Origin: Campylobacterales bacterium
Lineage (GTDB): Bacteria > Campylobacterota > Campylobacteria > Campylobacterales > QNZT01
Direction of reading: 5' to 3'
Assembly: GCA_024278835.1 (NCBI GenBank)
Contig: JAJRSK010000004.1
Location: forward strand, 1 to 32,620
DNA: 32,620 nt
Shown one piece after another: positions 1 to 32,620 of this stretch (positions within the stretch are counted from its first letter, which is position 1; every line of letters starts with the position of its first letter). The notes under the pieces are model-generated. The model saw only the letters and a list, made by a program, of their open reading frames with translations. It was not told where the DNA came from and searched no databases. The translations under genes and the position numbers were made by a program.

Positions 1-1
1 A

Positions 2-178
2 GAGGATATTTTTGTAGGAAGAAAACTTGTCAAAAGTGCCTTTAAATTTATGGGTATTAAAGCACTCTATCCAAAACCAAAAACTACTGTTGCAAATAAA
101 GAGCATATGAAGTATCCATACCTACTCAATCAATTCAAAAAGAAACATGGGAGTCAGGGTTCAACTCTTAACTTTTAA
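2..178 (+). pseudogene. IS3-family transposase fragment
   Basis: The frame open from the left edge to a TAA at 176-178 encodes about 58 residues. They include LVKSAFKFMGIKALYPKP and NKEHMKYPYLL. This matches the helix-turn-helix/linker part that precedes the DDE integrase core in IS3-family OrfB transposases (ALYPKP..T...KEH..YPYLL). The catalytic DDE domain is absent: after PYLLNQF the reading diverges and stops 19 bp before the first attC-like site. The piece is therefore a dead remnant, or the tail of an element cut by the neighbouring cassette. Its 5' part lies outside the window. Family assignment is from motif memory; the truncation is directly visible. Confidence 0.6.
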
Positions 179-196
179 GTGCTAAAACAAGTCTAT

Positions 197-325
197 ATAT
201 AACAAAATATTGGAGAAAAATATGTAGCCCTCACGACTATTTTGAATGAACAAGAAGATATGCTATCATGATAAATATTATAACGATTGTGAACAGCTAC
301 ATATTTTTCAATTCCGTCGTTGTGT
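197..325 (+). repeat. attC-like recombination site A (129 bp)
   Basis: Outer boxes are ATATAAC at 197-203 (R'' type) and GTTGTGT at 319-325 (R' type). The inner arms, about 208-229 and 294-316, are imperfect reverse complements sharing the core GAAAAATATGTAGC. The layout matches integron attC sites: short conserved outer boxes, imperfect arms and a variable centre. Length is identical to sites C and D. The centre is clearly related to that of site D (both contain TGCTATCA and a following AACGAT). One perfect TATCATGATA lies in the centre at 264-273. Confidence 0.75.
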
Positions 326-341
326 GAAAGAAAAACTTAAA

Positions 342-566
342 ATGACAAAACAAGATTTAGCTAGTGAATTAAATAAAATGTACAATAATACTCCAAAAGG
401 AGATAGTACAGCAATGATACGATTATTTGGAATAAAATATTCAGATGATTTAAAAAATTGCACATGTTCAATGAGTGAAATTGCTGAGTTAGCTGAAATT
501 GGAGTAGACTATCATGCTAAAATAAGTAAAGGTATTAGACTAGCAAAATATGTTAGAATGAAGTAA
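342..566 (+). CDS. Small HTH-like cassette protein
   Basis: This is a 74-residue soluble protein read from ATG 342. It contains MTKQDLASELN near the start, then RLFGIKYSDDL, a short Cys-containing stretch (NCTCS), and EIAELAEIGVDYHAKISKGIRLAKYV. The last part looks like a helix-turn-helix. The pattern LFGIKY...EI.ELA...KG..LAKYV recalls a small HTH-like family seen in phages and accessory DNA; I cannot name it firmly. The frame is open from an earlier ATG at 246, but those 32 extra residues are encoded by attC site A and have no ribosome-binding site. I therefore prefer 342, though its own RBS is also weak. It is the first gene of the cassette between sites A and B and could be a regulator or antitoxin-like protein. 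Confidence 0.6.
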   Translation: MTKQDLASELNKMYNNTPKGDSTAMIRLFGIKYSDDLKNCTCSMSEIAELAEIGVDYHAKISKGIRLAKYVRMK

Positions 567-588
567 TTTAGATATTTAGGAAATAAAA

Positions 589-747
589 ATGCCAACTATT
601 TCAATGTTTTATGGAATCATCGTTAGAATGTATTGTGCCCCAAGGGAGCATAACCCTCCACATATCCATGTTTATTATCAAGATGATAAAGCTGTTATAG
701 ATATTCAAAAGTGTGAATTACCATTTAAAATTGACCCTTTAAAATAG
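589..747 (+). pseudogene. DUF4160 protein with internal deletion
   Basis: A 52-codon frame starts MPTISMFYGIIVRMY, continues HNPPHIHVYYQDDKAVIDI and ends ELPFKIDPLK. The start and the PHIHV core are diagnostic of DUF4160, and the C-terminal KIDPL also fits. Family members are normally about 80 residues. Here the stretch with the conserved Trp/helix between IDI and LPFKI is missing, as if about 30 codons were removed in frame. It lies 9 bp before the DUF2442 gene, the usual DUF4160-DUF2442 order of a presumed toxin-antitoxin-like pair. It may be an inactive partner. The deletion call rests on remembered family length and should be aligned. Confidence 0.6.
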
Positions 748-756
748 GAGGATAGT

Positions 757-999
757 ATGTATTTATCAGTCAAAGAGGTAAAACCTTTAAACGATTATCT
801 TTTATTATTAAAATTTGAAAATCAAGAAGAGAAAATATTCGATGTAAAACCATATTTGGAAATAGGAAAATTTCAAGAACTCAAAGATGAAAACTTATTT
901 AAAAGTGTAAAAGTATGCTTCGATAGCATTGAGTGGGACAACAAACTAGATTTAGACCCAGAACTTTTATACCAGAAGTCACACAACAAAACAGAGTAG
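757..999 (+). CDS. DUF2442 family protein
   Basis: 80 residues beginning MYLSVKEVKPLNDYLLLLKFEN, with the family pattern: a beta-strand start, then KIFDVKPYLE, F..L.D..LF..V and a Trp-Asp near the end (IEWDNKLDLDPELLY). DUF2442 proteins are small and usually sit beside DUF4160 genes in presumed addiction or regulatory modules; biochemical function is unknown. AGGAGG (747-752) precedes the ATG by a short gap. The last codons overlap attC site B, whose R'' box starts at 981, so the gene end and the recombination site are fused as in compact integron cassettes. Confidence 0.75.
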   Translation: MYLSVKEVKPLNDYLLLLKFENQEEKIFDVKPYLEIGKFQELKDENLFKSVKVCFDSIEWDNKLDLDPELLYQKSHNKTE

Positions 1000-1048
1000 C
1001 CAATAAATTACCTATCGGCAATTTATCGGCTATCTTCAATCGTTATCA
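981..1048 (+). repeat. attC-like recombination site B (68 bp)
   Basis: Outer boxes are ACACAAC at 981-987 and GTTATCA at 1042-1048. The arms AGTAGCCAATAAATT (left) and the reverse complement of AATTTATCGGCTATCTT (right) pair almost completely around a short centre. Same boxes as site E and exactly the same length, 68 bp. It overlaps the 3' end of the DUF2442 gene. Confidence 0.72.
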
Positions 1049-1132
1049 CTACTAATTCTGAAACCTCTCAAATAAAAAAAACTACGGGCTTGATTATGCC
1101 AATAAAAATCCAACTTTTATTAGCTCCGCCCA

Positions 1133-1153
1133 CTACTTTTTTAAAAAAAGTAG
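1133..1153. other. Palindrome in cassette leader
   Basis: CTACTTTTTT followed by AAAAAAAGTAG forms a near-perfect 10-bp inverted repeat with no loop, between attC B and the next antitoxin gene. It could act as a weak bidirectional terminator that insulates the cassette, or be a remnant end of a mobile element. The rest of the 1049-1232 leader shows only a plausible AT-rich promoter region (TAAAAT near 1194) and a GAAGGAG ribosome-binding site before 1233. Confidence 0.4.
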
Positions 1154-1232
1154 CACTAAAATTTTAGAGAAAAGAAAAAATCTGAAAATTTCGATAAAAT
1201 ACATCAATAGCATAATTAAAGAAGGAGCAGAT

Positions 1233-1463
1233 ATGGATACTATACAACAAAAACAACTATTTGATGAAATTGATATTTTGCCACTTGATTTGAAAACTAG
1301 ACTTGTTGATAAAATTTTAAACAGTATCAATCAAACAAGTGACTCTATTGATGATTTGTGGATTAAAGAAGTTAATAGAAGAAAACAAGAAATTGAAGAT
1401 GGAAAAGCTACATTAATAAGTGGAGAAGAGGTTTTTCAAAAAATCCAACAAAGATTAAAATAG
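1233..1463 (+). CDS. Addiction module antitoxin (TIGR02574-type)
   Basis: 76 residues: LFDEIDILPLDLKTRLVDKILNSI, then a linker, then DDLWIKEVNRRKQEIEDGKATLISGEEVFQKIQQRL. This is the classic architecture of the putative addiction-module component family: an N-terminal helical dimer part and a C-terminal W..E..RR..E...G......GEEV...I toxin-binding helix. It is the presumed antitoxin for the RelE/ParE toxin that starts one base after its stop. GGAG lies about 7 bases before the ATG. Together they form the cassette between attC sites B and C. Confidence 0.85.
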   Translation: MDTIQQKQLFDEIDILPLDLKTRLVDKILNSINQTSDSIDDLWIKEVNRRKQEIEDGKATLISGEEVFQKIQQRLK

Positions 1464-1464
1464 T

Positions 1465-1755
1465 ATGACTTATTCATTTCATGATGAAGCAGAGTTAGAG
1501 TTCAATGATGCAATTGACCATTATGAGGGTTGCAGGGCTGGTTTAGGATTTGAATTTGCAAATGAAGTTTATGAGACTATTCAAAGGATTATTAAATTTC
1601 CAAATGCTTGGCATCCACTTGATGGAAATATCAGAAGATGCTTAACTAACAGATTTCCATTTGGTATTATTTACTATCAAAGAGGCAATGAAATCATTAT
1701 TTTAGCGGTTATGCAATTGAAGAGAAAACCAAATTATTGGAAAAATAGAAAGTAG
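1465..1755 (+). CDS. Type II toxin, RelE/ParE family
   Basis: 96 residues with the RelE/ParE pattern: an N-terminal strand plus helix (FHDEAELEFNDAIDHYE), a second helix (LGFEFANEVYETIQRIIKFPNAW), then RRCLTNRFPFGIIYYQRGNEIIILAVMQLKRKPNYWKNR. RR..L...FP+.I.Y...+..I.ILAV.H..R.P.YW is diagnostic of the family that partners TIGR02574 antitoxins. Members act on ribosome-bound mRNA or on gyrase; which applies here cannot be told from sequence. The usual His in AV.H is Gln here (AVMQ). The gene starts 1 base after the antitoxin stop and ends 22 bp before attC C. Confidence 0.85.
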   Translation: MTYSFHDEAELEFNDAIDHYEGCRAGLGFEFANEVYETIQRIIKFPNAWHPLDGNIRRCLTNRFPFGIIYYQRGNEIIILAVMQLKRKPNYWKNRK

Positions 1756-1777
1756 TTTTTTCAATTGAACTGTTTAA

Positions 1778-1906
1778 GGATAACAAGAACTTGAAAGAAA
1801 ATATGCCTACCCAACCGACTTTTAGGGCTTTTTTGAGAAAACAACTTTAATAGTTTTAAAATCAAACTAAAGAAAAACGGCATATTTTTCAACTCAGCCG
1901 TTGTAC
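1778..1906 (+). repeat. attC-like recombination site C (129 bp)
   Basis: Outer boxes are GGATAAC at 1778-1784 and GTTGTAC at 1900-1906. The left arm ACTTGAAAGAAAATATGCC pairs with the reverse complement of CGGCATATTTTTCAACTC on the right. The total is exactly 129 bp, as in sites A and D, although the centre differs in sequence. It separates the toxin gene ending at 1755 from the next cassette. Confidence 0.75.
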
Positions 1907-2020
1907 CCATAGACTTTAAAGCCATCAAAGAAAAAAGTTTAAGGTTTATTTTGACGACAAAACATCATTAAAAGTCTATAACTTTTATTACCGCTCTCCA
2001 CAACTTTTTTAAAAATTTGC

Positions 2021-2026
2021 TACAAT
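2021..2026 (+). promoter_or_regulatory. Probable -10 element of third cassette
   Basis: TACAAT, preceded by TTG, lies 30 bp upstream of the antitoxin start at 2056, with GGAG 7 bp before the ATG. No clear -35 is seen. It suggests this cassette carries its own promoter, as TA cassettes in arrays usually do. Confidence 0.4.
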
Positions 2027-2055
2027 GAAGAAAGATAAAAGCATTGGAGATAATC

Positions 2056-2292
2056 ATGAAAACATTAACAATACAAGTCAAAGATGACTTTATGACTGAG
2101 TTTATGAAATTTATTGATACAGCAAAAGATAATGTCATAGTTCAAAAAGATAAAAATTTAGAACTTGACCCATATTTTTATGAAAGAAAAAAAGATTTAC
2201 AAAAAATACTAGATGACGATAAACAGATGATAACTGATGATAAGTTATGGGGCAATGTTCATAAACATCTTGAAAAAATTCAATCCAATTAA
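2056..2292 (+). CDS. Antitoxin-like partner of RelE toxin
   Basis: 78 residues from ATG 2056, chosen over 2044 because TTGGAG sits 6-10 bases upstream. The N-terminus, MKTLTIQVKDDFMTEFMKFIDT, resembles ribbon-helix-helix or short antitoxin DNA-binding starts. The rest is charged (ERKKDLQKILDDDKQ) and ends with a helical tail (LWGNVHKHLEKI). It resembles small campylobacterotal antitoxins that precede RelE/StbE toxins. Its stop overlaps the start of the toxin frame by one base (taATG), so the two are translationally coupled. Specific family not recognised. Confidence 0.65.
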   Translation: MKTLTIQVKDDFMTEFMKFIDTAKDNVIVQKDKNLELDPYFYERKKDLQKILDDDKQMITDDKLWGNVHKHLEKIQSN

Positions 2293-2569
2293 TGCAAATT
2301 ATTTACAGAACAACTTTTGAATTTAACTTACTCCACGTCATTGATTTTATTGCAGAAGACAAACCTATCGCAAGTGTAAACTTTGCTAATGAACTTGAAA
2401 AACTAATATTAAATCTTCCAAATTTCCCATACAAAAATAGACAATCAATTTATTTTAATGATGAAAATATTAGAGATATGGTCTTTAAGGGATATACCAT
2501 TGTTTATAAAATCAACATTCAAAAAAACTTATTGAAATATTAGATATCTTTAACCAAAACAAGCGTTAG
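2292..2569 (+). pseudogene. RelE/ParE toxin, frameshifted at A7 tract
   Basis: The open frame 2292-2543 encodes 83 residues: MQIIYRTTFEFNLLHVIDFIAEDKP, SVNFANELEKLILNLPNFPYKNRQ, then RDMVFKGYTIVYKIN. That is a RelE/ParE fold ending where the last strand should begin. After a run of seven A (2521-2527) the frame ends in NLLKY. With one extra A the next frame reads IEILDIFNQNKR and stops at 2567-2569, directly against attC D. This is the normal C-terminal strand of the family. The toxin therefore appears inactivated or altered by a single-base deletion in a homopolymer, unless this is a sequencing error or a slippage-controlled switch. Confidence 0.75.
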
Positions 2570-2698
2570 ATGCAACAAGACGGAGTATAAAAATCTATAT
2601 CCCCAACGCGCATTTTGATTGAGCAAAAAAACTTGCTATCACGAAAGATATAAAAACGATGGTGAGCAGATACAGATTTTTATACTCAACCGTTATCA
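2570..2698 (+). repeat. attC-like recombination site D (129 bp)
   Basis: Outer boxes are ATGCAAC at 2570-2576 and GTTATCA at 2692-2698. The left arm GGAGTATAAAAATCTATATC pairs almost perfectly with the reverse complement of GATACAGATTTTTATACTC. It starts one base after the restored stop of the frameshifted toxin. The centre is homologous to that of site A (shared TTGCTATCA..A and AACGAT.GTGA.CAG), showing that these two sites have a recent common origin. Confidence 0.78.
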
Positions 2699-2708
2699 TC
2701 ATATAAAC

Positions 2709-2741
2709 TTGACTTTAAAATGTAATTACATTATAATTACA
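2709..2741 (+). promoter_or_regulatory. mazEF promoter with overlapping operator
   Basis: TTGACT (2709-2714), a 17-bp spacer and TATAAT (2732-2737) make a near-consensus sigma-70 promoter. A perfect inverted repeat overlaps the -10: TGTAATTA (2721-2728), five bases, TAATTACA (2734-2741). This is the position expected for an autorepressor of the MazE/AbrB type. AGGAG follows at 2745-2749, 6 bp before the mazE ATG. Confidence 0.75.
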
Positions 2742-2755
2742 CAAAGGAGTTAATT

Positions 2756-3016
2756 ATGACTATGCTCACAAAAATAGGAAATTCACAAGGCATTAGAATC
2801 CCTAAGCCTTTAATTCAACAAGCTAACCTTGAAAATGTTAGTTTAGAGTTGGTGGTTTTAGAAAATGGGTTATTAATCAAACCTGTTAATAATACTAGAA
2901 GAGATACTTGGCTAGAAAATATCGAAAAAGTAACTGCTAAATATAAGGGGTTGCAAGATGAAGGACTTTTAAAGGATTTACTTAACGATAATGATTTAGA
3001 AGAATATGAATGGTAG
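2756..3016 (+). CDS. mazE: MazE-like antitoxin, AbrB/SpoVT fold
   Basis: 86 residues: MTMLTKIGNSQGIRIPKPLIQQANLENVSLELVVLENGLLIKPV is a swapped-hairpin AbrB/MazE DNA-binding domain (KIGNSQGIRIPK.L...A.L). It is followed by a flexible acidic tail (KYKGLQDEGLLKDLLNDNDLEEYEW) that should bind and block MazF. It is expected to repress its own promoter through the inverted repeat at 2721-2741. ATG 2756 is used; ATG 2762 is an alternative at a longer spacing. The stop overlaps the mazF start (ATGGTAG), giving tight coupling. First gene of the last cassette. Confidence 0.85.
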   Translation: MTMLTKIGNSQGIRIPKPLIQQANLENVSLELVVLENGLLIKPVNNTRRDTWLENIEKVTAKYKGLQDEGLLKDLLNDNDLEEYEW

Positions 3017-3336
3017 TAGATATCAAAAGATATGAGATTTATCTTGTTAAGCTAAATCCAACTGTTGGTTCTGAAATTCAAAAAACCAGACCCTGTATAA
3101 TAATTTCACCAAATGAAATGAATGTTTTAAAAACAGTCATTATCGCTCCAATGACTTCTAAAGGGTTTGACTTTATCTTCCGACCTAAAATAAAATTTGA
3201 CAACAAAGATGGATTAGTACTATTAGACCAGATTCGAACAGTTGATAAAACGAGACTTGAAAAGAAGCTTGGTGATGTTGATATAGCTACATCAAAAGAG
3301 ATTTCGAAAATGCTTGTTGCTATGTTTGAACTGTAA
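3010..3336 (+). CDS. mazF: MazF/PemK-type endoribonuclease toxin
   Basis: 108 residues: RYEIYLVKLNPTVGSEIQKTRPCIIISPNEMN, IIAPMTSKG, then DGLVLLDQIRTVDKTRLEKKLG. These are the hallmark blocks of MazF/PemK (G.E....RP.+I+S...N, API.S, +.DQ+R.+...R). The conserved Arg of the RP motif and the Ser/Thr of the PMTS block, which belong to the RNA-cleaving site, are present. Length is normal, and the gene appears intact with its antitoxin. It ends 5 bp before attC E, so mazEF fills the last cassette of the array. Confidence 0.9.
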   Translation: MVVDIKRYEIYLVKLNPTVGSEIQKTRPCIIISPNEMNVLKTVIIAPMTSKGFDFIFRPKIKFDNKDGLVLLDQIRTVDKTRLEKKLGDVDIATSKEISKMLVAMFEL

Positions 3337-3341
3337 TTAAA

Positions 3342-3409
3342 TGATAACAAAAATGTGGAGCAAATAGTTTTCCCAAAAGGAAAATTATCGCTCACGACGA
3401 CCGTTGTCA
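3342..3409 (+). repeat. attC-like recombination site E (68 bp)
   Basis: Outer boxes are TGATAAC at 3342-3348 and GTTGTCA at 3403-3409. The left arm GTGGAGCAAATAGTTTTCC pairs with the reverse complement of GGAAAATTATCGCTCAC. Exactly 68 bp, like site B. It is the last site; 65 bp later the chromosomal gene at 3475 begins. A perfect TATCATGATA follows at 3436-3445. Confidence 0.72.
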
Positions 3410-3474
3410 TGACAGTCAAAAAGAAACTGTAAAACTATCATGATACAATTTGTAAAAACTTTTGAGGGGCTAAC

Positions 3475-4659
3475 ATGAACATCCAACTAGATACAAAAAC
3501 TTTCCTTTTTAACGCTACGAGAGATTATCTGCCTGATTATAAAATGCATACTATCATGATAGATGATGCGCTAAAGGTGAAGGATTTGCTACTTGAAGTG
3601 CAAAATCTTGAAAACTTTTTTGATTTTAGAAAGACCAATACGATGTTGCAAATCAACGGAGTTTCTGTCAAAGGTTCTCTTGGGATTGCTAAAGCGGTGG
3701 AGCTTTTTGGTACTTCGTGGACGATTGAACCTATATCAACTTTTAGGGCTACAAAAGACTTAATCATCGATGATAGTGACTTTATCGAAAAACATAAAGT
3801 GCTTGAAGAGTTTGGCGATGAAGAGGATTTTAAATACTACAAAACATTGATTCGTGAGTATTATGCCTCAGGAACTTTGGCGTATAACCAAGACTATTTT
3901 GGGGATTCTATGTTTTTATATGCGCATCATCTCATTGAGAAGTATCCAGCAAAAAAAGAGGCGATTTTGGATGCTATCGATGTGCCAAATGGCATAGGAA
4001 GCTATGAAAAAGAGTGCAATATGTACCCTTACAATGACAATATGCAGACGATTCATGCCCTTGAAGCACAACTTTTTGCGCCTGAAGTAAAAGGGTATAG
4101 CGAGGAAGCGATGGGGTATTATGATAAGGCAGAAGCGGTTTTGTGTAGTCATTTTGCTGCACAAAAGGATGAAGATTGTGCGCTTGAAACTATCCTTGAC
4201 AATATCACTTTGGAGAAGGTGGTTTCAGAAGTGAAACATCCATTTTCTGATTTTAAGGTCGCTTTTTATGCGGGAGATTTTACTTGCAAGGATGTTCCTG
4301 AGGTAAAAAAGGCAGCAAAAGAACTTTTAACTGCTATCGGAGCGAATGTAGTGGATTTTGAGTTTTCAGCGCGTGGAGATGGCTTTGATATCGTTGGGGC
4401 AGATGAAGCAGTAGCCTATAAAAAAGCAGGAAATATCATCTTTGATGCTATCGATAGTGGCGCAGAAATCTTGGTAGTAGATAGTAAAGAGACGCATTTT
4501 ATGATAGATCAAGGCAAGAAAAAGTGTGAAAAAGCTGTAGGACGTGACATCCGTGTGCCAGTACTCAATATCTCTCAGATGGTCGCCTTGGCGATAGGTA
4601 TCACAGATAGAGAGAAGCTTGGGTTAGATACGCATAAGATAGCGGTAGAGTTTATCTAA
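3475..4659 (+). CDS. HdrB C-terminal-like (DUF5644-type) protein
   Basis: 394 residues, soluble, with no signal peptide. The N-terminal ~95 residues look like a ferredoxin-like/ubiquitin-fold start (QLDTKTFLFNATRDYLPDYK...QINGVSVKG). The middle is helical. The C-terminal ~140 residues (KVAFYAGDFTCKDVPEVKKAAKELLTAIGANVVD to ILNISQMVALAIG) resemble the C-terminal part of heterodisulfide reductase subunit B: A.EIL+V.S...H.M......C........VPVLN+.Q+VA+A+G. I recall such proteins as campylobacterotal DUF5644/HdrB-C-like, linked with succinate or fumarate reductase-type complexes. The typical CCG cysteine motifs are mostly missing, so a cluster-binding role is doubtful. GAGGGG precedes the ATG. It is the first chromosomal gene after the cassette array. 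Confidence 0.55.
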   Translation: MNIQLDTKTFLFNATRDYLPDYKMHTIMIDDALKVKDLLLEVQNLENFFDFRKTNTMLQINGVSVKGSLGIAKAVELFGTSWTIEPISTFRATKDLIIDDSDFIEKHKVLEEFGDEEDFKYYKTLIREYYASGTLAYNQDYFGDSMFLYAHHLIEKYPAKKEAILDAIDVPNGIGSYEKECNMYPYNDNMQTIHALEAQLFAPEVKGYSEEAMGYYDKAEAVLCSHFAAQKDEDCALETILDNITLEKVVSEVKHPFSDFKVAFYAGDFTCKDVPEVKKAAKELLTAIGANVVDFEFSARGDGFDIVGADEAVAYKKAGNIIFDAIDSGAEILVVDSKETHFMIDQGKKKCEKAVGRDIRVPVLNISQMVALAIGITDREKLGLDTHKIAVEFI

Positions 4660-4674
4660 AACTATCATGATAGA

Positions 4675-4704
4675 AATTATATGCCTTTTTACAGGCATAT
4701 AATT
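4675..4704. terminator. Bidirectional terminator hairpin
   Basis: A 12-bp perfect stem, AATTATATGCCT / AGGCATATAATT, with a 6-base loop. It lies between the convergent genes ending at 4659 (+) and 4711 (-). A copy of the TATCATGATA palindrome lies just before it (4663-4672). A/T-rich flanks suit termination in both directions. Confidence 0.75.
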
Positions 4705-4710
4705 AAAGAT

Positions 4711-6009
4711 TTATTCTAAGATAACAGAGCACCCTTGCTTAGGTGTTCCCCCTGTATAAAGTGTGCGGGAAACCTCCAAGGTGTCAAGATTGACTTCGTA
4801 AAAGATGCCATTGTCTGTCGCAAAAGCATAGAAAAAGTCACCGTTTAAATCTGTAAAACTTGTGTGTGATTGCAAGATAGTGCCGTTGATGGATTCTCCA
4901 CTCACATTTAAGTCTTTAATCTTTGTGTTGGTTGTTGTGTCAACAATCGTGATAAATGTATCATGATGATTAGTAACGATAGCTAAATCTTTTTGTGGGA
5001 CAAATGTAGTATGCCCGCTACCCTTACCCGTGATGATACTCTTTTCAAGTTTCATATTTACGATATCTATGACGTGCATTTTACCCTCTGTTGAGCCCAT
5101 ATAGACATGTCTCCCGTCCGGATGAAAAGTACCGTGGTGTGAACCCATATCTTCAACATTTTCACAGCCAAATGAGACTGTTCTTGTGATACATAGAGTC
5201 TCTCCTTTAAGCTTTACTTCTGAAAGCCTCGGTGAGAGACGATCCTGTGGTGCCCCTTCTGTAACTAGGTAAAAAGTATCTTTTGGTGCATCTCCTATCA
5301 AGATACCTGTATCCATGCCATCAATACCTTTACCGATAAAGTGGTGTGCTGATGTAGGAGTGCAGAGTTTACTTAGATAAGTTACTTTCCATTTTCCTTC
5401 CTCTTTTTCAACTTTATAAAGTTCTATTTTTCTTTTTTCTCTGTCAATCAAGGCAAATATATCGGGTGTGAGCCACATAGGATGTCCCGTTGCGTTTGAG
5501 CCTCCAAAGTCCAAAGGTGTGACAAGTTCATTTCTACCAACTACTGCAACGACTTCGTCAGTTTCTACATCAATCAATGATGACATTGGTTTATCTTTAC
5601 CGCTGACTAACTGTAAGCCTAAGTATTCGTTGAAGGCACAAGAGCGTGGGCTATGTGCTAACGGTATGGTTTTAGTTATCTTCAGAGTATTGATATCTAT
5701 GACATCGATGGATTGAGAACCTCTGGTGATGGCGTATAGTTTATCTAGATTTCCTGCGCGTCCTACGGTATAGGGGGTGACGCCCGTTGTAGGTATATCT
5801 GTTGCCAACTCCATTGCTTTAACGTCGATAGCCAAGATACGGTTAAGTTGGGTGTCACCATAAAAAGCAAACAGTTTACTTTCCGTTGGAGATCTAGTAT
5901 CTAATGTTTGAATAGAATCGGTACTGAGTTGTGATGAACCACAGCCTGTGAGATACAAGATAGCCATCATGGAAATAATCGACTGTATCTTTTTTTGAAA
6001 AATGAACAT
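4711..6009 (-). CDS. Lipoprotein beta-propeller, His-rich (YncE-like)
   Basis: 432 residues from the ATG at 6009, chosen because AAGGAG lies 7-12 bases upstream; an upstream in-frame ATG at 6060 has none. The signal peptide ends in a lipobox (LTGC, Cys23). The rest is a beta-propeller of YncE/NHL-like blades (TRGSQSIDVIDINTLKITKT, STEGKMHVIDIVNMKLEKS, NTKIKDLNVSGE). Histidines recur once or twice per blade: H119, H176 (GHPMW), HH222-223, HH291-292 with H296 (SHHGTFHP), H333, HH348-349 and H382. Such a ring of His on the blade tops suggests a bound metal, as in copper-binding propellers; this is inference. It follows the Ig-like lipoprotein gene in the same direction after 55 bp and is probably co-transcribed. 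Exported, likely outer-membrane anchored. Confidence 0.65.
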   Translation of the reverse strand: MFIFQKKIQSIISMMAILYLTGCGSSQLSTDSIQTLDTRSPTESKLFAFYGDTQLNRILAIDVKAMELATDIPTTGVTPYTVGRAGNLDKLYAITRGSQSIDVIDINTLKITKTIPLAHSPRSCAFNEYLGLQLVSGKDKPMSSLIDVETDEVVAVVGRNELVTPLDFGGSNATGHPMWLTPDIFALIDREKRKIELYKVEKEEGKWKVTYLSKLCTPTSAHHFIGKGIDGMDTGILIGDAPKDTFYLVTEGAPQDRLSPRLSEVKLKGETLCITRTVSFGCENVEDMGSHHGTFHPDGRHVYMGSTEGKMHVIDIVNMKLEKSIITGKGSGHTTFVPQKDLAIVTNHHDTFITIVDTTTNTKIKDLNVSGESINGTILQSHTSFTDLNGDFFYAFATDNGIFYEVNLDTLEVSRTLYTGGTPKQGCSVILE

Positions 6010-6064
6010 AGCGTTCTCCTTGTGAGTTAAAATGAAATGTGCCCCAAAAAGGGGCATCATTGGT

Positions 6065-7084
6065 TTAGAGGCTAGGTACGGAGATCGGGATATAAAGCTT
6101 TTTCTCTATATCTTGCAGAGATAAAGTTGCTTTGATGTAAACCTCTTGCGTCTCTCCACTAGCATTGTTATTAACAAGATTTCCATCTTCATCTACCGTC
6201 AGGTACTCTGGTTTACAAGAAACCCATGAGATAGTGACATCACCATCAGCCAATGGAAGTGTACTAGAGATATCAAGTGTACTGTTTTCTAACGTTTCTC
6301 TTGCATCTTTTACCAACTGGCAAGCTTCCTCATAACTCATCATCTTTTTTAGAGGATGGATAATCACTTTAAAATAATCAACTTTTTCTATATCACCATA
6401 TTGGAAGGTCCCCTTAACCGTTGTGCATGTTGTATACATAATCGCTTCAGGATTGACTACTTGGAATTTATTTGTTGTAGTATTTACCTCTAGTAAATCT
6501 GTATCACAAATTGTCCAAGTAATATTTGAGTCATTGTATGGTGACATATCTATCAATCCACAATCTTTGTATGGCTCTGTACTATTTAAATCAATGGTTA
6601 GTGGAAAGTGATTTCCCTGAATCATCTTGATATCTTGTGTAACCTTTTCCATAGCTGTTGTGGCTTTTGGTAAGATAGTTAGACAAAACTCTTTTGTTTT
6701 GTTGGCTTCAGCTGTTGAAGTATTTAAGTCATAATGAATAAATGCAGAAAGTTTTGCATACTGTTCGATGGTAGTATCTTCAATCATTAATGTATGACCT
6801 GTTATATTAAAGTCACCTGTATTTACAAGAGACCAGTTGATATCTGAACCACTAATACCCTCACTTGGTAAAGAATAATCTTTATTGACATACTTTGGAA
6901 GTCTTAAAGCCTCATAGTCTCTTTGAACTGCTTCTGTATTGCTTAGATTTTGCCCGATATCAGTCATCCTAAGTGACAAAGTTTCTCTCTCTTGTGTTGT
7001 TTGTAAAGTTGCGCTAGTTTCGCCACAACCTAGTAGTGTTAATGCCGCCATTGACCCGATAATAAAATGTTTATAATGTATCAT
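6065..7084 (-). CDS. Lipoprotein with atrophied Ig-like domains
   Basis: 339 residues. The signal peptide has lipobox LLGC (Cys20). Three repeats of about 90-100 residues follow. Each has a helix-like LPLP/DITL segment, then a D/N-I-x-W-S-like strand: GSDINWSLVNTGDFNITG, DSNITWTICDTDLLEVN and DVTISWVSCKPEYLTVDEDGNLV. This matches the atrophied bacterial Ig domain pattern (LP....G..I.W......+...G.+....), normally found in surface or enzyme-linked proteins. No catalytic domain is present. It heads a two-gene minus-strand unit with the His-rich propeller, so the two exported proteins may cooperate. Function unknown. Confidence 0.6.
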   Translation of the reverse strand: MIHYKHFIIGSMAALTLLGCGETSATLQTTQERETLSLRMTDIGQNLSNTEAVQRDYEALRLPKYVNKDYSLPSEGISGSDINWSLVNTGDFNITGHTLMIEDTTIEQYAKLSAFIHYDLNTSTAEANKTKEFCLTILPKATTAMEKVTQDIKMIQGNHFPLTIDLNSTEPYKDCGLIDMSPYNDSNITWTICDTDLLEVNTTTNKFQVVNPEAIMYTTCTTVKGTFQYGDIEKVDYFKVIIHPLKKMMSYEEACQLVKDARETLENSTLDISSTLPLADGDVTISWVSCKPEYLTVDEDGNLVNNNASGETQEVYIKATLSLQDIEKKLYIPISVPSL

Positions 7085-7232
7085 TTCCCCGTCCTATTGT
7101 TTAATTTCTGTTTCAAAAACTATATCGACTTTTTAAAAATAATTTTTAGGGATAAAATGCTTTTCAACAAGGCATATTCTTTGTTGGTAGTAATTTTTTA
7201 GTCTTAGAAATAGAAGAAAACGTATAAAATGT

Positions 7233-7238
7233 TATAAT
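7233..7238 (+). promoter_or_regulatory. -10 element of two-component operon
   Basis: TATAAT in the divergent 7085-7261 gap, 23 bp upstream of the response-regulator start. The gap is AT-rich; no sequence operator was recognised. Confidence 0.45.
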
Positions 7239-7261
7239 ACTTTGATAAAACAAGGATGGCT

Positions 7262-7930
7262 ATGGTGACACTAGATATATTATTACTCGAAGATGATATG
7301 ATTCTTTCAGAAATTATTGAAGAATTTCTGCTCTCTTTGGGATATAAGGTTACCCTCGCACTCAATGGTAAGGTAGCAGAAGAGTTGGCCTATGCACAAA
7401 AGTTTGATCTCTTTATCTTGGATGTGAATGTCCCCTATGTGAATGGTTTTGAATTTTTAAAGTCTTTGCGTGCGGTGAAAAATGAAACGCCCGCTATCTT
7501 TATCACTTCTCTCTCAGACCCAAAAGATATGCAAGAGGGTTTTGCTGTAGGGGCTGATGACTATATCAAAAAGCCTTTTGATTTGAGTGAGTTAGAACTA
7601 CGCATCAACAACATCAAACGCCACTTTCATCTGGATAATCACACTATCATGATAGATAAAGATATCACCCTAGATATGCAAAACCTGACTATCATGATAA
7701 AAGGAGAGAGGCACTCTTTAGCGCGTAAGGATGCGGCGGTGCTGGCGTACTTGATAGAACATCATGATAGGGTGGTTTCACTAGAGGAGTTAGGTACGAA
7801 TGTCTGGGATTATGAGAGTGCCCCAAGCGATGCTACGCTTCGAACCTATATCAAAAATATCCGAAAAATCATCGGAGAATCCTACATCAGCAATCTCAAA
7901 GGGGTCGGTTATCGTTTTAACAAAAAATGA
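7262..7930 (+). CDS. OmpR-family response regulator
   Basis: 222 residues. The receiver domain has the acidic pair EDD near the start, phosphoacceptor Asp54 in LFILDVNVP, TS in ITSL, and Lys in YIKKPF. The C-terminal winged helix is of the OmpR/PhoB type (LARKDAAVLAYLIEH...VSLEELGTNVW...TLRTYIKNIRKIIG...LKGVGYRF). ATG 7262 is preferred over 7256: the ribosome-binding site AAGGA (7252-7256) overlaps the first ATG and is correctly spaced for the second. It probably controls its own operon, including the downstream Cu/Zn permease. Two TATCATGATA copies (7645 and 7690) encode Ile-Met-Ile in the linker. Confidence 0.9.
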   Translation: MVTLDILLLEDDMILSEIIEEFLLSLGYKVTLALNGKVAEELAYAQKFDLFILDVNVPYVNGFEFLKSLRAVKNETPAIFITSLSDPKDMQEGFAVGADDYIKKPFDLSELELRINNIKRHFHLDNHTIMIDKDITLDMQNLTIMIKGERHSLARKDAAVLAYLIEHHDRVVSLEELGTNVWDYESAPSDATLRTYIKNIRKIIGESYISNLKGVGYRFNKK

Positions 7931-9068
7931 GAAAAAGACACTTTATAAATTTTTGGGACTCTATCTCATCTCCGCCTTTATACTGCTTAGTTTCATCGCG
8001 TGGTTTTTTTGGCAGATGGAGTATAACCTGCAGCGTGATTTGATTTATGCCAAGATGCGACAAAATGCTGGGGAGATTTCAGCGACTTTGACACAGGCAC
8101 ATATGCATGGAAAAAACTTAGATATCACAAGGCTAAAGGCGAAAAAAGGGTATCGTCTGGGGCTTTATGACGTAGATAAATCTCCTATCATTACAGAGAT
8201 AACGCATACTATACCTTTTGCTCAAAAGAGTTACCAAAGAGAAAATCATTTGGGTGTAGTTGATACAAGTGTTTTGGGACATATGGGTGTGGATTATGTG
8301 GTGGTAGAAGAGAGGCTCTTTAGCGCTGCTATAGGGGGTTTTACGAAAAAGGTTATCCTTGTTTTTTTGGCTCTTTTTGCGTTGATTTCTCTAGTGGGGT
8401 ATCACTTGGCGAAACTTTTTATCAAACCGATACACGCAGAGAGGGAGAAATTAAATCAATTTATCAAGGATAGTACCCATGAGTTAAACACACCTATCAC
8501 CGCACTCTTGATGAGTACCTCTTCACCCAATCTCACTTCTGAAAAAAACATCCAGCGAATCAAGCTCTCTGCCAAAAGAGTCTCTGAACTTTATGAAGAT
8601 TTGACCTATCTCTTTTTACGCGAAAAAGAGCAGCCTACTACCTTATTGGCGTTTGATGAAGTGCTTAAAGAGCAGATAGCTTACCTGCAAGCCTTTGCTG
8701 ATAAAAAATCTATCATGATAGTGCCTGATATAGAGAATTTTGATTTTTTGATGGACAAAGAGTCAGCTGTACGCCTCATCAACAACCTCATCTCCAATGC
8801 CATCAAATACTCCGAACAAAGCGATAAGATAGAGATTACTTTAAAAAATGGGAAACTCATCGTCAAGGATAGTGGTATCGGGATAGAGGAGGAGAAACTT
8901 AAAGATATTTTTGAGAGATTTTACCGTGCCACGAGTACAAGCGGGGGATTTGGCATAGGTCTGGATATGGTACGAACTATCACAAAAAATTATGCTATCA
9001 TGATAGAAGTAAAGTCAGAGTTAGGGGTGGGGACTACCTTTGTGCTGACATTTCCAAAAAAGGGGTAG
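7830..9068 (+). CDS. Sensor histidine kinase (start uncertain)
   Basis: An inner-membrane kinase. TM1 is FLGLYLISAFILLSFIAWFF. A roughly 110-residue periplasmic sensor follows, then TM2 (ILVFLALFALISLVGY). The H-box has FIKDSTHELNTPITALL, the N-box NNLISNAIKYS, the G1 box DSGIGIEEE, then FERFYRA and GGFGIGLDMV. All catalytic boxes are intact. The start is unclear: the conserved N-terminus TKNEKKTLYKFLGLYL begins at about 7919 with no ATG/GTG directly before it. ATG 7830 would overlap the response regulator by 101 bp, and TTG 7953 would cut the conserved segment. The frame has no defect. It is coupled to the regulator and ends 3 bp before the permease gene, so a metal-responsive system is likely. 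Confidence 0.85.
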   Translation: MLRFEPISKISEKSSENPTSAISKGSVIVLTKNEKKTLYKFLGLYLISAFILLSFIAWFFWQMEYNLQRDLIYAKMRQNAGEISATLTQAHMHGKNLDITRLKAKKGYRLGLYDVDKSPIITEITHTIPFAQKSYQRENHLGVVDTSVLGHMGVDYVVVEERLFSAAIGGFTKKVILVFLALFALISLVGYHLAKLFIKPIHAEREKLNQFIKDSTHELNTPITALLMSTSSPNLTSEKNIQRIKLSAKRVSELYEDLTYLFLREKEQPTTLLAFDEVLKEQIAYLQAFADKKSIMIVPDIENFDFLMDKESAVRLINNLISNAIKYSEQSDKIEITLKNGKLIVKDSGIGIEEEKLKDIFERFYRATSTSGGFGIGLDMVRTITKNYAIMIEVKSELGVGTTFVLTFPKKG

Positions 9069-9071
9069 ATT

Positions 9072-10112
9072 ATGGAACTGTTGATGGAGTTTTTCACAGC
9101 TTTGGTAGAGTTAACCTATGCGATGGCACCGTATATACTCTTTGGTCTTTTTTTCGCAGGGATATTGCATGAGTTGGTGCCAGATAGCATCGTCACGAAA
9201 CATTTGGGCAAAGAAAATATCGCTTCGGTGGTGAAGTCAACGCTTTTTGGGATTCCTCTGCCTGTCTGTTCGTGTGGGGTGATTCCTCTAGCAACAAGTA
9301 TCAAAAAGAGTGGAGCAAGTAAGGGTGCGACACTCTCCTTTCTCATCTCTACACCGATAACGGGTGTGGATTCTCTGCTGGCAACCTACGGGATGTTTGG
9401 CTGGGCATTTACCATATATCGTGCCTTGACCTCGATGATTATCGCGATTGTAGCGGGTATAGCGACCAATCTCTTTGATAAAGAAGAGGTGCTAGAAGTA
9501 GAAGAGGTAAAGAGTTGCTGCTCTTCTAGTAGTTGTTGTGATAGCGAGGTCAAAGAGAAAAAAGGTTTTTCACTCAAAGGCGCACTTCACTACGCTTTTG
9601 TCACCCTTCTTGGGGATATCGCCAAAGCGCTCTTTTGGGGATTGCTTATCGGTGCACTTATCACTATCATGATACCCCAAAACCTCAGTGAAATACTGCT
9701 TGAGTATGGATGGCTCTCTTATCTTATCGTTATCATGATAGCCGTACCCATGTATGTCTGTGCAACAGCGTCACTACCTATCGCCGCAGCATTGATGCTC
9801 TCAGGAGTGAGTGCGGGGGCGGCATTTGTCTTTCTCTCTGCTGGTCCTGCGACCAATACGGTCACTATCGGTGTCGTAAAAAAGATGCTAGGTACGCGCT
9901 CTCTTTATATCTATCTTGGCTCTATCATCATCGGAAGTATTCTCTTTGGATTGGAGCTTGATTATCTCTTTTCATTACAAGATATCGACCCTAAATCTTT
10001 AGTACAGATGAAAGAAGAAGCGGGTGTGATAGCGATAGTAAGTTCTCTCATTTTATGGGGATTTATGCTCTATTTTGTAGCTAGGGAGTATGTTGTGAAG
10101 AGGGTATCATAA
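9072..10112 (+). CDS. SO_0444-type Cu/Zn efflux permease
   Basis: 346 residues, about eight to ten membrane segments. Two permease halves of the ArsP/DUF318 type: residues 1-135 with the motif PLPVCSCGVIPLA (Cys66 and Cys68), and 165-346 with VPMYVCATASLPIAAALMLSG and FLSAGPATNTVTIG. They are joined by a cytoplasmic linker carrying CCSSSSCC (Cys149/150, 155/156), a likely metal-binding patch. The whole matches the SO_0444 family described for copper/zinc efflux. GGGG lies 8 bp before the ATG. It is third in the operon after the response regulator and kinase, which suggests metal-dependent induction. Two TATCATGATA copies lie within the gene (9665 and 9731). Confidence 0.8.
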   Translation: MELLMEFFTALVELTYAMAPYILFGLFFAGILHELVPDSIVTKHLGKENIASVVKSTLFGIPLPVCSCGVIPLATSIKKSGASKGATLSFLISTPITGVDSLLATYGMFGWAFTIYRALTSMIIAIVAGIATNLFDKEEVLEVEEVKSCCSSSSCCDSEVKEKKGFSLKGALHYAFVTLLGDIAKALFWGLLIGALITIMIPQNLSEILLEYGWLSYLIVIMIAVPMYVCATASLPIAAALMLSGVSAGAAFVFLSAGPATNTVTIGVVKKMLGTRSLYIYLGSIIIGSILFGLELDYLFSLQDIDPKSLVQMKEEAGVIAIVSSLILWGFMLYFVAREYVVKRVS

Positions 10113-10234
10113 TGGTCTCTTTTTTGCTCTCTTTAAAATTTAAGTACCCCTAAAATAAGCACATATAGTAACAAATATTTAACTTTCAACCGTAAAATGT
10201 TAATATAATGCAATTTTATCTCTTGGAGTTACTA

Positions 10235-11536
10235 ATGATTAAAAAATCACTTTTACTAGCGTCGCTTTTACTTACAGCACAAACTCTTTTTGCAGCAGGT
10301 AGTTTAAGTACTTTGAAGTATGGTTTGACATCGATTGACAATGATGATGGATTTGACTTTTCTAAGCACTCTTTTCGCGTAGATGCGATGTTTGATCAGG
10401 GGTATATCATCAAGCCTCGTGTTGGTTTGGCTTATGTCAGTATCGATGAGAGTGAGGCTGAAGGTGGCGTGAGTGGTACCTTGCAGTTTGATGTAGAAGG
10501 GGTGTATGAGGTAGAGTCGCGTTATCTTTTGACGCCTTATCTCTTTGCTGGTATGGGTTATGAGTATGTGATGGATTCACGTCCTAACTTTGATAGTCAA
10601 TTTTTTATCGATGGGGGTATGGGGCTACGTTATCCATTGCCAAATGGCATTAACCTAGTGACAGAACTAAAAGCCTTACATATGTTAAAATCTAACAGCA
10701 ATCAAGATGCAGAGTTTGCTTTTTATATCGGGGTTGGTATCCCTTTTGGTAGAACTGTAAGTCCGCAGGATAGTGATAGAGATGGGATTTATGATTATGC
10801 TGACATGTGTCCAAATTCTCCATTTGGTACGCAGGTGGATCTTAGTGGTTGTCCTGTAAAACAGACATCCCCGACGATAGATAGTGATGGTGACACTATA
10901 CCTGATAGTCTCGATGTTTGCCCAAATACGCCTATAGGTGTAGGTGTCAATGATAGGGGGTGTCCCGTAAGAACAGCGGTTCAGGCTAAATCATTTAATG
11001 GGGCTGAACCTACTATGCTTGGTGATAACATAGTAACAAGTGCACCAGTAGTAGGTGAGGTTATCGGTGAAGTAGTGAGTGAAGTACCCGTTAAAGTACC
11101 GGCTGTGACGATTGTAGATAGTGACCACGATGGTGTAAAAGATTCACTCGATCAGTGTGCAAATACACCAAAAGGCTTTACGGTAAACTCCATAGGTTGT
11201 GCCGTAAAGAAAAATCTCGATGTGCGATTTGAACCAAATTCTTTTGATGTTACACTTGCTTCAAAGTCCGCCATCAAAGCATTTGCTAAGTTTCTTAAAC
11301 GCTATCCAAATGCCAATGTCAAAATCGTAGGATATACAGATACTTCGGGCAATAGAGCGAGAAATAGACTAATTTCAGAAAAAAGAGCACAGAGAGTCAA
11401 GCAGCTTTTAGTAGGGTATGGTGTCTCTTCATCTCGTATGAGAGCTATCGGAAAAGGGGATTTGAATCCTATCGCGACAAATGATACCGCCGAAGGTAGA
11501 GAACAAAATAGAAGAGTAGAAGTGGAAATAAGGTAA
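10235..11536 (+). CDS. OmpA-family porin with TSP3 repeats
   Basis: 433 residues from ATG 10235 (TTGGAG upstream; the earlier ATG 10208 lacks one). The Sec signal peptide ends ...QTLFAAG. An eight-stranded-barrel-like N-domain covers about 20-175. Three thrombospondin type-3/calcium repeats follow: DSDRDGIYDYADMC, DSDGDTIPDSLDVC and DSDHDGVKDSLDQC, each ending in GC(P/A)V, with a Val/Pro-rich linker between the second and third. A C-terminal OmpA peptidoglycan-binding domain ends the protein (FEPNSFDVT...VKIVGYTDTSG...NRLISEKRAQRVKQLL...GKGDLNPIATN...NRRVEVEI). It anchors the outer membrane to peptidoglycan. Monocistronic, with TAATATAAT near 10200 as a probable promoter. Confidence 0.9.
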   Translation: MIKKSLLLASLLLTAQTLFAAGSLSTLKYGLTSIDNDDGFDFSKHSFRVDAMFDQGYIIKPRVGLAYVSIDESEAEGGVSGTLQFDVEGVYEVESRYLLTPYLFAGMGYEYVMDSRPNFDSQFFIDGGMGLRYPLPNGINLVTELKALHMLKSNSNQDAEFAFYIGVGIPFGRTVSPQDSDRDGIYDYADMCPNSPFGTQVDLSGCPVKQTSPTIDSDGDTIPDSLDVCPNTPIGVGVNDRGCPVRTAVQAKSFNGAEPTMLGDNIVTSAPVVGEVIGEVVSEVPVKVPAVTIVDSDHDGVKDSLDQCANTPKGFTVNSIGCAVKKNLDVRFEPNSFDVTLASKSAIKAFAKFLKRYPNANVKIVGYTDTSGNRARNRLISEKRAQRVKQLLVGYGVSSSRMRAIGKGDLNPIATNDTAEGREQNRRVEVEIR

Positions 11537-11587
11537 ATAAAAATAAACTTAACCATTTCTATTAATCTAATACTAAGAAAAATTGGA

Positions 11588-11614
11588 TATAATCACTAGT
11601 TCACTTTCTAGTGA
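11588..11614 (+). promoter_or_regulatory. trxA promoter and leader hairpin
   Basis: TATAAT at 11588-11593 runs into an inverted repeat TCACTAG (11593-11599) / CTAGTGA (11608-11614). The hairpin overlaps the expected transcription start, so it may be an operator or a 5' mRNA structure. It lies 62 bp upstream of the trxA start. Confidence 0.5.
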
Positions 11615-11654
11615 ATATACAATAAGAAATTTAATTAATAAAATGGAGAACAAT

Positions 11655-11972
11655 ATGGCAAAATACGTAGAATTAACAAACGCAAACTTCAATGATACAA
11701 TCGCTAAGGGCGTAACTTTGGTAGACTTCTGGGCACCATGGTGTGGTCCTTGTAGAATGATTGCTCCAATCATAGAAGAGTTAGCAGAAGATTTTGACGG
11801 AAAAGCGACAATCGCGAAAGTAAATACTGACGAAGAGCAAGATATCGCTATCCAGTACGGAATCAGATCTATCCCAACTCTACTCGTTTTCAAAGATGGT
11901 GAGTTAGTAGATCAAATGGTAGGTGCGGCTGGTAAAGAAGCACTTGCTGATAAAATAGACTCTTTCCTTTAG
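11655..11972 (+). CDS. trxA: Thioredoxin
   Basis: 105 residues with the active site WCGPC at 29-33, the buried Asp24 (VDFWAP) and the cis-Pro in RSIPTLLVFKDGE. It reduces protein disulfides and is re-reduced by TrxB encoded 490 bp downstream; the ferredoxin-thioredoxin reductase chain at 23.3 kb might be a second electron source (inference). The start at 11655 has GGAG 9 bp upstream; an earlier ATG at 11583 lies in the promoter and is rejected. First gene of a plus-strand cluster running to 16527. Confidence 0.95.
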   Translation: MAKYVELTNANFNDTIAKGVTLVDFWAPWCGPCRMIAPIIEELAEDFDGKATIAKVNTDEEQDIAIQYGIRSIPTLLVFKDGELVDQMVGAAGKEALADKIDSFL

Positions 11973-12014
11973 GGTTTATCATGATGGGAGGCTTATGCCT
12001 CTTGTCATCTCCAT

Positions 12015-12449
12015 ATGAATAAAGCGTTCTCAGTAAATTATCTCTTTTCTTCCTTTTTTGGTGCTGTCATGATAGCCGGCGCATTTGCATACTATAACTA
12101 TAAATTTTCTGAATATAAATTTTTTGACTTTAAACAACATACTTTTTATACAACCAAAGATATTTTTATACCATCCCACAAAGCTTACACAGTTTTAGTC
12201 TATAGTTCAAATATGCAAGATGTGAAGAAACTTTCCTCGAAGCTTGCAAAAGACAATCCCATCCTTGCGATAGACTTGTATCAGAAAAGATTTAAAGAAG
12301 AAGATAGTATCATATCCATATCAACAGGGATGAACACGCTACTAAAGTTTATACAGCGTTTCAATATCTACGATGTGCCTTGTGCCTTTGAGATAAAACA
12401 GATAAAAAATGAACTTTATAAGCAAGATACGATGATAGAAAAATTATAA
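12015..12449 (+). CDS. Single-TM hypothetical in trx operon
   Basis: 144 residues. One N-terminal membrane segment (YLFSSFFGAVMIAGAFAYYNY) is followed by a domain of about 110 residues. Parts of that domain (YTVLVYSSNMQDVKKLSSKL, ILAIDLYQKRF, TLLKFIQRFNIYDVPCAFEIK) look like a degenerate thioredoxin-like fold with V-P-C-A at the cis-Pro position and no CxxC. I recall similar small proteins between trxA and trxB in Campylobacterota but cannot name the family. It starts 42 bp after trxA and ends 10 bp before trxB. Probably membrane-tethered and facing the periplasm. Confidence 0.6.
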   Translation: MNKAFSVNYLFSSFFGAVMIAGAFAYYNYKFSEYKFFDFKQHTFYTTKDIFIPSHKAYTVLVYSSNMQDVKKLSSKLAKDNPILAIDLYQKRFKEEDSIISISTGMNTLLKFIQRFNIYDVPCAFEIKQIKNELYKQDTMIEKL

Positions 12450-12459
12450 AATATAGGAA

Positions 12460-13392
12460 ATGATGATGTTAGATTTAGCGATTATCGGTGGTGGTCCTGC
12501 AGGTTTGACGGCAGGCTTATATGCCACTAGAGGTGGTTTGAAAGACGTAACGATGTTTGAGATGGGCTTACCTGGTGGGCAAATTATGAACTCTTCAGAG
12601 ATAGAAAATTATCCCGGTATCAAAGAAGTGGTGACGGGTATGGAACTGATGGAGCCTTGGCCTGAACAATGTATGCGTTTTGGTCTCAAACACGAGATGG
12701 CTGAAGTCAAGCAGGTAAAAAAAGAGGGTGAAAATTTCACTGTTATCTTAGCATCTGGCAAAGAAGTAGAAGCCAAAAATGTCATTATCTGTACAGGTTC
12801 TACGCCCAAACGTGCTGGATTTGAGGGTGAGGATGAGTTTTTTGGAAAGGGTGTGAGTACATGCGCCACTTGCGATGGATTTTTCTATAAAGATAAAGAA
12901 GTGGCAGTTCTTGGTGGTGGTGATACGGCACTAGAAGAGGCAGTATATCTCTCAAACATCTGTTCAAAAGTCTATCTCATACATAGAAGAGAAGAATTTC
13001 GTGCAGCACCATCTACGATAGAACATCTAAAAAGTAAGGAAAATATCGAACTAGTGTTAAACTCAACTATTAAAAATGTTTACGGTGACAAGATGGGTGT
13101 TAATGGTGTTTTGACAGTAGATAAAGAAGGTAAAGAGAGAGATTTAAAAGTGCCTGGTATATTTACATTTGTTGGAATGAATGTTAATAATGGTGTCTTA
13201 AAACAAGATGACGGTAGTTTTTTATGTGAAATGTCAGCGTATGGAGAAGTGGTAGTCAATCTCTCTATGAAAACATCTCTTGATGGACTTTTTGCAGCGG
13301 GAGATATCCGCATAGAAGCACCAAAACAAGTGGTTTGTGCAGCAGGTGATGGCGCAGTAGCCGCACTTCAAGCCATAGCAAGATCACTATAA
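12460..13392 (+). CDS. trxB: Thioredoxin reductase
   Basis: 310 residues. The FAD-binding GGGPAG is at 10-15, the redox-active CATC at Cys135/Cys138, the NADPH-binding [10 protein letters not shown] follows, and the C-terminal FAD motif is LFAAGDIR. It transfers electrons from NAD(P)H through FAD to thioredoxin. The NADPH loop has HRREEFRA, the phosphate-binding HRR...R typical of NADPH users. The start has three consecutive ATGs (12460, 12463, 12466); AGGA at 12455-12458 favours the second or third. Slightly odd is [12 protein letters not shown], where the usual text is E.M..QA..FG. Confidence 0.93.
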
Positions 13393-13419
13393 ATAACGAC
13401 CATAAAATAGAGGAAAAGA

Positions 13420-14187
13420 ATGATAAACGTAGGAATACACGGTGGAACTGGTAGAGTAGGTAGACTTTTAATAGAAAATTTAAAAGGCGATGAAAATGCT
13501 AAAGTATCTGTGGTGCATGCGATAGAAGAGGTGGATTTTGTGATTGATGAAGCTATCATGATAACCAATGATACGGCTATTTTGTTAGAAAATTGTGATG
13601 TTGTTATAGACTTTACACTTCCAAATGGTACAGAGTCACTCTTGGAAGCGGCACTTACAACACCCAAGCCTTTAGTTATAGGTACAACGGGTCTAAGTAA
13701 ACATCAGTTAAACCTCTTGGATGAAGCTGCGCGCAATATGCCAGTACTATATGCAACAAATATGTCTTTGGGCGTGGCGATACTCAATAAGCTTGCGGCT
13801 ATCGCATCAAAAGCCTTGAGCGACTTTGACGCGGAGATAGTGGAGCAACACCACCGGTATAAAAAAGATGCCCCTAGTGGTACAGCACTGACTTTGGCGG
13901 AGCATGTAGCAAAAGCTAGAGGCTTGGACTTGGACAATGTCCGTGTAAGTGGTCGTGATGGTAACATCGGTGAAAGAACCAAGGATGAGATAGCCGTGAT
14001 GGCGCTGCGTGGTGGTGATATCGTCGGAAGACATACAGCAGGATTTTATAATGATGGTGAGTTTATCGAACTCAATCATACAGCTACCAGTCGTGATACT
14101 TTTGCCAAAGGTGCGATAAAAGCATCAAAATGGATAGTGAACCAAAAAAGTGGTTTATATAATATAACAGATTGTTTAGGAATATAG
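13420..14187 (+). CDS. dapB: 4-hydroxy-tetrahydrodipicolinate reductase
   Basis: 255 residues. The Rossmann start has [13 protein letters not shown]. The catalytic/substrate segment [16 protein letters not shown] contains the His-His pair, the essential Lys and the SGT loop. The ending [20 protein letters not shown] is typical. It reduces 4-hydroxy-tetrahydrodipicolinate to tetrahydrodipicolinate in lysine/diaminopimelate synthesis, feeding peptidoglycan. GAGGAAAAG lies just before the ATG. Between trxB (27 bp upstream) and purF (10 bp downstream). One TATCATGATA copy at 13554 encodes AIMIT. Confidence 0.95.
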
Positions 14188-14196
14188 GGAAAAATT

Positions 14197-15534
14197 ATGT
14201 GTGCAGTAGTGGGTGTATTTAATGTTAAATCAGCGTCAAAGGTGGCGTATTATGCGCTTTTTGCGATGCAACATCGTGGTCAAGAAGCAACAGGTATCAG
14301 TTCAAGTGATGGGAAAAATATTTGGACAAAAAAACGACGTGGTTTGGTGACAGACGTATTTGATGGTGAGGAAAACTTTGAGTATCTAAAGGGTTCTATG
14401 GCAGTAGGACATAATCGCTATTCAACCGCAGGAAGTCACTCTGTGTTAGATGCTCAACCTATTTCGGCAAAGTATAAACTAGGTGAGATTTCGGTCGTAC
14501 ACAATGGTAACCTTGTTAACAAAGAGGAAGTACGCCAAAGACTTATCGATGAAGGAGCGATTTTTCAATCCTACATGGATACAGAAAATCTTATCCATCT
14601 CATCGCTAGAAGCCAAAAGACAAGCTTAGAGAGTCGTATAAAAGAGGCATTAGAAGATATCAAAGGGGCTTACTGTTTCATCATCCAAAGCCGTTCTAAG
14701 ATGTTTGCGATTCGTGATAAGTATGGTGTGCGGCCACTCTCGTTAGGAAAATTTGAAAATGGTGGCTATATCGTGGCAAGTGAGACTTGTGCTTTTGAAC
14801 TTGTTGGGGCAAAGTTTGTGCGTGATGTTAATCCGGGTGAAATGTTGATATTTGAAAAAGGGCAAGAACCCATTTCTATCCAACTTTATGAGCCAGAACC
14901 TCGTCCTTGTGCGTTTGAGTATATCTATTTTGCTAGACCAGATTCTGTAATAGATGGTAAGAATGTATATGAAAAACGATTGACGATGGGTAAAATTCTT
15001 GCACAAGAAAATCCTGTTGAAGCGGATGTGGTTTTACCAGTACCAGATAGTGGTATCGCAGCAGCACTTGGTTATGCCAAAGAGAGTGGTATACCCTTTG
15101 AAAATGCAATAGTTCGTAATCACTATGTAGGACGAACATTTATCGAGCCTATTCAAGAGATGCGTGATTTGAAAGTGCGTCTCAAACTTTCACCTATAAG
15201 AGAGCTAATGGAGGGTAAACGTGTGGTCATCATCGATGATTCTCTGGTTCGCGGAACCACTTCAAAGCAGATAGTCAAGATGCTTAAAGAAGCAGGTGCC
15301 AAAGAGGTGCATATGAAACTTGCCTCTCCTCCCATCAAGCATCCTTGCCGTTATGGTATTGATACGCCAAGTTATGAAGAGCTTATTTCTGCCAATATGA
15401 GTGAAGAAGAGATTTGTGAGAAAATCGGTGCAGATTCACTCTCTTTTCTCTCTATAGAAGGATTAAAAGAGAGTCTAGGACACGATAGAAACTACTCGAT
15501 GGTTAGTTTTGATGGGGAGTATTTCATTGCTTAA
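14197..15534 (+). CDS. purF: Amidophosphoribosyltransferase
   Basis: 445 residues. Cys2 is the N-terminal nucleophile (MCAVVGVF), so no propeptide needs removal. The glutaminase domain has MQHRGQEATGI, GHNRYSTAG and VHNGNLVN. The phosphoribosyltransferase domain carries the PRPP loop VVIIDDSLVRGTTS (about 343-356). It makes 5-phosphoribosylamine from PRPP and glutamine, the first step of purine synthesis. SPPIKHPCRYGID and late Cys residues could be part of an Fe-S site as in the Bacillus-type enzyme, but I cannot verify all four ligands. GGGAAA precedes the ATG. Confidence 0.95.
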   Translation: MCAVVGVFNVKSASKVAYYALFAMQHRGQEATGISSSDGKNIWTKKRRGLVTDVFDGEENFEYLKGSMAVGHNRYSTAGSHSVLDAQPISAKYKLGEISVVHNGNLVNKEEVRQRLIDEGAIFQSYMDTENLIHLIARSQKTSLESRIKEALEDIKGAYCFIIQSRSKMFAIRDKYGVRPLSLGKFENGGYIVASETCAFELVGAKFVRDVNPGEMLIFEKGQEPISIQLYEPEPRPCAFEYIYFARPDSVIDGKNVYEKRLTMGKILAQENPVEADVVLPVPDSGIAAALGYAKESGIPFENAIVRNHYVGRTFIEPIQEMRDLKVRLKLSPIRELMEGKRVVIIDDSLVRGTTSKQIVKMLKEAGAKEVHMKLASPPIKHPCRYGIDTPSYEELISANMSEEEICEKIGADSLSFLSIEGLKESLGHDRNYSMVSFDGEYFIA

Positions 15535-15543
15535 GGATATGAG

Positions 15544-16527
15544 ATGCAGATAGAAAAACTTATTGAGTTAACTGCGGGTGTTGTCAATGAGACATCGAAA
15601 ATAGAGTCTATTTATAGTGCAACTGTGCATCTTGCAAAAGTAGGAGAAGGGTCACTTTTTATCTCTGATTCACAAGAGGAGATTGAGGAAGCTATCAAAA
15701 AGGGTGCAAGTACACTACTTTATGCAGATGCGTCTATCATGATAAGTGATGAGAGTTTAGCATGGATAAAAGTCGGAGATTTAGAATTGGCTGCATTTAA
15801 AATCACGCAAGAGGTGGTAAGCGATGAAGAAGCTCTTTTTTACTACCTCAATGACCATGAATTAGCTTTTTTAAAGATGCTACAAAAGCGTAAAAGTGAT
15901 ATAGAATTTTTATCAAGTGTCTGGAAAAAAGCCTTTGAAACCGTGCTTAATAGCAAGAAAAAGTTTTTTATCTCTACCGATTTAGAGATGACGAAAAAGC
16001 TTCGACCAAAAGCTAGAAAACTGGTGAAAGAGGTAGATGGGTACGTTATCTCTGATACCCTTTTTCGTTCTACTTTTAAGGTGGAAAAGTATGTCTATCA
16101 GTATAAAGAGATGGTGCCCTTTCACTTAGATCATGTTTTAAAAGTGATACACTTTTGCCAAACACATGGATTTGAATATACCATAGAAAATATTTGCTAT
16201 ATCAATAAGTTTACACCAATATTTATCGAAGGAGAGCCTTCACTCAATGAAGAGAGCAAAAATGATAGAACCGTTATCGTTTGTGATAATAAAGAAGACA
16301 TTGTATCGGCTAGAATGTATGTTTCAGCCCCTAGTGCTTGGATAGTTAAGAGTATCGTCTTGACACCGCCTAAAACTAAGGTAGAGGGTGTCAAACGACC
16401 TTCTTATTATAGTTCTCATGAAGAAGCCCTTGATATCATTAAAAGTGCTAACTTCAATTATGCTTTTGTCTATACAAAAGATAAAAGTATCAAAGATAGT
16501 ATTCGTAAGGAATATGAACTCTTTTAG
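15544..16527 (+). CDS. MurE/MurF N-terminal-like hypothetical
   Basis: 327 residues, soluble, with no signal peptide. The first ~75 residues (LIELTAGVVNETSKIESIYSATVHLAKVGEGSLFIS...EEAIKKGASTLLYAD) resemble the N-terminal substrate domain of Mur ligases (S..V..GSLF......AI..GA...+). The middle has KKAFETVLNSKKKFFISTD where a ligase would have its ATP-binding start, but no GTNGKT P-loop is present. So this is not an active ligase; a scaffold or regulator of cell-wall synthesis is possible, and dapB is nearby. It starts 10 bp after purF and is the last gene of the cluster. I do not recognise a named family. Confidence 0.55.
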   Translation: MQIEKLIELTAGVVNETSKIESIYSATVHLAKVGEGSLFISDSQEEIEEAIKKGASTLLYADASIMISDESLAWIKVGDLELAAFKITQEVVSDEEALFYYLNDHELAFLKMLQKRKSDIEFLSSVWKKAFETVLNSKKKFFISTDLEMTKKLRPKARKLVKEVDGYVISDTLFRSTFKVEKYVYQYKEMVPFHLDHVLKVIHFCQTHGFEYTIENICYINKFTPIFIEGEPSLNEESKNDRTVIVCDNKEDIVSARMYVSAPSAWIVKSIVLTPPKTKVEGVKRPSYYSSHEEALDIIKSANFNYAFVYTKDKSIKDSIRKEYELF

Positions 16528-16583
16528 TTGAATTATCTGTATATTTTGTCGATATAGTAGAAATACTTATATCGGGAAAATCT

Positions 16584-17090
16584 ATGAAAAAAATTATTAC
16601 AATATTTTTGCTTTTAAACTTATCACTATTTGCTGCTTACATAGACCCTGGGTTGGATAGAGATATGGTCTATTTTCCTACAGAAAAAGAGCCAGGTTCT
16701 ATAGTGATAGTTACTAAGGATAAGAGACTCTATTATGTACTAGGTGATGATATGGCCTATGAATTTTCTATCGCAGTTGGTAAGTGTAAAAAAGATAGAT
16801 TTTATGGTGTCTATCCTATCACAAGAAAGACAAAATGGCCCTCATGGAGACCTACGCCAAATATGCTAGAAAAAGACCCATTTTTACCGAAAGTAGTCAA
16901 AGGTGGAAAGAGAAATCCACTAGGTGCCAGAGCACTATATCTAGGCGACTCTCCTTTTAGAATCCATGGTACAAATAGACCAAGTTCCATAGGAAAAGCA
17001 GCATCACATGGTTGCATACGGATGCACAATAAAGATGTAAAAGCACTTTATGATATCGTAGCTGTATGGGATATGGTATATGTGCGATAG
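16584..17090 (+). CDS. L,D-transpeptidase (YkuD family)
   Basis: 168 residues. The Sec signal peptide is KKIITIFLLLNLSLFAAY. The YkuD core follows: IVIVTKDKRLYYV, FSIAVGKCKKDRFYGVYPIT, then HGTNRPSSIGKAASHGCIRM. The catalytic Cys is 144 and the His 142 in SHGCIRM, with His128 in HGT. It cross-links or edits peptidoglycan in the periplasm (3-3 links or lipoprotein attachment). Short for the family: no LysM or other binding domain. The start has CGGGAAAA upstream. It follows the MurF-like gene after 56 bp with a separate promoter possible. Confidence 0.9.
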   Translation: MKKIITIFLLLNLSLFAAYIDPGLDRDMVYFPTEKEPGSIVIVTKDKRLYYVLGDDMAYEFSIAVGKCKKDRFYGVYPITRKTKWPSWRPTPNMLEKDPFLPKVVKGGKRNPLGARALYLGDSPFRIHGTNRPSSIGKAASHGCIRMHNKDVKALYDIVAVWDMVYVR

Positions 17091-17108
17091 GACAGTATAT
17101 CTGTCTAT
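17087..17108 (+). terminator. Weak hairpin after transpeptidase gene
   Basis: GACAG (17091-17095), TATAT, CTGTC (17101-17105), extended by ATAG/TAT, begins at the stop codon. There is no T-run after it, so it is at best a weak terminator. The rest of 17109-17324 has no convincing gene; it holds two adjacent copies of GGTTACCAAT and long A/T runs. Confidence 0.35.
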
Positions 17109-17324
17109 GCAGTTAATGTATATATATGTTTCAGGAATGGATATCCCCAATTACAAAAAATTGGAAGTGTAAAAAATGCAAGAGTTATTTTTGCTCCTGT
17201 AGAAGTTGCAATTTTTTTTCTAAAACAGTTAAAGTTTTTTAAATTTTGGTTACCAATAGGTTACCAATTTTAATTTTTAAGAAGTTTTATTTTAGCTCTA
17301 AATGGCTTTAATAAGGTTTTTAAA

Positions 17325-17399
17325 TGGTGACCCGTAGGGGATTCGAACCCCTATTGCCGGCGTGAGAGGCCAGAGTCCTAACCGTTAGACGAACGGGCC
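17325..17399 (-). tRNA. tRNA-Glu, anticodon CUC
   Basis: On the minus strand a full cloverleaf reads from G1 (17399) to an encoded CCA (17327-17325). The acceptor is GGCCCGT/ACGGGTC and the D-stem GTC/GAC. The anticodon stem CTGGC/GCCGG encloses the loop CTCTCAC, giving anticodon CUC (Glu, codon GAG). The T-arm is GGGGTTCGAATCCCC. The body closely resembles bacterial tRNA-Glu, which is normally UUC. A short AT-rich gap separates it from the neighbouring genes. Confidence 0.93.
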
Positions 17400-17510
17400 A
17401 CATAGAAATGTGCGTCAGGACATTTGACGCCGTGATTATAGAGCAAATTCCCTTACAAAAAACTTTAAAATAGCCGATATTGAATTATCAAAACTTTATA
17501 GGTGATATTC

Positions 17511-18152
17511 ATGATAGGCAAGTGTCAAAATTGTGGCGGTACATTGGATGGGGTTATCTGTTCGTATTGTGGGGTGCGCAATGATATTGATCTTAAAGAA
17601 CGGTATGAAGTACATAGGCAAACAGAGCGTATCTGTCCCGACTGTGAAATCTTTCTAGATACTATCATGATGGATGAATCTCAAAAACTCTATATTGAAA
17701 AATGTAAACATTGCAAAGGGATATTTTTAGACTTTGGTGAGTTGGAAGCCTTGATGGAGCGCGAGATAGTGAAAAGTGAAAAACGTGATTTAAAAAAGCT
17801 TCGTGATATCATGGATAATCCACGTGTCAGAGAAAAAAAAGTAAAGTACAAAAAATGCCCCCAATGTCGTAAAATGATGTCACGTATCAACTACAAGCAG
17901 CGCAGTGGTGTTATCATGGATAGATGTGGAAGTTGTGGGTATTGGCTTGATGCAGGAGAACTTCGGCAAATCATGGAGTGGGCGAAGTTAGAAGGGTTAC
18001 AAGAGTTTACGCCTACTTTGCCCGACTCTTCACAGGCAAGTTTGAAAAAGAGGGTGAACTCTGTAGAAAAAAACCCCTATCATGATAGAGGGATGGAAGA
18101 CTTTTTATCCCTCTTTGTGGATGGATTTATGCGTAAAGTTTATGGATTTTAG
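17511..18152 (+). CDS. Zinc-ribbon protein, zf-TFIIB type
   Basis: 213 residues with three zinc-ribbon units: CQNC...CSYC near the start, CPDC...CKHC with GIFLDFGELEAL, and CPQC...CGSC with GYWLDAGELRQI. The last two match the zf-TFIIB family (CP.C......+D.C..C.G.WLD.GEL). A charged helical stretch follows each unit. The function of this family is unknown; metal binding is expected. ATG 17511 is chosen over GTG 17502 because AGGTGA sits at 17500-17505. The start overlaps a near-copy of the palindrome (ATTCATGATA). Its stop overlaps the convergent nspC stop by 4 bp. One perfect TATCATGATA at 18078. Confidence 0.8.
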   Translation: MIGKCQNCGGTLDGVICSYCGVRNDIDLKERYEVHRQTERICPDCEIFLDTIMMDESQKLYIEKCKHCKGIFLDFGELEALMEREIVKSEKRDLKKLRDIMDNPRVREKKVKYKKCPQCRKMMSRINYKQRSGVIMDRCGSCGYWLDAGELRQIMEWAKLEGLQEFTPTLPDSSQASLKKRVNSVEKNPYHDRGMEDFLSLFVDGFMRKVYGF

Positions 18153-19267
18153 AGCCTTCTTTGGTAATCATCATAGCCAAACTTTTTAACGATTTCTAGG
18201 CTACCATCTTCTCTCTCTATCGCTAAATCAGGAAGTTTTATGCCATTAAATGTTGTGTTTTTGACGATGGTATAATGTATCTGATCTTCAAAGATAATTT
18301 TGTCACCAATCTTTAGAGGTGCATCAAAACTATAATCGCCCATAATATCCCCAGCCAAACAAGTGTTTCCACCTAGACGATAGGTATATGCTTTTTCTTC
18401 TGCTTTCCCTGCGCCTCTTACTTCTGCACGATAGGGCATGATGAGCGTATCAGGCATATGGGCTTCTGCGGAAGTATCGAGGATAGCGATGTCGATACCG
18501 TTGTGTACGATGTCAAGGACTGTAGCCACTAGCACGCCCGTCTGCCAGCCTACTGCTTCACCAGGTTCGAGATAGACTTCTACATCATAGCGGGCTTTGA
18601 ACTCTTTGATGATCATGATAAGCTTTTCTACATCATAATCATTTCGTGTGATGTGATGACCGCCACCAAAGTTTATCCATTTCATGTGAGGGATAAGATG
18701 TCCAAACTTCTCTTCAAATCCTTTTAAAACAAGCTCTAATGCGTCCGCATCTTGTTCACAAAGCGCATGAAAATGTAGCCCCTCTATGCCATCAAGTAAA
18801 TCGTCTCTAAACTCTTTTTTTGTGATACCTAGGCGACTATGGGTTGAGCAAGGGTTATAGAGATTAGTAGGGGCAGCAGAGACTTCAGGATTGACACGTA
18901 AGCCACAAGAGACTTTGCCAAGTGCGCGCTCTTTATATTTTTGCCATTGGCTAAAAGAGTTAAAAACGAGATGATTGCTTATATGGATAATCTCATCTAT
19001 CTCTTTATCTTTAAAGGCGGGGGCGTAGGTGTGTACTTCTCTCTGGAATGCTTCATGAGCCAAGCGTGCTTCGTGTAGCCCACTCGCACAACAGCCATGC
19101 AGATATGCTCTCATTAAGGGAAAGCTTGCTTTAAAGGCAAAACCTTTGAGAGCAAGGAGAATTTTTGCAGCACTTTTTTCTTGTACATAGGCTAAGAGTT
19201 CGAGATTTTCTTTTAGTTTTTTCTCTTCTGATATATAGATAGGTGTGGGAATGTTTTTATAGTTCAA
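18149..19267 (-). CDS. nspC: Carboxynorspermidine decarboxylase
   Basis: 372 residues, a fold-III PLP decarboxylase of the NspC type. The PLP Lys41 is in LLALKGFAFK. The segments SCGLRVNPEVS, NPCSTHSRLGI, FHALCEQDAD, WINFGGGHHIT, YLEPGEAVGW and GGNTCLAGD match. The last carries the active-site Cys and Asp that complete the dimer site. It decarboxylates carboxynorspermidine/carboxyspermidine to the triamine in the alternative spermidine pathway common in Campylobacterota. The partner synthase gene is at 23668-24852, same strand, but with unrelated genes between. It starts within the end of the hydrolase gene (11-bp overlap), so the two are coupled. Confidence 0.93.
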   Translation of the reverse strand: MNYKNIPTPIYISEEKKLKENLELLAYVQEKSAAKILLALKGFAFKASFPLMRAYLHGCCASGLHEARLAHEAFQREVHTYAPAFKDKEIDEIIHISNHLVFNSFSQWQKYKERALGKVSCGLRVNPEVSAAPTNLYNPCSTHSRLGITKKEFRDDLLDGIEGLHFHALCEQDADALELVLKGFEEKFGHLIPHMKWINFGGGHHITRNDYDVEKLIMIIKEFKARYDVEVYLEPGEAVGWQTGVLVATVLDIVHNGIDIAILDTSAEAHMPDTLIMPYRAEVRGAGKAEEKAYTYRLGGNTCLAGDIMGDYSFDAPLKIGDKIIFEDQIHYTIVKNTTFNGIKLPDLAIEREDGSLEIVKKFGYDDYQRRL

Positions 19268-20378
19268 GAGCTTTACAGTACTCCTTCCTAATGCTTATGT
19301 AGTGACCAGATTTTGCTTCAGAACAATTAAATGGATAAAAATCCTCAGGAAAGATATAGCTTTTATCTATATCAAGTTGGGGATTGAGCCCAATATAGGG
19401 ATGAAAATAGGGATCATTTGCACTCTGCTCCTGCAATGCTGTTTTTGCATCAAGATTGTGGTTAAAGGCTTCATCCATTAGTGCATCAAGTGGTCTATAG
19501 ATAGTTCTTTGCATAAAAGCATCGTAGTGATAGGTATCTTTAGTTGCCATACTGCTATGATTGGCAGCATGATGTTTATCACCATAGATAAACATAAATG
19601 TTTTGTTATCTTCTGCGATAGAATTGTTCAAAAAGAGATCGATACCTATACGGATATCAGTAGTATAATCCTTTGCATAAACTTGGAGAATCATTTTTGT
19701 GTTATCTGGTAATTGTATGGTTTTATCATGGGGTATCATGTTTGTTTTTACATTAAATGCGGAGTAACCAGATGCCATCGGGAAGATAATCCTTGCATCA
19801 CTGCCTAGTTCTGTGAGTTGGTTTATCAACCAAAATGTCACGCCTGCACCCATCGAATGCCCTAAAAAACCTACTTTACTCTTATCTATATGTGATGAAA
19901 ATTGATTGATAGCATCTCTTGTTATAGCAGGGAGAGGTCTGAGCTGATAATTTTCATAAGTGATAAAGAGGATATTGTAACCTTTTGATGCCACAAAATA
20001 GAATAACCCTTTGTAAGTGTCAGCGTGATAGACACCAGCTCCGGCATAAAAGAAAAGTGTTGGCAGTGATTTGTTTAAATCTTTTGGGTAATAGAGTGTT
20101 GTTGTACGTGCTGGAAATTCACTATTTTGTATCGTTTTTGTCTCAACTGCATGTATGCCAAATGTCCCATACCCTGACTCTAATTGTGAAATATTCGTAT
20201 CATCGAGATAGATAAGTGGCTGTGAGGAGATTTGTGATTTTTTGTAAATTGGCAAAGTGTCTGTAGTAGGATTGTCATCTTTTATAAGTAGCGTTGTATT
20301 TTTATCGACACTGTCTGAAGAACAGGATATTAAAAAAAGCGTCACTAAGATAAGTAAAAAAAGTGCCATCCATTTCAT
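19257..20378 (-). CDS. Alpha/beta hydrolase lipoprotein
   Basis: 373 residues. The signal peptide has lipobox LISC (Cys19). The alpha/beta hydrolase core has LPTLFFYAGAGVY (oxyanion region), the nucleophile elbow GHSMGAG (Ser175), and a C-terminal YGDKHHAANHSS that may hold the catalytic His. It resembles the platelet-activating-factor acetylhydrolase/chlorophyllase-like dienelactone class. The substrate is unknown; a lipid, ester or polyester is plausible. Envelope-anchored. Translationally coupled upstream of nspC (11-bp overlap), but no functional link is evident. Confidence 0.7.
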   Translation of the reverse strand: MKWMALFLLILVTLFLISCSSDSVDKNTTLLIKDDNPTTDTLPIYKKSQISSQPLIYLDDTNISQLESGYGTFGIHAVETKTIQNSEFPARTTTLYYPKDLNKSLPTLFFYAGAGVYHADTYKGLFYFVASKGYNILFITYENYQLRPLPAITRDAINQFSSHIDKSKVGFLGHSMGAGVTFWLINQLTELGSDARIIFPMASGYSAFNVKTNMIPHDKTIQLPDNTKMILQVYAKDYTTDIRIGIDLFLNNSIAEDNKTFMFIYGDKHHAANHSSMATKDTYHYDAFMQRTIYRPLDALMDEAFNHNLDAKTALQEQSANDPYFHPYIGLNPQLDIDKSYIFPEDFYPFNCSEAKSGHYISIRKEYCKALEL

Positions 20379-20496
20379 AATGCTATTTCCTCTATCTTTG
20401 TTAATGATATTTGATTATACTATAAATAAATCAACAAAGAAGCGAAAAGATGACGATATTAGAAGAGAAAGTGATGTTTGAAAAGGAAAAAGAAAT

Positions 20497-21252
20497 ATGA
20501 AAAGAATTATTTTGCTGGGAGTGATGTTTTTTATCGTGATAGGGTGCGAAGGAAAATCAAATGAGATAGCCAAAATACCTGAAGCTTCAGGTATATGTTT
20601 TTCACAAAAAAGCAAGACATTATTTGTGGCGCATGATGAAGGAAAAGTGTTTGAAATCGATAAAAATGGAAAGATTTTAAGAGAGCGTCGTTTAGGGAAG
20701 TATGACCTAGAAGGTGTGGCTTGTGATGATATAAAAGGAGAGCTTCTTTTTGCGGTAGAAGGCAAAGATAACATTCTTGTAGTAGGTCAAAAAAACTTGA
20801 AAATTAGAAATTACATCAATATAAAAAGAGTGTATCATGATAAGATGATTTTGAAAAAAGACCGAAAGAATAAGGGGCTAGAAGGTATCGCAATCGTAGG
20901 CGACGCTCTTTTTCTTTCAAACCAATCTGATGTATTTTTACCAAAAAAGAATCCTTCTTTACTCATCAAAGTAGAAAAAAGCAATAAGAAAAAAGTGACT
21001 ATTTCAAAGCTCTTTGAACATGGACATAAAGATATCTCAGGATTGACCTATCATGATAAGTATCTTTATATGGTAAGTGATACAGAAGATTTACTTTTAA
21101 AATATTCTTTGGATGAAAAAAAGGTTGTTTTTACGGCTAAATTGCCAGCTTTCGCACAAGAAGGCGTGGCATTTGATGATGAAGGATATATCTACTTTGC
21201 TGATGATAATGGTGCAGTTTTGAAGTATAAAAAAGAGAAGTTTGGTCTATGA
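20497..21252 (+). CDS. SdiA-regulated-like beta-propeller lipoprotein
   Basis: 251 residues with lipobox VIGC (Cys17). The blades carry the SdiA-regulated/esterase-like pattern: IPEASGICFSQKSKTLFVAHDEGKVFEID, YDLEGVACDD, NKGLEGIAIVGDALFLSNQ, ISGLTYHDKYLYMVSDTEDLLLKYSLD and AQEGVAFDDEGYIYFADDNG. The repeated E-G-(V/I)-A-x-D and the Asp-rich strands suggest calcium binding. Localised to the envelope; function unknown. Two TATCATGATA copies (20833 and 21049) encode YHDKM and YHDKY. The stop directly abuts the convergent SDR stop. Confidence 0.65.
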   Translation: MKRIILLGVMFFIVIGCEGKSNEIAKIPEASGICFSQKSKTLFVAHDEGKVFEIDKNGKILRERRLGKYDLEGVACDDIKGELLFAVEGKDNILVVGQKNLKIRNYINIKRVYHDKMILKKDRKNKGLEGIAIVGDALFLSNQSDVFLPKKNPSLLIKVEKSNKKKVTISKLFEHGHKDISGLTYHDKYLYMVSDTEDLLLKYSLDEKKVVFTAKLPAFAQEGVAFDDEGYIYFADDNGAVLKYKKEKFGL

Positions 21253-22080
21253 TTATTCTACTTTTCGTAGCACCTTATCTAAAAGTGTAGTACTAAGGAT
21301 GCGTTTTAAAAACCAAAAGATGGTAGTGGGTGTTGTCACACGGTACCGTTCTTTTGGTCTTTTTGTATTAAGCGCATGAAGAAGTACGTTAAATACTGCC
21401 TCTTCACCTAGTGTAAAAGGCACATCTTCTGTGCGCTCTAAGCCTGCAAGTTTTTCTTTATAAACTGTTTTATAAACGCTCTTTTCTCTATCAATGTTTT
21501 GGATAAATTTTGCAAGTGCATTTTTTCTAAAGTCACTTCGAATGGGACCTGGCTCTATCAAGGAAACAAAGATATTTGTCCCTTCAAGTTCTAGTCTCAT
21601 GGTATCACTTAAACCCTCAAGAGCAAATTTACTAGCATTGTAAGCACCACGATAGCGAAGAGCGACGAACCCTAAAACAGAAGAATTTTGGATGATACGT
21701 CCGTGTCCTTGTGCTCTCATGATAGGAAGTACTTTGGTCGTGAGTTCGTGTGTACCAAAAAGATTGGTTTCAAATTGGGCTTTTAAAACATCTCTAGTTA
21801 AATCTTCTACACATCCAGGTTGTCCATAAGCACCATTGTTAAAAAGTGCGTAGAGCTTCCCATCCGTATTTTCAAGGATTTTATCGAGTGCTTCTTGGAT
21901 GCTTTGGGAGTCATCCAAGTCTAGTTGATAAGAGTCCAATCCCTCATCTCTTAATCTTTGCACATCTACGCTATCACGCGCAGTAGCAAAAACCCTAAAG
22001 CCCTCTTTTTGAAGGGCTTTAGCACAGTAGTAACCGATGCCTGTTGAGCATCCTGTGATGAGGATGGACTTTTGTGCCAT
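21253..22080 (-). CDS. Short-chain dehydrogenase/reductase
   Basis: 275 residues, classical SDR. The NAD(P) motif is TGCSTGIG (9-16). NNGAYG, the catalytic Ser133/134 (QNSS) and Tyr147/Lys151 in YNASK are all present. PG after the active site (EPGPIRSDF) is typical. The sequence type (long C-terminus, RDSVDVQRLRDEG) recalls retinol/steroid-type SDRs with unknown substrate. The start codon overlaps the lipoprotein stop (TAATG), indicating coupling. It is convergent with the SdiA-regulated-like gene with no gap. Confidence 0.85.
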   Translation of the reverse strand: MAQKSILITGCSTGIGYYCAKALQKEGFRVFATARDSVDVQRLRDEGLDSYQLDLDDSQSIQEALDKILENTDGKLYALFNNGAYGQPGCVEDLTRDVLKAQFETNLFGTHELTTKVLPIMRAQGHGRIIQNSSVLGFVALRYRGAYNASKFALEGLSDTMRLELEGTNIFVSLIEPGPIRSDFRKNALAKFIQNIDREKSVYKTVYKEKLAGLERTEDVPFTLGEEAVFNVLLHALNTKRPKERYRVTTPTTIFWFLKRILSTTLLDKVLRKVE

Positions 22081-22661
22081 TAAGGGCAGTTTTCTATACA
22101 GAGTTTTTTAGAGATGACTTGACCACCACAGCCTGTATAACAGTTGTCAAAACTTCGTGTACAACCACAGTCTAAGTCACAAAACTCCGCTTCTGCTTTG
22201 AGTTTTTCTTGTTCAAAAGAAGGTTTTTTAGGTTTTGGAGGCAAGTAACTACTACTATAATAAGGGACAGGATCATACCAAAAAAGGCTATTTGCATATC
22301 CATGATAACGTGGACTATAATAGTAAGGATAGCCATATCCTACGTAGCTAAAATGCATAAAATTTCTGTCAAATTGATAATCGTCTATCTGGTTGACATA
22401 ATTTTCAAGTTTTTGTGTATACGCTTGTAACATTTTTGCATATCGTTGCTTGGCTATCCTATGTGCTTTGACCTTGCAAGAACTAAAGGCACTTTCACAT
22501 TTTGTTTGACAAGCGTTACGCTGACTTTCGCACAGACCAAGACAGATACTAGCTTCACTACTGTTTGATATCTTTGGTGGATGATACTCTTTAATCACTT
22601 TATACTTGGGTGAACATGCTGTAAAAAACAACATACTAAATACTAATATAACATATTTCAT
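22080..22661 (-). CDS. Cys-rich lipoprotein, function unknown
   Basis: 193 residues from ATG 22661 (AGGAGG 5-10 bases upstream; the earlier ATG 22694 has none). Lipobox FTAC (Cys16). The N-terminal half carries four Cys in a helical context (CLGLCESQRNACQTKCESAFSSC). The middle is Tyr-rich (YVGYGYPYYYSPRYHGY). The C-terminus has CDLDCGC, CYTGCGG and CIENC. The spaced pairs suggest disulfides or a metal site. Likely outer-membrane or surface; no family recognised. It is coupled to the SDR gene by one-base overlap. Confidence 0.6.
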   Translation of the reverse strand: MKYVILVFSMLFFTACSPKYKVIKEYHPPKISNSSEASICLGLCESQRNACQTKCESAFSSCKVKAHRIAKQRYAKMLQAYTQKLENYVNQIDDYQFDRNFMHFSYVGYGYPYYYSPRYHGYANSLFWYDPVPYYSSSYLPPKPKKPSFEQEKLKAEAEFCDLDCGCTRSFDNCYTGCGGQVISKKLCIENCP

Positions 22662-22770
22662 TTTCCCTCCTAATATAATTATGGGATGCTCCATTTTATC
22701 ATATTTTCACAGATTAAAGTTAATGGGTGTTTTGACGATATTTAAGGATATAAACTAGTAGGAAATTATC

Positions 22771-23283
22771 ATGATGAAGAGAACCACAGTGACGTTATGG
22801 ATGGTGGCATTATTGCTGATGAGTGGCTGTAGTAGCAGTTCAACAGAAAATCTTGAAAGTACTAGTGGTCCTAGTGCGGGAGATGGTAGAGTAGTTGCTT
22901 CATTGAATGGCGGTGAAACAGGCATATCTCTGGAAGGAAAAAGTTGGACTAGTATAGAGATAGACTTAATGAAATACCTTCGGGGTACAAGTGATAGAGA
23001 GAAAAGTTACAAGATAGAGATGATGTTTGAGGAAAGTACAGTTTTAGTGGAAGCAGACTGCTATGATATCACGGCACGTTATAAGTTTAAAGATGATGAA
23101 CTATCATTTTCGAGAGTCTCTTCTCCTACAACAGTCAACAGAGCAACATGCAGTGGCTTTAAAGACGCTGATAACGCCGTCTTAGCCTTTTTCTCATCAG
23201 ACTACACCGTCTCGAATAGTACACAAAATTCTATGACACTTGAGGCAACTGACTTAGATGCGTCAGTCACACTCAAAAGGTAA
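22771..23283 (+). CDS. META-domain-like lipoprotein
   Basis: 170 residues. The signal peptide has lipobox LMSGC (Cys20), followed by a Ser/Gly-rich linker. The C-terminal ~105 residues (KSWTSIEIDLMKY, YKIEMMFEESTVLVEADCYDITARYKFKDDELSFSRVSSPTT) resemble the META/HslJ fold: a beta domain with a conserved Cys and a T-containing loop. No enzymatic role is evident. ATG 22771 lies in the near-palindrome TATCATGATG and has TAGGA upstream. Ends head-on to the FTR gene with no gap. Confidence 0.55.
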   Translation: MMKRTTVTLWMVALLLMSGCSSSSTENLESTSGPSAGDGRVVASLNGGETGISLEGKSWTSIEIDLMKYLRGTSDREKSYKIEMMFEESTVLVEADCYDITARYKFKDDELSFSRVSSPTTVNRATCSGFKDADNAVLAFFSSDYTVSNSTQNSMTLEATDLDASVTLKR

Positions 23284-23631
23284 CTAAGCCTTTGCAGCAC
23301 CTTCAAAATCAGGAGCACAAAAGATACCACAGTGACAAACACCTTTTTCAGGTATCTCTTGCTCGATAGCTGGTTTACAAGGACAAGTTCTATCATCTAC
23401 ACTTTTAAATTTTCCCTCTTTTTTGGGATCTGGTTCCACCATAAAACAGGGACAAAAACGCTTTCCATAAAGAAGCTTGTGACGGGCTAATCCCATGATG
23501 ACACCCTCATTGACATCTTCATTGGCATTATATACCCAACCGAAATTTTTGTTTACTTTGTCTGTAAATTTTTTTGTTTTTTCTAACTCTTCTAAGAACT
23601 CTTCGGAGTTCATGTCGATACTTTTCATCAT
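23284..23631 (-). CDS. Ferredoxin-thioredoxin reductase catalytic chain-like
   Basis: 115 residues. The motifs CPC (60-62), CPC (83-85) and CHC (99-101) are those of the ferredoxin-thioredoxin reductase catalytic chain: four Cys bind the 4Fe-4S cluster and two form the redox disulfide. Cys105 is extra. Spacing is longer than in chloroplast FTR. No variable chain is nearby, as in other bacterial forms. It would move electrons from ferredoxin to a disulfide target, possibly thioredoxin. It lies 36 bp after the carboxynorspermidine synthase gene on the same strand and is probably co-transcribed. Confidence 0.85.
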   Translation of the reverse strand: MMKSIDMNSEEFLEELEKTKKFTDKVNKNFGWVYNANEDVNEGVIMGLARHKLLYGKRFCPCFMVEPDPKKEGKFKSVDDRTCPCKPAIEQEIPEKGVCHCGIFCAPDFEGAAKA

Positions 23632-23667
23632 TGATTTTTCCTATATGTTAATCCGTGCTATATTCTA

Positions 23668-24852
23668 TCATAATTCTTTTACAAACCATGGTAAACCATC
23701 ATTTTTTAATGCATCCATAAATGGGTCTGGGTCAAATTGTTCCATATTAAACACTCCTTGTCCCATCCACTTTCCTTGCATCATCATCTTTGCCCCTATC
23801 ATGGCCGGGACACCTGTCGTATAACTAACTGCTTGAGAGAGAGTCTCTTTGTAAGTCTCTTCGTGGTCGCAGATGTTATAGATATAAATCGTCTTTTCTG
23901 TGCCATCCTTTAATCCTTTTGCAACGATACCTATGTTGGTCTTTCCTTTGGTTCTCTCTCCCAAAGTGGCAGGGTCTGGCAGTAATGTTTTTAGAAATTG
24001 CATAGGGACTATTTTACAGCCATTGTGTTCTACCTTTTGTATACCAAGCATCCCAACATTTTCAAGACATTTCATATGGGTGAGATAAGACTCTCCAAAG
24101 GTCATGAAAAATCGGATACGCTTGAGCCCTTTGATATGTTTGATAAGGCTTTCCATCTCTTCATGGTAGAGTAGGTAAGAATCTTTTTTACCAATCTCAG
24201 GGTAATCCCAGACCATCTTGATTTCCATCGGTTCTGTCTCTATCCACTTACCATTTTCCCAGTATCGTCCTTTTGAAGAGACTTCTCTGAGGTTGATTTC
24301 AGGATTGAAATTAGTAGCAAAAGGATAGCCGTGGTCACCCGCGTTGCAGTCAAGAATATCAATGGTCTCTATCGTATCAAAATAATGTTTCTGCGCATAA
24401 GCACAAAAAACATTGGTCACACCAGGGTCAAATCCAGATCCTAAAAGGGCTAAAATACCAGCCTTTTTAAACCTATCATGATAGGCCCATTGCTCTTTAT
24501 ACTCAAACTTTGCAGAGTCTGGGTGTTCATAGTTGGCAGTATCAAGGTAGTGTACTTTTGCCTGTAAACAGGCTTCCATGATGGTAAGGTCTTGGTAAGG
24601 TAGGGCGATGTTAAGTACCATGTCAGGTTTTACTTTTTTGATGAGTGCTACAAGGGCGGGTACATCATCGGCATCGACCTTGGCGATATCTATCTCTTTG
24701 TTATAACGTTCTTTGACCTCTTTTTGGTAAAGTTCACATGAACTAAGTCTACGACTTGCTAATGTGATATGGTCAAATGTTGCATCTTGTACACACTTGT
24801 GTACGACGACGCGACCCACGCCTCCTGCTCCGATGATTAAGATGTCTGACAT
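23668..24852 (-). CDS. Carboxynorspermidine synthase (CANSDH)
   Basis: 394 residues of the saccharopine dehydrogenase-like family. The N-terminal Rossmann motif is ILIIGAGGVGRVVVHKC. It continues DMVLNIALPYQDLTIMEACL, YLDTANYEHPD and LLGSGFDPGVTNVFCAYAQ, the last two being strongly characteristic of carboxynorspermidine synthase. It condenses aspartate semialdehyde with a diamine (putrescine or diaminopropane) using NADPH; NspC (18149-19267) decarboxylates the product. AAGGAG lies 6 bp before the start. A strong hairpin sits 18 bp upstream of the start (24871-24900). One TATCATGATA copy (24474) encodes AYHDRF. Confidence 0.9.
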   Translation of the reverse strand: MSDILIIGAGGVGRVVVHKCVQDATFDHITLASRRLSSCELYQKEVKERYNKEIDIAKVDADDVPALVALIKKVKPDMVLNIALPYQDLTIMEACLQAKVHYLDTANYEHPDSAKFEYKEQWAYHDRFKKAGILALLGSGFDPGVTNVFCAYAQKHYFDTIETIDILDCNAGDHGYPFATNFNPEINLREVSSKGRYWENGKWIETEPMEIKMVWDYPEIGKKDSYLLYHEEMESLIKHIKGLKRIRFFMTFGESYLTHMKCLENVGMLGIQKVEHNGCKIVPMQFLKTLLPDPATLGERTKGKTNIGIVAKGLKDGTEKTIYIYNICDHEETYKETLSQAVSYTTGVPAMIGAKMMMQGKWMGQGVFNMEQFDPDPFMDALKNDGLPWFVKEL

Positions 24853-24870
24853 TGCAACTCCTTGTCAATT

Positions 24871-24900
24871 CTTCTCTAGCTATGATTATAGCTAGAGAAG
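24871..24900 (-). promoter_or_regulatory. Perfect 13-bp hairpin in CANSDH leader
   Basis: CTTCTCTAGCTAT, four bases, ATAGCTAGAGAAG. On the minus strand it lies immediately upstream of the AAGGAG of the carboxynorspermidine synthase gene and has no T-run after it, so it is not an ordinary terminator. It may be an RNA switch, mRNA stabiliser or operator. The remaining gap to 25063 is AT-rich, with no gene. Confidence 0.6.
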
Positions 24901-25063
24901 AAAAACTTTAATTTTTTTGATGATTATACACTATTAATTTTTAAAAATGTTTCTTTTAGGAACAAAAAAGACTTATTTTTCAATAAAGGTAAAAAAAGAT
25001 TGCATAAAAAAAGAAAAATTACTATTCTGAATGTAAGAAGATTATGCACGTTAAGGAATTGAA

Positions 25064-25750
25064 ATGATTAAAAATAGTTTACTTATAGCCTTTATAGTAC
25101 TTTTTTCAGGCTGTGGTGATAGTGTACGTGATGGTTCTCAAGGTCCTACATCAAGTTCTTATGCACGTATCAGTAGCACGGGTATGGGTAGTGAGTATGA
25201 TGCAACTATGGATGTAGAGATAGAGGCGGTTAAACGTTTTAATACAGAAGGTGTCGCTGTAGATATCGCTCTTTCAGAAGATGGGAGTATCGTCTATATC
25301 GCTAGTGGTGATGGTGGACTTGAAGTGATAGATGTGAGTAACCCAGAGTATCCACACCTCATATATAGTTATAATTTACCAGAGTATGTCAACTATGTTG
25401 AGGTAAAAGATGATGTCGTATATGTAGCATATGTCTCTGAGGGATTGCAGAGTTACTATAGTGTACATGCTTTTGATGTATATAACCCTTACAATCCGTA
25501 CTACATTGGTAGCGGGAAAAGTCAAAATGGAGTGGGACATAGTTCAGCTGTGAGTGGTGCGTACTACTATGAAGTCAATAGTGAAGGTTTAGAAATATTT
25601 AAAGATTATGATAAAGTAGGTTCATACTATCTACATGATAGTGCTTATGCCCTAGCGATTTATAATAACTACGTTTTTATTGCCAATGGCAGAGAGGGAT
25701 TAACAATCCTCAAAACCAATGTTAATGGAGTGGTAGGGCAGGTACACTAA
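25064..25750 (+). CDS. LVIVD-repeat lipoprotein
   Basis: 228 residues with lipobox FSGC (Cys17). LVIVD-type propeller repeats: AVDIALSEDGSIVYIASGDG then LEVIDVSNPEYPHLIYSY; YVEVKDDVVYVAYVSEG then VHAFDVYNPYNP; and a final AYALAIYNNYVFIANGREG. Fewer repeats than a full propeller, so it may be short or oligomeric. Surface or periplasmic, function unknown. The stop overlaps the convergent rdgB stop by 4 bp. Confidence 0.65.
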   Translation: MIKNSLLIAFIVLFSGCGDSVRDGSQGPTSSSYARISSTGMGSEYDATMDVEIEAVKRFNTEGVAVDIALSEDGSIVYIASGDGGLEVIDVSNPEYPHLIYSYNLPEYVNYVEVKDDVVYVAYVSEGLQSYYSVHAFDVYNPYNPYYIGSGKSQNGVGHSSAVSGAYYYEVNSEGLEIFKDYDKVGSYYLHDSAYALAIYNNYVFIANGREGLTILKTNVNGVVGQVH

Positions 25751-26343
25751 GCCAAACTCTCCAAGATAGTTTTTGTAAGCTTTAAAGCACGTGATCGGTG
25801 TGAAAGGGCTTCTTTCACATCAGAGTCTAGTTCTCCCAAGGTATCATGATAGCCCTCAGGGATAAACATCGGGTCATAACCAAAGCCTTTATCTCCTCTA
25901 GCCTCGGCTATTACATCCCCATACATCCAACCATGCACGGTAAATTCTTCTCCCTTATCCGTGATCATTGCCATAGCAGCAGTATAAAAAGCAGCTGTTT
26001 TTGTGATGTTATGTTTTTTCAGCTCATCTATAAGTTTGTAAAGGTTATCTTTATCACTCACTCCTTCTCCGGCGTAACGTGCACTGTAAATACCTGGCTC
26101 ATTGTTAAGGGCTGGTACAGAGATACCGCTATCATCAGCGAGGATGATAAAGTGCTCACCAGAGTCTTTTAGTTTTTCGTAAATAGCTCTTGCTTTGATA
26201 AGCGCATTTTCTTTAAATGTATCGCCATCTTCGATGATGTCAAATGGCTCTACTACATCGGAGTATGCTAACACATCATAAGAACAATACTCTTTGATTT
26301 CGCGGATTTTACCTTTGTTTGCAGAGGCTAGGATAATTTTCAT
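25747..26343 (-). CDS. rdgB: RdgB/HAM1-type (d)ITP/XTP pyrophosphatase
   Basis: 198 residues: MKIILASANKGKIREIKE, EDGDTFKENALIKARAI, LADDSGISVPALNNEPGIYSARYAG and GDKGFGYDPMFIP are the full signature set of the HAM1 family. It hydrolyses non-canonical purine triphosphates to monophosphates, keeping them out of DNA. Standard length. The motif GYHDTLGEL carries a TATCATGATA copy (25842). Convergent with the lipoprotein gene, overlapping 4 bp. Confidence 0.95.
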   Translation of the reverse strand: MKIILASANKGKIREIKEYCSYDVLAYSDVVEPFDIIEDGDTFKENALIKARAIYEKLKDSGEHFIILADDSGISVPALNNEPGIYSARYAGEGVSDKDNLYKLIDELKKHNITKTAAFYTAAMAMITDKGEEFTVHGWMYGDVIAEARGDKGFGYDPMFIPEGYHDTLGELDSDVKEALSHRSRALKLTKTILESLA

Positions 26344-26415
26344 GGTTTACCTTAATGTAATTAGGAATATAATTGTCTTATATAGAAAATATTATAACAT
26401 ATAGGGGTTTTTATC

Positions 26416-27750
26416 ATGATTAAAACAGTTATGCCACTTTCACTCATCGTGGCACTAAGATTTTTGGGGCTATTTATCGTTCTTCCAGTCCTTTCAGCAT
26501 ATGCACTTACCTTGGATGGTGCCTCTGTTTTTATCGTGGGAATTGTCATCGGTTCTTACGCGCTAACCCAAGCGATATTTCAGATACCATTTGGGATGCT
26601 TAGTGATAAGATAGGACGTAAAAAGACGTTGCTATTTGGGCTTTTGATATTTATCGTAGGATCTGTTGTCGCGGCACTCTCTACAGATATCTATACGTTG
26701 ATGATAGGGCGTTTTTTACAAGGTGCGGGGGCTATCGGTTCTGTTGTTACCGCGATGATTTCTGACTTGGTAAAAGAAGAGACTAGAGCACACGCTATGG
26801 CTATCATGGGTGGAACCATAGCCCTAAGTTTTGCAGTTGCGATGGTTGTTGGACCAATCGTAGGTGGTATATATGGTGTGGATAAACTTTTTTGGATTAC
26901 TGCAGGACTTACAGTATTTGCGATACTAGTTCTTTTCACCGCTGTACCAGAAGCACCAAAGATAGTGCATCATTACTCTGAAGCAGAGAGTAAAATAAAA
27001 GAAGTTTTTAAAGATAAAAGCTTGGTGATTATGTACGTGACATTTTTGTTTCATACTTCTATCATGACAATGGCATTTTTAATCATCCCTATCGTAATGA
27101 CGCAAAGCGTAGATGATGGTGGTTTTGCTTGGGATAAGACGGAGCTGTGGAAGGTTTATATACCTGCGATGATTTTTGGATTGATTGCGATGGGACCAGC
27201 GGCGGTATTTGGTGAGAAAAAAGATAAGGGTAAAGAGATATTTTTACTCTCTATCGTGTTGATTGCTATCGGATTTTTACTGATGGGATTTGCAACGGCT
27301 GCATTGCCATTTATCATCGGTGTGGTGCTTTTCTTTATCGGATTTAATATGTTTGAACCACTACTGCAGTCATTTGTCTCTAAGTTTGCTAAAGTGCATC
27401 AAAAGGGAGCGGCTATAGGCGCGGCAAATTCATTTGCTTACTTTGGTGCGTTTATGGGTGGTATGCTTGGTGGTTGGGTACTTCATGCGTATTCAAGAGG
27501 GACTTTGGCACTCATCGTTCTAGGACTTTCAGTGCTTTGGTTTTTATGGGTGATGAAGCTAAGAAATCCAGGACATCGTGGTAATGTCTACATGGAATTT
27601 GACCGCTATGACCAAGAGAAGTTACCTGCGATGAAAGGTCGTGAAGGTATCGTTGAATATTATACTAACGAGACCGAAGGTGTTATCGTTGTCAAGTATG
27701 ATAAAGATATCACCAACGAAGATGTGATTCGGGAGTTGATGGTTAAATAA
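26416..27750 (+). CDS. MFS transporter with HMA-like C-terminal tail
   Basis: 444 residues with about 12 membrane segments; MFS loop motif GMLSDKIGRKKTLL between TM2 and TM3 and R...QG in TM4 (RFLQGAGAIGS). It matches the drug/proton antiporter-like class; the substrate is unknown. The last ~50 residues are soluble: GREGIVEYYTNETEGVIVV, then KYDKDITNEDVIRELMV. These have the beta-alpha-beta shape of HMA-type domains but lack CxxC. The start codon is inside a near-palindrome (TATCATGATT); AGGGG is upstream. The DedA gene begins directly after its stop. Confidence 0.85.
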   Translation: MIKTVMPLSLIVALRFLGLFIVLPVLSAYALTLDGASVFIVGIVIGSYALTQAIFQIPFGMLSDKIGRKKTLLFGLLIFIVGSVVAALSTDIYTLMIGRFLQGAGAIGSVVTAMISDLVKEETRAHAMAIMGGTIALSFAVAMVVGPIVGGIYGVDKLFWITAGLTVFAILVLFTAVPEAPKIVHHYSEAESKIKEVFKDKSLVIMYVTFLFHTSIMTMAFLIIPIVMTQSVDDGGFAWDKTELWKVYIPAMIFGLIAMGPAAVFGEKKDKGKEIFLLSIVLIAIGFLLMGFATAALPFIIGVVLFFIGFNMFEPLLQSFVSKFAKVHQKGAAIGAANSFAYFGAFMGGMLGGWVLHAYSRGTLALIVLGLSVLWFLWVMKLRNPGHRGNVYMEFDRYDQEKLPAMKGREGIVEYYTNETEGVIVVKYDKDITNEDVIRELMVK

Positions 27751-28164
27751 TTGCTAGTTTACCTCACTCTTTTTATACTTTCACTCCTCTCGGCAACACT
27801 TTTGCCAGGGGGTAGTGAGGCACTGCTTTTATATGATATCTCCCAAAACTACAACCTTATACTACTTCTCATCTCTGCAACACTTGGTAATACACTAGGC
27901 TCACTGATCAACTATTTTTTAGGTTTAAAGGGTATGGATTATCTGCTACATAAGAAAAATATAAATGAAAAATATCTGGATAGTGCGCATCGTTATTTTA
28001 AAAAGTATGGTGCTTGGGCATTGTTCCTCTCATGGGTTCCTCTCATCGGAGATCCTATAACATTGATTGCAGGGGTGTTAAAGTATGATGTGAAAAAGTT
28101 TATCATGATAGTGTTGTTGGCAAAAGGAGTACGCTATATCATGATAGCATGGATGCTATCATGA
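27751..28164 (+). CDS. DedA/YqaA-type membrane protein
   Basis: 137 residues, starting at TTG 27751 right after the MFS stop; no ATG lies near the true N-terminus. Motifs: GGSEALLLY, ATLGNTLGSLINYFLGLKG, KYGAWALFLSWVPLIGDPITLIAGVL. These match the short DedA/YqaA family: a re-entrant loop with G....P..G and (F/L)..R/W+P..G. Inner-membrane, possibly lipid scrambling or transport. The C-terminus ends in IMIAWMLS, made by two palindrome copies that span the stop. Coupled to the MFS gene. Confidence 0.8.
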   Translation: MLVYLTLFILSLLSATLLPGGSEALLLYDISQNYNLILLLISATLGNTLGSLINYFLGLKGMDYLLHKKNINEKYLDSAHRYFKKYGAWALFLSWVPLIGDPITLIAGVLKYDVKKFIMIVLLAKGVRYIMIAWMLS

Positions 28165-28166
28165 TA
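28137..28166. terminator. 30-bp hairpin from two palindrome copies
   Basis: TATCATGATAGCAT (28137-28150), GG, ATGCTATCATGATA (28153-28166): a perfect 14-bp stem made of two TATCATGATA units, overlapping the end of the DedA gene, between convergent genes ending at 28164 (+) and 28177 (-). A terminator function is plausible, but no T-run follows. Confidence 0.55.
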
Positions 28167-28176
28167 CCAAGAGTAT

Positions 28177-29064
28177 TTAGAAAGTATTACAACTATTCAA
28201 GTCACCTGTTTTAAGGCCGCGCAGAAACCAAGTCATTCGCTGTTTTGATGAACCATGTGTGAAACTATCTGGGACTACATACCCTTGCGCTTTTTTCTGC
28301 AAGGTATCATCACCGATAACATTGGCAGCGTTGAGTGCTTCATCGATATCACCTTCTTCTAAGATATTTTTCATCTTGTGTGCATGGTTTGTCCAGACAC
28401 CTGCGTAACAGTCAGCTTGTAGTTCCACCTTGACTTGTAAGGCATTTGCAGCACTTTTTCCATGTGAGCGTTGCTTTGCGCGTTGTACTTTTTCTAAAGT
28501 ACCTTGAAGATTTTGTATATGATGACCTACCTCATGCGCGAGGATATAGGCTTGTGCAAAGTCACCTGAAGCTTTAAACTTGTACTTTAGTTCATCATAA
28601 AAACCAAGATCGATATAAACCGTCTCATCAGCAGGACAGTAAAATGGTCCCATCGCTGAGTCTGCTCCACCACAGCCACTTTGAGTAGAACCACGGTAAA
28701 GTACCATCTTTGGTTCTCTATAGGTGTATCCAGCCTTGTTAAAGATATCTTTCCAGACATCTTCTGTATCGGCAAGAACTGTTGAGATAAATGTGGCTCT
28801 CTCATCATCAGCGGCTTGATGTTGTGGTGCGATACCTGCTGTTTGTCCACCGTTCATAAAGGAGAGGGGATTAAACCCACTCATATACGCCAATGCCCCT
28901 GCGCCAATGATGAGCAATCCAAATTTACTTTTTAAAAGTGGTTTTATGATTGGGAAGATAAAAAATAGGGTTTGCAAAGAGGGCATTTTAAAGCCACCAC
29001 TTCTCCCCCCACTAGTTCGTCTATCGTCTACATTGGTACTTTTTCGTCCTTTTTTCCATCTCAT
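28177..29064 (-). CDS. YpfJ-type zinc metallopeptidase
   Basis: 295 residues. A basic Arg/Lys-Gly N-terminus is followed by one membrane segment (LLIIGAGALAYMSGF), then the peptidase domain. MVLYRGSTQSGCG, MGPFYCPADETVYIDLGFYDEL and the zinc motif HEVGHHIQ (177-184) are present. The third ligand is probably the Glu in VELQADCYAGVW. This is the neutral zinc metallopeptidase family (YpfJ, KPN_02809). Membrane-anchored, active site probably periplasmic. Substrates unknown. Confidence 0.88.
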   Translation of the reverse strand: MRWKKGRKSTNVDDRRTSGGRSGGFKMPSLQTLFFIFPIIKPLLKSKFGLLIIGAGALAYMSGFNPLSFMNGGQTAGIAPQHQAADDERATFISTVLADTEDVWKDIFNKAGYTYREPKMVLYRGSTQSGCGGADSAMGPFYCPADETVYIDLGFYDELKYKFKASGDFAQAYILAHEVGHHIQNLQGTLEKVQRAKQRSHGKSAANALQVKVELQADCYAGVWTNHAHKMKNILEEGDIDEALNAANVIGDDTLQKKAQGYVVPDSFTHGSSKQRMTWFLRGLKTGDLNSCNTF

Positions 29065-29128
29065 TTTACTGTCTTCCTTCTATAATTTAAGTAGGTTTTT
29101 ACTTTAGCAGAGCAGACTTAAAGTGGCT

Positions 29129-29512
29129 TTATAAATAATGTTTAAATACTTCAGCTAAAACCCAAAAAAATGGTAAGAGAAAAATCCCCATGAAAAGAGT
29201 GGTAAACCAGAGTGTAAACTTTCGCTCATTGGCATTTACATCTTCCATCCTAAGAAAACTATATAGTTCTCTATTGACCCAGACCTCTTGAAAGAGGATG
29301 AAGCTAAGCATCATCAGCACTATCATGATAGTGCTAGGATAGGCTAAAACACCATAGTTAAATAGAAAAAAAGAGATAGCAAATACAGCAGAGAGAAGCT
29401 CCCCTACGATGTATATAGCTGTACGTCTGCCACTTATCATGATAGTCCCAGCAGCAGATGCCAAAATCAATGCACAGTAAAATATCGCCCAAAGTGGCAA
29501 TAAAAGTGTCAT
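29129..29512 (-). CDS. Small four-TM membrane protein
   Basis: 127 residues with four hydrophobic segments (LLPLWAIFYCALILASAAGTI, YIVGELLSAVFAISFFLFNYG, STIMIVLMMLSFILF and FTLWFTTLFMGIFLLPFFWVL). Last gene of the DUF1538/PII-like/CBS unit; it starts within the CBS stop (4-bp overlap), so it is translationally coupled. No family recognised. Two TATCATGATA copies lie in it: at 29321, inside an 18-bp perfect palindrome (29317-29334), and at 29435. Confidence 0.6.
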   Translation of the reverse strand: MTLLLPLWAIFYCALILASAAGTIMISGRRTAIYIVGELLSAVFAISFFLFNYGVLAYPSTIMIVLMMLSFILFQEVWVNRELYSFLRMEDVNANERKFTLWFTTLFMGIFLLPFFWVLAEVFKHYL

Positions 29513-29907
29513 TTGTCTTCTAAGCTATCCATCAAAACACCGATGATATCAGACATAGTGAGTATCCCTGCAAGTTCATTGTTGTCGATGACCAAGAGGC
29601 GTTTGATACTACTACTAACCATCATACGAGCGGCATATTTGACGTCGAGATCTGCTGAAACGGAGATGGCTGGTGCGGCTGCGATATCATAAATATTAAG
29701 CAAGTCGATATCTCCATCCTCAGCCACGATAGATTGGAGTATGTTTTTAAATGTCACTAATCCATAAGCACCATGAGGGTTACTTTTATCCATAATGATG
29801 GAACGGATACTATGTGTTCGCATACTTGCTAAGGCATCTCTTACCGTGGCAGTTTGTGCCAAAACTACAAGCTTCTCTTTGGGTGTCATAATCTCTTTAA
29901 CTAACAT
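29509..29907 (-). CDS. Two-CBS-domain protein
   Basis: 132 residues: two CBS motifs, MLVKEIMTPKEKLVVLAQTATVRDALASM to YGLVTFKNIL, and ISVSADLDVKYAARMMVSSSIKRLLVI to GILTMSDII. CBS pairs bind adenine nucleotides and regulate partner proteins. It lies 10 bp after the PII-like gene and 4 bp into the small membrane protein, so it is probably a nucleotide-responsive regulator of the membrane system encoded upstream (DUF1538). Confidence 0.85.
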   Translation of the reverse strand: MLVKEIMTPKEKLVVLAQTATVRDALASMRTHSIRSIIMDKSNPHGAYGLVTFKNILQSIVAEDGDIDLLNIYDIAAAPAISVSADLDVKYAARMMVSSSIKRLLVIDNNELAGILTMSDIIGVLMDSLEDK

Positions 29908-29916
29908 AAAAACCTC

Positions 29917-30267
29917 CTAAAGTATATGTTTGATATCTTGTTCAAAATGGTGTAACTCTTCGTTGTCGAGTCCCGCTACATGGCTGAGTGGCATCGTGAG
30001 TGCCATAGCGGTTGTATCGGGATTATCCATATCTAACTCAGCCCTTAAAGCACGCATCACTTTCATAGAGAGACGGCGTGGTAAGATAAACAGCAATATA
30101 GAGACATTTTCTTCCAACGTGAGTCCAAAAAAGACTTTTTTCTCTTTAAGCCCGATGTTTTTTCCATGGACGATAGTCGCACCACCAGCCCCTGCCTCTT
30201 TGGCAACAGCGATGGCTTTTTCTTCTTGACTATCGGGAATAATGGCGAGAAGTGCTGTAAATTTCAT
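29917..30267 (-). CDS. PII-like regulatory protein
   Basis: 116 residues from ATG 30267 (AAGGAG 8 bp upstream; the earlier ATG 30306 lacks one). MKFTALLAIIPDSQEEKAIAVAKEAGAGGATIVHGKNIG has the PII-type ferredoxin-like alpha/beta start (GA.GATI..G+G) and FILPR.....V. The T-loop region (KNIGLKEKKVFFGLTLEENV) is shorter than and unlike GlnB, with no Tyr51 uridylylation site. So a PII-like sensor rather than GlnB/GlnK. Placed between the DUF1538 transporter-like gene and the CBS gene, it may gate that membrane protein in response to a nucleotide or ion. Confidence 0.8.
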   Translation of the reverse strand: MKFTALLAIIPDSQEEKAIAVAKEAGAGGATIVHGKNIGLKEKKVFFGLTLEENVSILLFILPRRLSMKVMRALRAELDMDNPDTTAMALTMPLSHVAGLDNEELHHFEQDIKHIL

Positions 30268-30299
30268 AGTGTGTCTCCTTCTTATTTTAAATTGTTTTC

Positions 30300-30326
30300 T
30301 TAACAAGGAGCAAAGCCCCTTGTTAA
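30300..30326 (-). other. Intercistronic stem-loop
   Basis: On the minus strand TTAACAAGGGGC, TTT, GCTCCTTGTTAA: a 12-bp stem with one G-U pair, between the DUF1538 and PII-like genes. No T-tract follows, so it may tune the relative levels of the two messages rather than terminate. Confidence 0.5.
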
Positions 30327-30342
30327 TTCATTGTATCTCAGG

Positions 30343-31854
30343 CTAAGGCTTATGCCTAGAATCTGTTTTAGTTGTTTTATACTGGGCATAGATACCATAT
30401 CCCATGACTGTGAGTATAGGAAATAGCGACGCAAACGCGATAAGCCCAAACCCATCTATGAGAGGATTTCTACCCTCTATATTTTCAGCAAGTCCTAGTC
30501 CTAGTGCCGCAACCAATGGTACTGTCACCGTAGACGTGGTTACGCCACCACTATCATAAGAGATAGGCACGATATACTTTGGTGCAAAATATGTCATGAT
30601 AATCACAAGCGAATACCCTACGATGATATAGTAGTGGATAGGATCTCCACTCACCAAGCGATATGCTCCAAGTGCGATACCGATGGCTACACCAAATGCG
30701 ACCACGATACGTAGGGTATTTTGTTGGATATTACCTTCACTTATCTCTTCGGCTTTCATGGCAATGGCTAAGAGGGCTGGCTCTGCCATCGTTGTGGAAA
30801 ATCCTATCAAAAAGGAAAAAAGATATATGAGTAAGTTATTTTTCATCGCGGTGAGTTGAAAGGCGATAGATTCCCCGATAGGAAAAAGTCCCATCTCTAA
30901 GCCTACGATAAAGGCATAAAGCCCAAGGACAACGAGGATGATTCCTACCGTGATTTTGTGCAGGTGTGCGACGGGTTTTTTGATGATGATATACTGAAAA
31001 AAGAAGATGACGATGAGGATAGGTGCGACATCTTTGACTACACCGAACAAATCCATAAGCGCCACTTTCCAGTCAAAATTATGTACAGAAGTTGCGATTA
31101 CGTCTTTGACAGGTTCTGCTATCATGATAGCGCTCGCATCTCCACTTCCCATATAGACGATGATGCCATAGACTTGGACAAATATCATCGGTGTCAACGA
31201 AGCAAAAGCGATCAGTCCAAAGCCGTCAATTGCAGGATTTCTCCCCTTGATACTAGAAGAGAGTCCGATACCTAAGGCTGCTACGAGTGGGACGGTCACG
31301 GTAGAAGTTGTTACCCCACCACTATCGTATGCCAGCCCGATAATCTCCTTGGGTGCAAAAAATGTTACCAATACCACAATGATATATCCGGTGATGATAT
31401 AGTACTGGATTGGATGCCCAACAAGGATACGAAAAGTCCCCAAGGTGATAGCAAATCCCACAGAAACTGCTACTGTCATACGAAGCCAAAAGGCATCCAC
31501 ACGCCCATCAGAGATGAGTGCTGCTTTATCCGCGATAGCGATGAGAGCAGGCTCTGCCACTGTAGTCGAAAAACCGATAGTAAAAGCAAAAAGCAATAGC
31601 CAAAAGATAGAACCTTGTTTGGCAAAGTCTGTGGCGAGATTTTCCCCGATGGGAAAGATACCTATCTCTAAACCTCTGATAAAGAGTGCTAATCCCACAG
31701 CCACAATAAAAAGACCGATAATGATGGAAGTGAGATTTTCGGGCATAGCACGCACGATAGCTATCTGGAAAAAGGCAACAACGAGGACGATAGGTAATAA
31801 ATCTTTAAACGAGTTTTTAAGGTCGCTGTAAAATATCTTTAAACTTTCATTCAT
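30343..31854 (-). CDS. Duplicated DUF1538 membrane protein
   Basis: 503 residues, about 12-14 hydrophobic segments, made of two homologous halves offset by about 257 residues. The repeated signatures are [10 protein letters not shown] (94-103) and [10 protein letters not shown] (351-360), and [14 protein letters not shown] at 177-190 and 434-447, each followed by [16 protein letters not shown]. It is a DUF1538 protein, a predicted inner-membrane transporter of unknown substrate. It leads the unit with PII-like, CBS and small membrane proteins, so regulated transport is the best inference. One TATCATGATA copy at 31120. Confidence 0.85.
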
Positions 31855-31870
31855 AAAATAGAGTGTATCA

Positions 31871-31918
31871 TAAAATTAGTGATAAGTTATGTCTACAAGG
31901 TATAACTCATCACACTAA
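31871..31918 (-). terminator. Terminator of the coiled-coil gene
   Basis: On the minus strand an imperfect stem (TTAGTGTGATGAGTTATA / ATAACTTATCACTAA) is followed by TTTTATG. It lies just after the stop of the 31921-32259 gene and before the DUF1538 start, so it separates the two units. Confidence 0.55.
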
Positions 31919-31920
31919 AA

Positions 31921-32259
31921 TTAGTGATGTTTTGTTTTTAAAAGAGCGACTTCCATTTCATGGAGTTTTAACTCTCTTTTAAAAAGAAGTAGTTTATCTT
32001 GTGCAATACCAAACTCTATCTCAGCAAGCTTTAATTCCATCTTTTCTTTATCTATTTTTGTGCTTGATAAGGCTTTGACACCTAATTCATACATTTTTTC
32101 CTCCCGTTGAAAAAGTTTTACTTTATTTTGATAGATATCCACTTTGAGATTTGCTAACTTAATTTCCATCTCTTGAATCGTCTGTTTTGCCATCAGATTT
32201 GTGCTGAGCGTTAATGTAAGTATCAGTCCAATTTTTAGTGCATGTGTTCTTAGTATCAT
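31921..32259 (-). CDS. Periplasmic helical repeat protein, unknown
   Basis: 112 residues. The signal peptide ends STNLMA-K (cleavage around 24). The mature part is two similar helical repeats of about 35 residues: MEIKLANLKVDIYQNKVKLF.REEKMYELGVKAL and MELKLAEIEFGIAQDKLLLFKRELKLHEMEVALL (written as patterns). They are probably a coiled coil or helical hairpin. Function unknown; an exported structural or adaptor role is possible. Separate transcript, with a terminator at 31871-31918. Confidence 0.6.
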   Translation of the reverse strand: MILRTHALKIGLILTLTLSTNLMAKQTIQEMEIKLANLKVDIYQNKVKLFQREEKMYELGVKALSSTKIDKEKMELKLAEIEFGIAQDKLLLFKRELKLHEMEVALLKTKHH

Positions 32260-32602
32260 AAAATATCCTTATAATTAATGTCTTGAAATCATTCTATCAT
32301 AATATAAATAAAAATTATAATACTTGAGAATTTTATAGGGAAATTCTATGCTTAAGTGTATATTGTAAAATTCACAAACATTCTTCCACGCATTACACTT
32401 TTTACCTTCCACTTTTTTAGGTGAAAGTGAAATGATTTTGGAATTTTAGTTGGCGAAATAATCTAACTCTCAAACAAGCTAATTCTAATAAGTAAACCTC
32501 CGGCTCTGCCGGAGGACTCCCAAAGTTTGACAGATACGGGAGTGAATGTGATATTCTAATATTTGAACTGCTCAAAGTCACAAATAAAAAGGATATCACA
32601 AG
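32260..32602. other. Gene-free right edge with hairpins
   Basis: No convincing gene. It contains a perfect GC-rich hairpin, CCTCCGGC-TCT-GCCGGAGG (32497-32515), directly followed by a second stem ACTCCC (32516-32521) / GGGAGT (32538-32543). Earlier, around 32410-32433, CCACTTTTTTAGGTGAAAGTG forms a weaker stem. The stem set could be a transposon end (IS200/IS605 or REP type) or a terminator plus leader; this cannot be settled here. Confidence 0.5.
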
Positions 32603-32620
32603 ATGAATATTATACAACAA
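32603..32620 (+). CDS. Start of truncated gene (MNIIQQ...)
   Basis: ATG 32603 with AAGGA (32589-32593) 9 bp upstream opens a frame to the window edge; only six codons are visible. Preceded by a possible -10 (TCTAAT near 32555). Product unknown; the hairpins just upstream leave open a mobile-element gene. Confidence 0.4.

Follow-up and report, generated by a model that had tools for sequence, protein, structure and literature searches.

Many beta-propellers serve as scaffolds; to our knowledge few hold metal by a crown of histidines, and each of these defines an unusual enzyme or carrier. Methanethiol oxidase of the SBP56 type uses copper, and the d1 domain of cd1 nitrite reductase, NirF and NirN are eight-bladed, periplasmic propellers that bind haem d1; we know of no set of seven His in the haem d1 propellers. 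The propeller of nitrous oxide reductase (N2OR) is seven-bladed, and its CuZ ligands, H132, H133, H181, H323, H378, H429 and H490, come from all blades except IV and include a consecutive pair on blade II (excerpt of PMC11573801). The zinc metallochaperone AztD is eight-bladed and binds zinc in its pore via His124, His167 and His218, with a separate transfer site, His99-x-x-His102-x-Asp104 (excerpt of PMC6689063). Thiocyanate dehydrogenase is a periplasmic copper propeller with three Cu in the central tunnel (excerpt of PMC9456337).

The protein considered here, referred to as the query, is encoded in the window (the whole stretch of 32,620 nucleotides that was analysed) of a 2.5 Mb host genome. 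A signal peptide is present at the N-terminus of its 432 aa product, which is predicted to be exported; a further in-frame ATG lies 51 bases upstream, but the signal peptide starts at the inner ATG, which makes the outer one the less likely start. The lipobox cysteine is missing from several relatives. The sequence has 13 His (3.0% of residues), the first of them at position 119, and no CxxCH. All of the His listed in the preliminary description of this DNA are present, and two that it missed, H301 and H312, complete the count. The gene and the residues discussed below are located as follows, the residue positions within the fold being those of a predicted model:

4711..6009, minus strand: seven-His propeller lipoprotein, predicted eight-bladed, 432 aa plus stop (open reading frame at these coordinates)
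5941..5943, minus strand: lipobox cysteine Cys23, LTGC (sequence)
5644..5646, minus strand: invariant Arg122, start of blade 3 inner strand (alignment and model)
5482..5484, minus strand: invariant His176, start of blade 4 inner strand (alignment and model)
5440..5442, minus strand: invariant Arg190, blade 4 B-C loop (alignment and model)
5344..5346, minus strand: invariant His222, blade 5 inner strand (alignment and model)
5257..5259, minus strand: invariant Glu251, blade 5 B-C loop (alignment and model)
5137..5139, minus strand: invariant His291, blade 6 inner strand, His-His pair (alignment and model)
5134..5136, minus strand: invariant His292, blade 6 inner strand, His-His pair (alignment and model)
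5011..5013, minus strand: invariant His333, blade 7 inner strand (alignment and model)
4966..4968, minus strand: invariant His348, blade 7 B-C loop (alignment and model)
4864..4866, minus strand: invariant His382, immediately ahead of blade 8 inner strand (alignment and model)

Conservation was followed in 39 full or near-full relatives, 34 of which remain below 95% identity; members are 30–57% identical to the query and the lowest member pair is at 24%. The preliminary description had proposed a ring of His that conservation in homologues would support, and H176, H222, H291, H292, H333, H348 and H382 are indeed invariant in 34 of 34 members, together with W179, Q380, Y394, R122, R190 and E251. 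Further invariant columns of this set are D62, G158, G175, G252, P260, G330 and A343, D62 being invariant in 33 sequences and the other columns in 34. The same seven His are invariant in a 16-member alignment (A1), where they make up 7 of 24 invariant columns, and in a 20-member alignment (A3). In a 30-sequence set (<95% identity) they are 7 of 20 invariant columns, whereas the 388 residues of the core contain 13 His, an enrichment with a hypergeometric p of about 4e-7 that ignores relatedness and so serves as a rough guide. The remaining six His vary in this set, so that only part of the originally listed ring holds: H119 is found in 20 of 30 members, H223 in 19, H296 in 13 and H349 in 2. The counts of 39 and 34 do not include the fragment of an inverted copy at L080 (L080b), the L083 part, L012/L088 (G011, where a contig end cuts the gene), the non-member L091, or the repeat copies L015, L016 and most of L051–L071; L010, L039, L048 and L049 are partial or truncated stretches yet were retained, and L003–L006, as duplicates of L032–L034 and L038, are gone from the 34-member set. 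The non-member L091, a match in G817, is a generic YVTN propeller. Named relatives are mostly from Campylobacterota, with four gammaproteobacterial carriers (Methylomonas, Methyloprofundus, Thalassomonas and a Bathymodiolus symbiont). The family is rare, occurring in 7 of 397 sampled Campylobacterota genomes and in 1 of 398 sampled Pseudomonadota genomes, the latter being the chosen centre, and a search of plasmids found no member.

The AlphaFold2 model of the query, built from 20 input sequences, has a mean pLDDT of 87.5, a pTM of 0.84 and eight blades. Strand 423-431 at the C-terminus closes blade 1 (residues 45-73), after which come blades 2-4 (79-116, 121-158 and about 176-216) and blades 5-8 (221-279, 290-326, 331-368 and about 382-418). 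In this model H222, H291, H292 and H333 are among the first residues of an innermost strand, H176 and H382 stand immediately ahead of a short innermost strand, and H348 comes straight after a second strand; six of the seven thus lie at innermost-strand starts over five adjacent blades, 4-8, and blades 1-3 have none. The statement in the preliminary description that each blade carries one or two His accordingly fits blades 4-8 of the predicted eight and fails for blades 1-3. Propellers have their B-C loops and the beginnings of their innermost strands on one and the same face, so the seven His should ring one channel mouth on the side of blades 4-8 and, judged from this topology, should share one pocket there. 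The strand positions would also place them at channel-facing sites on one face of the predicted model, which speaks against the surface scatter that the preliminary description had named as refuting its idea. R122, R190 and E251 lie in the same layer of the model. A second model, of a relative about 32% identical to the query (L034:28-1533), again has eight blades (pLDDT 77.4), and its invariant His, H247, H294, H362, H363, H404, H419 and H456, repeat the layout of the query; its first 109 residues are at a pLDDT under 50 and were left unmodelled. In one clade (L002, L008, L009, L010, L011, L013 and L017), His also occurs at query positions 80 and 427 in 7 of 7 members, and since a strand begins at each of these positions, in blade 2 and blade 1 respectively, all blades except the third would be served in that clade.

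When the predicted structure was searched with Foldseek and VIA-align, the best natural matches included the cd1 nitrite reductase d1 domain, NirF and NirN, with Z about 30-31 and an rmsd of 3.2-3.5 over about 340-350 residues; designed and eukaryotic propellers stand beside these d1-type matches, and AztD is among the top Foldseek matches. N2OR and thiocyanate dehydrogenase were absent among the matches listed by the two programs, from which no conclusion is drawn. At the sequence level the one model to exceed its cut-off is that of the generic YVTN repeat (42.5 bits against 27.85), and no curated family-level model in Pfam or NCBIfam covers the family, possibly because it is rare. The likeness to YncE put forward in the preliminary description goes no further than the repeats, the family model NF052280 being matched at 28.8 bits against a cut-off of 400. 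PF02239, the weak sequence link to the d1 domain, NirF and NirN, is touched by 16 of 16 A1 members at E up to 0.1, although the query itself, at 23.5 bits, lies below the cut-off of 25.5, and NirS and NirF profiles match the family at E about 1e-5 to 1e-8. In some of these profile alignments H291/H292, H333 or H382 is paired with a His of NirS or of NirF. The registers conflict, however, NirS laying its first blades on the last blades of the query and NirF, in local mode, running from the query N-terminus, and since they disagree no haem d1 ligand can be mapped; a transfer of NirS H182, R198, W498, H327 and H369 onto the query was dropped. Judged from sequence, the PF02239 and lactonase-type NosZ (L-NosZ) matches are repeat-level similarities.

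A link with denitrification is suggested both beside the gene and across genomes. NnrS and a Crp-type regulator lie beside L033, a Crp-type regulator lies beside L041, and beside L038 there is a weak cNMP-binding (Crp-type) match under the Pfam cut-off. As Campylobacterota matches to TIGR04051 fall below the curated cut-off (about 400 against 515 bits), they are called NirJ-like. In a set of 59 relatives, 9 of 11 carriers of the propeller and 18 of 48 non-carriers have NirJ-like genes (p 0.016), and for relatives at least 90% complete the figures are 8 of 8 and 14 of 39 (p 0.001); within the GTDB family of the query the association is not significant at that completeness (7/7 against 3/6, p 0.07), nor at any completeness (8/10 against 7/12, p 0.38). 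In Pseudomonadota, NirJ passes the cut-off in 3 of 4 gammaproteobacterial carriers compared with 29 of 199 sampled genomes (p 0.013). All of these p values ignore phylogeny, and the carriers G434 and G435 have no NirJ at 1e-20. Carriers of the propeller hence tend to encode haem d1 biosynthesis. The association fits a protein of denitrifying habitats, and it keeps the reading as a haem d1 protein under consideration.

The genes around the propeller in the window include a two-component system and a metal efflux permease:

6065..7084, minus strand: lipoprotein with aBig_2 domains, directly upstream of the propeller (profile search)
7256..7930, plus strand: divergently oriented response regulator (L080 has a related one near copA/copB)
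7926..9068, plus strand: sensor histidine kinase (profile search)
9072..10112, plus strand: SO_0444 family Cu/Zn efflux permease (NF033936, 384.8 bits, cut-off 300)
10208..11536, plus strand: OmpA-like outer-membrane protein with TSP3 repeats (profile search)

The Cu/Zn permease noted in the preliminary description is therefore real, its score being well above the NF033936 cut-off. The aBig_2 lipoprotein likely shares a transcript with the propeller, and no homologue of it was found at the other loci. On the other side of the propeller lies an HdrB-like/SdhE-like protein (3475-4659; HdrB-like_C, 60.6 bits) with a weak 2Fe-2S-like stretch at its N-terminus, and the window holds two further exported propeller-type proteins at 20497-21252 and 25064-25750 (SdiA-regulated/phytase-like; LVIVD repeats).

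Across 31 neighbourhoods, made up of the window and the loci of relatives (L048, L081, L083, L088 and L089 were excluded as too short, cut or duplicate), no constant partner gene was found, and the SO_0444 permease is absent from the other 30 (tblastn at 1e-6). Explicit copper genes stand near the propeller at 3 of the 31 loci, namely L080, L039 and the window. In L080, the copper-resistance genes copA (TIGR01480, 776.5 bits, cut-off 478.95) and copB (PF05275) adjoin the propeller, and further out lie a two-component system and an oxidase resembling CueO; the regulator and kinase of this locus are the closest to the pair in the window (39% and 33%), those of L043, L078, L084 and others being more distant. 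L039 has a DUF2282 bufferin-like gene (BufA2 match under cut-off) and a BufB-like MNIO, cut by the contig end, at 297.4 bits against a cut-off of 310. Bufferins chelate excess copper (abstract of PMC12452194), and the text of that paper does not contain the word 'propeller'. The neighbourhoods are thus suggestive of a copper link, and the frequency of 3 in 31 may scarcely exceed chance. The response regulators of the methanotrophs resemble OmpR, with scores below cut-off, and were for that reason left out of the metal context.

Several other arrangements were observed around members of the family. An inverted duplication at 4298-11144 of L080, in a 1.46 Mb genome, sets two gene sets face to face, one with a partial copA, copB and a full propeller and the other with a fragment of the propeller, another copB and a complete copA. 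In Hydrogenimonas-type genomes (L045 7989-10466; L050 2035-4519), three products are encoded after the propeller: a His/Gly-rich peptide of 72-74 residues that weakly matches HxsA4, a protein of about 377 residues that has no match in Pfam, and an NTP_transf_5 protein. The set looks like a peptide-modification cassette. One clade (L078 2072-4940; L084 8425-11293; L085 8997-10523) keeps a conserved order of response regulator (cut off in L085), kinase, small exported protein of 127-144 residues rich in Lys, Met and His, TSP3-repeat protein and propeller. At L043, one stop codon interrupts the frame of the response regulator beside the propeller (3559-4209).

The explanation we favour, tentatively and at a little under an even chance, is that the protein is an exported eight-bladed propeller whose seven His form an undescribed periplasmic redox site, probably of copper. 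The product would be exported to the periplasm as a lipoprotein and fold as predicted, and the seven His, with Arg122, Arg190 and Glu251, would line one channel mouth and bind metal there, in all likelihood two or more copper ions. The invariant Arg and Glu suggest chemistry on a small anion or an N- or S-oxide rather than metal storage alone, with electrons exchanged with a periplasmic carrier; substrate chemistry and electron exchange are the least certain steps of this proposal. Against it count the lack of a fused electron-transfer domain and of a constant partner gene, the small number of loci with copper genes, and the absence of a link between the family and NosZ. A periplasmic copper or zinc buffer or carrier resembling AztD, in which the channel-mouth His would bind several ions and pass them on or store them, is possible though not what we would expect. 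It draws on the blade number and pore zinc of AztD (excerpt of PMC6689063), on its place among the Foldseek matches, and on the copA and copB genes, bufferin-type genes and Cu/Zn exporter found beside the members in L080, L039 and the window. Against this, the transfer site of AztD has no counterpart, H-x-x-H-x-D being absent and the first His standing only at position 119, a single-ion carrier needs fewer than seven His, and the invariant Arg122, Arg190 and Glu251 would be unusual for simple storage.

A haem d1 role is improbable; the query would in that case be related to NirF, NirN or the d1 domain of NirS, and would bind haem d1 or one of its precursors, several of its His serving as axial or distal ligands. 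The structural matches, the PF02239 hits, the occasional pairing of His in profile alignments and the distribution of NirJ and NirJ-like genes speak for such a role, while the sub-threshold PF02239 score, the inconsistent registers, the two carriers without NirJ and the non-significant association within the query's GTDB family speak against it; seven or nine channel His would, moreover, leave little room for a macrocycle. A structural role for the His, or one in binding a protein or other ligand without metal, we regard as very unlikely: propellers are often scaffolds, but seven of the 20 invariant columns are His, all at strand-start or B-C-loop positions and on one face. Least probable of all is a divergent nitrous oxide reductase, related to L-NosZ and carrying a true CuZ cluster. 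The L-NosZ model is touched by 18 of 20 A3 members (best 2.9e-7) and the family has seven His with a His-His pair, but the query reaches 27.6 bits against the L-NosZ cut-off of 700 (NF052460), and in profile comparison with two true L-NosZ proteins His-His is not placed on His-His. The best hhalign alignment (probability 85) pairs other blades, so the two His-His pairs are not claimed to be homologous and that candidate correspondence was rejected, as was one with canonical NosZ (hhalign probability 5.3%). Eight blades, the missing cupredoxin CuA domain and a NosZ occurrence unlinked to the family (in 30 genomes, 5 of 10 carriers have NosZ and so do 8 of 20 non-carriers) also count against this reading. 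True lactonase-type L-NosZ proteins were observed in 299 sampled Pseudomonadota genomes (L072 and L073, 786 and 753 bits, cut-off 700).

No description of a seven-His propeller family was found in the literature searched. The observation of a multi-His propeller is confirmed and is stronger than the preliminary description could know, and the conservation and predicted positions of the His support, as a hypothesis, its suggestion of a new propeller that binds metal or is redox active. The haem d1 propellers share the predicted eight blades and a periplasmic location with the query, but they bind haem d1; the query has no CxxCH. AztD is likewise eight-bladed and exported, but works with a zinc ABC transporter and has three pore His against the seven invariant ones here; a likeness in pore His is possible, as the model would place the His of the query at the channel mouth. 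Thiocyanate dehydrogenase has seven blades instead of eight, and its profile match is at chance level (E 0.46). The SBP56 methanethiol oxidase is also a propeller with His-rich motifs (L090), and the query has no PF05694 match to it at E up to 0.1 and an hhalign probability of 4.3%.

A parallel can be drawn with CuZ of N2OR, which likewise has seven His including a His-His pair at the hub of a propeller, the hub position being deduced from the model in the present case. In this respect the comparison made in the preliminary description stands, as an analogy; the blade layout does not agree, the query having eight blades in two predicted models against seven in N2OR, with the His pair on blade 6 and the others on blades 4, 5, 7 (two) and 8. 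The fused cupredoxin CuA domain is also absent, as the query ends with the propeller at residue 432, and the host genome encodes a separate normal NosZ (L022, 876 residues). Because of the eight blades, the lack of CuA, the other ligand layout and this separate NosZ, the protein is not considered a nitrous oxide reductase, but it may work like a CuZ-type site. A wider proposal, doubtful but worth stating, is that the family represents a new class of multinuclear copper oxidoreductase, in which the cofactor site of an eight-bladed d1-type propeller has turned into a copper cluster with seven His (nine in one clade), convergent with CuZ; its substrate would be an oxide of nitrogen or sulfur, and its hosts denitrifiers that oxidise sulfur or methane. 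If this were so, the family, with its seven invariant His and eight blades, would add an independent example to the His-crown metal propellers already described, and the repeated evolution of propeller hubs into polynuclear copper sites would become testable.
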